64,000 bases of DNA from Epibacterium sp. Ofav1-8 (GTDB lineage: Bacteria > Pseudomonadota > Alphaproteobacteria > Rhodobacterales > Rhodobacteraceae): NCBI RefSeq assembly GCF_022348185.1, contig NZ_JAKRFD010000003.1:372001-436000 (forward strand), read 5' to 3'. Numbering within the stretch: the stretch's first letter is position 1; each line of letters starts with the position of its first letter. Position numbers and translations under genes: made by a program. Positions 1 to 64,000 of this stretch are shown one piece after another. The notes below the pieces were generated by a model. The model worked only from the letters and a program-made list of their open reading frames with translations, did not search any database and had not been told where the DNA came from.

Positions 1-1152
<1,152 letters not shown>

Positions 1153-1160
<8 letters not shown>

Positions 1161-3111
1161 CCAGCTCCTCCACGAACTTCGCGTTCTCTTGAATATACTG
1201 GAAGCGCAGTTCGGGTTTCTTGCCCATCAGACGCTCCACCAGGTCGCCCGTCTCGCCGGGTTCGTCCTCGTCGATGGTGACCCGGATCAGCTTGCGAGTC
1301 TTGGGGTCCATGGTGGTCTCTTTCAGGTCCTTGGCGTCCATCTCGCCCAGACCCTTGAAGCGGCTCACGTCGATCTTGCCTTTGCCGCCCAAACCCTTCT
1401 CCAACCACATGTCGCGCTCGGCCTCGTCGAGGCAATAGACGCGTTTTGCGCCTTGCGTCAGGCGGAACAGGGGCGGGCAGGCCAGATAGAGGTGGCCGCC
1501 GTCAATCAACGGGCGCATCTGGGTGAAGAAGAAGGTCATCAGGAGAGAGGCGATATGGGCGCCGTCGACATCCGCGTCGGTCATGATGATGATCTTGTCA
1601 TAGCGCAGATCGTCGAGGTTGAACTTGGTGCCAAGCCCGACGCCGAGGGCTTCGCACAAATCGCGGATCTCGGCGTTTGAACTGAGCTTGTTGGAGGCGG
1701 CGCCCAGCACGTTGAGGATCTTGCCCTTGAGCGGCAAGAGCGCCTGGTATTCGCGCGAGCGCGCGCCCTTGCCGGAGCCGCCCGCAGAGTCGCCCTCGAC
1801 GATGAACAATTCGGTGCCGCTGCGGTCCTTGGAGGTACAGTCGGTGAGCTTGCCGGGCAGGCGCAGCTTCTTGGTGGCCGATTTGCGCTGGGTCTCTTTC
1901 TCCTGCTTGCGGCGCAGGCGTTCCTCGGCGCGCAGGATCAGGAAATCGAGGATGGCACCGGCGGATTTGGTATCGGCGGCAAGCCAGTTGTCGAAGTGGT
2001 CGCGGACCGAGTTTTCGACCATCTTGGCCGCGCCCTCGGTGGAGAGGCGATCCTTGGTCTGGCCGACAAAGGCCGGGTCGGCGATGAAGCAGGAGACCAG
2101 CGCGCAGCCGCCCGCCATCAGGTCGTCGCGGGTGATCTGGGCGGCCTTCTTGTTGCCGACCAGCTCGCCATAGGCCTTGATGCCCTTGAGGATCGCGGCC
2201 CAGAACCCGGCGACATGGGTGCCGCCCTCGGGCGTGGGCACGGTGTTACAGTAGCTCTGGGTGAAGCCGTCGCGCGAGGGCGTCCAGTTGATCGCCCATT
2301 CCACATAGCCCGGCTCGCCGAATTTCTCGCGGAACTCCACCTTGCCGGCGAAGGGCGCATCCGCATAGACGGAGGATTTGCCCAGCACCTCGGTCAGGTA
2401 GTCCTTGAGGCCGCCGGGGAAGTGGAAGGTGGCCTCGGTCGGGGTTTCAGTGTCGTCGATGGCGGATTTCCAGCGGATCTCGACGCCGGAGAACAGATAG
2501 GCCTTGGAGCGCACCAGTTTGAACAGGCGCGCGGGCTTGAAGCGATGCGAGCCGAAGATCTCCTCGTCGGCGTGGAAGGTCACCGTGGTGCCGCGCCGGT
2601 TGGGGGCGGCGCCGATCTTTTCCACCCCGCCCAGGGGCTTGCCGCGCGAGAACCGCTGTTCGAACAACTCCTTGTTCTTGGCCACCTGCACCACCAGCGA
2701 ATCCGAGAGCGCGTTCACAACCGAAGAGCCGACCCCGTGCAGGCCGCCCGAGGTCTGATAGGCCTTGCCGGAGAACTTGCCGCCCGCGTGCAGGGTGCAG
2801 AGGATCACCTCCAGCGCCGATTTGTCAGGAAACTTCGGATGCGGGTCGATCGGGATGCCGCGGCCGTTGTCGCGCACCGTCAGCGAGTAGTCGGCGTGCA
2901 GCTCCACCTCGATGCGGTTGGCGTGGCCGGCGACGGCCTCGTCCATGGAGTTGTCGAGGATCTCGGCCACCATGTGGTGCAGCGCGCGCTCGTCGGTGCC
3001 GCCGATATACATGCCGGGGCGCTGACGCACGGGTTCGAGGCCCTCGAGGACTTCGATGGAGGAGGCGTCATAGGTTTCAGACGAGGACGGGCTCAGGAGA
3101 TCGTCGGCCAT
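1153..3111 (-). CDS. parE: DNA topoisomerase IV subunit B (ParE)
   Basis: ATPase subunit of topoisomerase IV, which decatenates daughter chromosomes together with ParC. The 652-residue product has the GHKL ATPase part (EILDNSMDE with the catalytic Glu region, DNGRGIP, GLHGVGSSVVNAL), the transducer domain with QTKDRLST, and the TOPRIM domain (EGDSAGGS, then DADVDG for metal binding). The length fits ParE rather than the ~800-residue GyrB, which has an insert. I start at the ATG at 3111 (MADDLLS) by similarity to roseobacter ParE; in-frame ATGs at 3129 and 3153 are possible and none has a strong Shine-Dalgarno. Its end overlaps the alarmone synthetase start by 8 bases. Confidence 0.93.
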
Positions 3112-3236
3112 GTGCGGATCGCTGCTCATTCGTTTGGTTTGGTTGGCAGCCATTATGGCGCATGTGATCGGGCGGGGGAAGGGGCCAGCGCGGCCTGTGG
3201 ATAAGGGCGCCCCGGGGGGAGGGACGGCCCGGAGGG

Positions 3237-3845
3237 TCAGCCTTCGGCGGCGGCCGCACGGGTGGCCTGACGCAGATCCTGGGGGACGGGCGTCGGCGTG
3301 AGGGTGAAAGCCTGCTGGCCACCTGAGGGTCCGGGCGCAACCAGAAAGAAGCCCGAGATCCGCTGAACCCAACGCCCCACGCCGCCGCTGGAGGATGGGG
3401 GGATCTGGACGTCCGCCCCCGGAATGCTGTGATCAAGCGCGAAATCCACGGCGAACAGCGACGCGGAGGGCTGTTGAACGCCCCCCTCGGTGATGCAGGT
3501 GCTGTTCGGATCGAGGGACCAGAACACATAGGAGCTCGCGTCCGGGGCGGCGCTCATGCCAGCGGGCGGATCGCCGTCACAGGCCGGTGTGCGGCGCGGC
3601 GACAGCTCGTTGACGTAGACGGAGAGGTCCAGAAAGACCGGGGTGTTGGCCTGCTGGGTCAGGAACGCGTGCAGCGCCGCATTGTCGCCGTCGTGCAGCT
3701 GGCTGGCATCGGTGCTGGCGGTGCCGTCGAAATAGGCCAATGTCGGCGTTGGGCGCAGCCGATCCCAGAAGTAGCCGATGCCGGTTGCAATGCCCAGGAG
3801 CGCCGCAACCAGGGCTGTGATGCGCTCAACGCGTCCAATGGCCAC
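3237..3845 (-). CDS. Hypothetical protein with N-terminal membrane anchor
   Basis: A 202-residue protein of unknown function. The GTG start at 3845 is chosen because GGAGG lies 7 bases upstream; the longer ATG frame has no such signal. Residues about 9-26 (ALVAALLGIATGIGYFW) form one hydrophobic segment, so the rest is probably periplasmic. The remainder is rich in Pro, Ser and Asp with two Cys (in TPACDGD and NSTCIT) that could form a disulfide. It lies 125 bases upstream of parE on the same strand. No family recognised. Confidence 0.65.
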   Translation of the reverse strand: MAIGRVERITALVAALLGIATGIGYFWDRLRPTPTLAYFDGTASTDASQLHDGDNAALHAFLTQQANTPVFLDLSVYVNELSPRRTPACDGDPPAGMSAAPDASSYVFWSLDPNSTCITEGGVQQPSASLFAVDFALDHSIPGADVQIPPSSSGGVGRWVQRISGFFLVAPGPSGGQQAFTLTPTPVPQDLRQATRAAAAEG

Positions 3846-3958
3846 GATGGAACCTCCGTTTGTCTGTTTTTGGTGCAGCCCGAGTTGACCCTTTGGGGGT
3901 GGGCTGCTCAATGTGCTGTTCAAACAGGCGCAGCTTAGCAAACGGGGGACACAGGTCC

Positions 3959-5374
3959 ATGGGCAAGAACGGCATGCTGGAGCCCGACGACTGGAGTGCG
4001 TTTCGGGCCGAGGCGCGGCGGATGCTGGATGCGGCGATCAGCCAGATGCAGGTGGCGCGCAACCGGCCCTGGCAGCCGGTGCCGGAGGATCTGGAGGCGC
4101 GCTATGCCATCGGGCAGGCGGATCAGGGCGATCTGGTGGCGCGGCTGGTCGAGGATGTGCTGCCGCATCACGGCGGCAATATCCATCCGCGGTTCTGGGG
4201 CTGGGTGCAGGGCAGCGGTCTGACCTCCGATCTGATCGCGGGCATGGCAGCGGCGGCGGTGAACGCCAATTGCGGTGGCCGCGACCATGGCGCCAACCGG
4301 ATGGAGCGTGCGGTGATCGACTGGGCGCGCCGGATCATGGGCTTTCCCGAGGCGGCCAGCGGTGTCCTGACCACCGGCACCTCGCAGGCCACGGTGCTGG
4401 CCTTTCAGGCGGCGCGGCTGCGGGTGATCCCGGATCTGCGACAGGCGGGGCAGGGCGATCTGCGGCTTACCGCCTATGCGGGGGCGGGCGTGCACAATGC
4501 CACGGTAAAGGCGCTGGAGCTGCTGGGCATCGGGGCGGACAACCTGCGTCAGGTGCCCTTGCGCGAGGGCCGCATGGACCCGGATGCGCTGCGGGACATG
4601 CTGGAGGAGGACCGCGCCGCAGGGGCGCGGCCCTTCCTGATCGTCGGCACCGCGGGATCGGTGGATCTGGGGCTGTTTGACGATCTCGAAGTGCTGGCGG
4701 ATGTGGCGGCGCAAGAGGGGCTGTGGCTGCATGTGGACGGGGCCTTTGGCGCCTGGACCCGGCTGGCGGAGCCGCCCTGGCGCGCGCTCAGCGAGGGCAT
4801 CGAGCGGGCCGACAGCATTGCGCTGGATTTCCACAAGTGGATGTATGTGGGCTATGACTGCGGGCTGGTGCTGATGCGGGACGAAAGCGCCCATCGCGCG
4901 GCCTTTGCGGCGCGGCCGGCCTATCTGGATGGCGCGCCGGAGGGGCTGGCGGGGGGCGAACCGTGGTTCTGCGACTATGGCATCGACCTCAGCCGGGGCA
5001 ACCGCGCGATCAAGGTCTGGTGCGCGCTGGAGATGTTCGGCGAGGCAGCCTTTGCCGCGGCGATCACCGACAACTGCCGGCTGGCGGCAGAGATGGGCGC
5101 GCAGATCGACGCGACAGAAGGGCTGGCATTGATGCACCCGGTGGTGTCCAACGTCTGTGTGTTCACCGCCGCCCCGGAGGCCCCGCCCGAACGGCAGTCG
5201 CAGATCAATGCGCAGATCGCCACGGCGCTGCAACTGGCCGGTGTGGCGGTGTTTTCAACGACGCGGATCGGCGGCCTCACCGCCCTGCGCGCCGCGATCA
5301 CCAACCACCGCACCCGAAGCGCGGATATTGCCGCGGCATTGGCGGCGATCACGCAATTGCGACGCGCCGACTGA
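3959..5374 (+). CDS. Pyridoxal-dependent group II amino-acid decarboxylase
   Basis: 471 residues of the PLP decarboxylase family that includes aromatic-L-amino-acid, glutamate and 2,4-diaminobutyrate decarboxylases. Visible marks are TTGTSQAT (PLP phosphate binding), HVDGAFG with the cofactor-contacting Asp, and DFHKWMYVGYDCG with the Schiff-base Lys at about residue 293. Such enzymes remove the alpha-carboxyl of an amino acid in the cytoplasm; the substrate cannot be read from the sequence. ATG at 3959 is preceded by a weak GGGGGA. It is divergent from the membrane-anchored protein upstream, with 113 bases between them. Confidence 0.87.
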   Translation: MGKNGMLEPDDWSAFRAEARRMLDAAISQMQVARNRPWQPVPEDLEARYAIGQADQGDLVARLVEDVLPHHGGNIHPRFWGWVQGSGLTSDLIAGMAAAAVNANCGGRDHGANRMERAVIDWARRIMGFPEAASGVLTTGTSQATVLAFQAARLRVIPDLRQAGQGDLRLTAYAGAGVHNATVKALELLGIGADNLRQVPLREGRMDPDALRDMLEEDRAAGARPFLIVGTAGSVDLGLFDDLEVLADVAAQEGLWLHVDGAFGAWTRLAEPPWRALSEGIERADSIALDFHKWMYVGYDCGLVLMRDESAHRAAFAARPAYLDGAPEGLAGGEPWFCDYGIDLSRGNRAIKVWCALEMFGEAAFAAAITDNCRLAAEMGAQIDATEGLALMHPVVSNVCVFTAAPEAPPERQSQINAQIATALQLAGVAVFSTTRIGGLTALRAAITNHRTRSADIAAALAAITQLRRAD

Positions 5375-5450
5375 CGTCAGCGGGGCGCCCGGTCTTGCAT
5401 TCGATGCCGGGCGGGGTAGCTTTGACGCAGGTGTATGTCTGGAGGTGCCG

Positions 5451-6059
5451 ATGCCGTGGATTGAAACCGTTCCCTTTGAAGAGGCAACCGGCAAGTTGCG
5501 CAAGCTGTATGACCGGGTGGCCGGGCCGGAGGGGAACGTCGACAACATCATGATGGTGCATGGGTTGCGGCCCCATTCGATGGAAGGGCATATGGCTCTT
5601 TACAAGAATGTGCTGCATCACACCGGCAACACGCTGCCCAAATGGGTGCTGGAAATGCTGGGGGTCTGGGTCTCGGCGCTGAACGGTTGCGCCTATTGCG
5701 TCGAGCATCACTTTGCCGGGCTGACGCGGCTGATGCAGGATGACGACCGCGCCGCGGCGATCCGGGCGGCGATCGAGGCGCGCGACGTGGAGGCGCTGCC
5801 GGTGCGCGAGGCCGAACGGGCGGCGATGGTCTATGCCCGCAAGCTGACCGAACGCCCCGCCGCGATGGAGATCAACGACGTCTGGGCGCTGAAGGATGCC
5901 GGGCTGAGCGATGGCGAGATCCTGGAGATCAACCAGGTCGTGGCCTATTTCGCCTATGCCAACCGCACGGTGCTGGGGCTGGGCTGCTCGACCGAGGGCG
6001 ATGTGCTGGGCCTCAGCCCGGGCAACAGCGAGGACCCGCAGGACTGGGGGCATCGCTGA
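5451..6059 (+). CDS. Carboxymuconolactone decarboxylase / AhpD-like peroxidase-related protein
   Basis: 202 residues. The AhpD-type core is seen as CAYCVEHH, the CxxC-x2-H redox motif of alkylhydroperoxidase-like proteins, inside a helical domain; the C-terminal half (YARKLTERPAAM, LSDGEILEIN, FAYANRTVLGLG) is typical of the peroxidase-related (TIGR01926-like) branch. Likely a thiol peroxidase or small-molecule reductase; the substrate is unknown. Start at 5451 is set by GGAGG ten bases upstream. It follows the PLP decarboxylase by 76 bases and may be co-transcribed. Confidence 0.82.
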   Translation: MPWIETVPFEEATGKLRKLYDRVAGPEGNVDNIMMVHGLRPHSMEGHMALYKNVLHHTGNTLPKWVLEMLGVWVSALNGCAYCVEHHFAGLTRLMQDDDRAAAIRAAIEARDVEALPVREAERAAMVYARKLTERPAAMEINDVWALKDAGLSDGEILEINQVVAYFAYANRTVLGLGCSTEGDVLGLSPGNSEDPQDWGHR

Positions 6060-6143
6060 CATGGCCGCCTTGCGGGCAAAAACCGGCCCATGCGGCCGCG
6101 CCCCGGCCTCGCGCCGCTTGAGCCGGGCGGAGACAACGCATAG

Positions 6144-6155
6144 ATGTTATAACAT
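6144..6155. promoter_or_regulatory. Zur-type operator (perfect 12-bp palindrome)
   Basis: ATGTTATAACAT is a perfect palindrome and matches the core of the known proteobacterial Zur (zinc uptake regulator) box. It overlaps the ATG of the DUF1007 gene (6154), placing it where a repressor would block transcription or initiation. Confidence 0.72.
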
Positions 6156-6804
6156 GATACGACCGCTCTCCCTCTCCCTCTCCCTCTGCCTGCTGCTGCT
6201 TGTCCCGGCGCCGCTGCGCGCCCATCCGCATATCTTTGTGGACACGGGGCTGACGCTGGAGGTCACTCCGGACGGGGAGTTGACGGCGGTGGAGGTCACC
6301 TGGGCCTATGATGATTTCTACTCGCTGCTGATCTTTGAGGATCTGCGGCTCGACAGTGATTTTGACGGCCGCCTGACCGTGGCGGAGCTGGAGCAGCTGC
6401 GGGGGTTCGACCTCAACTGGTCGCCGGGGTTCAAGGGTGACCTGTACCTGTCGGCGGGCGGAGAGGCGCTGGCGCTGGGCGCGCCCGAACATCTGAGCAC
6501 GGAGGTCGAGCAGGGGATCATCACCACCCGCCACCGGCGCGTGCTGGCCGAAACAAACCCGGTGCAGGCGGCGGGGGTCACGGTCAAACCCTATGATCCG
6601 ACCTATTACACCGCCTATGACCTGAGCCGCGGGGTCGAGGTCACCGGCCCCTGTACCGCGTCGATCACGCCCCCCAATCTGGATCAGGCCTATACGATGG
6701 TCGAAGAACTGCTCTATGCGATGCCGACGGACCAGGCCGAGGAGTCCTATCCGGAGGTGGGCGCGGCCTTTGCCGCCACCGTGTCGCTGGCCTGCGAGGG
6801 CTGA
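6154..6804 (+). CDS. zevA: DUF1007 periplasmic protein, ZevA-like zinc import component
   Basis: 216 residues with a clear signal peptide (MIRPLSLS... ending PLRA) and a mature N-terminus HPHIFVD, characteristic of DUF1007. Proteins of this family accompany NreB/RcnA-type permeases; ZevA of Haemophilus acts with ZevB in zinc acquisition. The mature part includes an EF-hand-like [13 protein letters not shown] segment that may bind a divalent cation. The start codon is embedded in the Zur palindrome and no Shine-Dalgarno is visible, so a leaderless or very short leader mRNA is possible. The next gene begins one base after its stop. Family sure; the metal is inferred from the operator. Confidence 0.8.
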
Positions 6805-6805
6805 G

Positions 6806-7810
6806 ATGGCACGACCGATCCTGACCGCGCTGGGGGCGGTGACGCTGCTTGGGGTGCTGGGGCTGGCGCTCTGGCTTTGGGGCTTTGGCGGTGCAGATCC
6901 GCTGCTGCGGGCCGCCGCCGAGGCGCAGCGCGAGGCGCAGAACGCCATGGCGCAGGGGCTGCGGGCGCTGAAGGCCGGCGCACCCGGCGCCTGGTGGAGC
7001 CTGATGGGGGTCTGCTTTGCCTATGGGTTCTTTCACGCCGCCGGACCCGGCCATGGCAAGCTGGTGATCGGTGGCTATGGATTGGGCCGTGCGGTGACCC
7101 TATGGCGGCTGTCGGGGCTGGCGGTGGCCTCGTCCCTGGCGCAGGCCGCCAGTGCGGTGCTGCTGGTGCTGAGCGGCGTCTGGCTGTTCGACTGGGGCCG
7201 CGAACGTCTGACCGCCACCGCCGAAGATCTGCTGGCGCCGGTGTCCTACGGGCTGATGGCGGTGCTGGGCCTCTATCTGATGCTGCGCGGCCTGCGCCGG
7301 GCGCTGCGTCTGCGCTCCGAAGCCGCCCCGGTTGGTGGGGGTGATCCGCAGGGCGATACGCACCATCACCATGGACACGATCACAGTCATCATCACGACC
7401 ACCATGACCACAGCCATGACCACGGGCCGGGAGAGGTCTGTGCAAGCTGCGGCCATCGCCACGGCCCCACGCTGGAGGAGGCGGCGCGGCTGACCTCCTG
7501 GCGCGAGGCGTTGGCGATTGTCCTCAGCATTGCGGCGCGGCCCTGTACCGGCGCGGTGTTCCTGTTGCTGCTGACCTGGCGGCTGGACGTGCTGGCGGCC
7601 GGGGTCGCGGGCACCTTTGCCATGGGGCTGGGCACTGCCAGCGTAACGCTGAGCGTGGCGCTGTTGGCAGCCGGGGTGCGCGGTGGCCTGCTGGCGCGGG
7701 TGCTGGGGCAGGGCGGGACCGGGAGCATCCGGCTGGCGGCGGCGCTTGAGGTCTGCGCCGGTCTGCTGGTGACGGCCCTGTGCCTGCAACTGCTGCTGCG
7801 CAGCCTCTGA
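6806..7810 (+). CDS. zevB: NreB/RcnA-family permease, ZevB-like
   Basis: 334 residues with about six membrane segments. Metal-transport motifs of the nickel/cobalt transporter (NicO) superfamily are present: HAAGPGHGK after the first segments and IAARPCTGA in the second half. Between them, around residues 190-225, is a cytoplasmic loop packed with His and Asp (HHHHGHDH and repeats) followed by a CASCGHRHG cluster, a likely metal sensor or buffer. It pairs with the DUF1007 protein one base upstream; the Zur box suggests the cargo is zinc rather than nickel or cobalt. Confidence 0.82.
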
Positions 7811-8205
7811 GGGCTGCGCCCCCGCGCGCCCGTGCCCCCATCGCATGATCGCGCTGCTTGCGGAAACGCTATAGCCTGACCGGCCCGGTCCGGTTCGGTT
7901 CGGGCGGCCGCGATCCCCTTTTCATGTGTTGTGGCGGGCGGAGACATCCTGCGCCCCGGTTCCAAACCCTGCCCACACCGGTGATGCCGACCTTGCGCGC
8001 GTGCCCACCGGCGGCGCGAGATCGCACCGTTGGAGCGCGGCCTGGATTGCCTCGCCCGCGCCCCCGCACTGCGCGAGAAGACGCTATAGGCGGGGTTTCG
8101 CGTCTTTTCGGTGCCTCATTGTTGTGCAATTGTATCGGTACGCGACGCCGTCTTGCCGCCACCGCGGACCCGGCCTAATGCCAGTGTCAGAAGGAGGCCG
8201 TGCAC
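7811..8205. other. Intergenic stretch without a supported gene
   Basis: 395 bases between the permease and the MATE gene. Short open frames here have no ribosome site or recognisable product. The motif ACGCTATAG occurs twice (near 7867 and 8082). I see no terminator with a T-run and no other structure. Confidence 0.5.
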
Positions 8206-9663
8206 ATGGCAAGCAATACATCCGCTCCCCCGCCCCAAGGGTCTCTGACCGCGCCGACGTCGCCGGTTCAGATGAGTTATGGCGGCCATGTCCGCGCGCT
8301 GTCGATCCTCGGCCTGCCGCTGATCGGCGGGCATCTGGCGCAATTTGCCATCGGTCTCACGGATACGGTGATGCTGGGCTGGTACGGTGTTGCCGAGCTG
8401 GCGGCGGTGACGCTGGCGCAGAGTTTCTTTTTTGTGTGGTTCATTCTCGGGGCCGGGTTTGCCTTTGCGGTGATGCCGATGGTGGCCTCGGCGGCAGCGA
8501 CCGACGATCACCGCCGCATCCGCCGCGCCACCCGCATGGGGCTGTGGCTGTCGGTGGTGTATGGCGCGCTGTCGATGCCCTTGATGTGGTATTCCGAGGC
8601 GATCCTGCTGGCGGCGGGTCAGGAGCCGCAGGTCGCTGCGGATGCTGGTACGTATCTGCGGATCGCGGGCTGGGGCATCTTTCCGGCGCTGCTGGTGATG
8701 GTGCTGAAGTCCTACCTCGCCGGGCTGGAGCGCACCCAGGCGGTGCTGTGGATCACGGTGCTGGCGGCGGTGGTCAACGCGATGGTGAACTACGTGCTGA
8801 TCTTCGGCCATTTCGGGTTTCCGGAACTGGGGTTGCAGGGCGCGGCGCTGGCCTCGCTGGCGACGCAGACGGTGTCCTTGCTGGCGGTGGTGGCCTATGC
8901 GCTGTGGCGCTTGCCGGAGCATGACCTGCTGCGCAACCTGCAGCGCCCGGACTGGGAAATGATGCGCGAGATCGTGCGCCATGGTCTGCCGATCGGTCTG
9001 ACCACCCTGTGCGAGGTCAGCCTGTTCTCCGCCTCCGCCCTGATGATGGGCTGGCTGGGCACGGTGCCCCTGGCCGCGCATGGGATTGCGGTGTCGGTGG
9101 CGGGGCTGACCTTCATGGCGCATCTGGGCCTGTCCAATGCCGCCACCATCCGGGTGGGCAACGCGCTGGGGCGCGGTGACAAGGCGCATATGGTGCGCGG
9201 CGCGGTGGTGGTCACGCTGGCCTCGCTGCTGATCGCGGTGGCCACGGCGCTGGTGTTCTTCCTGGCGCCGGAGCCGCTGATCCTGCTGTTCCTCGACCCC
9301 GACGATCCGCAGAGGCCCGAGATCCTGGCGATCGGCATTTCGCTGCTGGCGATGGCGGGGCTGTTCCAGCTGATGGATGGCATGCAGGCGATCGCGCTGG
9401 GGCTGCTGCGGGGGCTGTTGGATACCGGCGTGCCGATGGTGATGGCGGCGCTCAGCTATTGGGCGGTCGGGGTGCCGACCTCCTATATCCTGGGCTTCCG
9501 GGCCGAGATGGGCGGCGTCGGCGTCTGGATCGGGCTGATCCTAGGCCTGAGTACGGCAGGTGTGTTGCTGCTGGTGCGGTTCTGGCTGCATGCGCTGAAA
9601 CGGATCGACACGCCGCCCCCCGGCGATGTGCCGCCGACGGATGCGATGGCGGGTCCAGCCTGA
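8206..9663 (+). CDS. MATE-family multidrug/Na+ antiporter (NorM-like)
   Basis: 485 residues with twelve predicted membrane segments and MATE hallmarks: an early LGLPLIGGHLAQ helix, GLTDTVMLGWYG, and a repeat in the second half (HGLPIGLTTLCE, GLSNAATIRVGNALG). Exports cationic drugs or metabolites across the inner membrane using Na+ or H+. AAGGAGG at 8191-8197 supports the ATG at 8206 (8-base spacing) over the GTG at 8200. The C-terminal tail is Pro-rich. Substrate unknown. Confidence 0.9.
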   Translation: MASNTSAPPPQGSLTAPTSPVQMSYGGHVRALSILGLPLIGGHLAQFAIGLTDTVMLGWYGVAELAAVTLAQSFFFVWFILGAGFAFAVMPMVASAAATDDHRRIRRATRMGLWLSVVYGALSMPLMWYSEAILLAAGQEPQVAADAGTYLRIAGWGIFPALLVMVLKSYLAGLERTQAVLWITVLAAVVNAMVNYVLIFGHFGFPELGLQGAALASLATQTVSLLAVVAYALWRLPEHDLLRNLQRPDWEMMREIVRHGLPIGLTTLCEVSLFSASALMMGWLGTVPLAAHGIAVSVAGLTFMAHLGLSNAATIRVGNALGRGDKAHMVRGAVVVTLASLLIAVATALVFFLAPEPLILLFLDPDDPQRPEILAIGISLLAMAGLFQLMDGMQAIALGLLRGLLDTGVPMVMAALSYWAVGVPTSYILGFRAEMGGVGVWIGLILGLSTAGVLLLVRFWLHALKRIDTPPPGDVPPTDAMAGPA

Positions 9664-9747
9664 GGCGCGGCGGGTGCGACAGGTGCTCCGGTGTCGTGAT
9701 TGAGCAGGCTGTGCGGTCTTGTGCTGCGCGTTAAGCGCATCGCGGCG

Positions 9748-10167
9748 CTATGCCGACGTGTCCGGGCTGTTCTGACCAAGCCGGTCGGCCTTCTTGCGCA
9801 CCAGCACGTTGCGCAGGTCGTGCATGGCCAGCAGCAGGGCATCGGTGATCTGATCGAGCTGGGCCTCCGAGGCGCGCGATTGTGCCCATTGGGCGGTGAG
9901 GTTCAGGTGGTCCACCGTGCGCAGGATGTCATCCACCTCGCGCGTGGCCAGGAGGGCGCTGCGATCCTGCATCCAGGCCTCGATGGCGCTGCGATCCTCG
10001 GCGCTCAGCACCCGGTCGCCATGCGGTTTGATGTCCCGCTTGCGCAGGTTCACCACCGCGATCTGATCCATCTCGATGCGGCGGTTGCGGCTCTCTGCGT
10101 CGACGCGAAACACCTGGGCGCCGTTTTCTCGGATGCGGAAATAGTAGTCGGGCAGGGTGGTGGTCAT
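9748..10167 (-). CDS. Conserved hypothetical protein
   Basis: 139 residues, start at 10167 behind an AGGA site. The N-terminal part (DYYFRIRENGAQVFRVDAE) looks like a small beta-rich segment, followed by a charged helical region (HLNLTAQWAQSRASEAQLDQ, LLLAMHDLRNVLVRKKADR) that may form a coiled coil. I recall similar proteins in other Rhodobacteraceae but no function. Cytoplasmic, no signal peptide. Confidence 0.7.
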   Translation of the reverse strand: MTTTLPDYYFRIRENGAQVFRVDAESRNRRIEMDQIAVVNLRKRDIKPHGDRVLSAEDRSAIEAWMQDRSALLATREVDDILRTVDHLNLTAQWAQSRASEAQLDQITDALLLAMHDLRNVLVRKKADRLGQNSPDTSA

Positions 10168-10270
10168 CTGGTTTCCTGAGCGAGATCCGGTGTTTGGCGC
10201 AGGGTAGCAGTCTGGAACACCAGAGCAAGCCCTTCCCACCGCCGGGGCATGCGCCAGGTGCGCCGCACAG

Positions 10271-10410
10271 ACGGGCGGGGGCGCTCCCGCCCATGCAGGA
10301 CCCCTGCCTGTCGGCACGTGTCCTTGGCCTGGTTGGGCCCGGCGGCGGCCGCGCCGCAGGCGCGGCCGCCGCCCCACCGCGATGCGCAACGCGCAGCGCA
10401 ACACCTCTGA
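10271..10410 (+). repeat. Dispersed GC-rich hairpin element, copy A
   Basis: A G-run/CTCCCGCCC hairpin, a ~40-base spacer, TTGGGCC, a long GC hairpin (GCGGCCGCGCC-GCA-GGCGCGGCCGC), then CGCGATGCGCA, CGCAGCGCAA and CCTCTGA. The same order is present at 46286-46419 and 55507-55636. It fills the 325-base gap between two minus-strand genes. Confidence 0.8.
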
Positions 10411-10492
10411 GCGGTTCAGAGAAGGGATTTCCCTTTAAAACCGTGAGGTGTGTGCGAGAAGGGGCAGGTCCCTCCTGCCAGTCGGCGTCCTG

Positions 10493-10894
10493 TCACGCGT
10501 CGTCCTGACCATCTTCGTCCGGCTCGCAGCGATTGCCAGCGTATTGGCGCGTCCCGGGCAGGGGGCGTAGCCAGGTTTCGCGACGCCGGGTCCACAGCTC
10601 ATAGCTGGGTTCGAATTGATCGGCGTCATCCAGCGCGCCAAGGTGGATTTCAACCTCTCCCCCGCTGGTGGCATAGACCGAAGACCCGCAGGTCGGGCAG
10701 AAGCAGCGCCCCTGGTAGCACCGTACATCGCCGGTCACACTCAGCTGTTCGGGCGCAAAGACAGCGGCCGCATAGAAGGGCGCGCCGTGGTGTTTGCGGC
10801 AGTCGAGGCAGTGGCACAGGCCGACACGATCTGGCGCGCCGGTCACGGTGAAACGCACGCGCCCGCACAGGCAGCCGCCGGTTCTGACGGTCAT
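10493..10894 (-). CDS. GFA family (CENP-V/GFA) zinc-binding protein
   Basis: 133 residues of the glutathione-dependent formaldehyde-activating (GFA) fold. Zinc ligands are visible as GGCLCGRV, CHCLDCRK and FCPTCGSS. Family members may form S-hydroxymethylglutathione or do other glutathione chemistry, but most are uncharacterised, so only the fold is certain. Start at 10894 has AGGAG upstream. A second, more divergent GFA protein lies at 24524-25114. Confidence 0.82.
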   Translation of the reverse strand: MTVRTGGCLCGRVRFTVTGAPDRVGLCHCLDCRKHHGAPFYAAAVFAPEQLSVTGDVRCYQGRCFCPTCGSSVYATSGGEVEIHLGALDDADQFEPSYELWTRRRETWLRPLPGTRQYAGNRCEPDEDGQDDA

Positions 10895-11105
10895 GGCAGG
10901 TCTCCTTTTGGCGGCGGAGCTGGTCTGTCCAGGTCCGGTTGGTCCTCCCCTCGCGGTGATCAGCCCAGCCCAGCGGCAGAAGCCAGCGCGCCTGATCCTC
11001 GCCGCCCAGCCCTGATCGCCCCCGCTACGCGGGCGTTCGATCATGTCTTCGGGTCATGACCGGGGCGCTGCGCCAACTGCGACAGGCGCTCCGGAGCCGG
11101 GAGGG

Positions 11106-12365
<1,260 letters not shown>

Positions 12366-12392
12366 TCAAGTCATCCACGAAGGAGAGACCAC

Positions 12393-12794
12393 ATGACCGA
12401 CACCACGACGGATTGGTACGGCCCCGATGCAGCAACATTCGGCGACCGCGTGGCGGCGGCGCGGGAAAGCGCGGGCATGTCCCAGGGCCAGCTCGCGCGC
12501 CGCATGGGCGTGAAGAAAACCACCCTGGTGGGCTGGGAGCAGGACCTGTCGGAGCCGCGTGCAAACAAGCTGTCGATGCTTTCGGGCCTTTTGAATGTCT
12601 CCATGAGCTGGCTGCTGACCGGCGAGGGCGACGATCTGTCGGTGCCGACAGAGGACACGCTGGGCGAAGACATGGCGGCGATCGCGCGCGAATTGCGCAG
12701 CCTGCGCGAGGATCTGCGGATGCAGGCCGAACGCGCCGGGCGTCTGGAAAAGACCCTGCGGCGTCTGGCGGCCGCGCAGGAGCCGGCGCAATGA
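12393..12794 (+). CDS. XRE-family HTH regulator
   Basis: 133 residues. The N-terminal ~75 residues form a Cro/C1 HTH (SAGMSQGQLARRMGVKKTTLVGWE, then SMLSGLLNVSMSWLLTGEG). The C-terminal part is an amphipathic helix (ELRSLREDLRMQAERAGRLEKTL) suited to coiled-coil dimerisation. Start set by AAGGAG at about 12380. Its TGA overlaps the ATG of sdhE (ATGA), so the two are translationally coupled; target genes are not known. Confidence 0.85.
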   Translation: MTDTTTDWYGPDAATFGDRVAAARESAGMSQGQLARRMGVKKTTLVGWEQDLSEPRANKLSMLSGLLNVSMSWLLTGEGDDLSVPTEDTLGEDMAAIARELRSLREDLRMQAERAGRLEKTLRRLAAAQEPAQ

Positions 12795-13066
12795 TCGAGG
12801 CCGACGCCGGCCCGGAAAACAGGGAGATCCGCATCAAGCGGCTCTCCATGCGCTCCATGCGCCGGGGGATCAAGGAAATGGACATCCTGCTGTCGGGCTA
12901 TGCGGCAGCGAATCTGGCCGCGATGAGCGACGAAAAACTGGATCTCTATGACCTGCTCCTGCGGGAAAATGACCAGGATCTTTACCAATGGGTAACCGGT
13001 CAGGCCCCCGCGCCGGATCAATTTCACGCGCTGGTCGACGAGATCTCTCGAACATACCAAAAATAA
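12791..13066 (+). CDS. sdhE: FAD assembly factor SdhE
   Basis: 91 residues. SdhE promotes covalent flavinylation of the succinate dehydrogenase flavoprotein. The family signature RGxxE is seen in MRRGIKEMD (residues ~26-34), followed by LYDLLLRENDQDLYQWVTG typical of the five-helix fold. No sdh genes are in the window. Start overlaps the XRE stop by four bases. Confidence 0.9.
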   Translation: MIEADAGPENREIRIKRLSMRSMRRGIKEMDILLSGYAAANLAAMSDEKLDLYDLLLRENDQDLYQWVTGQAPAPDQFHALVDEISRTYQK

Positions 13067-13145
13067 AAGAGAAATCCGGTTTAACGCATTTTCAGGAAAT
13101 ACCGGTCACATTTGTCATGAAGCAATTTCGATTCGGAGATGCTGA

Positions 13146-13643
13146 ATGAGTATGGAACGACCGATCAACCAGCTGGACCGCAAAGGGTTCATGACTGGTT
13201 ACCTTGACGCACTGGCGCTGGTGGAGAGACTTCACCGCCTGTTGCTTGACGTGATCAAGGATGAGTTTGAACGCGTGGGTGTCCTTGACATCAACGCGGT
13301 GCAGGCTCTGTTGCTGTTCAACATTGGCGACAATGAAGTGACCGCGGGCGAGTTGAAAACCCGTGGCTACTATCAGGGCAGCAACGTCAGCTACAACCTG
13401 AAGAAGCTGGTGGAGATGGGCTATATGCACCATCAGCGCTGCGAGATCGACCGCCGGTCGGTTCGTGTGCGCCTGACCCCCCGCGGCCGGGAAATCCGCG
13501 ACATCGTTGCGTCGCTGTTCTCTCGCCATGCGGAGGGCCTGGAGACCAAAGGCGTGATCAGCGCCGAGGGGATCGAGGACATCACCGGCTCCCTCAAACG
13601 CATGGAGCGGTACTGGTCTGACCAGATTCGCTACATCTATTAA
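13146..13643 (+). CDS. MarR-family winged-helix regulator (LdtR-like)
   Basis: 165 residues with a MarR winged helix: INAVQALLLFNIG, the recognition-helix region GYYQGSNVSYNLKKLVEMGY and the wing DRRSVRVRLTPRG. The sequence resembles the alphaproteobacterial LdtR branch known from Liberibacter, which controls envelope/stress genes. GGAGA precedes the ATG by about 8 bases. It is 79 bases downstream of sdhE and may be transcribed separately. Confidence 0.82.
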   Translation: MSMERPINQLDRKGFMTGYLDALALVERLHRLLLDVIKDEFERVGVLDINAVQALLLFNIGDNEVTAGELKTRGYYQGSNVSYNLKKLVEMGYMHHQRCEIDRRSVRVRLTPRGREIRDIVASLFSRHAEGLETKGVISAEGIEDITGSLKRMERYWSDQIRYIY

Positions 13644-14180
13644 GCGCCGTTTTTCGGGCTATGAGGTCCGGGAAGCACAAGACAGGATATGCATCGTCGC
13701 CCCCTATCGCCACAGCCGGCACCGCCGGAGATAGCCATCTAGACCGGACGACCTCGCAAGACTGTCAACCCTGTCCAGCCAGCCGCAGCCAGCGGTGAGA
13801 AGGACGAGACGGGGGCGGTTGCAGAAGCAACCGAGGCACTGCCGATGCCGGAGAACTCGGCACTCTGTTAGATTAGACACGTATCACGTTGCATCCCATG
13901 AGGTCGGGATCGCTGCGACGGTGACCTTTGGGCCACCCGAGCAGACGTTGCCGCCAGGGGGCTGCTGTTGCGGATCGATCATCCCGCATCGCGCCGGGAC
14001 CGATACCTGTGCGGATGTGTCCGGGAATGGGGGCAAGCCCCCGGAGCCCGGGTGCGCATAGGCTCCGACGGCGGGCACCATCGCAGGGCGGTTGGCGCAG
14101 ATGTGGTATGGCCTTTCAGGCTCCCCCGGTGCAGGCCCGTCCTGCGCCGGGCGCCTTGGGTTTGGCACTCTGCGTTGGGC
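13644..14180. other. Long intergenic stretch, no supported gene
   Basis: About 540 bases between the MarR gene and the tandem repeats. Short open frames on both strands lack start signals and look random. I compared it by eye with tmRNA, RNase P, SRP RNA and glycine or cobalamin riboswitch cores and saw none. Confidence 0.45.
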
Positions 14181-14260
14181 AACCTGTGATGAGTGGCCTG
14201 TGTTGAGTGGCCTGTGTTGAGTGGCCTGTGATGAGTGGCTTGTGATGCGTGGCCTGTGAT
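14181..14260. repeat. 14-bp tandem repeat, five units plus a partial
   Basis: Units GAGTGGCCTGTGTT / GAGTGGCCTGTGAT run at 14191, 14205, 14219, 14233 and 14247, preceded by a partial unit ending CCTGTGAT. Differences are one or two bases. The array lies downstream of gloA. Confidence 0.9.
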
Positions 14261-14293
14261 GCAGTCCCTTTGGCGTGCAGCGGAGCAGTAACG

Positions 14294-14323
14294 AAAAAAC
14301 CGCCCCCGAGCGTCGGGAGCGGT
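14294..14323 (-). terminator. Rho-independent terminator of gloA
   Basis: On the minus strand a stem ACCGCTCCCGA / TCGGGGGCGGT is followed by TTTTTT, 25 bases after the gloA stop. Confidence 0.8.
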
Positions 14324-14347
14324 TGCACGCGCGCAGCCGTCGATGGC

Positions 14348-14776
14348 TTACCAGTGGCCGGTGTTTTCCATGCTGGCCCAGGGCTCGGCGGGGGCCAGCG
14401 CCTCACCCGCCTGGAGCAACTCGATGGAGATATTGTCCGGAGAGCGCACAAACGCCATGCGCCCGTCGCGCGGCGGGCGATTGATGGTGACGCCATTGTC
14501 CATCAGATGCTGGCACATCTCGTAGATGTTATCGACCTCATAGGCGAGGTGGCCGAAGTGACGGCTGTCGGAGGGCAATGCGTCGTCGCCATCCCAGTTC
14601 CAGGTCAGTTCGATCGGGGCCTCTTCCTGACCGGGAGGCGCCATGAAGATCAGCGAGAACCGCCCGCCTTCGCTGTCGTGGCGGCGGGTCTCCTTGAGCC
14701 CCAGAAGCGCATAGAACGCCATGGATTTCTCCAGGTCCTTCACGCGGACCATGGTGTGCAGATACTTGAGCGGCAT
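14348..14776 (-). CDS. gloA: Lactoylglutathione lyase (glyoxalase I)
   Basis: 142-residue VOC-fold metalloenzyme that isomerises the methylglyoxal-glutathione hemithioacetal to S-lactoylglutathione. Seen: LKYLHTMVRVKDLEKS with the first metal His, FSLIFMAPPG, IELTWNWD with a metal Glu, HFGHLAYEVDNIY with the second His, and NISIELLQ with the last Glu. Ends with a short extension (PWASMENTGHW). An AAGGA site precedes the ATG at 14776. Detoxifies methylglyoxal in the cytoplasm. Confidence 0.92.
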   Translation of the reverse strand: MPLKYLHTMVRVKDLEKSMAFYALLGLKETRRHDSEGGRFSLIFMAPPGQEEAPIELTWNWDGDDALPSDSRHFGHLAYEVDNIYEMCQHLMDNGVTINRPPRDGRMAFVRSPDNISIELLQAGEALAPAEPWASMENTGHW

Positions 14777-14925
14777 GGGGATGTCCTTCTGTCCTGTGCC
14801 GGAGCACTCCGGCGTTGCCGCTCAACCTAAGCGCTGAAGCGCGAATGTCGAGGGCGCGCGGGTAAACTGCTTGGATCTCTTTCTGCGGCAGGCTATCACC
14901 GGAGGGCAAACAGGAGGCCCGCGCC

Positions 14926-15759
14926 ATGCAGCAGTATCACGACGCCTTGCAGCATATCCTTGACCACGGGGTGGAGACGACAGATCGCACCGGCACCGGC
15001 ACCCTGTCCTGTTTTGGCATGCAGCAGCGCTATGATCTGGCCGAGGGGTTTCCGCTGGTCACCACGAAAAAGCTGCACCTGCGCTCCATCATCCACGAAC
15101 TGCTGTGGTTCCTGTCCGGGGACACCAATATCACCTATCTGAAAGATAACGGTGTTTCGATCTGGGATGAATGGGCGGATGAAAACGGCGACCTCGGGCC
15201 GGTCTACGGGCATCAGTGGCGCAAGTTTCCCCGGCTGGAGCTGGCTGAGGGCACGCTGGGGGATGAGCCGCTCTATCGTGCGGGCACCGTGGACCAGATC
15301 GCCGATCTGGTGGAGATGATCCGCACCAGCCCCGACAGCCGCCGCCTGATCGTGACCGCCTGGAACCCGGGTGATGTGCCCGATATGGCGCTGCCGCCCT
15401 GTCATACCCTGTGGCAGGTGCGCGTGTTGGGGGGCAAGCTGCATCTGCAACTCTATCAGCGCTCGGCCGACATGTTCCTGGGCGTGCCGTTCAACATCGC
15501 CTCCTATGCGCTGCTGCTGCAGATGCTGGCGCATGTGACCGGCTATGAGGTCGGCACCTTTGTGCACACGATGGGCGACGCCCATATCTATTCCAACCAC
15601 ATGGATCAGGTGGCGCTGCAACTGTCGCGCCGCCCCAAGGCCCTGCCGAAGCTGCGCATCACGCGGGAGGTCTCCTCGATCTTCGATTTCAAATACGAGG
15701 ATTTCGAGGTCGTCGGCTATGCGCCCGATCCCACCATCAAGGCGCCGGTCGCGGTCTGA
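14926..15759 (+). CDS. thyA: Thymidylate synthase (ThyA)
   Basis: 277 residues. Methylates dUMP to dTMP using 5,10-methylenetetrahydrofolate, producing dihydrofolate. Seen: DRTGTGT near the N-terminus, [38 protein letters not shown] with the nucleophilic Cys, [18 protein letters not shown] and [15 protein letters not shown] lies ten bases before the ATG. The next gene, folA, regenerates tetrahydrofolate, the usual pairing. Confidence 0.96.
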
Positions 15760-15786
15760 CCGCATCGGCCAACTCACAGGCATGTC

Positions 15787-16269
15787 ATGATTACACTCAT
15801 CGTCGCCCGCGCCCGCAACGGGGCCATCGGCAAGGACAACGATATTCCCTGGCGCGCGCCGGAGGATCTGAAGGCGTTTCAGCGCGAGACCCTGGGCGGC
15901 GCCATCATCATGGGGCGCAACACCTGGGACAGCCTGCCGGTCAAACCATTGAAGAACCGGTTCAATATCGTGGTGTCCTCCGACCCCACGGTGGCGGAGA
16001 CGGTGGTGCCGTCGATTGCGGAGGCGGTGGCGCTGGCGCGCGCTGCGGGCTATGCGCGGATCTATGGTATCGGCGGGTCCGGGATCTATCGCGGCATGCT
16101 GCCCATGGCGGACCGGCTGATGATCACCGAGGTCGATCTGGACATCGAAGAGGCGGATGCCTTCTTCCCGGACTTCGATCAGGCGCATTGGCGGCAGGCA
16201 GCAAGCCTGCCGCTGCGCGAGGACGCGCCGGCCTGCGTGCTGCGGGAATACCTGCGCGCCACGGGGTGA
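15787..16269 (+). CDS. folA: Dihydrofolate reductase
   Basis: 160 residues; reduces dihydrofolate to tetrahydrofolate with NADPH. Seen: ARNGAIGKDNDIPWRAPEDLK with the substrate-binding acidic residue, IMGRNTWDSLP, and the NADPH-binding IYGIGGSGIYR. It starts 28 bases after thyA and completes the dTMP cycle; the two form an operon. Confidence 0.95.
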   Translation: MITLIVARARNGAIGKDNDIPWRAPEDLKAFQRETLGGAIIMGRNTWDSLPVKPLKNRFNIVVSSDPTVAETVVPSIAEAVALARAAGYARIYGIGGSGIYRGMLPMADRLMITEVDLDIEEADAFFPDFDQAHWRQAASLPLREDAPACVLREYLRATG

Positions 16270-16376
16270 ACGGGGGGCGCGGGCCCGGCGGTTCGCGCGT
16301 TTGACAGGACATCCCGAAACTGCGCCCAAGCCCCGAAGCCGCGGATCGGGCGCAGAGATGTTTTGGGGGAAGGGCG

Positions 16377-16583
16377 TTAGAGCGGGCGAATGTCGCCGGC
16401 CATTTGACGGCCGTCGCGGCCTTCGGTCAGCTCATATCCCACTTTCTGATTGTCAGCCAGGCCTGTCAGGCCCGAGCGTTCGACGGCGGAAATATGGACG
16501 AACACGTCCTTGCCGCCCTCATCGGGTTCAATAAAACCATAGCCCTTGGTGGTGTTGAACCATTTCACGGTGCCACTTGGCAT
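16377..16583 (-). CDS. cspA: Cold-shock domain protein
   Basis: 68-residue single-stranded nucleic acid chaperone. RNP1 (GYGFIEP) and RNP2 (VFVHISAV) motifs are intact. Whether it is cold-induced cannot be told; a 20-bp palindrome lies in its upstream region (16613-16632). Convergent with folA. Confidence 0.93.
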   Translation of the reverse strand: MPSGTVKWFNTTKGYGFIEPDEGGKDVFVHISAVERSGLTGLADNQKVGYELTEGRDGRQMAGDIRPL

Positions 16584-16612
16584 GTCCCGTGTCTCCTTCT
16601 CACTTGCACTTC

Positions 16613-16632
16613 ACTTTGAGCATGCTCAAAGT
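16613..16632. promoter_or_regulatory. Perfect 20-bp palindrome upstream of cspA
   Basis: Arms ACTTTGAGCA / TGCTCAAAGT meet without spacer, 29 bases before the cspA start codon. It could be an operator, or a hairpin in the cspA leader. Confidence 0.55.
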
Positions 16633-16805
16633 ACCTTTCGTCCACAGGCACCGGACCCGATGGGCGGTGCCCGGGCTGCGGAGACCATGACCCTTGGTTA
16701 AAAAGGGCCATATTCAGTGTGGCACGCGGTTTTGAAAAATCAAAGGAAATCGGTGAGACTCTACCGTAAATTGTGTGAAACTTTCCTATCGAGCGGAGAA
16801 CGGGA

Positions 16806-17123
16806 ATGAAGCTCTATGGTCTGAAGACCTGCGATACGTGCCGTAAGGCGATGAAATCACTGCCAGATGCGGAGTTTGTCGATGTCCGTGTCAGCGGCGT
16901 TCCACAAGCGATTATTGAGCGGGCATTTGCTCAATTCCCGGATAAGTTGCTCAATACACGTTCAACCACATGGCGAAATCTGAGCGAGGAGGACCGGGCA
17001 AAACCGCCGTTGGCGCTGCTGGCGGAGCATCCGAGTCTGATGAAACGGCCGCTGATCGAGCAGGGCGACAACCTCTATCTTGGCTGGACGGCCGATGTAA
17101 AAACGGCGCTTGGGGTGGCCTGA
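16806..17123 (+). CDS. ArsC/Spx-family thioredoxin-fold protein (YffB-like)
   Basis: 105 residues with the arsenate reductase-like fold: LYGLKTCDTCRKA, where the first Cys is the family's reactive thiol, then LLNTRSTTWRNLS and HPSLMKRPLIEQGD. The short length and lack of arsenic genes nearby point to the YffB/Spx side, often a glutathione-dependent reductase, rather than true arsenate reductase. Divergent from cspA. Confidence 0.83.
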   Translation: MKLYGLKTCDTCRKAMKSLPDAEFVDVRVSGVPQAIIERAFAQFPDKLLNTRSTTWRNLSEEDRAKPPLALLAEHPSLMKRPLIEQGDNLYLGWTADVKTALGVA

Positions 17124-17144
17124 ACACGCGCCACGGATGGCACA

Positions 17145-17180
17145 AAAACGGCGCGCGCAGGGAGATCCGCGCGCGCCGTC
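17145..17180 (-). terminator. Terminator of the bufferin operon
   Basis: On the minus strand a stem ACGGCGCGCGCG / TGCGCGCGCCGT is followed by TTTTT, just past the DoxX gene stop. It closes the operon that begins at 19792. Confidence 0.8.
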
Positions 17181-17202
17181 ATGTAGGGGGTGCGGTGGTC
17201 GG

Positions 17203-17766
17203 TCAGGGGGCGACATCTCCGTGCCGGCGGCGCAGCAGCGCATCCAGCGACAGGGCGCCCGCGCCCTTGACCACCAGGACCAACAGGACAAAGACCCACA
17301 GCAGCCGCTGGTCCATGATGACACTGTCGGACGCGCGGTCGAACCAGGCGCCCAGCGTCTTGGCATCGGTGGCGCCGTGGCCATAGACATCGGTCAGCGA
17401 CTGCACCACCACAAAGCCGATCATGCCCAGGGCGGCCAGCCGGGTGGCCAGGCCCAGCACGATCAGCAGCGGCAGCAGGAATTCGGCGTAGGTTCCCGCC
17501 ATCACCACCAGCCAGTGAAACAGCCCGAGTTGCGAGACGTCATAGCCCGCGGCCTCCAGCTGTTTGGGGAAAATTTGGCTGTAGGCGCCGATGGATGGGG
17601 AAAACAGCCCCAGAATGCCATCGCCCAGCTTGGTGAGGCCGGAATTCCAGTAGTAGATCAGCAGAACAGCGGCAAAGGTGAAGCGGGCAAGCAGCGGCAT
17701 CAGCCAGTCGCCCGCGCGCTCGATCAGGTCGAAGACGGCGTTATGCAGAGAAATCAGGGCGTTCAT
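17203..17766 (-). CDS. DoxX-family membrane protein of bufferin operon
   Basis: 187 residues with four hydrophobic segments (about 25-45, 80-100, 108-130, 150-172). DoxX-like proteins are the usual last gene of bufferin (GigT-type) operons and may move electrons or thiol equivalents at the membrane. It begins eight bases after bufC stops, so co-translation is likely. Family assignment is secure; the molecular role is not known. Confidence 0.82.
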   Translation of the reverse strand: MNALISLHNAVFDLIERAGDWLMPLLARFTFAAVLLIYYWNSGLTKLGDGILGLFSPSIGAYSQIFPKQLEAAGYDVSQLGLFHWLVVMAGTYAEFLLPLLIVLGLATRLAALGMIGFVVVQSLTDVYGHGATDAKTLGAWFDRASDSVIMDQRLLWVFVLLVLVVKGAGALSLDALLRRRHGDVAP

Positions 17767-17774
17767 GAGAAGTC

Positions 17775-18521
17775 CTATTGCGAGAGGTCGGTGAGGGCCA
17801 AGCCCTCGATCAGAAGCGCCAGCGGGGCGCTGAGGTCGAAATCGGGAAAATCACTTGTGACGGCCTCGGTCGCGGTGCCGAGGGTCTCGCCTGCCTGAAG
17901 TAGGGCAATCCACGCGGCCCCGCCGGGGGGCAGGGGCTGCGGGAGGGGGTCGAATTCGGGTCGGGTGATCAGCACATCCTGCGCACCCGGCTGTGGCTTG
18001 GGCGCGTCTGCGCGGGTGTTGTAGGCCCAGATCGCGTGGATCGGCCAGGCAGAGCGCACGACCGTCATCGCAGGGGCAAAGCCGAGACGGCTGGACAGCA
18101 GCGTGTCAGGCGGCAGCGTGCCGAGGTGCTGCGCGTCAAGCGGCGTCGCGTCGGCGGCGTGGTAGCTGCGGCGCAGGGCCAGTTCCAGCCGCGCCACATC
18201 GCCGAGATAGCCGAGGTGAGAGAGCTGTTCGAGACCTTCCAGGAAATCGGGAAAGCTGTCGCCATAGTGCATCATCAGCGGCGACGTCGGCGGATGCGCG
18301 CGCAGATAGAGCGCGGCGAGACCGTCCATGTTTTCCTGGCCCAGCAGCTTGGCAATGACGGGAAATCCCTGGTGCAGCGCCTCCGTCAGGGAGACGGCCA
18401 CATTGTTGCGATAGACGCTGAAGCGCCGCCCGGCGGGCTGCTGCGCCCCATCCAGAAGACCGTCGGGCACCGGCAGGCGCGCATCGAGTATGGCGCGGGT
18501 GAACTGCTCCGCCCGTGACAT
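17775..18521 (-). CDS. bufC: DUF2063 partner protein of the MNIO enzyme (BufC-like)
   Basis: 248 residues. The N-terminal half is a DUF2063 domain (FSVYRNNVAVSLTEALHQGFPV and HYGDSFPDFLEGL), which in MNIO systems binds the precursor peptide leader and presents it to the oxidase. The C-terminal half is the variable winged-helix-like part. Its ATG overlaps the bufB TGA by one base (TGATG), so expression is coupled. GigB and MbnC are distant relatives. Confidence 0.87.
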   Translation of the reverse strand: MSRAEQFTRAILDARLPVPDGLLDGAQQPAGRRFSVYRNNVAVSLTEALHQGFPVIAKLLGQENMDGLAALYLRAHPPTSPLMMHYGDSFPDFLEGLEQLSHLGYLGDVARLELALRRSYHAADATPLDAQHLGTLPPDTLLSSRLGFAPAMTVVRSAWPIHAIWAYNTRADAPKPQPGAQDVLITRPEFDPLPQPLPPGGAAWIALLQAGETLGTATEAVTSDFPDFDLSAPLALLIEGLALTDLSQ

Positions 18522-19393
18522 CACGCGGCGACCTTCACGGCGTTCAAGGCGGCGGCGGCGCGGGCGGCCTCGGCCTCCAGAACCACCCAGTCGGGGACGT
18601 CGGTGTCCCATTCCACCAGGGTGGGCCGCGGGCCGGAGCGGGCCAGCGTATAGTCCAGCAGCGCCCAGACCGGATCGACCACCTCGGCGCCGTGGCTGTC
18701 GATCAACAGCGGGCGACCGTGGTCATCGGCGTCCTCGTCATGGCCGCCCAGATGGATTTCGCCCACCAGGTCAAGCGGGTAGGCATCGATGTAGTCCTGC
18801 GGGCGATAGCCGAGGTTGGTCGCAGAGACAAAGACGTTGTTGACGTCCAGCAGCAAGCCGCAGCCGGTGCGCCGGGCGATCTCGTGCAGGAAAGCGGGTT
18901 CTGCCCAGGTGCTTTCGGCAAAGGCGAGGTAGCTGGAGGGGTTCTCCAGCAGCATCTGGCGACCCAGGGTGTCCTGCACCTGGTCGATATGTGCGCAGAC
19001 CCGGGCGAGCGTGTCGTCGGTATAGGGCAGCGGCAGCAGGTCGTTGTAGAAATGGCTGTCGTGGGTGGACCAGGCGAGATGTTCGGAAAAACTGGCCGGG
19101 TTCAGCCAGTCGACAAGATGCTTGAGCCGCGCCAGATGCGCGGGATCAAGCGGGGCCTCGCCGCCGATGGAGAGGCCGACGCCATGTACGGAAATCGGGA
19201 AGTGTTGCGACAGGTGGCGCAGCTGTGCCAGCGGTCTGCCGCCGTCGCCCATGTAGTTCTCTGCATGGATTTCCAGCCATTCGACCGTCCCCGGCGCGTC
19301 CAGGATGGCCTGGAAATGCTGTGGCTTGTAGCCAACACCGGCTGCGTCGGGCAGGCGGTTCGAACGGGGAGAGCGGTCAGGGCGGTCAAACAT
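18521..19393 (-). CDS. bufB: DUF692 multinuclear non-heme iron oxidase (BufB-like)
   Basis: 290-residue TIM-barrel of the DUF692/MNIO family. Probable iron ligands are all present: His70 in VHGVGLS, Glu104-His105 in SEHLAWS, Glu150-Asn151 in LLENPSSY, Asp183 and Asn185 in LLDVNNVF, His214 and His218 in IHLGGHDE, and Asp232/His234 in IDSHG. Such enzymes oxidatively remodel Cys residues of ribosomally made peptides; bufferin enzymes convert Cys to thiooxazoles. The substrate is presumably the BufA-like protein 93 bases upstream. Family very sure, chemistry by analogy. Confidence 0.9.
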
Positions 19394-19486
19394 GGCAGAG
19401 CTTTCTCTGGTCGGTCTGGAATCCTGTCGGGTCGGGACGGGCGCAACATCGCCGATGCGCCCGTCGATGATGTCGGAGGCCGGTGC

Positions 19487-19792
19487 TTAGGCCGGCAGGT
19501 CGCGCTCCAGCGGCTCCAGCGAGCCCTGACGTTCGGAGCCATCCGCCATTGCGGGCAGGTCCATTTCGGTGCAGGTGCCCTTGTCCACCAGGGTCCAGGC
19601 GTTGCCCTGATAATCCACGGTGGAGGTGCCGGCACAGGTGGTGCCGGGACCTGCGGCGCAGTCATTCTGCCCGGCGAGCGAGACGCCATAGCATTTCTCC
19701 TTGGCCTGTGCGGCGGCCTGGGAGGTGGAGAGGGCGGTCAGTGCTGCGGCAACGGCGCCAGCAACGGCGAGGGTGTTCTTGGTGGTCGACAT
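19487..19792 (-). CDS. bufA: DUF2282 bufferin precursor (BufA-like)
   Basis: 101 residues. A Sec signal peptide (hydrophobic 8-26, cleavage likely after AAAQA, residue 30) is followed by a core with four Cys: Cys34 in EKCYGV, Cys45 in GQNDCAAG, Cys53 in TTCAGTS and Cys74 in KGTCTEM. This spacing is the hallmark of DUF2282/BufA1. Known relatives are modified on Cys by the MNIO enzyme, exported, and chelate copper. AGGAGG lies upstream of the ATG. The tail after residue 80 is acidic. First gene of the operon. Confidence 0.9.
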
Positions 19793-19964
19793 ACGCGTGT
19801 CCTCCTGAAGTGATGAGCGTCGTCTTTGATGACACGGACACCCTAACCGGGGAGGATGGCGAAAAGAAACTCACGAGGGCGTGCCTCACGCCTGCGTCAG
19901 TCAATGTCAGCAAAGCGTTGCCAGCAAGTCGCTGTCTTTACGGTATTTTGGCCTTTTGTAACAA

Positions 19965-19988
19965 AACGGCCCCCGATCGGGGGCCGTT
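19965..19988 (-). terminator. Terminator of thrS
   Basis: A perfect inverted repeat, arms AACGGCCCCCGA / TCGGGGGCCGTT, lies 24 bases past the thrS stop, followed on the minus strand by TT-GTTAC. It separates thrS from the bufferin operon on the same strand. Confidence 0.75.
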
Positions 19989-20011
19989 CGTTTCAGGACT
20001 GCGGGGAAATG

Positions 20012-21958
20012 TTACAGCAGGTCCGGCGGGGTCGCGGCGGTCGCCAGCTCCGCTGTAACATTTGCCAGGCTTTCGACCTTGGTCTGTTTCTCGCCGAGGC
20101 GGCGCACCGAAACCGTGCGCTCCTCGACCTCGCGGTGGCCGACGGCGAGAATGACCGGCACCTTGCCCACGGAGTGTTCGCGGACCTTGTAGTTGATCTT
20201 CTCGTTGCGGATGTCGGCCTCGGCCCGCACACCGGCGGCGCGCAGGGTTTCGACCACCTCGTTCACATAGTCATCGGCCTCCGAAGTGATCGAGGCGACA
20301 ACCACCTGACGCGGCGCCAGCCAGAACGGCAGCTTGCCGGCGTGTTCCTCGATCAGGATGCCGATGAACCGCTCGAAACTGCCCAGGGTGGCGCGGTGCA
20401 GCATGAAGGGGCGATGCTTGGCGCCGTCCTGGCCGATATAGGTCGCATCCAGCCGTTCCGGCAGGTTCGGGTCCACCTGAAGGGTGCCGCATTGCCAGTT
20501 CCGCCCGATCGCATCGGTCAGGGTGAATTCCAGTTTAGGGCCGTAGAATGCGCCTTCGCCTTCGAGGAGTTCGTAGTCATAGCCCGCGGCCTTGCAGGCA
20601 TCGCCCAGGGCCTTTTCCACAAAATCCCAGCTCTCGTCACTGCCGATGCGTTTTTCCGGCCGCGTGGAGAGTTTGATCGTCCAGTCGTGGAAGCCGAGGT
20701 CGGCATAGATCCTGGACAAGAACTCGATGAACCGGGCGGTTTCCGACTCGATCTGGTCTTCGGTGCAGAAGATGTGACCATCGTCCTGGGTGAACCCGCG
20801 TACGCGCATGATGCCATGCAGCGCCCCCGAGGGTTCGTAGCGCGCGCAGGAGCCGAATTCCGCCATGCGCAGCGGCAGGTCGCGATAGGATTTGAGACCC
20901 TGGTTGAACACCTGCACGTGGCAGGGGCAGTTCATCGGTTTCAGCGCGTTCACGGCCTTTTCGCGGGCGTGTTCTTCGTCGACCTCGACGATGAACATGT
21001 TCTCCTGGTATTTGTCCCAGTGACCCGAGGCCTCCCAAAGCTTGCGGTCCACCACCTGCGGGGTGTTGACCTCCACATAGCCGCCTTTGTCCTGCTGGCG
21101 ACGCATATAGTCCTGCAAGGTGGTGTAGACCCGCCAGCCGTTGGGGTGCCAGAACACCTGACCGGGGGCCTCTTCCTGCATGTGGAACAGGTTCATCTCG
21201 CGGCCCAGCTTGCGGTGGTCGCGCTTGGCGGCCTCTTCCAGCATGGTCAGATGCGCCTTGAGCTTTTCCTTGCCGGTGAAGGCGACGCCGTAGATGCGCT
21301 GCAGCATGGCGCGATCGCTGTCGCCGCGCCAATAGGCACCTGCGATCGACATCAGTTTGAACGCGTCGCCGGGCACCTGGCCGGTGTGCTGCAGGTGCGG
21401 GCCGCGGCAGAGATCCTGCCAGTCGCCGTGCCAATACATGCGCAAGGGCTCGTCGCCGGGAATGGCGTCGATCAGCTCGACCTTATAGGGCTCGTTGTTG
21501 TCGGTGTAATATTGCACCGCCTTGGCACGGTCCCAGACCTCGGTGGTCACCGGCTCGCGCTTGTTGATGATCTCTTTCATCTTCTTTTCGATGGTGCCGA
21601 GATCTTCGGGCGTGAACGGTTCGGCGCGGTCGAAATCGTAGTACCAGCCGTTCTCAATGACCGGGCCGATGGTGACCTTGGTGTCGGGCCAGATCTCCTG
21701 CACCGCGCGCGCCATGATATGGGCGAGGTCGTGGCGGATGAGCTCATTGGCCTGCGCCTCGTCCTTCATGGTGTGGATGGCGATGGCGGCATCCTTGGTC
21801 ACGGGCCATTGCAGGTCCCAGTGCTGACCGTCCACGGTGGCGGAAATGGCCTTTTTCGCAAGCGAGGTGGAGATGTCGGCGGCGACCTCAGCAGGGGTGA
21901 TGCCTGCGTCATAGGAACGCGCGTTGCCATCGGGGAATGTAAGGGAGACTTGGGCCAT
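20012..21958 (-). CDS. thrS: Threonyl-tRNA synthetase
   Basis: 648-residue class II synthetase charging tRNA-Thr. Domains in order: TGS (residues 1-62), the editing/SAD domain with [10 protein letters not shown], the catalytic core with [10 protein letters not shown] (zinc Cys), motif 2 [21 protein letters not shown] and motif 3 region [20 protein letters not shown], and the anticodon-binding domain from about 550. Start at 21958 has GGAGAG upstream. No riboswitch-like leader is evident. Confidence 0.97.
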
Positions 21959-22089
21959 TATCTTGGCTCTCCTCGTCGGTTTGGCGCCCACTGAACGCCC
22001 GGTTGCGGGTGATATGTGTGAGAGCTGTTTGGCCGAGGGGGGCGATGAGGTCAAGGTGGCGGGTGCAAAAAGGCGGGGGCTGTGGGCGA

Positions 22090-22137
22090 GGGGCGCTGCC
22101 CCTCGCGCTCCCCGGGATATTTTCGGAGAAGATGAAG
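22090..22137 (+). repeat. Dispersed hairpin-plus-GATGAAG element, copy 1
   Basis: A GGGGCGCTGCCCC hairpin is followed by CTCCCCGGGATATTTTCGG and AGAAGATGAAG. A near match is present on the minus strand at 31641-31688. Confidence 0.75.
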
Positions 22138-22206
22138 GGGGCGGATTTGGCGAATCCGACATCCCGTGGCATGGGAAGAGGCGTAAAGGAATTTGGGAGA
22201 CAGCCG

Positions 22207-22956
22207 ATGGCGCCGCAGTATCTGGACACCGCTGAAGGACGACGCATTGCGTATCACAAGACAGAGGGGCAGGGGCCCTGCGTGGTGTTTCTGGGCGGAT
22301 TGAAATCCGACATGGAGGGCACCAAGGCGCTGTTCCTGGAGGACTGGGCCAAGGCGCGTGGGCAGGCGTTCCTGCGGTTTGATTACTCCGGGCATGGCGA
22401 AAGCTCCGGCCAGTTCGAGGAGGGCTGCATCGGTGACTGGCACGAAGACACGCTGGCGGCGGTGGATGCCTTGACCGAGGGCGAGATCGTGCCGGTGGGG
22501 TCCTCCATGGGGGGCTGGCAGGCGCTGTTGCTGGCCAAGGCGCGGGAGGCACGGATCAGGGGGATGGTGACCATCGCCGCCGCCCCCGATTTCACCGAGG
22601 ATGGCTATTGGGCCAATTTCACCGACGCGCAGAAGGCGGAACTGGACACCCGGGGCCGGGTGGAGTTGCCCAGCGACTATATGGAGCCCTATGTGGTGAC
22701 CAAGCGGATGGTGGAAAACGGGCGCCAGAACCTGGTGCTGCGCAGCGATCTGGATCTGCCGTTCCCGGTGCGCTGCCTGCAAGGCACCGACGACTCGGCT
22801 GTATCGACCGAGACGGCGCTGCGGCTGCTGGATCACGCAAGCTGTGCGGATATGCGCCTGACACTGGTCAAGGACGCCGACCACCGGTTTTCCGACCCCG
22901 CCTGTCTGGAGCTGATCGCAGCGGCGGTTGCGGATGTCTGCGGTGACATGGAATAA
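22207..22956 (+). CDS. Alpha/beta hydrolase
   Basis: 249 residues with the alpha/beta hydrolase fold. The oxyanion/strand region [13 protein letters not shown], a FDYSGHGES segment, the nucleophile elbow GSSMGG (Ser) and a late DADHRF His complete a Ser-His-Asp triad, with Asp probably in QGTDDSAV. Start at 22207 (MAPQYLD) fits GGGAGA upstream; longer frames are less likely. Resembles the carboxylesterase / mycophenolic acid acyl-glucuronide esterase branch; substrate unknown. Confidence 0.8.
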
Positions 22957-22992
22957 ATGTTCGCATTATGTTCCAGTTCAGGGTAAGGAGAG

Positions 22993-23017
22993 GGCGCGCC
23001 GTTGGAGGCGCGTCTTT
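22993..23017 (+). terminator. Likely terminator after the hydrolase gene
   Basis: Stem GGCGCGCC / GGCGCGTC (with one G-U pair) followed by TTTTG, about 40 bases downstream of the stop. Confidence 0.55.
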
Positions 23018-23038
23018 TGTATTTGAGAGGATTGAAAG

Positions 23039-23464
23039 ATGGAGCAACGAGTCAGTCTGATTACGCTGGGTGTGCCGGATGTGCAGGCGTCGGCGCGATT
23101 TTACGAAAGCCTGGGCTGGACGCGTGTTGAGAGCGAAGAAGGCATCATCGCGTTTGATCTGATTTCTCAAACGATCGGGCTTTATCCGCTGGAGAAACTG
23201 GCGGAGGATATGAACCTGCCCGTCGACGCGCTGGGGACCGGCGCGATGACGCTGAGCCATAACGTGCGGGCGGCGGACGAGGTGGCGCCGCTGATGGAGC
23301 GCGCGCGGGCCGCTGGTGCGGAAGTTTTGCGAGAGGCCGGGCCGGTGTTCTGGGGCGGCACTATCGGATATTTCCGGGCGCCGGACGGGCATATCTGGGA
23401 GATTGCGCACAACCCCTATGCGCCGCTGGCCGAGAATGGCGCCTTTCGCTGGAGCGGGTATTGA
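23039..23464 (+). CDS. VOC-family (glyoxalase/bleomycin-resistance fold) protein
   Basis: 141 residues. Two beta-alpha-beta-beta-beta modules are visible: SLITLGVPDVQASARFYESLG at the N-terminus and GYFRAPDGHIWEIAHNP at the C-terminus. Only the last motif has an obvious metal-ligand Glu; the N-terminal position is not His, so a metal site is doubtful. Function unknown. Confidence 0.8.
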   Translation: MEQRVSLITLGVPDVQASARFYESLGWTRVESEEGIIAFDLISQTIGLYPLEKLAEDMNLPVDALGTGAMTLSHNVRAADEVAPLMERARAAGAEVLREAGPVFWGGTIGYFRAPDGHIWEIAHNPYAPLAENGAFRWSGY

Positions 23465-23585
23465 GGAAGTCACACATCCTTAACCAATTTTAGGCAAAGT
23501 AAAAAAGTCCTTGCTGCCCTGCACTTTGGGACGTGTAGTGAACCCAAGCGTCACAGATAGGCGCATGAAATACGGGCAGATATAT

Positions 23586-24482
23586 ATGAATGAACCAGCG
23601 CAGTTGTTGGCGCATCCTTTGGTGGTTGTGCCGGGATTCATGAGTGACGGACGGGTCTGGGAACCCCAGATCCGATTCCTGTCCCGCCATGTTCCGGTGA
23701 CGGTTGCGCCGGTTCTCAATGCCGACCGGGTCGAGGATGTGGCCGCCTCGCTGCTGGTGCATATGCCGGAAAAATTCACGGTGATCGGGGCTGGGCTCGG
23801 CGGGTCCATCGCGATGGCGATGCTGGAAACCGCGCCCGAGCGTATCGCCGGGATCGGATTGATCGGATCGACGCCGCTGCCGGAAACCCCGGCCAAGGCG
23901 GCGGAGCGTGAACCCTGGATCATTCGGGCCCGCGCCGGGCGGTTGCGCGGCGTGATGGAGGAGGTGATACCGGCCGCGGCATTGGCGCCGGGGCCGTTGC
24001 GGCATCAGGTGATGGGACAGCTTGCCGATATGGCAGAGGATCTGGGCCCGGATGTTTTTGTGTCGCAAAGCCGGATGTTGCAGCGCCGGGCCGACCAGCA
24101 GGCCACATTGATGCGGGCGGAGCAGCCGGGGCTGGTGGTCTGCGGTGTGCATGACCAGATCATTCCGGTGAAGCGGCAGTTGTTTACAGCCGAACTGATG
24201 AGAAACGCCCGCATCGAAATGATCGAGGACGCGGGTCACCTGCCGTTGATGGAGCAGCCGGATCGGGTGTCGGCGATCCTGCACAACTGGATCGTGGGCG
24301 ACCATGCGCAGCACCCCGTGTCTGAAGACCTCCTTGATCCCGTGCCGGAGCCGGTCTGGGTCAGTCGGCGATCCCGACGGCGCCCGGCGACTCCGACGCC
24401 CGCGCCGGATCCTTGTGCAGAGGTTTTCACCTCCGAGGAGGACGTCTTGCACCTGACGTCGGACTATCGCGCCAGCGCCTGA
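23586..24482 (+). CDS. Alpha/beta hydrolase-fold protein with nucleophile Ser missing
   Basis: 298 residues. The fold is clear (LVVVPGFMSDGRVWEPQ, a late Asp in CGVHDQIIPV and His in EDAGHLPLMEQP). At the nucleophile elbow the sequence reads VIGAGLGGS, where family members have Gly-x-Ser-x-Gly, so a Gly replaces the nucleophile. It may be a non-hydrolytic member (binding protein) or have lost activity. The ~60-residue C-terminal tail is Pro/Arg-rich. Start uncertain: ATG at 23586 or 23565. Confidence 0.72.
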   Translation: MNEPAQLLAHPLVVVPGFMSDGRVWEPQIRFLSRHVPVTVAPVLNADRVEDVAASLLVHMPEKFTVIGAGLGGSIAMAMLETAPERIAGIGLIGSTPLPETPAKAAEREPWIIRARAGRLRGVMEEVIPAAALAPGPLRHQVMGQLADMAEDLGPDVFVSQSRMLQRRADQQATLMRAEQPGLVVCGVHDQIIPVKRQLFTAELMRNARIEMIEDAGHLPLMEQPDRVSAILHNWIVGDHAQHPVSEDLLDPVPEPVWVSRRSRRRPATPTPAPDPCAEVFTSEEDVLHLTSDYRASA

Positions 24483-24523
24483 TCACGGGTACCGGGTTTC
24501 GGCCGTCTGGGGTCTGCTGCGGG

Positions 24524-25114
24524 TCAGGGGCGTGTGGTCAGATCCTGACGCTCCGCCTTTGACAGCACCTGCGGCTTGGCGACGGGCGCGCCGCTGTCGA
24601 GATCGAACAACGGTGTCTGCCGCCAGCGCCCGGACACCCAGGCGGAGATCATCCGGCTGGCGAGTTTCATTGTCATACGTCCCGCGCCCTCATGCCGCGG
24701 TGGCTTTCCGGGCTGCGGCACAAAGGCCTGCGCCACCACTTTGCCCAGACGATCCGGGTCTGAGAACAGCGCGCTGCGCACGGCGATGAAGGGCAGCTTT
24801 GGCTTGCGCAGGCCGTTGAACAGCGGTGTGCCGCAACAGCCCGCATACCAGCGGTAGAGCCCCCGGGGCGACAATTGCAGGAGGCGCAGATGCTCCGCAC
24901 CCTGATCGATCCTGACCATATCCGGCGCGAGTTGCAGCAGATCGACGCCGGTGCCCTTGGGATCGGGGCAGCCGTGGTAGAGTTCCACCGCGCGGCAATC
25001 CGCACAGTGACACAGGATACGGAAGCCCTGTTTGACCGCCGCCCCGGTGACATGCCCGCTGAGGCTGCCACAGGAACAGGCGAAAGGGAGCGTGTCGGCG
25101 CCGGACTGTTGCAT
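24524..25114 (-). CDS. GFA-like zinc protein (DUF6151-type)
   Basis: 196 residues. Cysteines CSCGSLSG and CHCADCRA match the GFA zinc knuckles, followed by GCCGTPLFN. The C-terminal third (MISAWVSGRWRQTPLFD) is an extension absent from short GFA proteins. It starts two bases after phaZ ends on the same strand, so it is probably co-transcribed, but any role in PHA metabolism is unclear. Confidence 0.75.
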   Translation of the reverse strand: MQQSGADTLPFACSCGSLSGHVTGAAVKQGFRILCHCADCRAVELYHGCPDPKGTGVDLLQLAPDMVRIDQGAEHLRLLQLSPRGLYRWYAGCCGTPLFNGLRKPKLPFIAVRSALFSDPDRLGKVVAQAFVPQPGKPPRHEGAGRMTMKLASRMISAWVSGRWRQTPLFDLDSGAPVAKPQVLSKAERQDLTTRP

Positions 25115-25116
25115 GC

Positions 25117-26397
25117 CTACTCCGCGGCCGCCTTGGCGGATTTTGCAGTCGCCTTGCGCGCGGGTTTGCGGCTGTTGGCATCCATGAAGTCGATCACCAG
25201 CGGCCGGATGTTGTTGCGCCAGGACCGGCCGGCAAAGATGCCGTAGTGCCCGGCGCCGGGTTCCACATGGCTGGCCTTTTTCGAATCGGGCAGGCCGGTG
25301 CAGAGATCAAGCGCTGCAATACATTGACCGGGCGCGGAAATGTCATCCTTGGCCCCTTCGACGGTCTTGACCGCGACGTCGGTGATCTTGCCGATGTCGA
25401 TCTTGTGGCCCTCGACGGTGAAGGCGTTCTTGGCGATTTCCCGGTTCTTGAAGACCCGCTCCACGGTGGAGAGATAGAATTCGGCCGGCATGTCCATCAC
25501 CGCGAGATATTCATCGTAAAAGCGGTTGTGGGCGTCGTGGTCGGTGGCCTCGCCCCGGCTGACGCGCAGGATCTGCTCGGAAAACGCCTTGGAGTGGCGG
25601 TCCATGTTCATCGACATGAAGGACGCCAGTTGCAACAGGCCCGGATAGACCGCGCGGCCGACCCCCTTGTACTTGAAACCGACGCGCTGGATCATGGTCT
25701 GCTCCAGCTGGCCCATGGTGACGCGGTGGCCAAAGTCGGTGACATCGGTGGGCGTCGCATCCGGATCCACCGGGCCGCCGATCAGCGTCAGCGAGGAGGG
25801 CTGCGCCTTGGGGTCGATCTCGGCCAGATAGGCGGTGGCCGCCAGCGTCAGCGGCGCCGGCTGGCAGACCGCGACCACATGGGTGTCGGGGCCAAGCTCG
25901 CGCATGAAATCAACGAGGTAGAGGGTATAATCCTCGACATCGAATTTACCGGCAGAGACCGGAATGTCGCGGGCATTGTGCCAGTCTGTTACATAGACTT
26001 CGCAGTTCTCGATCAGGCTCTTGACGGTGGACCGCAGGAGGGTGGCGTAATGGCCGGACATCGGCGCAACAACCAGAACCTTGCGGGGCTGTTCGTCGCG
26101 GTCGGTGACGCGGAAATGGATCAGGTCGCCAAAGGGTTTCTCGACCACGGTGTCGACCTCGACCAGATGGTCCTTGCCATCGGCCAGGGTGGTGGCGTGA
26201 ATGCCCCAGTCCGGTTTGGCCACCATGCGTTCAAAGCTGCGTTCGGTGACCTGGCCCCAGGCCGCCATCCAGCTCAGCATGGGATTGGGCAGGGCGGCGA
26301 AGGCGGGGTAGGAGGCCATGGACAGCGCCGTCGCGCCGAACCACTGGTTCGCGTTGCGAACCGTCTCCATCAGATCGTAGGACATCATGTAGCGCAT
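25117..26397 (-). CDS. phaZ: Intracellular polyhydroxyalkanoate depolymerase
   Basis: 426 residues of the intracellular PHB depolymerase (PhaZ a-type) family, with a Cys nucleophile motif AVCQPAPLTLAA in place of a lipase Ser. Other marks: VLVVAPMSGHYATLLR, VYVTDWHNARDIP, IGGPVDPDATPT, and GAGHYGIFAG carrying the His. Mobilises stored PHB. Start at 26397 set by AAGGAG. Ala/Lys-rich C-terminus. Divergent from phaC, 148 bases apart. Confidence 0.92.
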   Translation of the reverse strand: MRYMMSYDLMETVRNANQWFGATALSMASYPAFAALPNPMLSWMAAWGQVTERSFERMVAKPDWGIHATTLADGKDHLVEVDTVVEKPFGDLIHFRVTDRDEQPRKVLVVAPMSGHYATLLRSTVKSLIENCEVYVTDWHNARDIPVSAGKFDVEDYTLYLVDFMRELGPDTHVVAVCQPAPLTLAATAYLAEIDPKAQPSSLTLIGGPVDPDATPTDVTDFGHRVTMGQLEQTMIQRVGFKYKGVGRAVYPGLLQLASFMSMNMDRHSKAFSEQILRVSRGEATDHDAHNRFYDEYLAVMDMPAEFYLSTVERVFKNREIAKNAFTVEGHKIDIGKITDVAVKTVEGAKDDISAPGQCIAALDLCTGLPDSKKASHVEPGAGHYGIFAGRSWRNNIRPLVIDFMDANSRKPARKATAKSAKAAAE

Positions 26398-26483
26398 GCG
26401 CGTCTCCTTGGCGGTGCTTTTCGTGCCGCGGTTTGAGCCCGATTTTGCCGGATCATCCCGGCGGATTCGGACCTTTGGTCGCT

Positions 26484-26512
26484 TTGCCGTAGAATGGCAG
26501 GGCAAGTATTCT
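26484..26512 (+). promoter_or_regulatory. Candidate sigma-70 promoter of phaC
   Basis: TTGCCG (26484-26489) and TATTCT (26507-26512) are 17 bases apart, upstream of phaC. The -10 overlaps the PhaR-type palindrome at 26509. Confidence 0.55.
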
Positions 26513-26523
26513 GCACAGCAGAA
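26509..26523. promoter_or_regulatory. PhaR-type operator at the phaZ/phaC divergent promoter
   Basis: TTCTGC-ACA-GCAGAA, a perfect inverted repeat with the CTGC-N3-GCAG core described for PhaR of Paracoccus/Rhodobacter. It sits between phaZ and phaC and overlaps the phaC -10. Confidence 0.65.
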
Positions 26524-26545
26524 AGATTAAGAGGGTTTCCTTAAG

Positions 26546-28372
26546 ATGACAACAACCGACAAGGCTATTGAAGCAACCTCCGCGGAACAGATTGACCGGC
26601 TTAAGGAAAATCTGGAGCGCGTGGAGCAGCTGTCCAAGCGCCTGGTGGAGGTGCTGGCGCAGAAGAAGACCCACAACCCCGGATTGGACGCTCCGAATCA
26701 AGAGCTCTTTGCGCGTGCAGCATCGTCCTACTGGGCGGCGATGGCGCAGAACCCGTCCAAATTGCTGGAGCAGCAGGTGCAATACTGGGGCAAATCGGTG
26801 ATGAATTTCGCCGAGGCGCAGCAGATGATGGCGCAGGCCCTGAGCGCCGAGGCGACCCCCCCCGAGGAGGAGGCGCAGGCGCGCCCGGCGGATCGCCGCT
26901 TTGGCAATCCGATGTGGGAGACCAACCCCTATTTCAAATATGTCCGCGACCAGTATCTGACCAATGCCGAGGCCATCCGCACTGCGGTGGAGGAGGTCGA
27001 GGATCTGGATGCGGTGGACCGGCGGCGGCTGAGCTATTTCGCCGATCAGATCATCAACATGATGGCGCCGACCAATTTCCTCGCCACCAATCCGGATGCG
27101 CTGGAAAAGGCGCTGGAGACCGACGGGCAGTCGTTGATCGACGGGCTGGAAAACCTGGTGGCGGATCTGGAGGCCAACGATGGCGAATTGATCGTGCGGC
27201 TGGCGGATGAAAGCGCCTTTGAGATCGGCCGCAACATTGCCACCACGCCGGGCGACGTGGTGTTCCGCAACCGGATGATGGAGCTGATCCAGTACCGGCC
27301 CACCACCGAGACCGTGCACGAGACCCCGATCGTCCTGTTCCCGCCCTGGATCAACAAGTTCTACATCCTCGACCTGAAGGAAAAGAACAGCCTGATCAAA
27401 TGGATCACCGACCAGGGCTACAGCCTGTTTGTGGTGTCCTGGGTCAACCCGACCCATGATTATGCCGATGTGGGGATGGAAGACTATGTCGAAGAGGGCT
27501 TTCTGAAGGCCATCGAGGTGGTCAAGGACATCTGCGGGGTGAAGCAGGTCAATGCGGTGGGTTATTGCATTGCGGGCACCACGCTGAGCCTGACGCTGTC
27601 GCTGATGAAGCAGCGCGGCGACAAATCGGTCAAGTCGGCGACCTTCTTCACCGCGTTGACGGATTTCTCCGATCAGGGGGATTTCACGCCCTTCCTGCAA
27701 AATGACTTTGTCGATGCGATCGAGGAAGAGGTCGGCACCGATGGGGTCATGCCGCATTACATCATGGCGCGCACCTTTTCCTATCTGCGGGCCAATGACC
27801 TGGTCTATGGTCCAGCGATCCGCAGCTACATGATGGGCGAGACCCCGCCCGCGTTTGATTTGCTCTACTGGAACGGCGATGGCGCCAACCTGCCGGGCAA
27901 GATGGCGATCCAGTATCTGCGGGGCCTGTGTCAGGACAACCGCTTTGTCGGCGAGGGGTTCGAGCTGCTGGGGCACACGCTGCATGTGCGCGACGTGGAT
28001 GTGCCGCTGATGGCGATCACCTGCGAGACCGATCACATCGCCGCCTGGAAGCAATGCTATCGCGGCGTGCAGCAGATGGGATCGCGCTCCAAGAGCTTCA
28101 TCGTCAGCCAGTCCGGCCACATCGCCGGCATCGTCAACCCGGTCAACCGCAACAAATACGGCCATTACGTCAACAGCGACCTCAAGGGCGACGCGGAGGC
28201 CTGGCGGGCGGGGGCAACCTTTACCGAGGGGTCCTGGTGGCCCCGCTGGGAAGGCTGGTTGAAGAAACGCTCCGGCAAGCAGGTGCCCGCGCGCACCCCC
28301 GGCAGCGAGGCAGGCTATCCCGCGCTGGAGGCCGCCCCGGGTCAATACGTGCGCGCCAAGGCGAAGCTCTGA
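26546..28372 (+). CDS. phaC: Class I poly(3-hydroxyalkanoate) synthase
   Basis: 608 residues. Polymerises 3-hydroxyacyl-CoA into PHA at the granule surface. The lipase-like box with the catalytic Cys is GYCIAG (Cys341), preceded by NKFYILDLKEKNSLIKW and VVSWVNP; the C-terminal part has GHIAG with the catalytic His. Length and motifs fit class I (PhaC alone, no PhaE). Phasin and repressor genes follow on the same strand. Confidence 0.96.
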   Translation: MTTTDKAIEATSAEQIDRLKENLERVEQLSKRLVEVLAQKKTHNPGLDAPNQELFARAASSYWAAMAQNPSKLLEQQVQYWGKSVMNFAEAQQMMAQALSAEATPPEEEAQARPADRRFGNPMWETNPYFKYVRDQYLTNAEAIRTAVEEVEDLDAVDRRRLSYFADQIINMMAPTNFLATNPDALEKALETDGQSLIDGLENLVADLEANDGELIVRLADESAFEIGRNIATTPGDVVFRNRMMELIQYRPTTETVHETPIVLFPPWINKFYILDLKEKNSLIKWITDQGYSLFVVSWVNPTHDYADVGMEDYVEEGFLKAIEVVKDICGVKQVNAVGYCIAGTTLSLTLSLMKQRGDKSVKSATFFTALTDFSDQGDFTPFLQNDFVDAIEEEVGTDGVMPHYIMARTFSYLRANDLVYGPAIRSYMMGETPPAFDLLYWNGDGANLPGKMAIQYLRGLCQDNRFVGEGFELLGHTLHVRDVDVPLMAITCETDHIAAWKQCYRGVQQMGSRSKSFIVSQSGHIAGIVNPVNRNKYGHYVNSDLKGDAEAWRAGATFTEGSWWPRWEGWLKKRSGKQVPARTPGSEAGYPALEAAPGQYVRAKAKL

Positions 28373-28421
28373 CGTCGTGTCGCGGCGGGGCAGGGCGTTC
28401 CGTGAACGAAAGATAAAATTT

Positions 28422-28432
28422 CTGCAACGCAG
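28422..28432. promoter_or_regulatory. PhaR-type operator upstream of the phasin gene
   Basis: CTGC-AAC-GCAG, the same N3 core as at phaC, about 119 bases before the phasin start and just upstream of a candidate promoter. Confidence 0.65.
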
Positions 28433-28442
28433 CAAATTTCAC

Positions 28443-28471
28443 TTGAAATGCTGCGCTGCGGCATGCATATT
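28443..28471 (+). promoter_or_regulatory. Candidate promoter of the phasin gene
   Basis: TTGAAA (28443-28448) and CATATT (28466-28471), 17 bases apart, 10 bases downstream of the PhaR-type box. Confidence 0.5.
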
Positions 28472-28550
28472 GTTGGCAACGGCGGGAGTGGCCCGCTCGG
28501 AACCCCACCGGCCCCGTGGCCGGGGACACGTAATCTAAGGAATGAGTACC

Positions 28551-28997
28551 ATGGCCAAGACCCAAGATTTTTCCGCGATGATGAAAGACATGATGGCGTC
28601 CTTCCCGGTTGACACCTCCGCGATGGAAGATTTCTTCAAGAACACCGCCGCGCTGAACGAAAAGCTGTCCTCCGTGGCGCTGGACGCGGCTGAAAAGAAC
28701 GCCGAGATCTCCTCCAAGTGGACCAAGGACACCCTGACCAAGATGGGTGAAATCTCCAAGGCGAAGGCAGAGCCTGCCGACTACGCAAAAGCCGCGACCG
28801 ATTTCGCGTCCGCTTCTGCCGAGGTTGCAGCCGAGAACATGGCGGCCTTTGCCGAAGTGGCGAAAAAGGTTCAGATGGACACCGTCGAGCTGCTGATGGC
28901 GGCTGGCAAGGACATGTCCGAAGAAGCAAGCGCAGCCGTGAAGAAGGCCACCGAAGAGGTCTCCACCGCTGCCAAGAAAGCCGCTGCTGCCAAGTAA
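28551..28997 (+). CDS. phaP: Phasin (PHA granule-associated protein)
   Basis: 148 residues, almost all helix and rich in Ala, Lys and Glu, with amphipathic repeats (MAAFAEVAKKVQMDTVELL) and an Ala/Lys tail (KKAAAAK), typical of phasins that coat PHA granules. AAGGA at 28537 supports the second ATG at 28551 over the ATG at 28542, which is too close. It lies between phaC and phaR. Confidence 0.9.
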   Translation: MAKTQDFSAMMKDMMASFPVDTSAMEDFFKNTAALNEKLSSVALDAAEKNAEISSKWTKDTLTKMGEISKAKAEPADYAKAATDFASASAEVAAENMAAFAEVAKKVQMDTVELLMAAGKDMSEEASAAVKKATEEVSTAAKKAAAAK

Positions 28998-29058
28998 ACG
29001 CCGCACGGAACGTCCGGGGGCCTGTTCAGCTCTCCTCCCAACCAACGGGACCCCGAAG

Positions 29059-29086
29059 AAAAGGGCAGGCCGCGCGCCTGCCCTTT
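29059..29086 (+). terminator. Terminator of the phasin gene
   Basis: Stem AAGGGCAGGC / GCCTGCCCTT with a CGCGC loop followed by TTTT, about 60 bases after the stop. Confidence 0.8.
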
Positions 29087-29088
29087 TG

Positions 29089-29139
29089 TGTGTCGGGTCT
29101 GCTTATGTGCTGGGCCTGCTTGTGTGTCGGGCCTGCCTG
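29089..29139. repeat. 17-bp tandem repeat, three units
   Basis: Units TGTGTCGGGTCTGCTTA, TGTGCTGGGCCTGCTTG and TGTGTCGGGCCTGCCTG follow directly on the phasin terminator, in the gap before phaR. Confidence 0.8.
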
Positions 29140-29302
29140 CAGGCCCAGGGCCCCGGCGGGAGCGGAACGGAGGGGGCTGGCGGGTGCGGCGGCGGCGCAA
29201 TTTTGCATCTGCAGAAGCCGCATCGGTCCTGCCGCGCGGACCCTGCGGCATCTCCTTTTGCTTTCAGCACTTTCTTTTTGTCAGCGGCTCGCCTAGGATT
29301 TT

Positions 29303-29315
29303 CTGCAACGCGCAG
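29303..29315. promoter_or_regulatory. PhaR-type site upstream of phaR
   Basis: CTGC-AACGC-GCAG, with a 5-base spacer instead of three, 19 bases before the phaR start. It would allow autoregulation. Confidence 0.5.
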
Positions 29316-29334
29316 ATTTCCCGGGGAGAAGAGA

Positions 29335-29886
29335 ATGGCGGAACAGGATAAGCCTCTGCTCATCAAACGCTATGCCAGCCGCAGGCTCTACAACACCGAG
29401 ACCAGCGATTATGTGACGCTGGAAGATATCGCGGGCTTTATCCGCGACGGGCGCGAGGTGCAGATCCTCGACCTGAAGACCGGCGATGACCTGACCCGCC
29501 AGTACCTGCTGCAGATCATTGCGGAACACGAGAGCCGGGGCGAAAACGTGCTGCCGGTCAATGTGCTAAACGATCTGGTGCGCAGCTATATGGTCCCCGG
29601 TGGCGGGGTGATGCCGCAGTTCTTGCAGGCGTCATTCGACATGCTGCGCGACAGCCAGTCGAAGATGATGGAGAATATGAACGCCATGAACCCGATGGCG
29701 CAGATCCCCGGGTTCGAGGCGATGAAAGCCCAGCAAGAAGCGTTCCTGAAAGCGATGACCGGCGGCTTTGGCGGCGGCTGGACCGGCGGCGGCGAAGAAG
29801 GCAGTGGAGCAGAGGGCGAAGAAGATCTAGACGCCATCAAACGCCAGTTGGCGGAGTTGCAGGAAAAGCTCTCCAAACTCAGCTAA
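29335..29886 (+). CDS. phaR: PHA synthesis repressor PhaR
   Basis: 183 residues. The conserved N-terminal DNA- and PHB-binding region is intact: LLIKRYASRRLYNTETSDYVTLEDIA, then VQILDLKTGDDLTRQ. A Met-rich PHB-accumulation segment follows, then a Gly/Glu-rich linker and a C-terminal coiled-coil-like helix (IKRQLAELQEKLSKL). PhaR represses phasin genes until PHB titrates it from DNA. GGGGAGA precedes the ATG. Confidence 0.94.
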   Translation: MAEQDKPLLIKRYASRRLYNTETSDYVTLEDIAGFIRDGREVQILDLKTGDDLTRQYLLQIIAEHESRGENVLPVNVLNDLVRSYMVPGGGVMPQFLQASFDMLRDSQSKMMENMNAMNPMAQIPGFEAMKAQQEAFLKAMTGGFGGGWTGGGEEGSGAEGEEDLDAIKRQLAELQEKLSKLS

Positions 29887-29914
29887 GCGATAGATTGCGA
29901 CCTGCGATCAGAAG

Positions 29915-29939
29915 GCCCCGGATCATCCGGGGCTTTTTT
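29915..29939 (+). terminator. Terminator of phaR
   Basis: Stem GCCCCGGAT / ATCCGGGGC followed by six T, 28 bases after the stop. Confidence 0.9.
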
Positions 29940-29964
29940 AGTGGCTCGGTGAAATCCGGGAGGA

Positions 29965-30113
29965 GGGCAGCGCGCCGCAGGCGCGCTGCCCGGCCCAAGG
30001 GCCAGTTGGGCATCTTTGATGCCTAACTGGTGCGCGGGAGCGCTCCCGCCCAGCGGCGCCACATCAAGATGTGGCGCCGCCAGTTGGGCCGAGCGCCGCG
30101 CTGACGCGCGGCG
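29965..30113. repeat. Cluster of GC-rich hairpins, composite of the dispersed family
   Basis: Contains, in order, a reverse-oriented TTGGGCC-hairpin module (29965-29998), a CAGTTGGGCATC / GATGCCTAACTG hairpin, a GGGAGCGCTCCCGCCC module, a GGCGCCACATC / GATGTGGCGCC hairpin and a forward TTGGGCC-hairpin module. No gene in this 310-base gap. Confidence 0.75.
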
Positions 30114-30196
30114 GGGGCAGGCGGCACTGGCATGTCCAAAAAGAAAGGGCCGCATCTTCACGCGACTCTGAGGAATTTGAAAGGCTGACCGATCGG

Positions 30197-31438
30197 TCAG
30201 GCCGCCGCAGCGCGGGCCATGGTTTCCTCGACCGAGGACAAAAGGATCTGTGCAATCACATCCAGCTCCTCCTGCGTCAGCCGCACCGGCAGGCGCACAT
30301 CGCAGGCGCGCATCAGCATGGCGCGGGTTTCGGGCAGCTCTGGCAGATCCTTCAGGAACTGCCAGTTCCAGAACGCACGAGCATTGTCGGTGGAGCGGCC
30401 AAAGATCTGGACCTTCACACCTTTGTCTGCGGTGGCCTGCGCAAAGGCTTCGATCTGCGCATCCTCCATGCCGACCAGATTGAACTGGATTGAATCCGGG
30501 GCGCGCCGTTCTGGCGCCAGGGGGGCGGGGACGTGGAAATTGGCATGCGCATTCAGTTTCGCGGCGACATAGTCGTGGTTCTTCAGACCATCCGCGACCC
30601 GGCGCGCGAGCTCCGGGATCTGGGGGCGAATGACCGCGGCCGAGAGGTTGCTCATTCGCAGGTTATAAAGCGGCAACAGGTTCTGCCAGCGGCCAAAAGC
30701 CTCTGCCAGCGCGGTGCCATTGTCGCCGCGGGCGGGTTTGTGTTTCTGCCAGTTGTGCTCATAAGCGCCGGACATGATCACCGCACGCGCCACCACATCG
30801 GCGTCATTGGTGACCAGAATACCGCCTTCGCCGGCGTTCAGCATCTTGTAGGATTGGAACGAGAAACACCCGACCTTGCCAAGCGTGCCGATATTGCGCT
30901 CATGCCATGTGGTGCCGAGCGAATGGGCCGCGTCCTCGACCACGGGGATGTCACGCGCCTCACAGAGCGCCATGATCGCATCCATATCCGAGGTATGTCC
31001 GCGCATGTGTGAGATGATCACCGCCGCGATGTCCTGATCAAGCTTGGCCTCAAAGTCGGCCATATTGATGCGGTAGTTTTCGCCCACCTCACAGAGCACC
31101 GGCACGCAGTCTGCATGCACCACCGACGATGGCACCGCCGCAAAGGTAAAGCCGGGGATCAAGACCCGCGCATCCCGGGGCAGGTCCAGCGCCTTGAGCG
31201 ACAAAAACAGCGCCGCCGAGCAGGACGACACCGCCAGCGCGTATTTGGAGCCCAAAAGCTCGGCAAACTCGGTCTCAAGCAGCGACACCGGCGCATCCTG
31301 CGGCGCGGTATAGCGAAACAGATCGCCTGATTGCATCAAAGCCTCGATCGCGTCACGCGCCGCCTCAGGGATTGGCTCGCCCTGATGCACATTTGGAACC
31401 TCGGTGTTCGGGACTTGGGGAGAGGATGCCTGCTTCAT
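30197..31438 (-). CDS. DegT/DnrJ/EryC1/StrS-family PLP aminotransferase
   Basis: 413 residues of the sugar-aminotransferase superfamily: SSCSAALFLSLKAL, the cofactor Asp region VVEDAAHSLG, and the Schiff-base Lys in CFSFQSYKMLNAGEGG. Members usually aminate nucleotide-linked keto-sugars, but there are no sugar genes nearby; instead it ends a run of gamma-glutamyl/polyamine genes on this strand, 348 bases from the nearest. It may therefore act on a different keto or aldehyde substrate. The N-terminus begins with a Pro/Val-rich stretch. Confidence 0.82.
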   Translation of the reverse strand: MKQASSPQVPNTEVPNVHQGEPIPEAARDAIEALMQSGDLFRYTAPQDAPVSLLETEFAELLGSKYALAVSSCSAALFLSLKALDLPRDARVLIPGFTFAAVPSSVVHADCVPVLCEVGENYRINMADFEAKLDQDIAAVIISHMRGHTSDMDAIMALCEARDIPVVEDAAHSLGTTWHERNIGTLGKVGCFSFQSYKMLNAGEGGILVTNDADVVARAVIMSGAYEHNWQKHKPARGDNGTALAEAFGRWQNLLPLYNLRMSNLSAAVIRPQIPELARRVADGLKNHDYVAAKLNAHANFHVPAPLAPERRAPDSIQFNLVGMEDAQIEAFAQATADKGVKVQIFGRSTDNARAFWNWQFLKDLPELPETRAMLMRACDVRLPVRLTQEELDVIAQILLSSVEETMARAAAA

Positions 31439-31640
31439 ATTTCAAAATCCTGAATTTACCTTTTCAAAATTATAAAACAACGGCGCACAGAAGCCAAGGA
31501 TTCCCCTGTCCTCAGAGGGTTATCAGGGGGGCGTTGGCAGGAATTTCACGAAACTGTTGCCTTCAGGCAGGGCTTTTTGCCCTCAGAGAGCGGCAGACAG
31601 CCCGCAGAGCAAAAAAGCGGATTCGCTGATTTCAGGTCTG

Positions 31641-31688
31641 CTTCATCTTTTCAGAAATACCTCGGGGGTCCCCGGGGGCAGAGCCCCC
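31641..31688 (-). repeat. Dispersed hairpin-plus-GATGAAG element, copy 2
   Basis: Read on the minus strand: GGGGGCTCTGCCCCC hairpin, CCCCCGAGGTATTTCTG, then AAAAGATGAAG. Matches copy 1 at 22090-22137 in order and in the tail. Confidence 0.7.
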
Positions 31689-31777
31689 GAGCATACAAAA
31701 CTGTGGGCAGAGCCCCCGGACATTTAAAACAGTGGGCGGAGCCCCGAGTATCTAAAACTGCGGGTAAGGCTCCGCGA
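31674..31777. repeat. 29-bp tandem hairpin repeat, three units plus a degenerate fourth
   Basis: Units of 29, 29 and 28 bases begin at 31674, 31703 and 31732, with a degenerate one from 31760. Each has a GGGCAGAGCCCC-type hairpin and an A-rich spacer (TTTAAAACA or close). The array fills the gap between the oxidase and the DegT gene. Confidence 0.8.
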
Positions 31778-31786
31778 CAGGCCGGA

Positions 31787-33097
31787 TCAGATCCCAAGCC
31801 GGTCGCGCAGCGAAAACCACGTCATTGCCAGCACCAGCAGCGGCGAGCGCATACGGGCGCCGCCCGGAAACGGCGTGGTGGGAATGCGGGCCATGGTGTT
31901 GAACCCGTCGCTTTGACCTGCAACGGCCTCGGCCATCAGACGGCCCGCGTGGGTGGCGGTGCCGACCCCATGCCCGGAATAGCCAGAGGCCGACAGGATG
32001 CGCGGCGAGACCCGTGCCAGATAGGGCAGCCGTTTCATGGTAATGCCAAGAGTGCCGCCCCATGCGTAGTCGATCTTTACATCGCGAAGATGCGGGAAGA
32101 TCTCGCTCATGGGGCCGCGCACCTTGGCGGCAATATCGCTGGGAAAGCGGTAGCCGTAGCTCTCGCCGCCGCCAAACAACAGCCGCTTGTCATGGCTGAG
32201 GCGGAAGTAATTCACCACAAATTTGCTGTCCGCCACCGCCACATCACGGGCCAGAACCTGCGCGGCGGCATCGCCCAGAGGCTCGGTTGCGGCGACAAAA
32301 TTGTTGATCGGCATCACCCGTGCGGCGACCTGTTCGTTCAGGCCGCCAAGATAGCCATTACAGGCGAGGATCAAATGATCGGCGCGCACGGTGCCCTCGC
32401 CGGTGCGCACCTCGACCTGTGGGCCGTCCTCGATGGCAAAGACTTCGCTACGCTCATAAATCTGCGCGCCTGCGGCGGTTGTTGCTCGGGCCAGACCGAG
32501 GGCAAAATTCAGCGGATGCAGATGCCCGGCACCATGGTCCAGAATGCCACCCTTATAGGCGGGTGAGGGGCACATGGCATGACAGGCGTCTTGATCCAGA
32601 ATCTCAATCTGATCATAGCCATAGCGGTCTTGCAGATGGTAGCCATAGTCATGCAGATGTCGCACGTCCCGCGCGCTCTCGGCGGTCCAGGCGACGCCCG
32701 GTTTCAGGTGGCAGTCGATCTGATGCCTGGCGATCAGGGATTTCACCAGATCCTTGGCCTCTTCGCCTAAGGCCCAGAGGTGGGTGGCATCCTGTTGCCC
32801 CACCATTTTTTCCAGCGCTTCCTGGTCCTGACGCTGGCCGGAGCCAAGCTGGCCACCGTTGCGCCCGGAGGCGCCAAAGCCCACCCGCTGCGCATCCAGC
32901 AGCACCACCGAGCGCCCCGTCTCGGCCAGATGCAGCGCTGCGGAAAGCCCCGTGTAACCCGCGCCCACAATGCAGACATCCGCCCGCACCCCGCCCGACA
33001 GCGAGGGATAGTGCACCCCCGGCGTCGCGGTGGCGGCATACCAGCTTTGGGGGTATTTGCCAGGGCGGTCGTTTGCGTGCAGAAGGTTCAGCGCCAT
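31787..33097 (-). CDS. puuB: FAD-dependent amine oxidase, PuuB-like gamma-glutamylputrescine oxidase
   Basis: 436 residues of the DAO family. The FAD-binding motif is VCIVGAGYTGLSAALHLAE, with GFGASGRNGGQLGSGQ that marks the PuuB branch, and SGHGVGTATHAG near the C-terminus. Oxidises the gamma-glutamyl polyamine to the aldehyde with H2O2 release. I start at 33097 (MALNLLH), since GAGG lies upstream and family N-termini align; ATG at 33175 adds 26 residues and remains possible. It follows the glutamine synthetase-like gene. Confidence 0.83.
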   Translation of the reverse strand: MALNLLHANDRPGKYPQSWYAATATPGVHYPSLSGGVRADVCIVGAGYTGLSAALHLAETGRSVVLLDAQRVGFGASGRNGGQLGSGQRQDQEALEKMVGQQDATHLWALGEEAKDLVKSLIARHQIDCHLKPGVAWTAESARDVRHLHDYGYHLQDRYGYDQIEILDQDACHAMCPSPAYKGGILDHGAGHLHPLNFALGLARATTAAGAQIYERSEVFAIEDGPQVEVRTGEGTVRADHLILACNGYLGGLNEQVAARVMPINNFVAATEPLGDAAAQVLARDVAVADSKFVVNYFRLSHDKRLLFGGGESYGYRFPSDIAAKVRGPMSEIFPHLRDVKIDYAWGGTLGITMKRLPYLARVSPRILSASGYSGHGVGTATHAGRLMAEAVAGQSDGFNTMARIPTTPFPGGARMRSPLLVLAMTWFSLRDRLGI

Positions 33098-33211
33098 CGG
33101 GTCGGCCTCATGGGTCTGCCACCCCCGGAGTTTGATCGCAGGGGGCTGGTCTTTCAGCTTCTCATAAATATCCAATGCGCCGCGCCCGAGACTGGACGCA
33201 GCACCAGTGGA

Positions 33212-34579
33212 TCAGACGTTCAGCAGCAGATGCTCGCGCTCCCACGGCGAGATCACTTGCAGGAACTCCTCGTATTCGGCCCGTTTCACGCAGCTGTAGA
33301 CGCGGGCGAAATCGGGGCCGAGCACTTCATGCAGGGCCGTGGCCTCGTCAAAGAGATCCAGCGCCTGGCCCATCACCTGCGGAATGTCGCCTTCGCCCTC
33401 ATAGGCATCGCCCTTGAACTGGCGCGTGGGGCGGCGTTCTTCCATCAGGCCGAGATAACCGCAGGCCAGCGACACCGCGATACCGAGGTAGGGGTTGCAA
33501 TCCATGCCCGCGATGCGGTTCTCCACCCGCCGCGCGGCCGGTCCCGACAGCGGAATGCGGATGCCAGTGGTGCGGTTGTCCCGCGCCCACTCCAGGTTGA
33601 TCGGGGCGGCGTGGTCCTTCACGTAGCGGCGATAGGAGTTCACATAGGGCGCCATCACCGCGAGGCCGGCGGGCATATAGGTCTGCAACCCCGCGATAAA
33701 GTGATAGAAGGCATCCGTTTCACCGCCCTGCGGGCCGGAAAAGATGTTCTCGCCACTCTCCATATCGATGATGGAGTGATGGATATGCATGGCAGAGCCC
33801 GGTTCGTCCTCGATCGGTTTGGCCATGAAGGTGGCAAAGCAATCGTGGCGCAGAGCGGCCTCGCGGATCAGCCGTTTGAAGTAGAACACTTCGTCGGCCA
33901 GTTTCACCGGCGAACCATGGCGCAGGTTGATTTCCAGCTGGCCGGCGCCGCCCTCCTGGGTGATGCCGTCGATCTCGAACCCTTGCGCCTCGGCAAAGTC
34001 ATAGATGTCGTCGATCACCGGGCCGAATTCGTCCACCGCGGTCATGGAATAGGCCTGACGCGCTGCGGCCGGGCGACCGGAGCGGCCCATCATCGGTTCG
34101 ATGTCGCGGGCGGGGTCGACGTTGCGCGCCACCAGAAAGAACTCCATCTCCGGCGCCACCACAGGTTTCCAGCCCTGCGCATGATAGAGGTCGACGACAC
34201 GTTTCAGCACGTTGCGCGGGCTGAAGGGCACCGGATTGTCGTCGCGGTCATAGGCGTCATGGATCACCTGCAGGGTCCAGTCGCCGGTCCAGGGGGCGGC
34301 GGTGGCGGTGGACATGTCCGGCTTCAGCGTCATGTCCTTTTCGATCCAGCCGTCCTCATCCGCCGCATCGGCCCAATCGCCGGTGATGGTCTGGTAAAAG
34401 ATGCTGTCGGGCAGGTGGAAATAGTCCTGCTTGGCAAATTTTGACGCTGGCACCGCCTTGCCCCGGGCGATGCCCGGCAGGTCCGAGATAACGCATTCAA
34501 CCTCGTCGAGACGACGGCCCTCCAGATAGGTCTTGGCTGCTTCGGGCAGTTTCTCCTGCCAGCGCGTCGGGCTCGTCAT
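33212..34579 (-). CDS. puuA: Glutamine synthetase family, PuuA-like gamma-glutamyl-polyamine synthetase
   Basis: 455 residues of the glutamine synthetase fold: EMEFFLVARN (metal Glu), GAGQLEINLRHG, CFATFMAKPIEDEPGSAMHIHHS and NRTTGIRIPLSG (ATP-phosphate Arg). The divergence from housekeeping GlnA and the neighbours (oxidase, amidotransferase) point to gamma-glutamylation of an amine such as putrescine. Its ATG overlaps the stop of the amidotransferase gene by four bases. Confidence 0.85.
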   Translation of the reverse strand: MTSPTRWQEKLPEAAKTYLEGRRLDEVECVISDLPGIARGKAVPASKFAKQDYFHLPDSIFYQTITGDWADAADEDGWIEKDMTLKPDMSTATAAPWTGDWTLQVIHDAYDRDDNPVPFSPRNVLKRVVDLYHAQGWKPVVAPEMEFFLVARNVDPARDIEPMMGRSGRPAAARQAYSMTAVDEFGPVIDDIYDFAEAQGFEIDGITQEGGAGQLEINLRHGSPVKLADEVFYFKRLIREAALRHDCFATFMAKPIEDEPGSAMHIHHSIIDMESGENIFSGPQGGETDAFYHFIAGLQTYMPAGLAVMAPYVNSYRRYVKDHAAPINLEWARDNRTTGIRIPLSGPAARRVENRIAGMDCNPYLGIAVSLACGYLGLMEERRPTRQFKGDAYEGEGDIPQVMGQALDLFDEATALHEVLGPDFARVYSCVKRAEYEEFLQVISPWEREHLLLNV

Positions 34580-35259
34580 CGGGTCCTCACTTTCTTGAAG
34601 AAGTCGGCAATCTCGTTGGCTATTAGGTTGGAATCGGTCGGGCGGTCGAGGGAGGCCCCGGCCGCGTTGAGTTGTTCATCCGGCACCACGCCCTTGCCAC
34701 GGGTGCGCAGCAGCCCGTCGACAAAGGCGTTTTCGAACTCCGGGTGCGGCTGCGAGGTCCAGATGTGGTCGCCATAGGCCAGAAAGGCATTGGCGCAGAA
34801 ATCGCTCTGGCCGATCACGCGGGCCTCGGTGGGGAGCTCCACCACCTGATCCTGATGCCAGGCATTCAGCTGCACCGGCGCGCCATGCAGGCGATATTCG
34901 GTATGGCCGACGCTCCAGCCGCCATCATATTTCACCACTTTGCCGCCAAGGGCCTGCGCGATGATCTGATGGCCAAAGCAGATGCCAACGAGGGGCATCT
35001 TGCGCGCGTGGATCTCGCGGATCAGATCTTCGAGCGGGGGAATCCAGTCGTGATCCTCGTAGGCGCCGTGTTTTGATCCGGTGATAAGCCAGCCCTCCGC
35101 CGCCTCCGCGCCATCGGGGAACACGCCATCCAGCACCGGATAGGTGTCAAAGCTGAACCCATGCCCATCAAGGAGCGTGCGGAACATCGCGTCGTAGTTT
35201 CCGGAGGTGGGTTTCAGCTCTTCCGGGGCGTGGCCGGTTTGCAGGATGCCGATCTTCAT
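34576..35259 (-). CDS. Class I glutamine amidotransferase-like hydrolase (PuuD-like role)
   Basis: 227 residues. Type 1 GATase fold with the nucleophile Cys in VGICFGHQIIAQALGG and the His-Glu pair in TSQPHPEFE. In gamma-glutamyl-polyamine clusters such a protein cleaves the gamma-glutamyl group; this one is nearer the GMP-synthase-like branch than E. coli PuuD, so the role is inferred from context. Overlaps the next gene by 4 bases. Confidence 0.78.
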   Translation of the reverse strand: MKIGILQTGHAPEELKPTSGNYDAMFRTLLDGHGFSFDTYPVLDGVFPDGAEAAEGWLITGSKHGAYEDHDWIPPLEDLIREIHARKMPLVGICFGHQIIAQALGGKVVKYDGGWSVGHTEYRLHGAPVQLNAWHQDQVVELPTEARVIGQSDFCANAFLAYGDHIWTSQPHPEFENAFVDGLLRTRGKGVVPDEQLNAAGASLDRPTDSNLIANEIADFFKKVRTR

Positions 35260-35314
35260 AGGTCACCAAATATGATCAAAATACAAGGGCAGGACACAGA
35301 GGTCTCTCCCTGCC

Positions 35315-36634
35315 TCATACGGCCTCCAGCCACGAGAGCCAATGACTCTCTGCCGGACGTGCGGCAAAGCCCTTGAGCTCCTGGCGTTTGGTCATCACCA
35401 GATTGCGGATCGCCATTGGCGGCAGGATGCGCGCGATGAGGGGGCTGTTTTCAAAGAGGTCAATCGCCTCGGCCCAGCTGCCCGCCAGCTGCGGCAGACC
35501 TTCGATGTCGTAGATATTGCCCTCGGAGGGGGGCGGGGGCGTCGCGCCATCTTCCATGCCGATGAGGGCCGCGCCAAGGACGGTTGCCAGCATCAGATAG
35601 GGGTTGATGTCGCCACCCGAGACCCGGTGCTCGATGCGCCGCGCCTTGGGGCTGCCGCCGGGAATACGAATGGCAGCGGTGCGGTTCTCATAGGCCCAGG
35701 CGGCAGAGGTCGGGGCATGGGCGCCGGGCACCAGACGGTCGTAGGAATTGCCATGCGGGGCAAAGACCAGCGTGCTGTCGCGCATGGCGTTGATGCAGCC
35801 CGCCACGGCGGCATGTAGCGCAGGCGTGCCCTCGGGGCCGCCATTGTCAAAGATGTTGTTGCCGTCGCGATCCACAACCGAGAAATGCACATGCATGCCG
35901 TTGCCGGATTCCTGCGCATAGGGTTTGGCCATGAAGGTTGCGGCAAAGCCATGTTTGCGCGCAACGCCTTTGACCAGCGCCTTAAAGAGCCAGGTGTCAT
36001 CGGCGGCGCGCATGGCGTCCTGATGGGTCAGGTTGATTTCGAACTGGCCCAGACCGGCCTCGGAAATCGCATCCTGTGCCGGGATGCCCATCGCCTCAGC
36101 GCCGTCATAGAGATCGGTAAAGAAGTCGTCATAGGCGTCCAGTTCCGCAATCGAGAGCACCGATTGCTGATCGAGCGCCCGCCCCGTGAGGGGATCGATC
36201 GGCGGCAGCGGTTCGGTGCCCGCGTCGTCGATCAGGATGAATTCGAGCTCGGTCGCGGCGGCCACCTGCCAGCCTTTTTCGGCGTAGCGGTCGAGCACAT
36301 GCGCCAGCACCTGACGCGGATCGCCCAGGAAGGGGCGGCCATCCTCATGCACCATCTTCATCGGCACCAGCGCCGAAGGGGTCGCAAGCCAGGGCATCGG
36401 CACCGCGCCGCGTTTGGTGGGCAACAGGATGCCATCGGCATCGCCGGTTTCAAACACCAACGGGCTGTCGTCGATATCGCGGCCCCAGATGTCGACGTTG
36501 AGGACAGAGTAGGGCATCCGGGCGGAGCCTTCGCCGAGTTTGTCGGCCATGCCTGCGGGCAGGCGCTTGCCGCGCATCTGTCCGTTCAGGTCACAGGCGG
36601 CGATGCGGATTGTTCTGAGCGCAGAGAGGTCCAT
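35315..36634 (-). CDS. Second glutamine synthetase-family protein
   Basis: 439 residues: TELEFILIDDAG, GLGQFEINLTHQDAM, FMAKPYAQESGNGMHVHFS and NRTAAIRIPGGSPKARR. It is clearly a paralogue of the 33212-34579 protein but not a duplicate. AAGGAG precedes the ATG at 36634. Two such genes in one cluster suggest two amine substrates, or two subunits of one ligase. Substrate cannot be read. Confidence 0.83.
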   Translation of the reverse strand: MDLSALRTIRIAACDLNGQMRGKRLPAGMADKLGEGSARMPYSVLNVDIWGRDIDDSPLVFETGDADGILLPTKRGAVPMPWLATPSALVPMKMVHEDGRPFLGDPRQVLAHVLDRYAEKGWQVAAATELEFILIDDAGTEPLPPIDPLTGRALDQQSVLSIAELDAYDDFFTDLYDGAEAMGIPAQDAISEAGLGQFEINLTHQDAMRAADDTWLFKALVKGVARKHGFAATFMAKPYAQESGNGMHVHFSVVDRDGNNIFDNGGPEGTPALHAAVAGCINAMRDSTLVFAPHGNSYDRLVPGAHAPTSAAWAYENRTAAIRIPGGSPKARRIEHRVSGGDINPYLMLATVLGAALIGMEDGATPPPPSEGNIYDIEGLPQLAGSWAEAIDLFENSPLIARILPPMAIRNLVMTKRQELKGFAARPAESHWLSWLEAV

Positions 36635-36779
36635 GCGCGTGCTCCTTGTTGTGTTGCCCGCAGTTTGGCGTGGCAATCGCAACCTGGCAAGAGAATTTGA
36701 TCAAAAAATGAAACCTCAGCGCAAGACGCCTGTTTTGCGTACTGAGGTGTTTCGCTTCGGGCTCTGCCCGAAGCGACCG

Positions 36780-36870
36780 GCGCGGCGCGGGGCCCGGGGG
36801 GCCGCGCCGCGCCGCCGGGCCCAACGGCCCGGGGGAGGCCCCGAAGGGGAGTTCCCGGGCGGGCGGGAGG
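36780..36870 (-). repeat. Dispersed GC-rich hairpin element, copy F (reverse)
   Basis: Reverse complement shows a CCCGGGAACTCCCC module, then TTGGGCCCGGCGGCGCGG and a long GC hairpin. Lacks the CGCGATGCGCA tail of copies A-C. Confidence 0.6.
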
Positions 36871-36884
36871 GCCCCCGAATACAG

Positions 36885-36908
36885 CAAGGGCTCCGTCAGG
36901 AGCCCTTG
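36885..36908 (-). terminator. Stem-loop after the ABC transporter genes
   Basis: A 9-bp perfect stem CAAGGGCTC / GAGCCCTTG lies 79 bases past the second permease gene. No T-run follows, so it may act as a 3' stabiliser rather than as an intrinsic terminator. Confidence 0.4.
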
Positions 36909-36986
36909 TGCGAGAGTTGTAAAAGGGCGGTGAGGGACATTAGGCCAGGCGGGCGGCGCCAGAGTTAGCGCAGCCCGCCTGTGGTG

Positions 36987-37793
36987 TCAGCGAATGACCT
37001 GGGGCTTGAACCGGATCTTTGCGCGTCTGTCTTGCGGCAGGTGCCGGTTCAGGCGGGTGTTGATCGCCCCGAAGGTGGTAATGATGACCAGCGTCAGCAG
37101 GATGAAGTAGAAGGCCAGGATCGGGTAGGGGATGAACGGGTTGAAGGTCTTGTCGGCGAAATAGTTCGCGTAATAGAGCGCATCCCCCTGCTGGCGCCAG
37201 GCGGGAAAGCCCGAGAAGAACACCAGCGTGGTGGCATGGAACAGGAAGATCGCCTCGTTGGTATAGGCGGGCCAGGCCAGCCGCATCATGGTGGGCCAGA
37301 TCACCCGGCGAAAGCGGCTCCATCCTGCCAGCCCATAGGCATCTGCCGCTTCGATGTCGCCCTTGGGAATCGAGCGAAGCGCGCCATAGAAGATCTCTGC
37401 CGAATAGGCGGAGGTGTTCAGGAACAGAACGATCAGCGCCCCCAGCCAGGCCGCCGACAGCGGATCGAAGATCGGCGACACGCTCTTGAGCGACAGAAAC
37501 AGGAAATAGGCAAAGAAAAACTGGATGAATAGCGGCGAGCCGCGGAACACGAAGATGAACCCGTTGGCCGGGGCGCGAAGCCAGCGCCGCGGGGAATTCT
37601 TGGCCACCGCCAGCGCATTGGCAAAGAAGAACCCGGTCAAGATCGCCAGCAGGCCGAAATAGACGTTCCAGATCAGCCCGGAGCCGATCAGCACAAATTG
37701 ATCGCACAGGGTGAAGTCACTGCGCGGCAGCAGGCGCTCGCCAAATCCCAGCGACCGGAAGGCATAGGCCTGAAGCGTTTCGATACAGCTCAT
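36987..37793 (-). CDS. ABC transporter permease, polar amino-acid type (second)
   Basis: 268 residues with about five membrane segments and the permease EAA-type loop (DIEAADAYGLAGWSRFRRVIWP). Belongs to the HisM/GlnP family. It overlaps the upstream permease gene by four bases. With its partners it would import a charged amino-acid or polyamine-like solute. Confidence 0.87.
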   Translation of the reverse strand: MSCIETLQAYAFRSLGFGERLLPRSDFTLCDQFVLIGSGLIWNVYFGLLAILTGFFFANALAVAKNSPRRWLRAPANGFIFVFRGSPLFIQFFFAYFLFLSLKSVSPIFDPLSAAWLGALIVLFLNTSAYSAEIFYGALRSIPKGDIEAADAYGLAGWSRFRRVIWPTMMRLAWPAYTNEAIFLFHATTLVFFSGFPAWRQQGDALYYANYFADKTFNPFIPYPILAFYFILLTLVIITTFGAINTRLNRHLPQDRRAKIRFKPQVIR

Positions 37794-38728
37794 GCCGCGG
37801 CTCCTTTTGCCTGACCCTTGCGTTGCGCCTCACCGGCGACGGTGGCCTGCCCGTGGGACAGGCGGCGGGTGATCCGCTCCAGCACGATCTCCGACAGTTT
37901 CGTGAAGGCGAGGTAGAACAGCAGCAAGGCAAGGAAATACCACATGCGCCAGTCGCCATGCGGATAATCGGTGAAACGTGCGGTCTTTGATCCGCCCAGT
38001 TCCCGCGCCCAGTAGACGATGTCCTCGACGCCGAGCAGGAACAACAGCGGCGTTGCCTTGATCAGCACCATCCAAAGGTTGGACAGCCCCGGCAGCGCGT
38101 AGACCCACATCTGCGGCACTAGCACCCGCCAGAAGGACTGGCGCGGGGTCATGCCATAGGCCTCGGCGGTTTCCATCTGGGCGCGCGGCACGGCGCGCAT
38201 GGCACCAAACAGCACATTGGCGGCAAAGGCGCCAAAAACGATGGCAAAGGTCAGCACCGCGAGGCTGAAGCCATAGACCTCATGCACCCATTGCGGGGAA
38301 TCGTTCAGCGGCATCTTGGCGATCTGGCAGACCAGAAAGTCATTGCCCTGCCGGATCGGTTCATCCCAGCCGGGACATTTGACCTTGTGGCGCAGCCATT
38401 CGATGCCCTGATCGAGCGCGATCACGAAGAACAGGAAAAAGGCGATGTCCGGCACACCGCGCACGATGGCGATATACCCCTTGCCAAAGAGCGACAGCGG
38501 CAACACGCGGGACCGCGCGGCGCTGGCCCCGAAAAAGCCGAAGGCAAGCGCCAGCGGCGCGGTGATCGCCAACAGCAGCAGCACTGTGCCAAAGGACACG
38601 TAAAAGGCCATGTGCTTGCCGGTGGTCAGATAGCAGCTCAGCCATTGGAAGCCCTCCAGGCTGGCCGGATCAGAGCAATAGGAAAAAATGGCGGGCCTCT
38701 TTCTCTGGGTCGGGGGCGGACACGACAT
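37790..38728 (-). CDS. ABC transporter permease, polar amino-acid type (first)
   Basis: 312 residues. Membrane segments near residues 42-66 and across the C-terminal half; EAA loop as METAEAYGMTPRQSFWRVLVPQ. A ~75-residue extracytoplasmic stretch with three Cys (KVKCPG, VCQIAK) sits between the segments, unusual for this family. Its N-terminus has a Pro/Arg-rich stretch and Cys residues before the first segment. Confidence 0.86.
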   Translation of the reverse strand: MSCPPPTQRKRPAIFSYCSDPASLEGFQWLSCYLTTGKHMAFYVSFGTVLLLLAITAPLALAFGFFGASAARSRVLPLSLFGKGYIAIVRGVPDIAFFLFFVIALDQGIEWLRHKVKCPGWDEPIRQGNDFLVCQIAKMPLNDSPQWVHEVYGFSLAVLTFAIVFGAFAANVLFGAMRAVPRAQMETAEAYGMTPRQSFWRVLVPQMWVYALPGLSNLWMVLIKATPLLFLLGVEDIVYWARELGGSKTARFTDYPHGDWRMWYFLALLLFYLAFTKLSEIVLERITRRLSHGQATVAGEAQRKGQAKGAAA

Positions 38729-38770
38729 CCCGTGCCAGAGCAGGGCGGGGATGCGGTGCGGGGAAAGGGA

Positions 38771-38794
38771 GAAAGGGGGCCATGGCCCCCTTTC
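38771..38794 (-). terminator. Stem-loop between binding protein and permease genes
   Basis: A perfect 24-base palindrome (arms GAAAGGGGGCCA / TGGCCCCCTTTC) lies 27 bases after the binding-protein stop. This position is typical of structures that let the binding protein be made in excess. Confidence 0.6.
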
Positions 38795-38820
38795 CCTGTC
38801 TTAGTGCAGGATCGGGGCGA

Positions 38821-39528
38821 TCAGAACTTGCCCTCGATCTCCCATTTGTCGAGCATGTCGTTCAGGGTGCCGTCTTCCTTCATGGAGGCGATGGCCGCGT
38901 CGAACTTGCCGCGCAGCTCGTCATCAGACTGGCGGAAGGCCATGCCGATGCCACCACCGAGGTAGACATCACCGAGGAAGATCAGCTCGGATTCTTCCAC
39001 GATCGGCGCCAGGAAGTCCTTGTCCGACAGAACCGCATCCACTTCGCCGGATTTCACCGCGGCGACGGTTTCGTCGGGGGTGGGGAATTCGACCAGCGTG
39101 GCGCCGGTTTCGGCGACATGGGCGGCCTGGATGGTGGCAGCCTGCGCGGCCACGACGCCGCCTTCGACGTCAACGCCTTCGGCCATGGCGGCATAGGCGG
39201 AGGGCGACGGCAGGGTGTAGCCCTGGGTGAAGGCGACAACTTCCTTGCGCTCGTCGGTGATCGACATGCCGGCGATGATGGCGTCGTAGTTGCCGGACAG
39301 CAGGTTCGGAATGATCGAATCCCAGTCGTTGGTCACCCACTCGCAGGTCAGCTCGGCGCGCTTGCACAGCTCGTCGCCCAGTTCGCGCTCGAACCCGTCC
39401 ACTTCACCGGCGTCGTTGATGAAGTTGTAGGGAGGGTAGGCGCCCTCGGTGCCGAGGCGAATGGTGTCAGCCATCGCAAAGCTTGCGGACAGTGCCAGTG
39501 CAGCAGAGCCAAGAAGCAGAGATTTCAT
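38821..39528 (-). CDS. Periplasmic solute-binding protein of the ABC transporter
   Basis: 235 residues with a signal peptide cleaved after AMA (residue 20) and the SBP family 3 core: EGAYPPYNFIND, GFERELGDELCKRA, NDWDSIIPNLLSGNYDAIIAGMSIT. Two Cys (CKRAELTCEW) may form a disulfide as in lysine/arginine/ornithine-binding proteins. Cargo likely a basic amino acid or amine, consistent with the neighbouring polyamine genes. Confidence 0.9.
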   Translation of the reverse strand: MKSLLLGSAALALSASFAMADTIRLGTEGAYPPYNFINDAGEVDGFERELGDELCKRAELTCEWVTNDWDSIIPNLLSGNYDAIIAGMSITDERKEVVAFTQGYTLPSPSAYAAMAEGVDVEGGVVAAQAATIQAAHVAETGATLVEFPTPDETVAAVKSGEVDAVLSDKDFLAPIVEESELIFLGDVYLGGGIGMAFRQSDDELRGKFDAAIASMKEDGTLNDMLDKWEIEGKF

Positions 39529-39567
39529 AGTGTTACTCCCGTTTATTGGTGTTGGTCTGGTTTATGG

Positions 39568-40347
39568 TTATTGAGCCTGTCGCGTGGACGACAGGAACGC
39601 CCGCAGTCGTTCGCTGCGGGTGTTTCCGAAAATCTCGTCGGGGCAGCCTTCTTCCTCGATCAGCCCCTTGTGCAGGAACACGATGTGGTCGGAGACATCG
39701 GCGGCCATGCGCATGTCGTGGGTGACGATGAGCATGGTGCGACCCTCGCTGGCGAGATCCTTGATGACCTTGACGACCTCTTGTTCCAGTTCGGGATCAA
39801 GGGCCGAGGTGGGTTCGTCGAACAGCAGCGCCTCGGGCTCCATGCACAGCGCGCGGGCGATCGCGGCGCGTTGCTGCTGGCCGCCCGAAAGCTGCGCCGG
39901 GTAGACGTCGCATTTGTCGCCGATGCCGACCTGGTCGAGGTATTTGCGGGCGGATTTCTCCACCTCGGCGCGGTCGCGTTTCAGCACCGTCAGCGGCGCC
40001 TCCATCACGTTTTGCAGGATGGTCATATGGGACCACAGGTTGAACTGCTGGAACACCATCGACAGGTTGGTGCGGATGCGCAGCACCTGTTTGGAATCGC
40101 CGGGCTGGCGCATCAGGCCGGTGCCGCGCCAGGTGATCGGTTCGCCCTTGAACAGAATCTCCCCCTGCTGGCTGTCTTCCAGCAGATTGCAGCACCGCAG
40201 CAGCGTGGACTTGCCGGACCCGGACGAGCCGATCAGGGAGACCACATCGCCCCGCTTGGCGGTGATATCCACCCCTTTGATCACTTCCAAGTCGCCGTAG
40301 GATTTATGCAATCCGCGGATTTCGAGTACAGGGGTGTCGTCGGTCAA
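39568..40347 (-). CDS. ABC transporter ATP-binding protein, polar amino-acid type
   Basis: 259 residues. Walker A GSSGSGKST, Q-loop VFQQFNLW, ABC signature LSGGQQQRAAIARAL, Walker B ALLFDEPTSALD and switch His VTHDMRMA all present. First gene of the four-gene transporter operon; its substrate comes from the binding protein at 38821. Confidence 0.93.
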   Translation of the reverse strand: MTDDTPVLEIRGLHKSYGDLEVIKGVDITAKRGDVVSLIGSSGSGKSTLLRCCNLLEDSQQGEILFKGEPITWRGTGLMRQPGDSKQVLRIRTNLSMVFQQFNLWSHMTILQNVMEAPLTVLKRDRAEVEKSARKYLDQVGIGDKCDVYPAQLSGGQQQRAAIARALCMEPEALLFDEPTSALDPELEQEVVKVIKDLASEGRTMLIVTHDMRMAADVSDHIVFLHKGLIEEEGCPDEIFGNTRSERLRAFLSSTRQAQ

Positions 40348-40530
40348 GGTGTTGTCGCCCGGCTATTGTGCAAAGTGGCCCCTATTGGACCAACTTTCCG
40401 GGCGATTGCAATGCGCAAAGGGGGGACAAACCACCGCAATATGCCAATTTCGCACCCGAAACCGCCAGATAGCGCAATGGCCGGGCGCGGGCGCCCGGTC
40501 CCGCTCTCAGCCCGTGCCGGTCCCATGCCG

Positions 40531-41301
40531 TTAGCGCCCCCGTGCGAGCCGGTCCATCACCAGCGTCGGCCCGGGGGGCGTCGGGATCGCGAGGTAGTCG
40601 CTGGGGGTCAGCGGCACGATCTTGCGCAGGTGCAGCCGGGTGCGGTGCTCTTCGGGCAGCGTCTCCAGCGCCTGCTGCATGGCGGCGAGGATTGCGGCGG
40701 CGTCCTCGCCAAGCGCGGTGATGAAGGGCAGGGCCGGGGTCGGTTCGGTCCGTTCCAGTTCGCACAGCTGCGCCATCAGGTCCGGTTCGTAGTCACACAG
40801 CATCTGATAGGTCAGCGCATCCAGGGTGGCAAAATCCGCGCGCCCCTCGGCCACCGCAACGGCCGAGGCCTGATGACTGCCGGTTTCCACCAGCTCTCCG
40901 GGCAGGATGTCCTCGCTGCGCATACGCATCATCGCCGCTGCCCAGCCCGATTGCGACACCGGGTCGTTATAGGCAAAGCGGCTGCCGGCGAATTCGGCGA
41001 GCCGGGCGCCCTTGCGGGCGGCAGGCGCAACAACAACGCTGTTGTAATGGCCTTCGGGACAGCCCGGCAGGCCGTAGTCGGGGGTGCCCACCAGCTCCAC
41101 GTCGCCATAAAGGCGCGCGCGATAAGGCAGGCCGCAGGTCTGCGCCAGCAGCAGATCCGGCGCGCGCCAGGCCTGCCACAGGTCCAGGTCACGGCTCAGA
41201 TGCTCCGGGCCACGCCCCAGTTCTGCGCGGATCGCCTGCCAGAAGGCATCGTTGGCGGGTTGCAGTTCGGGGCGGTCGTACATCGGCAGCAGGGCGATCA
41301 T
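40531..41301 (-). CDS. PhnD-like substrate-binding-fold protein without signal peptide
   Basis: 256 residues resembling phosphate/phosphonate-binding (PhnD/TauA-like) proteins: LLPMYDRPE at the N-terminus, DLLLAQTCGLPYRARL, GSRFAYNDPVSQSGW and GRADFATLDALTYQML. No signal peptide is seen, so a cytoplasmic sensor or a different role is likely. Overlaps the TerB gene upstream by four bases, binding it to that operon. Confidence 0.72.
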   Translation of the reverse strand: MIALLPMYDRPELQPANDAFWQAIRAELGRGPEHLSRDLDLWQAWRAPDLLLAQTCGLPYRARLYGDVELVGTPDYGLPGCPEGHYNSVVVAPAARKGARLAEFAGSRFAYNDPVSQSGWAAAMMRMRSEDILPGELVETGSHQASAVAVAEGRADFATLDALTYQMLCDYEPDLMAQLCELERTEPTPALPFITALGEDAAAILAAMQQALETLPEEHRTRLHLRKIVPLTPSDYLAIPTPPGPTLVMDRLARGR

Positions 41302-41741
41302 GTGCGCGCCTCCGCCCGCTGGCGCGCCATGGCGCTGTCGACGTCGTTCACCCCCAGCAGATTGGAGGCCAGCCGGATCAGCGCATCCTCGTCGTCGTCA
41401 CGCTTGCCATCGGCAAGGGCCACCTGCCAGAGCGCCTCGATGACGCCGGTGCGATCCTCGTAGGGCACCGCATCCTTGATCGCGCGGGTGAAGCGGACGG
41501 TGTCGGGGGCCGCGGCCTCCAGCCCTTCGCCCTGTTCGCGCAGGATCTGGGCGGCACCGCTGTCCAGATCAAAACGGGTGCGCAGGATGCGATCAATCCG
41601 GTCACGTTCCACATCCGCATAGGCGTTGTCGGATCGTGCCAGCCGCACCAGCAGCGCGGTCAGCGCCAGCCGGGCATCCTCGTCGGGCAGGATCGCCGGG
41701 GCAGGGGCCAGCAGCCGGTCCAGAAACTCCTTGAACATCAT
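41298..41741 (-). CDS. TerB-family tellurite-resistance-like protein (second of pair)
   Basis: 147 residues, all-helical; ALTALLVRLARSDNAYADVERDRIDRIL and EALWQVALADGKRDDDEDALIRLASNLLGV carry the acidic positions of the TerB metal-binding fold. Paralogue of the neighbour at 41738; the two genes overlap by four bases. Confidence 0.8.
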   Translation of the reverse strand: MMFKEFLDRLLAPAPAILPDEDARLALTALLVRLARSDNAYADVERDRIDRILRTRFDLDSGAAQILREQGEGLEAAAPDTVRFTRAIKDAVPYEDRTGVIEALWQVALADGKRDDDEDALIRLASNLLGVNDVDSAMARQRAEART

Positions 41742-42208
41742 GCGTCTCCCTGCTGTGTGGGGCTGGTCGCCAATTTGGCGCGCGCCCGGTCGCGTGCGCG
41801 TTTGTTGTCGATCACCGACAGGCCCATCGCCTTGCAGGCGTCATTGACAATTTCGATCTCGCCTTCATGTTCGCGATTGTCCGCCAGCACCACTTCCCAC
41901 AGCGCATCCAGTGCCGCCAGGCGCTCTTCGAGGCCGGTGGTCTCGCGGATGAGCCGGGCAAAGGTGTCGGTCTCGGGCGCGGCGGCGTGCAGCTTTTCAC
42001 AGGTGGCGCGCACCTTGGCAGCCTCAAGCGCGTTGTGGCCGTAAAGGCGCGCCAGGATGCGATCGATCAGGCTGATCTCCTCCAGCAGATAGGCGCGGTC
42101 GGATTGGGCGATCCGCACCAGAAGCGCCCCCAGCGCCAGCTCCGCATCCGGGTCGGGCAGGGATTGGCCCTGGGTCGGGCGAAAGGCCTGAAACAGCTTC
42201 TTCAGCAT
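41738..42208 (-). CDS. TerB-family tellurite-resistance-like protein (first of pair)
   Basis: 156 residues: LALGALLVRIAQSDRAYLLEEISLIDRIL and LDALWEVVLADNREHEGEIEIVNDACKAMGL, the same helical plan as its paralogue. Family members are linked to tellurite or general stress but their chemistry is not known. The tail is basic. Starts at 42208 after an AAGGAG. Confidence 0.8.
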   Translation of the reverse strand: MLKKLFQAFRPTQGQSLPDPDAELALGALLVRIAQSDRAYLLEEISLIDRILARLYGHNALEAAKVRATCEKLHAAAPETDTFARLIRETTGLEERLAALDALWEVVLADNREHEGEIEIVNDACKAMGLSVIDNKRARDRARAKLATSPTQQGDA

Positions 42209-42230
42209 CACAAACTCCTTCTGCGCGGGC

Positions 42231-42524
42231 TCAGCCGTCGTAGCCTTCGATGATTTCCATGTCGCCGGTCGACACCGGATCGCGCAGCGCCTTTGCCTGC
42301 TGATAGGCCACGCTGTCATAGCAGGCCTTGGCGGTGGCGAAATCCTTGAATTCGATCACGACGGTGCGGCTGCGCATCTGACCTTCGCGGACTTCCTTGG
42401 GGCCACCCCGGACCAGAAACCGTGCGCCGTATTCGGCAAAGGGGGCTGCGTTGGCTTCAATATACGCCTTGTAGCGCTCCATGTCGTCAATATCGACATG
42501 TGCGACCCAGTATCCTTTGGCCAT
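42231..42524 (-). CDS. DUF1330 family protein
   Basis: 97 residues with the dimeric alpha-beta barrel plan: GYWVAHVDIDDMERYKAYI, PFAEYGARFLVRGG and VIEFKDFATAKACYDS. Function not known. It begins the run of four minus-strand genes ending at 40531. Confidence 0.85.
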   Translation of the reverse strand: MAKGYWVAHVDIDDMERYKAYIEANAAPFAEYGARFLVRGGPKEVREGQMRSRTVVIEFKDFATAKACYDSVAYQQAKALRDPVSTGDMEIIEGYDG

Positions 42525-42685
42525 GTTTCCCCCACCTGTCTTCGGGCCGGTGACCGGCCTCTGTCGTTTCGCGTTCCAAGCTGTACCAGAACACGGGCTT
42601 TGGCAATCACCACCTAGTGGTGATTGTCGATAATTTCACGGGGAAAGCGCCCGCATGCACATCCTTCAAGCCGCTCTGACACAAG

Positions 42686-42715
42686 AAAAAACGCCCGGGA
42701 CAAAGGCCCGGGCGT
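42686..42715 (-). terminator. Terminator of valS
   Basis: On the minus strand, stem ACGCCCGGG / CCCGGGCGT followed by TTTTTT, 25 bases after the stop. Confidence 0.88.
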
Positions 42716-42739
42716 GAGATATGCATATTTTGCGATGGG

Positions 42740-45700
42740 TCAGCCGATTTCCGACAGGCGGGAGAGGGCTTCCTTGAGCTTGGTTTCCTCTTCCTCGCGG
42801 GCGGCGAGATTCTCGCGGGCCTCCTCGACCACCTCTTCGGGGGCGGAGGCGACGAACTTGGGATTGTTCAGGCGCCCGCGCAATCCGCCCAGCTCCTTTG
42901 CGAGCTTGCCGAGGGACTTTTCCAGCCGCGCCTTTTCGCCGTCGATGTCGATGATGTCGGCCAGCGGCAGCAGGAAGGACGCCCCGGGGGCAGAGATCGA
43001 CACGCAGCCCTTGGGCGCGGTTTCGACCTTGCTCAGGCTTTCGATCCGCGCAAGGCGTTTGATCAGCGTCTCGTTGGCGTCCCAGGCGGCCTGACCGGCG
43101 GCGTCGATATCGGTGACCAGCATATCCACATAAAGCCCGGCGGGCACATGCATCTGGGCGCGGGCAGAGCGGGTGTTCTCAATGACCGAGATCACCCAGT
43201 TCATCTCGGCATCCGCTGCGGGCTTCACCAGATCGGTGGCGGTGTAGGTCGGCCAGTCTGCATGCACCAGCATGGTGTCGCGGCTGCCGGTGGCGCCCCA
43301 GAGTTCCTCGGTGATGAAGGGCATGATCGGGTGCAGCAGGATCATGCATTGATCCATCACCCAGCGCATGGTGGCGCGGGTTTCGGCCTGTGCCTCGGCA
43401 TCATCGCCTTGCAGCAGCGGCTTTGACAGCTCCACATACCAGTCGCAGACCTTGCCCCAGACAAAGCCGTAAAGCGCCTGTGCCGCGTCGTTGAAGCGGA
43501 AGCCCTCCATGGCCTCGTCCACCGTCTCGCGGACGCAGGCGGTTTCGCCGATGATCCAGGCGTTGACGGCGGCCTTGGGGGCGAGCTGGTCGACGGTCAG
43601 CTGCGGCACGGTGTCGGCAAAGACCTCGTTCATCTCGGCAAAGCGCACGGCGTTCCACAGCTTGGTGCCGAAGTTACGATAGCCCGCGATGCGCTGCATA
43701 TCCAGTTTCAGCACGCCGCCAAGGCTCGCCATCGCGGCATTGGTAAAGCGCAGCGCGTCGGCGCCGTATTCTTCGATGATCTCCAGCGGGTCGACCACAT
43801 TGCCGGTGGATTTCGACATCTTCTTGCCCTTGGCGTCGCGCACGAGGCCATGCAGGTAGACGGTGTCAAACGGGATGCGTTCCTGCACGGGCAGGTCTTC
43901 GTCCAGAACCGCCAGCTGCATCATCATCATCCGGGCAACCCAGAAGAACAGGATGTCCTGACCGGTGACCAGCGTCGAGGTCGGGAAATACTTGGACGTC
44001 TCCTCGGTCCATTCCGGCCAGCCCAGCGTGCCGATCGGCCAAAGGCCTGAGGAGAACCAGGTGTCCAGCACGTCGGGGTCGCGGAACATCGGCACCTGCA
44101 TCGGTCCCTCAAAGCTCCGGATGGTGCCTTCGGTGCGCACATCCATCAGCTTGCGCTGCTCGGCGAGGATTTCGACCGCTTCCTGCTGATCTGCAACAAT
44201 GCGGAACTCGGTGCCCTCGGCGGATTGCAGGCGGGCTTTTTCAAGCGCTTCGGCTTCGGTGGCGGCACAGATCGGATACCAGTCGTCCTCACCCGGGACG
44301 TACCAGACCGGGATCTGGTGACCCCACCAGAGCTGACGCGAGATGCACCAGGGTTCGATGTTTTCCAGCCAGTGGAAATAGGTCTTCTCGCCCGACTCCG
44401 GCAGGATCTTCACATCGCCATTGCGCACGGCATCCAGCGCCGGGCCGACGACCTTTTCGGCGTCGACGAACCACTGGTCCGTCAGCATCGGCTCGATCAC
44501 CACCTTGGAGCGGTCGCCAAAGGGCTGCATGATCGGCTTGTTCTCGACCAGAGGGACAGTTTGCGTGACCTCGGTCTCGTTACCGTCCTCATCCTTCACC
44601 TTTGAGGTCATGGTCTGCATGACGGCGAGGCCCTCGTCGGTGATTTCCTGTACCACCAGCTTGCGCGCCTCGAACCGATCCAGTCCGCGCAGGTGATCGG
44701 GCACCAGGTTGATGGCATCCACCTCATTCTCGGTGAAGGCAGCGCCCTTGGCATAGGCCTGCGCCTTGGCGGCGTCCTCGGCATAGGGGGCACCATCGGC
44801 GCGCATCGCGCCCTTCATGTCCATCAGGCGATACATGGGAATACCGCCGCGCTTGGCGACCTGATAGTCGTTGAAGTCATGCGCGCCGGTGATCTTCACC
44901 GCGCCCGAGCCAAAGTCCTTGTCCGGATACTCATCGGTGATGATCGGGATCAGGCGGCGGTGTTCCTTGGGGCCGACTGGGATTTCCACCAGCTTGCCCA
45001 CAATGGGCGCGTAACGCTCGTCCGAAGGATGCACCGCAACCGCGCCGTCGCCCAGCATGGTTTCGGGCCGGGTGGTGGCGATGGAAATGTAATCACGCTC
45101 TTCCTCAAGCGTGACGTTGCCGTCCTCGTCCTTCTCGACGTAGGTGTAGGTCTCCCCGCCCGCCAGCGGGTACTTAAAATGCCACATGTGGCCGGCGACC
45201 TCGATATTCTCGACCTCAAGGTCGGAAATCGCGGTCTCGAAATGCGGGTCCCAGTTGACCAGCCGCTTGCCGCGGTAGATCAGGCCCTTGTTGTACATCT
45301 CCACAAAGACCTTGATGACGGCATCGTGGAAGTTCGGCGAGTTCTCATGCCCGGTGCGGGTGTCGCCTGCCGCACCCGCCATGGTGAAGGCGGTGCGACC
45401 ATAGTCACAGGACGCACCGAGGCGTTTGAGCTGGTTGATGATGGTGCCGCCGGACTGTTCTTTCCATTCCCAGACTTTCTCCAAGAACTTCTCGCGGCCA
45501 AGCTCGGTGCGCGAGGGCTGCTGGGTTTCCGCCAGCTTGCGCTCCACCACCATCTGGGTGGCGATGCCGGCGTGGTCGGTGCCGGGCTGCCAGAGGGTGT
45601 CGAACCCCTGCATGCGCTTCCAGCGGATCAGGATGTCCTGCAACGTGTTGTTGAAGGCATGGCCCATGTGCAGGACGCCGGTGACGTTCGGGGGCGGGAT

Positions 45701-45826
45701 CATGACGCAGTAGGTGGAGGCGCCGGGCTTGGCATTTGCGCCCGCGGTGAAGCAGCCTGCCTTTTCCCAGGCGTCAAACAGGCGGCTCTCCGCCTCGGCT
45801 GCGTTGAAGGTCTTTTCCAGTGCCAT
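42740..45826 (-). CDS. valS: Valyl-tRNA synthetase
   Basis: 1028-residue class I synthetase. HIGH motif as HMGHAFNNT near residue 50, an editing (CP1) domain, KMSKSTGNV near the middle, the anticodon-binding domain, and a C-terminal coiled coil ([22 protein letters not shown]). Start at 45826 (MALEKTF) chosen by family alignment. Its 5' side is bordered by a gene-free 788-base stretch. Confidence 0.96.
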
Positions 45827-46060
45827 GTCAGATGCCCCGTCCGTCGCGTCTCTTGATCTCAGGTGGCGGGTTGAGACCCGCATTTGCTCCTCCAATACCG
45901 AATGCGGCCACAAAGGGGAAGTGCCGAACCGGCGTGGAAAATTCGCGGATCGTGCGGAGCGGGCCGGGGATGATAACCCGCTATTAAGTCTTATTTGAAA
46001 TAAAGGTCTGCAAGGGACGCACCCCACCTCACCCACCACCCCACCGCGTCCCCCTTCTTT
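45827..46060. other. valS upstream region, no protein gene
   Basis: No protein gene visible. AT-rich around 45970-46010, which may hold the valS promoter, then a C-rich tract (46015-46058) of repeated ACCCC/CCACC words that lies directly before the stem-loop at 46065. Confidence 0.5.
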
Positions 46061-46064
46061 CAAG

Positions 46065-46141
46065 TCCCGGCTTCCGTGCCCGGTCAGGTCTGACGCGCAC
46101 CCCGCGAACCTGACCGGGTACACGAGGTCCGGGATTTTTTT
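46065..46141 (+). terminator. Orphan plus-strand terminator-like stem-loop
   Basis: Nested arms CCCGGTCAGGT / ACCTGACCGGG (11 bp) and TCCCGG / CCGGGA, followed by seven T on the plus strand. No plus-strand gene lies upstream, so it may end a small RNA. Confidence 0.7.
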
Positions 46142-46285
46142 GTGGAAAAACGCTGGATTTAGCGGCGGGAGCGAGGGCGATAGGGCGCGCCCAGCGGCAA
46201 AGCCGGAACGGCGAGGTGATGGGCCCCGGAGCCTGTCGTGGCCTCTGTCAAAGCCCCTGACGGTGCGCAAGGCCGGGCGCGCCGG

Positions 46286-46419
46286 GGAAGGGGGAGCTCC
46301 CGCCCCTTTGGCGATGCCCCTGCGGGACCTCGCAAAGCGTTGGGCCGAGCGGGCGCCGTGCCCTGTGGGCACGGCGCCCGCGCCACCGCGATGCGCATCG
46401 CGCAGCGCAATCCCTCTGA
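46286..46419 (+). repeat. Dispersed GC-rich hairpin element, copy C
   Basis: GGGGGAGCTCCCGCCCC module, spacer, TTGGGCCGAGCGGGC, hairpin GGCGCCGTGCCC / GGGCACGGCGCC, then CGCGATGCGCA, CGCAGCGCAA and CCCTCTGA. Same architecture as copies A and B. Confidence 0.8.
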
Positions 46420-46465
46420 CAGGGGCCGATCACAGGGGCCGATCACAGGGGCCGATCACAGGGGC
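46418..46465. repeat. 13-bp tandem repeat, about 3.7 units
   Basis: Unit CACAGGGGCCGAT at 46418 (first base differs), 46431 and 46444, then a partial at 46457. Related CACAGGGGC words continue to about 46501. Confidence 0.85.
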
Positions 46466-46614
46466 AGGGCGCGGCGCGCGGCCCGGGCGTGTCACAGGGG
46501 CGGTTCACGGGGGCGGTGAGAATTTTCTCCGCGCCATGGTCCGGGATCACTGGACAAGCCTGTCGGGCGCATTAGGCTCCGCCTGAGCTAAGCGCAGGCA
46601 GAGGAAACCATCTG

Positions 46615-48924
46615 ATGAACCAACGCGTCGAGAAATTCGGGAAGAGCCAACCCCTTGCGCGGGTCGAGGATCAGCGTCTGTTGACCGGGCAGGGGCGTTA
46701 TATCGAGGATACAATGCCGCAAGGGGCGCTGCGGGCCTATGTGTTTCGCAGCCCGGTGGCGCATGGCGAGATCACCACGCTCGACGTCGAGGACGCCCGC
46801 GCGGCCGACGGGGTGCATCTGGTTCTGACCCAGGCGGATCTGGTGGAGGCCGGGATCGAGGCCCGTCTTGACGGAACCGTGATCAAGAACATCGACGGCA
46901 GCAAGGGGGCCGCGCCCGAACGTCCGGTGCTGGCCGGCACCCGCCTGCGCTATGTGGGCGAGCCTGTGGCGGTTGTCATCGCCGACACCCTGGATCAAGC
47001 GCGCGATGCCGCCGAGATGATCGCGTTGGACTATGACGATCTTGACGTGAAGCTGGACCTCGCCGTGGGAGGGCCGCAGATCCATCCCGAGGCGCCGGAC
47101 AACCGGGCCTTCAACTGGGGGCTGGGCGACAAGGCGGCGACGGCGGCGGCGTTTGACGCGGCCGCTCATACCGTCCGCCTGCAGGTGGCAGACAACCGGA
47201 TCATCGTGAACGCGATGGAGCCACGTGGCTGTCATGCAACCTGGGCGGAGGGCCGGTTGCAGTTCCACTTTGGCGGTCAGGGGGTCTGGGGCATGAAGGA
47301 GCAGCTTGCAAAGAAGCTGCACCTCTCTGAGGCTGACGTCCAAGTGGTGACGCCGGATGTCGGCGGCGGCTTTGGCATGAAGGCGATGCCCTATCCGGAG
47401 TATTTTGCCGTCGCCCATGCGGCGCGGGTGCTGGAGCGTCCGGTCGGCTGGATGTCGGACCGCACCGAGGCGATGCTGAGCGACAATGGCGGCCGGGACC
47501 TGACCTCGCTGGCGGAGTTGGCCTTTGACGAAGATCTCAAGATCACCGCCTATCGTGTGCACACGCGGTGCAACCTTGGCGCCTACAATTCCCACTTTGG
47601 TCAGCCGATCCAGACGCAGCTGTTTTCCCGTGTTCTGGCCGGGGTTTACGACATTCAGACCGCCTGGCTGGAGGTCGACGGCATCTATACCAACACCACG
47701 CAGGTGGATGCCTATCGCGGCGCCGGGCGGCCCGAGGCGATCTATGTGCTGGAGCGGGTGATGGACCGGGCGGCGCGGGATCTTGGTGTTGATCCGCTGG
47801 AGCTGCGGCGCAGGAATTTCATCGCCCCGCAAAAGTTCCCTTACAAGACCGTCACCGATGAAACCTATGACGTGGGCGACTTCAATCTGGTGCTGGACCG
47901 GCTGGTGCAGCAGGCCGATCTGGCCGGGTTCGAGGCGCGTCGCGCGGCGGATTCGGCAGAGGGACGTTACCGGGGCGCGGGCCTGTGTTACTATATCGAA
48001 AGTATTTTGGGCGATCCTTCAGAAACCGCAGACGTCGAATTTCTGGAGGACGGCCGGGTGAACATCTACGTGGGCACGCAAAGCAACGGACAAGGGCACG
48101 AGACTGTCTTTGCCTCGTTCCTTGCGGACCAGACCGGCATCCCCGTCAGCGCGATCAAGGTCATCCAGGGCGACAGTGACCGCATTGCCAAGGGCGGCGG
48201 CACCGGCGGCTCTCGCTCCGTCACCACGCAGGCCAATGCAACCCTGGCCACGGTCGACAAGATGGTCGCGGCCTTCACCCCCTTCCTGGCCGAAGAAATG
48301 GGCGTCGACGAGGGTGCTGTCGACTTTGACGGTGAGACCTTCCGCGCACCGGGGTCGAACCTCACGCCGACTGTGCTGGAGGCGGCGGATCTTGCGCGCG
48401 ACAGGGGCCGCACGGATCTGCTGCGCCATCAGGCGGAGGCGTCTTTGCCGGGGCGGTCTTTCCCCAATGGGGCCCACCTCGCGGAGGTCGTGATTGACAC
48501 AGCGACCGGACAATCGCGGGTGGACCGCTATACGGTGGTCGATGACTTTGGTAATCTGATCAACCCGATGCTTGCCGAAGGTCAGGTTCATGGCGGGGTC
48601 GCGCAGGGGCTCGGGCAGGCGATGCTCGAACATGTGGTCTATGACGCCGATGGCCAATTGCTCACGGCAACGTTCATGGACTACGCCATGCCCCGGGCCG
48701 AGGATATGCCTTGGGTCGGCTTTACGTCCGAACCCGTGCCCTCGACCCAGAACCCGATGGGCATGAAGGGCTGTGGCGAGGCCGGCACCGTCGGCGCGCT
48801 GGCAGCGGTGGCCAATGCGGTTCAGGATGCGCTCTGGGATCAGGGCATCCGGCAGGTGGACATGCCGTTCACGCCGGTCAAACTATGGGAGTTGATCAGG
48901 GATGTTCCTCAAGCGGCTGAGTAA
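46615..48924 (+). CDS. Xanthine dehydrogenase/CO dehydrogenase large-subunit-like molybdoprotein
   Basis: 769 residues, molybdopterin-binding subunit. Marks: PLARVEDQRLLTGQGRYIEDT at the N-terminus, PDVGGGFGMK, DAYRGAGRPEA (form II active-site loop, not the CoxL form I AYRCSFR), GTQSNGQGHETVF and MKGCGEAGTVG. No FeS (small) or FAD (medium) subunit genes are adjacent, which is odd for this class. Its last 23 bases overlap the next gene. Substrate unknown; true CO oxidation unlikely. Confidence 0.87.
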   Translation: MNQRVEKFGKSQPLARVEDQRLLTGQGRYIEDTMPQGALRAYVFRSPVAHGEITTLDVEDARAADGVHLVLTQADLVEAGIEARLDGTVIKNIDGSKGAAPERPVLAGTRLRYVGEPVAVVIADTLDQARDAAEMIALDYDDLDVKLDLAVGGPQIHPEAPDNRAFNWGLGDKAATAAAFDAAAHTVRLQVADNRIIVNAMEPRGCHATWAEGRLQFHFGGQGVWGMKEQLAKKLHLSEADVQVVTPDVGGGFGMKAMPYPEYFAVAHAARVLERPVGWMSDRTEAMLSDNGGRDLTSLAELAFDEDLKITAYRVHTRCNLGAYNSHFGQPIQTQLFSRVLAGVYDIQTAWLEVDGIYTNTTQVDAYRGAGRPEAIYVLERVMDRAARDLGVDPLELRRRNFIAPQKFPYKTVTDETYDVGDFNLVLDRLVQQADLAGFEARRAADSAEGRYRGAGLCYYIESILGDPSETADVEFLEDGRVNIYVGTQSNGQGHETVFASFLADQTGIPVSAIKVIQGDSDRIAKGGGTGGSRSVTTQANATLATVDKMVAAFTPFLAEEMGVDEGAVDFDGETFRAPGSNLTPTVLEAADLARDRGRTDLLRHQAEASLPGRSFPNGAHLAEVVIDTATGQSRVDRYTVVDDFGNLINPMLAEGQVHGGVAQGLGQAMLEHVVYDADGQLLTATFMDYAMPRAEDMPWVGFTSEPVPSTQNPMGMKGCGEAGTVGALAAVANAVQDALWDQGIRQVDMPFTPVKLWELIRDVPQAAE

Positions 48925-49987
48925 ATCAGTTCTGGGATTGTTCGGGCGGCCGCGCCTGCTGTCCGCACAATCCTCGGAAACCGCGACCCGCGGCCCGCTG
49001 TGTCATGTCATCATCCTCGACGGCACCATGTCGACGCTGGAGCCCGGACAGGAAACCCACGCCGGCACCGCCTACCGTCTGTGCAAGGAAATGGGACCGC
49101 AGGTGTCGGTCTACTACGAGGCCGGGGTGCAATGGACCGGCTGGAACAAGACCGCCGATGTCATGGTGGGGCGCGGCATCAACCGCAAGATCCGCCGCGC
49201 CTATGGCTATCTGGCCTCGCGCTATCGCCCCGGGGACAAGATCTTTCTGATCGGCTATTCCCGCGGCGCCTATGCGGTGCGCTCGCTGGCGGGCATGCTG
49301 GGGGCGGTCGGCCTGCTGAAGACCGAACACGCCACCGTGCGCCACATTCGCACCGCCTATCGTCATTACCAGCTGGGCAGCGGCAGCGAGGTGCGCTCCG
49401 CCTTCATGCGGGCGCATTGCCACGACGCGGTCGATGTGGAGATGGTCGGCGTCTGGGATACGGTCAAGGCGCTGGGCCTGCGGTTGCCGATCCTGTGGCG
49501 CTGGGCCGAGGTGCGCCATGCGTTTCATGACCACCGTCTGGGCTCGCATGTGAAGGCGGGGTTCCAGGCTCTGGCCCTGGATGAGACCCGAGAGGTCTAC
49601 ACGCCGGTCCTGTGGGAGAGCACACCGGACTATACCGGGCAGCTGGAACAGGTCTGGTTCCGGGGCGCGCATGGCGATGTTGGTGGCCAGCTGGGAGGGT
49701 TCGAAGAGGCCCGCCCGCTGGCCAATATATCTCTGGTCTGGATGCTGGAACGGGCGGAGATGTGCGGTCTGCCGCTGCCGCGCGACTGGCGCATGCGCTT
49801 TCCGGTGGATCCGGATGCGCCCTCGGTGGGCACCTGGTCGGGCTGGGGCAAGATCTTTCTCATGCGCAGCCGCCGCAAGGTGGGGCAGGACCCGAGCGAG
49901 AGGATCCATCCCAGCGTGCATGGCGCGGACCGGGGGCGCCGCTCTGCCAACCTGCTGAGCCTGTTCATGCGCCACCGCCCGCATTAG
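48902..49987 (+). CDS. DUF2235-domain alpha/beta hydrolase (Tle1-like phospholipase fold)
   Basis: 361 residues. LDGTMSTLEPGQ, then the nucleophile elbow IGYSRGAYAVRSLAGML (GxSxG) and RGAHGDVGGQLGG, with Asp/His typical of DUF2235. Relatives include type VI secretion lipase effectors, but no T6SS genes, immunity gene or VgrG are near. Start at 48902 overlaps the molybdoprotein gene by 23 bases, implying coupling. Confidence 0.8.
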   Translation: MFLKRLSKSVLGLFGRPRLLSAQSSETATRGPLCHVIILDGTMSTLEPGQETHAGTAYRLCKEMGPQVSVYYEAGVQWTGWNKTADVMVGRGINRKIRRAYGYLASRYRPGDKIFLIGYSRGAYAVRSLAGMLGAVGLLKTEHATVRHIRTAYRHYQLGSGSEVRSAFMRAHCHDAVDVEMVGVWDTVKALGLRLPILWRWAEVRHAFHDHRLGSHVKAGFQALALDETREVYTPVLWESTPDYTGQLEQVWFRGAHGDVGGQLGGFEEARPLANISLVWMLERAEMCGLPLPRDWRMRFPVDPDAPSVGTWSGWGKIFLMRSRRKVGQDPSERIHPSVHGADRGRRSANLLSLFMRHRPH

Positions 49988-50023
49988 CGCTGCGGGACAG
50001 GCGGTTGTGCCCGGGGCGTCATG

Positions 50024-50638
50024 CTATCGGGGCAGCGCCCTGACCATTTCGGTGGCGCTGGAAAAGCCAAAGACCGGCGCAAGAAGGTCAAGCGCCTGTT
50101 CTCGCTGCGCAATAAACCCCTCGCGTTCATACAGCGCCCGGGCACGCGGGTTGGTGTCGATCACATCCAGCCGGACCCGCGTCAGTCCGGTCGCCTCCGC
50201 GTGGCGCAGGATCGCGTGCAGCAAGGCAGTACCAACCCCGCAGCCCCGGGCCTCCGGCGCGACAAAAATCCCGTCCATCAGCAGGGTGCCTGCCTCGCAG
50301 TCGCGTTCCAGGCAGCTGACAAGCCCGCCGCGCCAGGCTGCACCGAGCGTCCCGTAGACCCCCGCCAGATCCCGGAAGCTGCCGCCGATGAAACTGCCGG
50401 CGGGGGATTTGAAACCGGCCGCGCCGAGAAAGTCACCATTGGGCGACAGCGCACTGATCGCATGGTCCGGCTGGATCACCCGGTCGAAAAAGGCGATGGC
50501 CTTGTGCTTCGGCCCCAGCGGATAGCGCAGCTTGCGCGCAAAGGCCTGCCAATAGTCCTCGGCGGCGAGGGCCCGGTGCTCGGGCCGCAGCCCCGCCTCG
50601 ATCACGATGGCGCGGGACGCCTGTTCTGGTGGGGCCAT
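50024..50638 (-). CDS. GNAT-family N-acetyltransferase
   Basis: 204 residues. The acetyl-CoA motif A is GIFVAPEARGCGVGTALL followed by NPRARALYEREGF. Start at 50638 chosen by length. Transfers an acetyl group to an unknown amine; 41 bases downstream of metF on the same strand. Confidence 0.82.
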   Translation of the reverse strand: MAPPEQASRAIVIEAGLRPEHRALAAEDYWQAFARKLRYPLGPKHKAIAFFDRVIQPDHAISALSPNGDFLGAAGFKSPAGSFIGGSFRDLAGVYGTLGAAWRGGLVSCLERDCEAGTLLMDGIFVAPEARGCGVGTALLHAILRHAEATGLTRVRLDVIDTNPRARALYEREGFIAQREQALDLLAPVFGFSSATEMVRALPR

Positions 50639-50679
50639 GTCCGGGCCTCGTGGATACTGTCTGCGTTTCGCAGCCGGGG

Positions 50680-51561
50680 TTAGGCGACGTTCTGGAGGCG
50701 GACTTTCGATGTCACCCCCAGCGCATGACAGACATCGCGGGTCAGTTCCGGCCGGTTGAGTGTATAGAAATGCAGCTTCTTCACGCCGCCGTCCAGCAAC
50801 TCCGTGCAGAGTTCGGTGCACAGGGCGGTCGCCAGCAGATCGCAGCGATCATCGCGCTGGGCCTTTTCAAAGGCCGCATCCAGCCAGTCCGGCACATGGG
50901 TGCCGCAGGCCTCGGCAAAGCGGCGCACACCGGACCAGTTCTCGATCGGCAGAATGCCGGGGGTGATGCGATCCGTGTCGATCCCCGCCTTGGCGCAGGT
51001 GTCGCGAAAACGGAAGAAGCTCTCCGCCTCGAAGAAGAACTGGGTCAGCGCCTCATCGGCACCCGCGTCCAGCTTGCGTTTCAGCCAGTCGACATTGGCC
51101 TGCTGACTGGCGGCCTCCGGGTGGCTTTCGGGATAGGCGCCCACCCGCAGGTTAAAGCTGCCCTTGGCGGCCAGCGCCTCGATCAGCTCCACGGAGGAGG
51201 CAAAGCCCTCCGGCGTCGGGGCAAACCGGCCCTGATCCTTGGGCGGGTCGCCCCGCAGCGCCACGATGTCGGTGATCCCGGCTTCGGCATATTGATCCGC
51301 GATGGCCAGGGTCTCGGCCCGGGTCGCCGAGACGCAGGTCAGATGCGCCGCGACCTTGAGGCCGGAATTCTTGTGCAGCGTGGTCACCGCGTCGCGGGTC
51401 AATTCGCGGGTGGTGCCACCGGCCCCGTAGGTGACGGAGACAAAGCGCGGCGCCAGCGGCGCCAGGGATTGAACCGTATCCCAAAGGCGAAAGGAGGCTT
51501 CCAGATTCTTGGGCGGAAAGAACTCGAAGGAAATCTCGGGGGTGGTGTTGGATTGTGTCAC
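50680..51561 (-). CDS. metF: Methylenetetrahydrofolate reductase
   Basis: 293 residues, FAD TIM barrel making 5-methyl-THF for methionine synthesis. Marks: SFEFFPPKN with the catalytic Glu, FVSVTYGAGG, AHLTCVSATRAE, ALRGDPP and HFYTLNRPE. A GTG start at 51561 with GGAG upstream is preferred to the upstream ATG frames. Divergent from a MetR-like gene with a MetR-type box between. Confidence 0.94.
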   Translation of the reverse strand: MTQSNTTPEISFEFFPPKNLEASFRLWDTVQSLAPLAPRFVSVTYGAGGTTRELTRDAVTTLHKNSGLKVAAHLTCVSATRAETLAIADQYAEAGITDIVALRGDPPKDQGRFAPTPEGFASSVELIEALAAKGSFNLRVGAYPESHPEAASQQANVDWLKRKLDAGADEALTQFFFEAESFFRFRDTCAKAGIDTDRITPGILPIENWSGVRRFAEACGTHVPDWLDAAFEKAQRDDRCDLLATALCTELCTELLDGGVKKLHFYTLNRPELTRDVCHALGVTSKVRLQNVA

Positions 51562-51694
51562 TGTCTTGGTCTCCTCGGAGCGCTGTGCGCAGGGCGTTTG
51601 GGCCGCGATGTGCCCCATATGTGGTGTCAGGTGTCGCATTCGTTGCCGAAACGGTCGCACCGTATTTGACCCCTTGTCACATGAGGGCTATCAA

Positions 51695-51707
51695 TGAATC
51701 AAATTCA
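51695..51707. promoter_or_regulatory. MetR-type operator between metF and metR
   Basis: TGAA-TCAAA-TTCA matches the MetR consensus TGAA-N5-TTCA. It overlaps the ATG at 51694, an argument that the LysR gene starts later, at 51742. Confidence 0.75.
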
Positions 51708-51741
51708 TATTTCTCAAGAACAACATGAGGCCCATCGTAGG

Positions 51742-52647
51742 ATGCACATCGAGTTCCGGCATCTTCGCACCATCAAGGCGATCCACGAGGCAGGCGGTCT
51801 GGCGCGGGCTGCCGATCAGCTCAACATCACTCAGAGTGCGCTCAGTCACCAGATCAAGGGGTTGGAAGAGCAGGCGGGGGTGGAGTTGTTCCAGCGCCGA
51901 TCCAAGCCGATGAAGCTGTCGGCGGCGGGCATGCGTCTGCTGCGTCTGGCAGAGCAGATCCTGCCGCAGGTGGAGGCGGCCCAGGCAGAGTTCACCGCGC
52001 TTCGCGATGGAGAGGCGGGGCGGCTGCATATCGCGATCGAGTGTCACGCCTGTTTCGAGTGGCTGTTTCCGGTGCTGGAAGGGTTCCGCAAGAGCTGGGG
52101 CGATGTGGATGTGGACATCCGCCCGGGGCTTGCGTTCGAGGCGATGCCCGCGCTGATGCGCGAAGAGGTGGATCTGGTGGTGTCCTCCGATCCGGAGGAA
52201 ATGACGGGGATCACCTTTATCGAACTGTTTGATTACAACCCCGTCTTCGTCGCCTCGGCGCAGCATCCGCTGGCGGCGAAATCCCATATCGAGGCGGAGG
52301 ATTTCCGGGGCCAGGTGCTGATCACCTATCCGGTGGAGCGCACCCGTCTGGATGTGTTCAGCCAGCTGCTGATCCCCGCGGGGGTGGAGCCGGCCAGCAT
52401 CCGCAAGGTGGAGCTGACCGCCGTGATCCTGCTGCTGGTGGCGTCGAATCGCGGTGTATCCGTGCTGCCCGACTGGGTGGTGCGGGAGGTGAAATACTCC
52501 TCCGATTATGTGACCCGGCCGCTGACGTCACAGGGGATCACCCGCAGGCTCTATGCGGCGATCCGCAGCGAGGATGAGGGCAAGCCCTATATGCAGGACC
52601 TGATCCGCCTGGCGCGCGTGGAGGCGCGCAAGCTGCAACAGCGGTAA
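51742..52647 (+). CDS. metR: LysR-family regulator, MetR-like
   Basis: 301 residues. LysR HTH (EFRHLRTIKAIHEAGGLARAADQLNITQSALSHQI) and a co-inducer domain (LFDYNPVFVASAQHPLA, GRQ-type strand order). Divergent position to metF and the box between them identify it as the methionine-pathway activator responding to homocysteine. Start at 51742 (MHIEFRHL); an earlier ATG at 51694 lies inside the box. Confidence 0.9.
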   Translation: MHIEFRHLRTIKAIHEAGGLARAADQLNITQSALSHQIKGLEEQAGVELFQRRSKPMKLSAAGMRLLRLAEQILPQVEAAQAEFTALRDGEAGRLHIAIECHACFEWLFPVLEGFRKSWGDVDVDIRPGLAFEAMPALMREEVDLVVSSDPEEMTGITFIELFDYNPVFVASAQHPLAAKSHIEAEDFRGQVLITYPVERTRLDVFSQLLIPAGVEPASIRKVELTAVILLLVASNRGVSVLPDWVVREVKYSSDYVTRPLTSQGITRRLYAAIRSEDEGKPYMQDLIRLARVEARKLQQR

Positions 52648-52742
52648 CGGGACTTTGTGGTGTGCTGGCAAGATGATAGCTGGCAAGGGGGCGTTCTGTC
52701 GGGGCGGCAAGGTTTTGCATCGACCCGATCATGCGCTTGCAG

Positions 52743-52834
52743 CGGGCGGCGGGCTCCCGCGCGGGTCGCAGGCCCTGGCTTTGTCAGACCCCTTACCCCC
52801 TTGGGCCGCGCGCCGCTGGCGCGGCGCGGGCGCC
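52743..52834 (+). repeat. Dispersed GC-rich hairpin element, copy E
   Basis: GGCGGGCTCCCGC module, spacer, TTGGGCCGCG, hairpin GCGCCGC-TGG-CGCGGCGC. Lacks the CGCGATGCGCA tail. Confidence 0.6.
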
Positions 52835-52990
52835 TTTATCGACGTTTGAGTCTGGGGCGGTCTCGTGTGTCTGCGGTGTCCTCGCGGGCCGGGCCGCAAG
52901 GCTCGGCCCGCGTTGGTCCGATCCGTCAGGATCGGAAACCGTTCAGTGTCACTCGGCGCGGCACGCTGGGCGGGACGGGGCAGCGCGCGG
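52835..52990. other. Intergenic stretch in the metR-suhB gap
   Basis: Part of a 544-base gap without a supported gene. It includes a GGGCCG/CGGCCC inverted repeat near 52885-52915; nothing else recognised. Confidence 0.4.
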
Positions 52991-52993
52991 GCA

Positions 52994-53024
52994 GGTCACA
53001 TGGCGTGTCACATCGTATGTGACC
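52994..53024. promoter_or_regulatory. GTCACAT repeats and 17-bp palindrome upstream of suhB
   Basis: GTCACAT occurs at 52995 and 53007, and GTCACAT-CGT-ATGTGAC (53007-53023) is a perfect inverted repeat, 169 bases before suhB. Likely an operator; the cognate regulator is unknown. Confidence 0.55.
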
Positions 53025-53191
53025 AATCCACCGCCCGAATAAGTGCGCCGCGTCGTTGGCCCTGCGCCCGCCTGCATCCCCACAGTTTACCCGAACACCC
53101 GCGCAGGCCGGTTTCGCCCTTGGCATTTGGGCGCGGGACGTGTATGGGCAGCCTTTGACCGACATCTCCCCCCGCAAGGACACCTCGTACA

Positions 53192-53977
53192 ATGATTGGT
53201 AGCGCAAATCTCAACGTCATGATCAAGGCCGCCCGTAAGGCTGGCCGCTCCCTGGTGAAGGATTTCCGCGAGGTTGAGAACCTGCAAGTCTCGACCAAAG
53301 GGGCCGGAGATTTTGTGAGCCGCGCCGATATCGCCGCCGAGAAGATCCTCAAAGACGAGCTGATGGGCGCGCGTCCGACCTATGGCTGGCTGGCCGAAGA
53401 GGGCGGTGAGATCCCCGGTGAAGATCCGACCCGGCGCTGGATTGTCGATCCGCTGGATGGCACCACCAACTTTCTGCACGGCCTGCCGCATTGGGCGATT
53501 TCGATCGCGCTTGAACACAAGGGCAAGATCGTCGCGGGCGTGGTCTATGATGCCGCCAAGGACGAGATGTTCTTTGCCGAAAAAGGCGCCGGCGCCTGGA
53601 TGAACGAGACCCGCATCCGGGTGTCTGCACGTCACCGGATGATCGAGTCGATCTTTGCCACCGGCCTGCCGTTTGCCGGTCGCGCCGACCTGCCCGAGAC
53701 GCTTCAGGATCTGGCGCGCCTGATGCCCGCCTGTGCCGGTGTGCGGCGCTGGGGCGCGGCGGCGCTCGACATGGCCTATGTGGCTGCCGGGCGCTACGAG
53801 GGGTTCTGGGAACGCCGTTTGAACAGCTGGGATCTGGCTGCGGGCATCATCATCGTCAAGGAGGCCGGCGGCCTCTGCGAAGCGCTTGACCCCGAGAACA
53901 CGATCCTCGACAGCGGTGAGGTGATTTGTTCGAACGAGCCGATCTTTGAGAATTTCACCAAGGTGATCCGCGGCTGA
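53192..53977 (+). CDS. suhB: Inositol-1-monophosphatase family protein (SuhB)
   Basis: 261 residues. Mg-dependent phosphatase fold: DFVSRADIAAEK with metal Asp, LAEEGGE, WIVDPLDGTTNFLHG (metal site 2) and NSWDLAAGIIIVKEAGG with the last Asp. SuhB-type proteins also take part in rRNA antitermination. Start at 53192 has a weak upstream site. Confidence 0.92.
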   Translation: MIGSANLNVMIKAARKAGRSLVKDFREVENLQVSTKGAGDFVSRADIAAEKILKDELMGARPTYGWLAEEGGEIPGEDPTRRWIVDPLDGTTNFLHGLPHWAISIALEHKGKIVAGVVYDAAKDEMFFAEKGAGAWMNETRIRVSARHRMIESIFATGLPFAGRADLPETLQDLARLMPACAGVRRWGAAALDMAYVAAGRYEGFWERRLNSWDLAAGIIIVKEAGGLCEALDPENTILDSGEVICSNEPIFENFTKVIRG

Positions 53978-54043
53978 GATCCGCGACGGGCGGGATGATC
54001 CGCCCCGGGTGTCTGTCGTCCCTGGTCGATCCGAAAACATGAT

Positions 54044-54079
54044 ACGCCCCGGCCTGCCTCTGCGGTCCGGGGTGTTTTC
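54044..54079 (+). terminator. Terminator of suhB
   Basis: Stem ACGCCCCGG / CCGGGGTGT with a 14-base loop, followed by TTTTCT, 67 bases after the stop. Confidence 0.7.
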
Positions 54080-54108
54080 TATTGTGGCCACCCGCCGGTG
54101 GGATCCTG

Positions 54109-54405
54109 TCACGTGGCGACAAATTCATAGTGTTTGATGGTGCGAAACTGCACCAGGTCGGCTTCTGCGGGGTCGATGTGAGGGCTGTCATACTCCTCGC
54201 CGACAAACGCCTTGAGCGCGTCGAGGCTTTCCCAGACCATCACCAGGCTGAAGTCCCGCGGGCTGTCATGGCGCGCCGTGCCGGGAAAGACGGAGACGAC
54301 CCCGCGGGTGGCTTTCATCATCGGGATCGCGGTGTGGTGAAAGAACTCGGCAAATTCGGCTTCTTTGCCGGGATGTGTGACGACCTGGAAAATACGCATA
54401 ATCAT
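54109..54405 (-). CDS. Dimeric alpha-beta barrel protein (ABM-like)
   Basis: 98 residues with an antibiotic-biosynthesis-monooxygenase-like plan: IFQVVTHPGKEAEFAEFFHH, GVVSVFPGTARHD and SLVMVWESLDALKAFVGE. GGGAG precedes the start. Function unknown. Followed upstream by 240 bases without a supported gene. Confidence 0.78.
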   Translation of the reverse strand: MIMRIFQVVTHPGKEAEFAEFFHHTAIPMMKATRGVVSVFPGTARHDSPRDFSLVMVWESLDALKAFVGEEYDSPHIDPAEADLVQFRTIKHYEFVAT

Positions 54406-54645
54406 AGGCTGGGTCTCCCTCCGTTGCGTGGGGTCCCCGGCCTGTGGCTGCCTCGGCTTTGTCGGTGTCGTTCAGGCAGCATAGCACAGATTGCGCGGAT
54501 GGTCTTGCGTCCTGCACCGGCCTGGTACAAAGGCGTGCCCGTCAACGCCGGGCGGAGGCCTCTTGCGGAAGGGCAGGCGCCAGACCTGTGTGCGCACCGT
54601 GATCTTGGATCCTACGGAGGTCGTATGGCGCGGCAACCGCGGCGC

Positions 54646-55416
54646 TCATTTGCCCCAGGGGCCGGGTCTGCGCGCCGGAGGGTGCCGCGGCACGCGCGGG
54701 ACGCGGGTCACGCTGTAGCGGGTCTCCGGGTGGGGCGGATGGCCGGCGGTTCGGGTCCAGAACCGGGGACCGCCCCGCTTGAGCCACAGGGGCAGGGTGA
54801 GCGCGAGGCCGATCAGGAAGCCACCCGCATGGGCCCAGTAGGCCACACCGCCGAGATTTGGATCCGCGTTGAGGCCGCCAAGGAACTGCATCCCGAGCCA
54901 GAGGCCCAGCATGACGAAGGCGGGCACCGGGATGATGCGGAAGAACACGATCAGGATGATCAGGATGTCCACCCGCGCCTTTGGGAACAGCAGCAGATAC
55001 CCGCCCATGACACCGGCAATCGCGCCGGATGCGCCCACCAGTGGCACCGGGGACATGGGGGCCGAAACGACATGGGCCAGCGTCGCCCCCACGCCGGAGA
55101 CGAGGTAGAAGAGCAGGAATGGCAGATGGCCCATCTCGTCTTCCATATTGTCGCCAAAGATCCACAGGAACAGCATGTTGCCCGCCAGATGCATCACTCC
55201 GCCGTGGATGAACATGGAGGTCAGCAGGGTCAGCGGCGCCTCGCCGGACATGATCTCGCGCGGGACGGCGGCAAAGGCCCCGTAGAACATCGCCAGCCCA
55301 CGATCACCGGGAAAGCTGGTGGAATACCAGAGATAGCCGAGAATATTGGCGGCCATCAGAAGATAGACGACATAAGGGGTTCGGCCGGAGGGATTGTGGT
55401 CGCGCAGGGGAAACAT
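54646..55416 (-). CDS. Rhomboid-family intramembrane serine protease
   Basis: 256 residues, about six membrane segments. GASGAIAGVMGGYLLLFP carries the catalytic Ser, and WAHAGGFLIGLALTL the catalytic His; FIHGGVMHLAGNMLFLWIFG includes the conserved HxxxN-type segment. A His/Pro/Arg-rich C-terminal tail follows. Start at 55416 (MFPLRDHN) by family length; no strong ribosome site. Confidence 0.87.
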   Translation of the reverse strand: MFPLRDHNPSGRTPYVVYLLMAANILGYLWYSTSFPGDRGLAMFYGAFAAVPREIMSGEAPLTLLTSMFIHGGVMHLAGNMLFLWIFGDNMEDEMGHLPFLLFYLVSGVGATLAHVVSAPMSPVPLVGASGAIAGVMGGYLLLFPKARVDILIILIVFFRIIPVPAFVMLGLWLGMQFLGGLNADPNLGGVAYWAHAGGFLIGLALTLPLWLKRGGPRFWTRTAGHPPHPETRYSVTRVPRVPRHPPARRPGPWGK

Positions 55417-55506
55417 GAGCCGAAGCTGGGCTTTGCGCCGGGGAAGGTCAAGCGATAGGTGACCGCGACGCGCCGAAACGGAGCTGTCGGGTGACTGAAA
55501 CACTCA

Positions 55507-55636
55507 GGACGGGGGCGCTCCCGCCCCATCCGGATGCGGCAAAGCCACCTCCGGATGCGTTGGGCCGGGCGGCGGCCGCGCCGCAGGCGCGGCCGCCGCC
55601 CCTCCGCGATGCGCAAAGCGCAGCGCAAAACCTCTG
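55507..55636 (+). repeat. Dispersed GC-rich hairpin element, copy B
   Basis: GGGGGCGCTCCCGCCCC module, spacer, TTGGGCCGGGCGGCGGCC, long GC hairpin, CGCGATGCGCA, CGCAGCGCAA, CCTCTG. Nearly identical to copy A in the right half. Confidence 0.85.
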
Positions 55637-55674
55637 CTCAGTCACTCGTTGGGGGCGGCGGGCAAGGGGGCAGT

Positions 55675-58600
55675 TCAGGCGTTGCCGCCCAGCAGGGCAG
55701 CGTTGCCCCCCGCAGCCGTCGTGTCGACGCAGACATGACGCTCTGCCAGCACGCGGGCGCGATCCGGTGCGCCGGGGATCAACGGCACGATGGGACCGTC
55801 ACGCTTGGCAAGGGTTTGCTCGATCTCGCGTCCCGTGGCGTCATCGCCCCACCACACCACGCCGGAGATGCCGCCAATGTGTTGCAGGCGGTGCAGGTCC
55901 ACAAGGCCGCTTGCCTTGATCGCGGTCCCGCCCAGATCCGCGACCAGTTTGGCCTGTTCCGCCACCGCGTCCTTGCCTGGGCCCATGCACAACAGTGGCG
56001 GGCGCGCCGATACCGTCAGCCGGTTCGATTCACCGGTGGGTCCGGGCAGGGAAGTGGTCTCCGGATGCCGGGCTTCGCCCCTCTCATCGGGGATCTCGGC
56101 CATGGTTTGCTCCCAGCTCTGATCGCTCTGGCGGCGATCCGCTGCGCAGAACCGCGCCAGGTAGTGGGGACCACCCGCCTTGGGGCCGGTGCCGGAAAGC
56201 CCCTCGCCGCCAAAGGGCTGGCTGCCAACGATGGCGCCGATCTGGTTGCGGTTCACATAGATGTTGCCCGCGTGGATACGGTCGCACACATGCTGCACCC
56301 GGTCATCGATGCGCGTCTGCAACCCGAAGGTCAGCCCGTAGCCGGTGGCGTTGATGGCGTCGATCACATCGTCCAGCTGGCGCGACTTGAAGGTCGCCAC
56401 ATGCAACACCGGGCCAAAGATTTCCTCCTGCAGGTCGCTGATGCCGTCGATCTGGATCAGCGTCGGGCCGACGAAGGTGCCGCCCTGCGGCGCCTGCATC
56501 TCCTTCAGCACCCGACCTTCGCTGCGGGCCTGGTCGATATGGGCCAGGATCTTGGCGCGCGAGCCTTCGTCAATCACCGGGCCGCTGTCGATGGACAGAT
56601 CCCAGGGATCGCCAAGATCCAGCACCTCCATCGCACCTTTGAGCATGGTCAGCACATCCTCGGCCACGTCTTCCTGCAGGTAGAGGCAACGCAGGGCGGA
56701 GCAGCGCTGGCCCGCGGACTGAAACGCGCTTTCGATCACCGCCTGAACGGCCTGTTCGGGCAGGGCAGTCGAGTCCACGATCATCGCGTTGAGGCCACCG
56801 GTTTCCGCAATCAGCGGCGTGCCGGGGGCGCAGTGTTCGGCCATGGCGGCGCGGATGCGCAGGGCGGTGGCGGTGGAGCCGGTGAAGGCGACGCCCCCCA
56901 CACGCGCATCGCCGGTGATGGCGGCGCCGACCTTGGAGCCGCGTCCGGGCAGGAATTGCAGCACCTCGCGCGGCACGCCGGCTTCAAGCATCAGTTCAAC
57001 CGCGCGGAAGGCAACCAGCGGGGTCTGATCGGCGGGTTTGGCCAGGACCGCATTGCCGGTCGCCAGCGCCGCCGAGACCTGACCGGTGAAGATCGCCAAC
57101 GGGAAGTTCCACGGCGAAATGCAGGTGAAGATCCCGGCCGGGGCCGCATCGGGGATGCGGGCGGCATAGTAGCGCAGGAAATCCACCGCCTCGCGCAGCT
57201 CTGCCACCGCGTCCATCTGGGTTTTGCCAGCCTCGCGCGCGAGCAGGGCAAACAGCTCGCCATAGTTGGCCTCATAGAGGTCAGCGGCCTTGTTGAGCGC
57301 AGCGGCGCGCACCTCTGCCGGGGCGTCCCAGGTGGAGGCGGAGGCCAGGGCCAGTTCCACATCCTCGGCGCTCGATTGCGCAACGGAGCCGATCTCGCTC
57401 AGATCGCTGGGATTGGTGACGGCCACACGGGTTTCCGGCATCGCCTCGCCCGCGATCAGCGGCACCGCGTCCCATGTGGCATCGCGGAAGGGCGCGCGCG
57501 CCGCGTCGATGGCCGCAAGGGTTGGCGCGTGGCGCAGGTCGAACCCTTTGGAGTTGATACGCTCCGGCTGGAACAGGTTGGGGCCGGTGGGAATATCGGT
57601 CGACAGATCATCCACTTGCAGGAAAGGGTCTGCGGCGACATCGCTTGGCGGCACGTCTTCGTCGACGATCTGGTTCACGAAGGAGGAGTTGGCGCCGTTC
57701 TCCAGCAGACGCCGGACCAGATAGGCCAGCAGATCGCGGTGCGCCCCAACCGGCGCATAGATGCGGCAGCGGGTGTTGTTCTTGTCCATCACCATCTGGT
57801 GCAGGGTCTCACCCATGCCATGCAGACGCTGGAACTCATAGGCCTGACCGTCCTCTGCCATGTGCAGAATGGCGCTGACGGTGTGGGCGTTGTGAGTGGC
57901 AAACTGTGGATAGATCCGGTCCGTGCGCGACAGGAGTTTGCGCGCGTTGGCGATGTAGGACACATCCGTGAGCGCCTTGGAGGTGAAGACCGGAAAGCCG
58001 TCCATCCCCTCGACCTGCGCGCGCTTGATCTCGGTGTCCCAATAGGCACCCTTCACCAGACGCACCATAAAGCGGCGGTCGTATTTCTCCGCCATCTCGT
58101 AGAGCGCATCGATCGCCAGCCCGGTGCGCGGGCCATAGGCCTGCACCACCACGCCAAAGCCGTCCCAGCCATGGAGCGCGGGATCGGAGATCACCTCCTC
58201 GATCACCTCGAGCGAGATCGACAGGCGGTCGGCCTCTTCGGCGTCGATGTTGAGGCCCATTTTTGCGGCCTTGGCCAGCAATGCCAGGGCCTTGAGGCGC
58301 GGCACCAGTTGCTGCTTGACCGAGGCTTCCTTGGCGATCTCGTAGCGCGGGTGCAGCGCCGAAAGCTTGACTGAGATGCCGGGGTTTTCGCGGATGTCGC
58401 TGCTGGTGCAGGCGCTGGCAATCGCCGAGATCGCGCGGGAATAGGCAAGGTGATAGCGCGAGGCATCCGCCTCGGTGCGCGCGGCCTCTCCCAGCATGTC
58501 ATAGGAATAGGTGTAGCCCTTGGCTTCCATGTTGGAGGCGCGTTTCATGGCGCTCTCGATGGTCTCACCCAGCACGAACTGGCGGCCCATTTCCCGCATT

Positions 58601-59082
58601 GCGCGGCCCACGGCGGTGCGGATCACCGGCTCACCCAGACGTTTGATGGCACCGCGCAGGGCACCGACGGGGCTTTTTTCCTCGTCCAATACCTTGCCGG
58701 TCAGCATCAGGGCCCAGGTGGAGGCATTGACCAGCGAGGAGGTCGATTTGCCCATGTGCTTGCCCCAGTCGGAGGGCGCGATCTTGTCTTCGATAAGAGC
58801 GTCGATGGTGTCCGCATCCGGCACCCGCAGCAGCGCCTCGGCCAGACACATCAGCGCAATGCCTTCGTCAGTCGACAGGCCGTATTCGGCCAGGAAGACC
58901 TCCATCAGCCCGGGCGAGGAATGGCCGCGGATGTCCGTCACCAGCTGGGTGGCGGAGGCACAGATGGCCGTGCGATCCGCCTCCGAAAGCGCGGCCTGCG
59001 CCACCAGCGCATCGCGCATCTGAGCCTGATCCGCATAGGTGCCGGCATCGATCCGGTCGCGCAAAAGAGTGTCACGTGTCAT
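55675..59082 (-). CDS. putA: Bifunctional proline dehydrogenase / P5C dehydrogenase
   Basis: 1135 residues. N-terminal arm and proline dehydrogenase barrel (VKLSALHPRYE, MVRLVKGAYWDTEIK, FATHNAHTV), then a P5C dehydrogenase with SPWNFPLAIFTGQ, ETGGLNAM and the catalytic Cys in GQRCSAL. No ribbon-helix-helix DNA-binding domain, so it does not repress itself; an Lrp-type gene lies divergent. Converts proline to glutamate with FAD and NAD. No C-terminal beta-flap domain motif was sought beyond residue 1000, where an EIPDERGEARHPE-like stretch is weakly conserved. Confidence 0.95.
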   Translation of the reverse strand: MTRDTLLRDRIDAGTYADQAQMRDALVAQAALSEADRTAICASATQLVTDIRGHSSPGLMEVFLAEYGLSTDEGIALMCLAEALLRVPDADTIDALIEDKIAPSDWGKHMGKSTSSLVNASTWALMLTGKVLDEEKSPVGALRGAIKRLGEPVIRTAVGRAMREMGRQFVLGETIESAMKRASNMEAKGYTYSYDMLGEAARTEADASRYHLAYSRAISAIASACTSSDIRENPGISVKLSALHPRYEIAKEASVKQQLVPRLKALALLAKAAKMGLNIDAEEADRLSISLEVIEEVISDPALHGWDGFGVVVQAYGPRTGLAIDALYEMAEKYDRRFMVRLVKGAYWDTEIKRAQVEGMDGFPVFTSKALTDVSYIANARKLLSRTDRIYPQFATHNAHTVSAILHMAEDGQAYEFQRLHGMGETLHQMVMDKNNTRCRIYAPVGAHRDLLAYLVRRLLENGANSSFVNQIVDEDVPPSDVAADPFLQVDDLSTDIPTGPNLFQPERINSKGFDLRHAPTLAAIDAARAPFRDATWDAVPLIAGEAMPETRVAVTNPSDLSEIGSVAQSSAEDVELALASASTWDAPAEVRAAALNKAADLYEANYGELFALLAREAGKTQMDAVAELREAVDFLRYYAARIPDAAPAGIFTCISPWNFPLAIFTGQVSAALATGNAVLAKPADQTPLVAFRAVELMLEAGVPREVLQFLPGRGSKVGAAITGDARVGGVAFTGSTATALRIRAAMAEHCAPGTPLIAETGGLNAMIVDSTALPEQAVQAVIESAFQSAGQRCSALRCLYLQEDVAEDVLTMLKGAMEVLDLGDPWDLSIDSGPVIDEGSRAKILAHIDQARSEGRVLKEMQAPQGGTFVGPTLIQIDGISDLQEEIFGPVLHVATFKSRQLDDVIDAINATGYGLTFGLQTRIDDRVQHVCDRIHAGNIYVNRNQIGAIVGSQPFGGEGLSGTGPKAGGPHYLARFCAADRRQSDQSWEQTMAEIPDERGEARHPETTSLPGPTGESNRLTVSARPPLLCMGPGKDAVAEQAKLVADLGGTAIKASGLVDLHRLQHIGGISGVVWWGDDATGREIEQTLAKRDGPIVPLIPGAPDRARVLAERHVCVDTTAAGGNAALLGGNA

Positions 59083-59135
59083 GTCTGATCCCCCTCGTCA
59101 GAGATTTTGACCCTTGTATCGCGTTCTTACTGGTC

Positions 59136-59172
59136 ATTTGTCCCGATTGTCGCGATAGTACAGGACAAATGC
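59136..59172. promoter_or_regulatory. Inverted repeat operator between putA and putR
   Basis: Arms CATTTGTCC (59136) and GGACAAATG (59164), 9 bp each, 19 bases apart. It lies between putA and the Lrp-type gene, 53 bases from putA. Confidence 0.65.
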
Positions 59173-59194
59173 GCTTATTTGCGGAGGGTTTTTG

Positions 59195-59671
59195 ATGCAA
59201 TCGCGCTTCCCCGGTCTGGATCGCTTCGACCAGGCGATTCTGCGTGAGCTGAGCCACAATGGCCGCAGTTCCGTGTCCGATCTTGCCCGGGCCATCGGCC
59301 TGTCGAAGTCGCCCACCCAGGCGCGGCTGAAACGGCTGGAGGCCGAAGGCATCATCCAGGGCTATCGCGCGATGATCGATCCGATCCGCCTCGGGCTCGA
59401 CCACGTCGCCTTTGTCGAGGTGAAACTGACCGATACGCGAGAGGCGGCGCTGGCGTCTTTCAACACCGCGGTGGTGCAGGTGGCAGAGATCGAAGAAGTG
59501 CATATGCTGGCCTCGCATTTTGACTATCTGCTGAAAGTCCGCTGCCGTTCGATGTCGGATTTCCGCGCGGTGCTGGGCGAAAAGATCTCCTCCTTGCCGC
59601 ATGTTTCCTCCACCTCGACCTATATGTCGATGCAGGCGGTGAAGGACGACGCGGGCCTCGGGCCGATGTAG
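59195..59671 (+). CDS. putR: Lrp/AsnC-family regulator of proline use (PutR-like)
   Basis: 158 residues. AsnC HTH (FDQAILRELSHNGRSSVSDLARAIGLSKSPTQARLKRL) and RAM ligand-binding domain (VAFVEVKLTD, DYLLKVRC). Divergent from putA, as PutR of Rhodobacter/Agrobacterium activates putA with proline. ATG at 59195 has GGAGG; a TTG three bases earlier is unlikely. Confidence 0.9.
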   Translation: MQSRFPGLDRFDQAILRELSHNGRSSVSDLARAIGLSKSPTQARLKRLEAEGIIQGYRAMIDPIRLGLDHVAFVEVKLTDTREAALASFNTAVVQVAEIEEVHMLASHFDYLLKVRCRSMSDFRAVLGEKISSLPHVSSTSTYMSMQAVKDDAGLGPM

Positions 59672-59714
59672 CACGCGCAAATGTGAACTTGTCCGCGGCG
59701 GAATATGTGCCACC

Positions 59715-60293
59715 ATGATAGTTATGTTTTTGCGTTTCGTGTTCTCCGCTGCTGTTGGTCTTGCCGTTCCGTCTGGTGTGGCCGCGCAGGGCTGTCCCGA
59801 GGCACCGGATCATGCGGCCGCGATTTCGGCGTTGCTGGCGGATGTGCAGGCGGCCGAGAGTGAAGGTGAGGCGCAACGGATCGGCAATCAACTGTGGGAA
59901 TACTGGGCGGATGCGCCGGACGCCCGCGCGCAAGAGATCCTGGATCGCGGCATGACTCGGCGCTCCGCCTATGACTTACTCGGGGCGTTGTCGGATTTTG
60001 ATCGCTTGATCGCGTACTGTCCGGATTATGCTGAGGGCTACAATCAACGCGCCTTTGTACATTATCTGCGCCGCGATTTTGCCGCCGCCCTGAAGGATCT
60101 GAACCGTGCCCTGGCGTTGTCGCCACAGCATGTTGCGGCGCTGAGCGGTCGGGCGCTGTCGCTTCTGGGATTGTCCCGTGTCGACGAGGCCAGAGTTGCG
60201 CTGCAAAAGGCGCTGGACCTCAACCCGTGGCTTCCCGAACGACATCTTCTGGGCCCGGGGGGGCCGCTGGAGGACGATGCGGTCGAGCTTTAG
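59715..60293 (+). CDS. Exported TPR-repeat protein
   Basis: 192 residues. A signal peptide (hydrophobic segment ending VAAQG, residue ~26) then at least three TPR-like helix pairs: LGALSDFDRLIAYCPDYAEGYNQRAF, FAAALKDLNRALALSPQHVAALS and VDEARVALQKALDLNP. Periplasmic scaffold of unknown partner. Two Cys may be paired. Confidence 0.82.
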   Translation: MIVMFLRFVFSAAVGLAVPSGVAAQGCPEAPDHAAAISALLADVQAAESEGEAQRIGNQLWEYWADAPDARAQEILDRGMTRRSAYDLLGALSDFDRLIAYCPDYAEGYNQRAFVHYLRRDFAAALKDLNRALALSPQHVAALSGRALSLLGLSRVDEARVALQKALDLNPWLPERHLLGPGGPLEDDAVEL

Positions 60294-60390
60294 CGCTGGG
60301 ACTGGACTGCGACTGGATCGCAAACCCCTGAAATTCCGATTGAACCCGCCCGCACGCAACGGTAGAGCTTGACGCCGAAGGTCCAGCCGC

Positions 60391-60474
60391 GCGGGCGTGG
60401 TGGAATGGTAGACACAGGGGACTTAAAATCCCCAGGCTTTAGCCGTGCGGGTTCGAGTCCCGCCGCCCGTACCA
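60391..60474 (+). tRNA. tRNA-Leu (UAA anticodon)
   Basis: 84 bases with encoded CCA. Acceptor GCGGGCG / CGCCCGT, anticodon loop CTTAAAA (anticodon TAA) in GGGGA / TCCCC, a class II variable arm and the TTCGAGTC T-arm. Its 3' end borders an integrase gene, so it is the probable attachment site. Confidence 0.95.
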
Positions 60475-60565
60475 ATCTGAAGATAATAGATTTTTTCCAC
60501 TTAAAGATCTGCCTCGAAAAACGGTCGTTACTCGTCTGTTACTCGAGTTGTTACTCGTTCTGTTT

Positions 60566-61798
60566 TCACCCCCTTTTGGAGCGTACCTGAATCACGTTGT
60601 TTGCGGCTCCAGACCGGTCACGGGTGTAGATTGCGGTGGTGGTGCCTTGAGTGTGCTGGGCCGCGTGCTGCAGGGTCGTGGGGTCCACCAGAGACTTCGC
60701 TTCGGTGATGCCGCCAGACCGGGTGTCACGGATCTGCAGGTCGTCAGGGAAGGGATCTAGGTCAGCTTCGACACGTGCCTTATTTACCGCGCGCAGGGCC
60801 TCCTTGAATCCGCGGGATAGGACGCCATTCTTGGGTGGCTTGCCGTTTGGCATGGTGATTACCGGGCCGGTACGCTGATCCTGCGGGATCAAAAGCAGGC
60901 GCTTCCGGATCTCGGGGGTGTGCTTCAGGCTGAAGGTGTACGGTTCGGTCAAGCTCTTGCGGGTCTTGCTGATCACCTTGGTGAACGACGTGACGTCCTG
61001 ATCGAACATATCCCACGTCACGCCGTCGACCCAAATCTGCCCGCCGTCGCGAATGCCGCCCTGCCTGTTGTCGGCCTTGACCCATTGCCCGTGCACGTCG
61101 ACACCGCGCAGGATGAACTCGAACCGCATCAAAATGGCAAGCGCGAGATGGGGGCGGCCCATGCGGTCGGCCTCGGCCACAATGGCCTCGATCTGCTCGC
61201 GGGTGGCGTAACGTGATCGGCGGGCGGGGTTCTGGATGCGCACCTCCTCGCGGATCGCTTTCACCTTGGCGCAGTGATCTACACCGATCTTGATCCCGTG
61301 GGAGACGATCAAGCGCCAGTGAGTGAACCATTTCTTGACGTAGTGGGTGGAGCGCCCCTTGTCATGCATGGCTTTCTTCCACCGCATGATCCGCTCATAG
61401 TCAGTCTCCTCGATCAGCACATTGCCAATTGCCTGCTCGATATATCCCAGCATCTGCCGATACTTGTCCTGTGTTTGGGGCAAGACGTCATGGAAGGAAC
61501 TGAACTCGTCTGACAGGTAACGGCCAATCAGCCACCCCCATGTGCCTGCCTTGCGGCCTTTCGCTTCGCCGTCAAACCATTCAAGCATCTCGCGAGTGAG
61601 GGCGCGGCAGTGAGCGGCGCGCTCCAGGTCAAGCCCGTCGCCTTTTGATCCGCCGAGTTTATATGTTTTGATGCTGTATCCAGCTTCGAGATACTTCTTG
61701 CTGGGACGCCATAGGTAGCTGTCCCGGTCTTTCAGGTACTTCAGGAACGGGGCATAATCCGGTTCGCTGTCGTCCCAGAGCGAGTTTCTAAAACGCAT
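60566..61798 (-). CDS. int: Tyrosine recombinase (phage-type integrase)
   Basis: 410 residues. SAM-like N-terminal region, then catalytic core: Arg in MRFEFILRGVDV, the DTRSGGIT Arg box, QHAAQHTQGTTTAIYTRD with His and nucleophile Tyr. Points toward the tRNA 92 bases away, as in elements that integrate at tRNA 3' ends. Confidence 0.92.
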   Translation of the reverse strand: MRFRNSLWDDSEPDYAPFLKYLKDRDSYLWRPSKKYLEAGYSIKTYKLGGSKGDGLDLERAAHCRALTREMLEWFDGEAKGRKAGTWGWLIGRYLSDEFSSFHDVLPQTQDKYRQMLGYIEQAIGNVLIEETDYERIMRWKKAMHDKGRSTHYVKKWFTHWRLIVSHGIKIGVDHCAKVKAIREEVRIQNPARRSRYATREQIEAIVAEADRMGRPHLALAILMRFEFILRGVDVHGQWVKADNRQGGIRDGGQIWVDGVTWDMFDQDVTSFTKVISKTRKSLTEPYTFSLKHTPEIRKRLLLIPQDQRTGPVITMPNGKPPKNGVLSRGFKEALRAVNKARVEADLDPFPDDLQIRDTRSGGITEAKSLVDPTTLQHAAQHTQGTTTAIYTRDRSGAANNVIQVRSKRG

Positions 61799-62039
61799 CG
61801 TGGTTCTCCGTGTGGTTGGTTTCCGTCAACCGCCCGGAGCGCGCTTTTGCAGATCTAGCGTTGCGTTCTCGCGCCCATTCCTCAACGGCCTCGCGGTGGC
61901 GCATGCCTATCGCGGGATCAATCTTGGGAAAGCCGTACTGACGTTCGAGTGTTTCACTGTTCGAGCGCAGCCATTTGACGTCATGGCCCAGCATTTTGGC
62001 TATGTCAGCTTCCTTTACGAATAGCTGCTGAAAGGGCAT
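61788..62039 (-). CDS. Small excisionase-like DNA-binding protein
   Basis: 83 residues. FVKEADIAKMLGHDVKWLRSN resembles a winged-helix/AlpA-like DNA-recognition segment, followed by FPKIDPAIGMRHREAVEEWARER. Overlaps the integrase start by 11 bases. A recombination directionality factor is likely. Confidence 0.72.
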   Translation of the reverse strand: MPFQQLFVKEADIAKMLGHDVKWLRSNSETLERQYGFPKIDPAIGMRHREAVEEWARERNARSAKARSGRLTETNHTENHDAF

Positions 62040-62119
62040 AAAATCTCTCTCGCTTCAGTGTCTTGCATTGGGCGGCGATCTAGGCGCCGCTCTATGCGGC
62101 AACCGCGCGGCGCAGTGCT

Positions 62120-62644
62120 TTAGCCATTGAGGCCACCTTGCACCAAAGTCGGTGCAGGCAATTGCCCATTGTAGGGGCAATCCGGGCGGCTATCGCTGGC
62201 GCGGCGAGGCAAGCGCGCGGTGGCGGTCTTGATCCAGTTGCTCAGGGCGCTTTGGCGGGATGTGCCGTCGCATTGAATGCCCATCAGATCGACCAGCCAG
62301 AGCGCTTCATCGTGGGTCCACGCTTCTGACATGGGCGCAGCAACGCGACCGCCGAGGTCTGAGAATTGTTCAGACCTCTGATGCATCGGGGTCGCCTTGA
62401 GCGTCTCCGTCGCGGCATAGAGCGCGAGCGTATTGATCTCAGTGAATGATGCGCGGGCGGTGGGCAACTTGGAGGATTGATCCGCCCGCGCCTGATCCGC
62501 ACCGCAGGGGCGGTGCGAAACCTCGGGACAGTCGACGGCGCGCAATCCTCCAACGCGCCGCATGTGTTCAGTGGTCTCGGAGGGGCGGGGCCCTCGGGGT
62601 GCGTCCGCCATGGGTGCGGAAGCGTGCGAGATAGGGTTTGTCAT
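62120..62644 (-). CDS. Hypothetical phage protein
   Basis: 174 residues, rich in Arg, Ala and Pro with a disordered N-terminus; SEAWTHDEALWLVDLMGIQ is the only helical segment that stands out. No family recognised. Same strand and tight spacing as neighbours support it being a gene. Confidence 0.5.
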   Translation of the reverse strand: MTNPISHASAPMADAPRGPRPSETTEHMRRVGGLRAVDCPEVSHRPCGADQARADQSSKLPTARASFTEINTLALYAATETLKATPMHQRSEQFSDLGGRVAAPMSEAWTHDEALWLVDLMGIQCDGTSRQSALSNWIKTATARLPRRASDSRPDCPYNGQLPAPTLVQGGLNG

Positions 62645-62661
62645 TGCGGGTGCGCCTTGCC

Positions 62662-62943
62662 TTACGCCGCATGGGGGCCGTGCGGGGTGATCTGGCGATC
62701 TGCCATAACACGGCGGACCTTCTGGCCGACGCGGTCGAGAACCTGCTCGGTCGGCTCTGGCGTCGGCGCCGGGCGCTCGACCAGATGTGCTGCCCGCAGG
62801 CGCGCCGGGTCAAAGCCCTGGCCGCGCGCGGCCTTCAGAGTTGCCCAGGCTGTTGTGAAGAGATGCGGGCTGTCGAGGTGGTCTTCGGGTGAGCCTGCGA
62901 TCTTCTGCGCGTCCCGCAGTACGGTTTCCAGTTTGTCTTGCAT
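62662..62943 (-). CDS. Hypothetical phage protein
   Basis: 93 residues, MQDKLETVLRDAQKIAG start, helical; no family recognised. Preceded on its strand by a TTGACA/AATATT promoter that carries operator-like repeats. Confidence 0.55.
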   Translation of the reverse strand: MQDKLETVLRDAQKIAGSPEDHLDSPHLFTTAWATLKAARGQGFDPARLRAAHLVERPAPTPEPTEQVLDRVGQKVRRVMADRQITPHGPHAA

Positions 62944-62970
62944 TCAATCCTCCATCGGTTGATGTAGGAT

Positions 62971-62999
62971 AATATTCCTGTAGAGAATATGTCTGTCAA
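62971..62999 (-). promoter_or_regulatory. Leftward early promoter of the phage-like element
   Basis: On the minus strand, TTGACA (62994-62999) and AATATT (62971-62976) with 17-base spacing. GGATAATATTCC and GAGAATAT words overlap it, matching those at the right operator. Confidence 0.65.
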
Positions 63000-63141
63000 G
63001 AATAAATAGTCCTGACAGGACTAAATGGCATTGCGAGCAAGCGCTGGAGTGTGATCTCGACACTGTGAACGGTGCGAGTTTGACAATGCAAATCGAACAC
63101 GAGGAGTCATGCCGCCCAGGTGGGAGGGTCGAGGTAGTACT

Positions 63142-63300
63142 ATGAAAGAAGAGAAATTCAGGCTCGCGCTAGGTAGCATGACCCCAGATCAATTGAGCGA
63201 GTTTATTCAGGCTTTGTTTGATTCCGGTCTAGTACCGATTGCGCCATGTCCAGCCAGCCCTGTTGCCGATCCTCAGGAAGATCGCGAAACACCTCAATAA
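63142..63300 (+). CDS. Small hypothetical protein
   Basis: 52 residues (MKEEKFRL...). GAGGT lies upstream of the ATG at 63142; an ATG at 63109 also has GAGGAG but with too short a spacing. It converges on the repressor gene and overlaps its 3' end by 98 bases. No family. Confidence 0.4.
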   Translation: MKEEKFRLALGSMTPDQLSEFIQALFDSGLVPIAPCPASPVADPQEDRETPQ

Positions 63301-63508
63301 GTTTGAGCTCTGAGCTGTCCTGCTCTTCTGAGAATAGTTGGTAGAGCGGGACTTCAAGCGCCTGAGCGATGAGTTTCATGCTGCGTATGGTCGCACCATC
63401 CCAGCCTCTTTCAATCTTGGAAATAGTCGATTGCTCTAACCCTGCAGCCTTTGCGAGGGTGCTTTGGTTCCAGCCCTTCAGCTGTCGAAGTCTTTTGGTC
63501 GCACTCAT
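63203..63508 (-). CDS. XRE-type phage repressor (CI-like)
   Basis: 101 residues. HTH LAKAAGLEQSTISKIERGW and ALEVPLYQLFSE; a short acidic C-terminus. Divergent from a Cro-like gene with palindromes between, the layout of a lysogeny switch. No protease domain, so it is a short repressor. Confidence 0.85.
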   Translation of the reverse strand: MSATKRLRQLKGWNQSTLAKAAGLEQSTISKIERGWDGATIRSMKLIAQALEVPLYQLFSEEQDSSELKLIEVFRDLPEDRQQGWLDMAQSVLDRNQTKPE

Positions 63509-63554
63509 GCTGCGAATATCCCACTAGAGAGCCGATGAGGCAAAACACCCTCAG

Positions 63555-63597
63555 GAATAATTATTCTTGACGAGAATATTCCGCTCCGGAATATTGT
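63555..63597. promoter_or_regulatory. Right operator/promoter of the phage switch
   Basis: GAATAATTATTC (63555-63566, perfect palindrome), TTGACG (63567), and AATATTCCG-CTC-CGGAATATT (63575-63595, perfect inverted repeat) with a -10 near AATATT (63590). Between repressor and Cro-like genes. Confidence 0.75.
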
Positions 63598-63601
63598 CCG
63601 C

Positions 63602-63826
63602 ATGATGAACCTCTCTGAATACCTATCTAAAGCCGGGGTTACCCAATCAGAGTTCGCCGCGAGGGTCGGTGTCACTCAAGGGGTGATTTCGAGACTTTCC
63701 AGTGGTCACTCTCTTCCCGGACTTGCGTTGGCCGTTCGGATTGAGAATGCAACCAATGGCTCTGTGAAGGCTCAAAACTGGGTGCGAAACAGTTTGCCCG
63801 ATACGGGTAAGGACGCAGCCGCATGA
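63602..63826 (+). CDS. Cro-like HTH protein
   Basis: 74 residues. HTH VTQSEFAARVGVTQGVISRLSSG and LALAVRIENATNG (YdaS/Cro branch). Leads the rightward operon; its TGA overlaps the next ATG. Confidence 0.85.
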   Translation: MMNLSEYLSKAGVTQSEFAARVGVTQGVISRLSSGHSLPGLALAVRIENATNGSVKAQNWVRNSLPDTGKDAAA

Positions 63827-64000
63827 GCCGCCCGCGTCTAACCCTGATCGTGAACAATGATCTGCCATGCGACCAGCCTGGCACGTCAGCTGACCAAGCG
63901 TCTTGGTCAAATCAGTTGGACCCTTATGCGCTGAAGGTCAGCGCGCCTGACCTTTGGTCGGCCTATTTCCACGCGCGGTTCCACAGCCCGCGCGAGGTGG
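63823..64000 (+). CDS. Partial phage protein at the right edge
   Basis: Starts at ATG 63823 overlapping the Cro-like stop (ATGA) and is open to the window end (59 codons plus one base). MSRPRLTLIVNN... is not recognised; likely an early phage protein. Confidence 0.5.
   Translation, partial: MSRPRLTLIVNNDLPCDQPGTSADQASWSNQLDPYALKVSAPDLWSAYFHARFHSPREV

Follow-up and report, generated by a model that had tools for sequence, protein, structure and literature searches.

The 64,000-nucleotide stretch of DNA analysed here, referred to below as the window, comes from a Roseobacter-group bacterium and contains a four-gene locus, bufABCD, that is an intact, ordinary Buf1 bufferin cluster of that group. 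The less ordinary part of the locus is a conserved element upstream of bufA, which may act as a switch in its own right and is worth a test at the bench. The best explanation of the data, and one that we regard as highly probable, is a Buf1-type bufferin biosynthetic operon; its control is probably by an activator other than SigF/NrsF that would act through the five half-sites of this element. Bufferins are recently described copper-buffering peptides, and the element offers a practical entry point to the way in which marine members of the Roseobacter group turn on the bufferin pathway where the known NrsF control is missing.

Organization of the bufABCD operon

The genes of the operon and its terminator are as follows.

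19487..19792, minus strand: bufA, DUF2282 (Buf1) bufferin precursor, 101 aa (PF10048, 87.1 bits, cut-off 22.4)
18521..19393, minus strand: bufB, MNIO-family bufferin maturase, 290 aa (PF05114, MbnB_TglH_ChrH, 351.9 bits; NF050167)
17775..18521, minus strand: bufC, DUF2063 partner protein, 248 aa (PF09836, 89.2 bits)
17203..17766, minus strand: bufD, DoxX-family membrane protein, 187 aa (PF07681, 33.0 bits, cut-off 23.6)
17144..17180, minus strand: intrinsic terminator, hairpin 17180-17147 and T-run 17148-17144 (predicted fold)

The first-pass annotation, made from the DNA alone, had placed four minus-strand genes here; all are found where it put them, and their families, including the DUF2063 partner (89.2 bits) and the DoxX protein (33.0 bits), are confirmed by Pfam matches that exceed the curated cut-offs in every case. 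With NCBIfam, bufB passes the BufB model (378.4 bits versus a cut-off of 310), and no cut-off is reached by bufA, bufC or bufD. With 20.3 bits, the bufA product stays under the BufA2 cut-off of 60 and is not assigned to that model, and several of its named relatives are annotated as BufA1 family bufferin-type metallophores, while bufC and bufD remain under the cut-offs of the HvfC-like (46.7 bits, cut-off 142) and HvfX-like (27.7 bits, cut-off 80) models, respectively.

The tight linkage claimed for the genes holds for bufB and bufC, which share the one-base overlap (TGATG) already noticed at first reading, and for bufC and bufD, which are separated by 8 nt, but not for bufA and bufB, whose 93 nt gap is the loosest junction of the operon. 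That a single terminator closes the operon is borne out by a strong predicted hairpin after bufD (-32.6 kcal/mol, z -5.77, 0 of 200 shuffles equal or better). This hairpin (17180-17147) is absent from the list of a consensus terminator scanner, maybe because the T-run is partly paired in the predicted stem. A search for a consensus sigma-70 promoter found none.

The precursor and its proposed maturation

The cysteines of BufA, residues 34, 45, 53 and 74, lie in the four motifs described at first reading and match the family pattern; among 111 rows of relatives, four cysteines are present in 109 and five in 2. The N-terminus, inspected by eye, combines Lys5, a hydrophobic stretch and an AQA/K site, and is consistent with a putative Sec-type signal of approximately residues 1-30 (AQA/KEKC). 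An acidic tail had also been singled out as a feature to be compared with known members. The tail exists, comprising the 27 residues that follow Cys74 (75-101) with a net charge of -5, but it is not special. In 110 rows of relatives, the tail has 27 residues in 83, 28 in 11, fewer in 13 and more in 3, so that 94 rows carry 27-28 residues; it is net negative in 108, contains G[SA]L in 109 and has an end matching [DI][LVIQ]P[ASEQ] in 99. Shorter tails are seen both within and beyond the bacterial family. The idea of an unusual tail was accordingly rejected: the acidic tail is a trait of BufA relatives.

Also as expected at first reading, BufB retains the iron ligands of its family. The ligands of TglH are H71, H107, E151, D184, N187, H216, D229, H231 and E258 (PMC10880893), and their counterparts in the alignment with BufB are H70, H105, E150, D183, N186, H214, D232, H234 and E261, nine of nine being identical. 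In FonB the catalytic base is described as an Asp that precedes a Phe (PMC13097082); in our own reading of the 3bww alignment the corresponding position of BufB is Asp263, followed by Thr, within EWDTDVP, and the source describes the Phe site as not conserved in DUF2282-type enzymes (PMC13097082). On the HvfB model BufB scores 236 bits, below the cut-off of 360. The features that can be examined in sequence, namely the bufABC gene order with doxX, the cysteines, the ligands and the DUF2063 partner, thus support the reading as a Buf1 bufferin operon.

For the characterised Buf1 peptide, the central two cysteines are reported to be converted to thiooxazoles and the outer two to form a disulphide (PMC12452194), and thiooxazole chemistry by an MNIO enzyme with a DUF2063-type partner is described for oxazolin/captophorin clusters (PMC13097082). 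By homology, we infer that BufA would be synthesized with a Sec-type signal peptide, that BufB and its partner BufC would oxidise the central residues, Cys45 and Cys53, to thiooxazoles prior to export, that the outer pair, Cys34 and Cys74, would join in a disulphide, and that mature BufA would chelate excess copper in the periplasm, with BufD a putative accessory membrane protein. The organism thus probably produces a modified copper-binding peptide, and the operon would be expected to respond to copper. It is unlikely that the peptide is instead a modified metallophore or protectant directed mainly at gold, chromium, cadmium, sulphur or oxidative stress, with copper secondary. In Caulobacter, the bufferin operons entered the literature as chromium/cadmium genes dependent on SigF (PMC3511200), and the gold-induced 'gig' operons are given as bufferin clusters in a source in which DoxX suggests other stresses (PMC12452194). 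However, the characterised Buf1 is described as chelating both Cu(I) and Cu(II) and as enhancing growth in copper excess (PMC12452194), and the ArsC-like neighbour of the operon (16806-17123) is convergent with it, on the opposite strand.

Compared with the Buf1 operon of Caulobacter, CC3254-CC3257, the families and their order (DUF2282, DUF692, DUF2063 and DoxX) are the same here, including the Buf1 precursor family common to both, with a precursor of 101 aa versus 93 aa and a DoxX protein of 187 aa versus 150 aa (PMC3511200). The upstream element differs between the two. The Hvf system of Haemophilus and the fontiphorin system FonABC are described as likewise pairing an MNIO enzyme with a DUF2063-type partner (PMC13097082), whereas oxazolin/captophorin precursors carry EGKCG repeats and the precursor here is a DUF2282 protein with four cysteines.

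Distribution and neighbourhood

The bufferin operon is common in the family, and the present cluster adds an expected member. Across 61 genomes, including our own, DUF2282 is found in 40 and an MNIO gene in 42; within the genus, DUF2282 occurs in 17 of 18 genomes, again with our own included (the sole genome without it is 67% complete), and MNIO in all 18. Our own genome has one DUF2282 gene and one MNIO gene. A wider family sample contains DUF2282 in 99 of 139 genomes, and among 14 control genomes a DUF2282 match is seen in Caulobacter only. Two closely spaced DUF2282 genes are present at three places (L009, C18 of genome G024; C45 of G141; C12 of G060), and since a single MNIO gene was found in each of G024 and G060, one enzyme may serve two precursors.

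The named loci compared below are the best 80 of 524 matching bufA loci. By tblastn, bufB and bufC follow bufA in 79 of these best 80, and bufD follows it in 76; two of the gene losses (L059 and L099) fall at a contig edge. The closest named BufA among the matches listed is that of Phaeobacter sp. B1627 (91%). One locus titled Nocardioides marinus DP1N28-1 (L070) carries all four genes, and its bufA product shares 90% identity across 71 residues; the record seems to be of Roseobacter origin, either mislabelled or contaminated.

Clustering of the ORFs around bufA in the same best 80 of 524 loci, with inspection of the 45 most frequent clusters, showed the usual neighbours. Named by likeness to genes of the window, a thrS-like ORF is present in 74 of the 80 and an ArsC-like gene on the opposite strand in 67. 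In the window itself, thrS (19961-21934) lies directly upstream of the operon on the same strand, with its own hairpin near 19961-19992, and the ArsC/Spx-like gene (16806-17123) is convergent with bufD. Farther away, at 13146-16269, adjacent thymidylate synthase and dihydrofolate reductase genes are found on the plus strand, together with a MarR-like regulator (13146-13643).

A conserved element upstream of bufA

In relatives, the DNA that precedes bufA contains one conserved stretch between unconserved flanks. This element was missed at first reading and lies ahead of a -10-like box.

19869..19909, minus strand: conserved element, 41 bp, proposed operator (from relatives' upstream DNA, logo and genome scans)
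19909-19906 (TGAC), 19899-19896 (TGAC), 19889-19886 (GTGA), 19884-19881 (GCAC) and 19874-19871 (GTGA), followed by T at 19869, minus strand: half-sites of the element
19840..19846, minus strand: -10-like box TTAGGGT (consensus YTANNNT), proposed promoter (information peak at logo positions 53-59)

The element was scored by matches to a 19-position consensus, 15 or more being taken as good. Scores of 15 or more are obtained in 91 of 110 bufA upstream rows and 81 of 100 distinct rows, the remaining 19 distinct rows scoring poorly; the 110 rows hold 10 identical pairs, mostly one genome from two collections (our own genome among these), and L065 was left out because it lacks upstream DNA. None of 550 shuffled rows scores as high (best shuffle 14), and a looser spacing pattern is matched by 83 of 110 rows versus 1 of 5500 shuffles, with both sets of shuffles preserving base composition only. 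The four upstream rows from outside the family lack the element (scores 10-12). It is absent too (scores 10) from L056 (Paracoccus) and L074 (Yoonia), where bufABC are present and no bufD is found by tblastn.

The logo, built from the 63 sites remaining under 75% identity, has its information peaks at TNAC, TNAC, GTNA, NCAC and GTGA, then T, with half-site steps of 10, 10, 5 and 10 bp, and the -10-like YTANNNT follows approximately 25 bp past the last GTGA at a near-fixed distance, with two alternative registers. Conservation is lowest at the first half-site, which reads TNAC in 65 of 83 rows. In 6 of 83 rows, GTTA and TAAC replace GTGA and NCAC as half-sites three and four, which keeps their symmetry, but these six rows come from just four genomes of the genus and may reflect one event; a few other rows break the symmetry (e.g. 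GTGA with TGAC or TAAC).

The element is also specific in its genomic position. Each of the 17 near-complete genomes of the genus has a single exact copy, immediately ahead of bufA; none was found in the 67%-complete genome, and a reversed-pattern control gives 2 matches in the 18 genomes. In the family sample there are 43 exact matches in 41 of 139 genomes (reversed control 1), of which 39 precede a same-strand DUF2282 domain by 155-201 bp. DUF2282 itself occurs in 99 of the 139 genomes, although at least 41 genomes should be counted as having the element, because the exact pattern is strict. The four matches away from bufA are in G018, G127, G022 and G158, and two such loci that were fetched (L160 and L180) contain no buf gene. 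In a class sample, a strict form is present in 4 of 337 genomes, three of them among the 5 that belong to the family and one among the 332 that do not; the reversed control of the exact element gives 6 matches in the 337. The outside match is no more than control, and no buf gene lies beside it. In a looser scan of our own genome, CGTGANNCACNNNNNCGTGA has 1 exact and 19 one-mismatch places versus 3 for the reversed control. With no second exact copy in this genome, there is no regulon to support a metal regulator.

Control of the operon

The layout of the upstream DNA suggests that the element is an operator, activating in effect, for a regulator that is possibly OmpR/CopR-like. An activator is proposed because the element lies just upstream of the would-be -35 box: a regulator other than SigF/NrsF would probably bind the five half-sites, which end just upstream of the -35 region.

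That the element is instead an RNA structure, such as an attenuator or leader, appears improbable. In its favour, the third and fourth half-sites covary (GTTA with TAAC in 6 of 83 rows), and the consensus scanner listed part of the element (19890-19872) as terminator-like, but the predicted fold of the 81-nt stretch is no more stable than those of its shuffles, 68 of 200 of which do as well (z -0.37), Rfam gives no family at its cut-off and only one chance-level match, inside bufB, and three of the four half-site steps are 10 bp. On folding and Rfam, the element as a terminator or RNA was rejected, and if the -10-like box is the promoter, the element is not transcribed because it lies upstream of that box. 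Less probable still, and indeed very unlikely, is control by a SigF-type ECF sigma factor encoded elsewhere and working without NrsF. SigF, with its negative regulator NrsF, is reported to control both Caulobacter bufferin operons through GTAACC-N16-CGAA (PMC3511200), and 5 of 61 genomes have NrsF at a distance of about 1 kb or less from bufA. However, a search that recovered NrsF from the Caulobacter control found it in none of the 18 genomes of the genus, our own included. Where NrsF sits beside bufA, the upstream DNA was read in 3 of the 5 genomes and lacks the element (scores 11-13); for the other 2, a genome scan gives no exact match, which is weak evidence because the pattern is strict. 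Conversely, NrsF is found in 0 of 22 genomes that carry the exact element before bufA, although the independent events are few because 17 of the 22 belong to one genus.

For the five half-sites, published copper boxes are the closest comparison. The printed CopR/CusR sites include TGACA-N4-TGTCA and CTGACA-N5-GTAAT, and the half-sites and TNAC-N6-GTNA spacing of the element equal those of the published boxes (PMC12428095, PMC11195947), as would be fitting for an operon that deals with copper. Several half-sites in a row are also described ahead of copper-response promoters in P. putida, as is found here (PMC12428095, PMC11195947). Unlike those boxes, the element comprises five half-sites, spaced by 10, 10, 5 and 10 bp. 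Among the 40 of 47 candidates scored in our own genome, the highest score on TIGR01387, the CopR/CusR model, is 170.3 bits against a cut-off of 279.2, so a CopR/CusR regulator in this genome is not supported. The cut-off is passed in 0 of 61 genomes and in 1 of 14 control genomes. With no regulator of cut-off grade, the resemblance to copper boxes may be superficial, and the binding protein may be some other regulator, of the OmpR type or from a different family.

Next door, no regulator is common to most of the best 80 of 524 named loci, and a search of the fetched bufA loci with an OmpR-type query gave no response regulator. We would suggest tentatively, and with somewhat more doubt than conviction, that members of the Roseobacter family switch the bufferin operon through a dedicated regulator and a five-half-site element present in a single exact copy, a second regime that replaces SigF/NrsF and whose regulator falls outside the recognised copper-regulator clades. 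Among the papers listed in a literature search, none deals with bufferin control in Roseobacters, although one may still exist.

Two further observations concern candidate regulators. Ten of the best 80 of 524 named loci (L062, 84-773, and nine others) have, on the far side of thrS, an ORF that resembles an ArsR-type regulator by eye. Four genomes of the genus (G004, G005, G011 and G016) contain a response regulator that is nearer to CopR/CusR than the top match in any of the others, at approximately 240-251 bits and below the cut-off; the one in G005 (L156) adjoins a histidine kinase and a protease that is DegP-like by eye.
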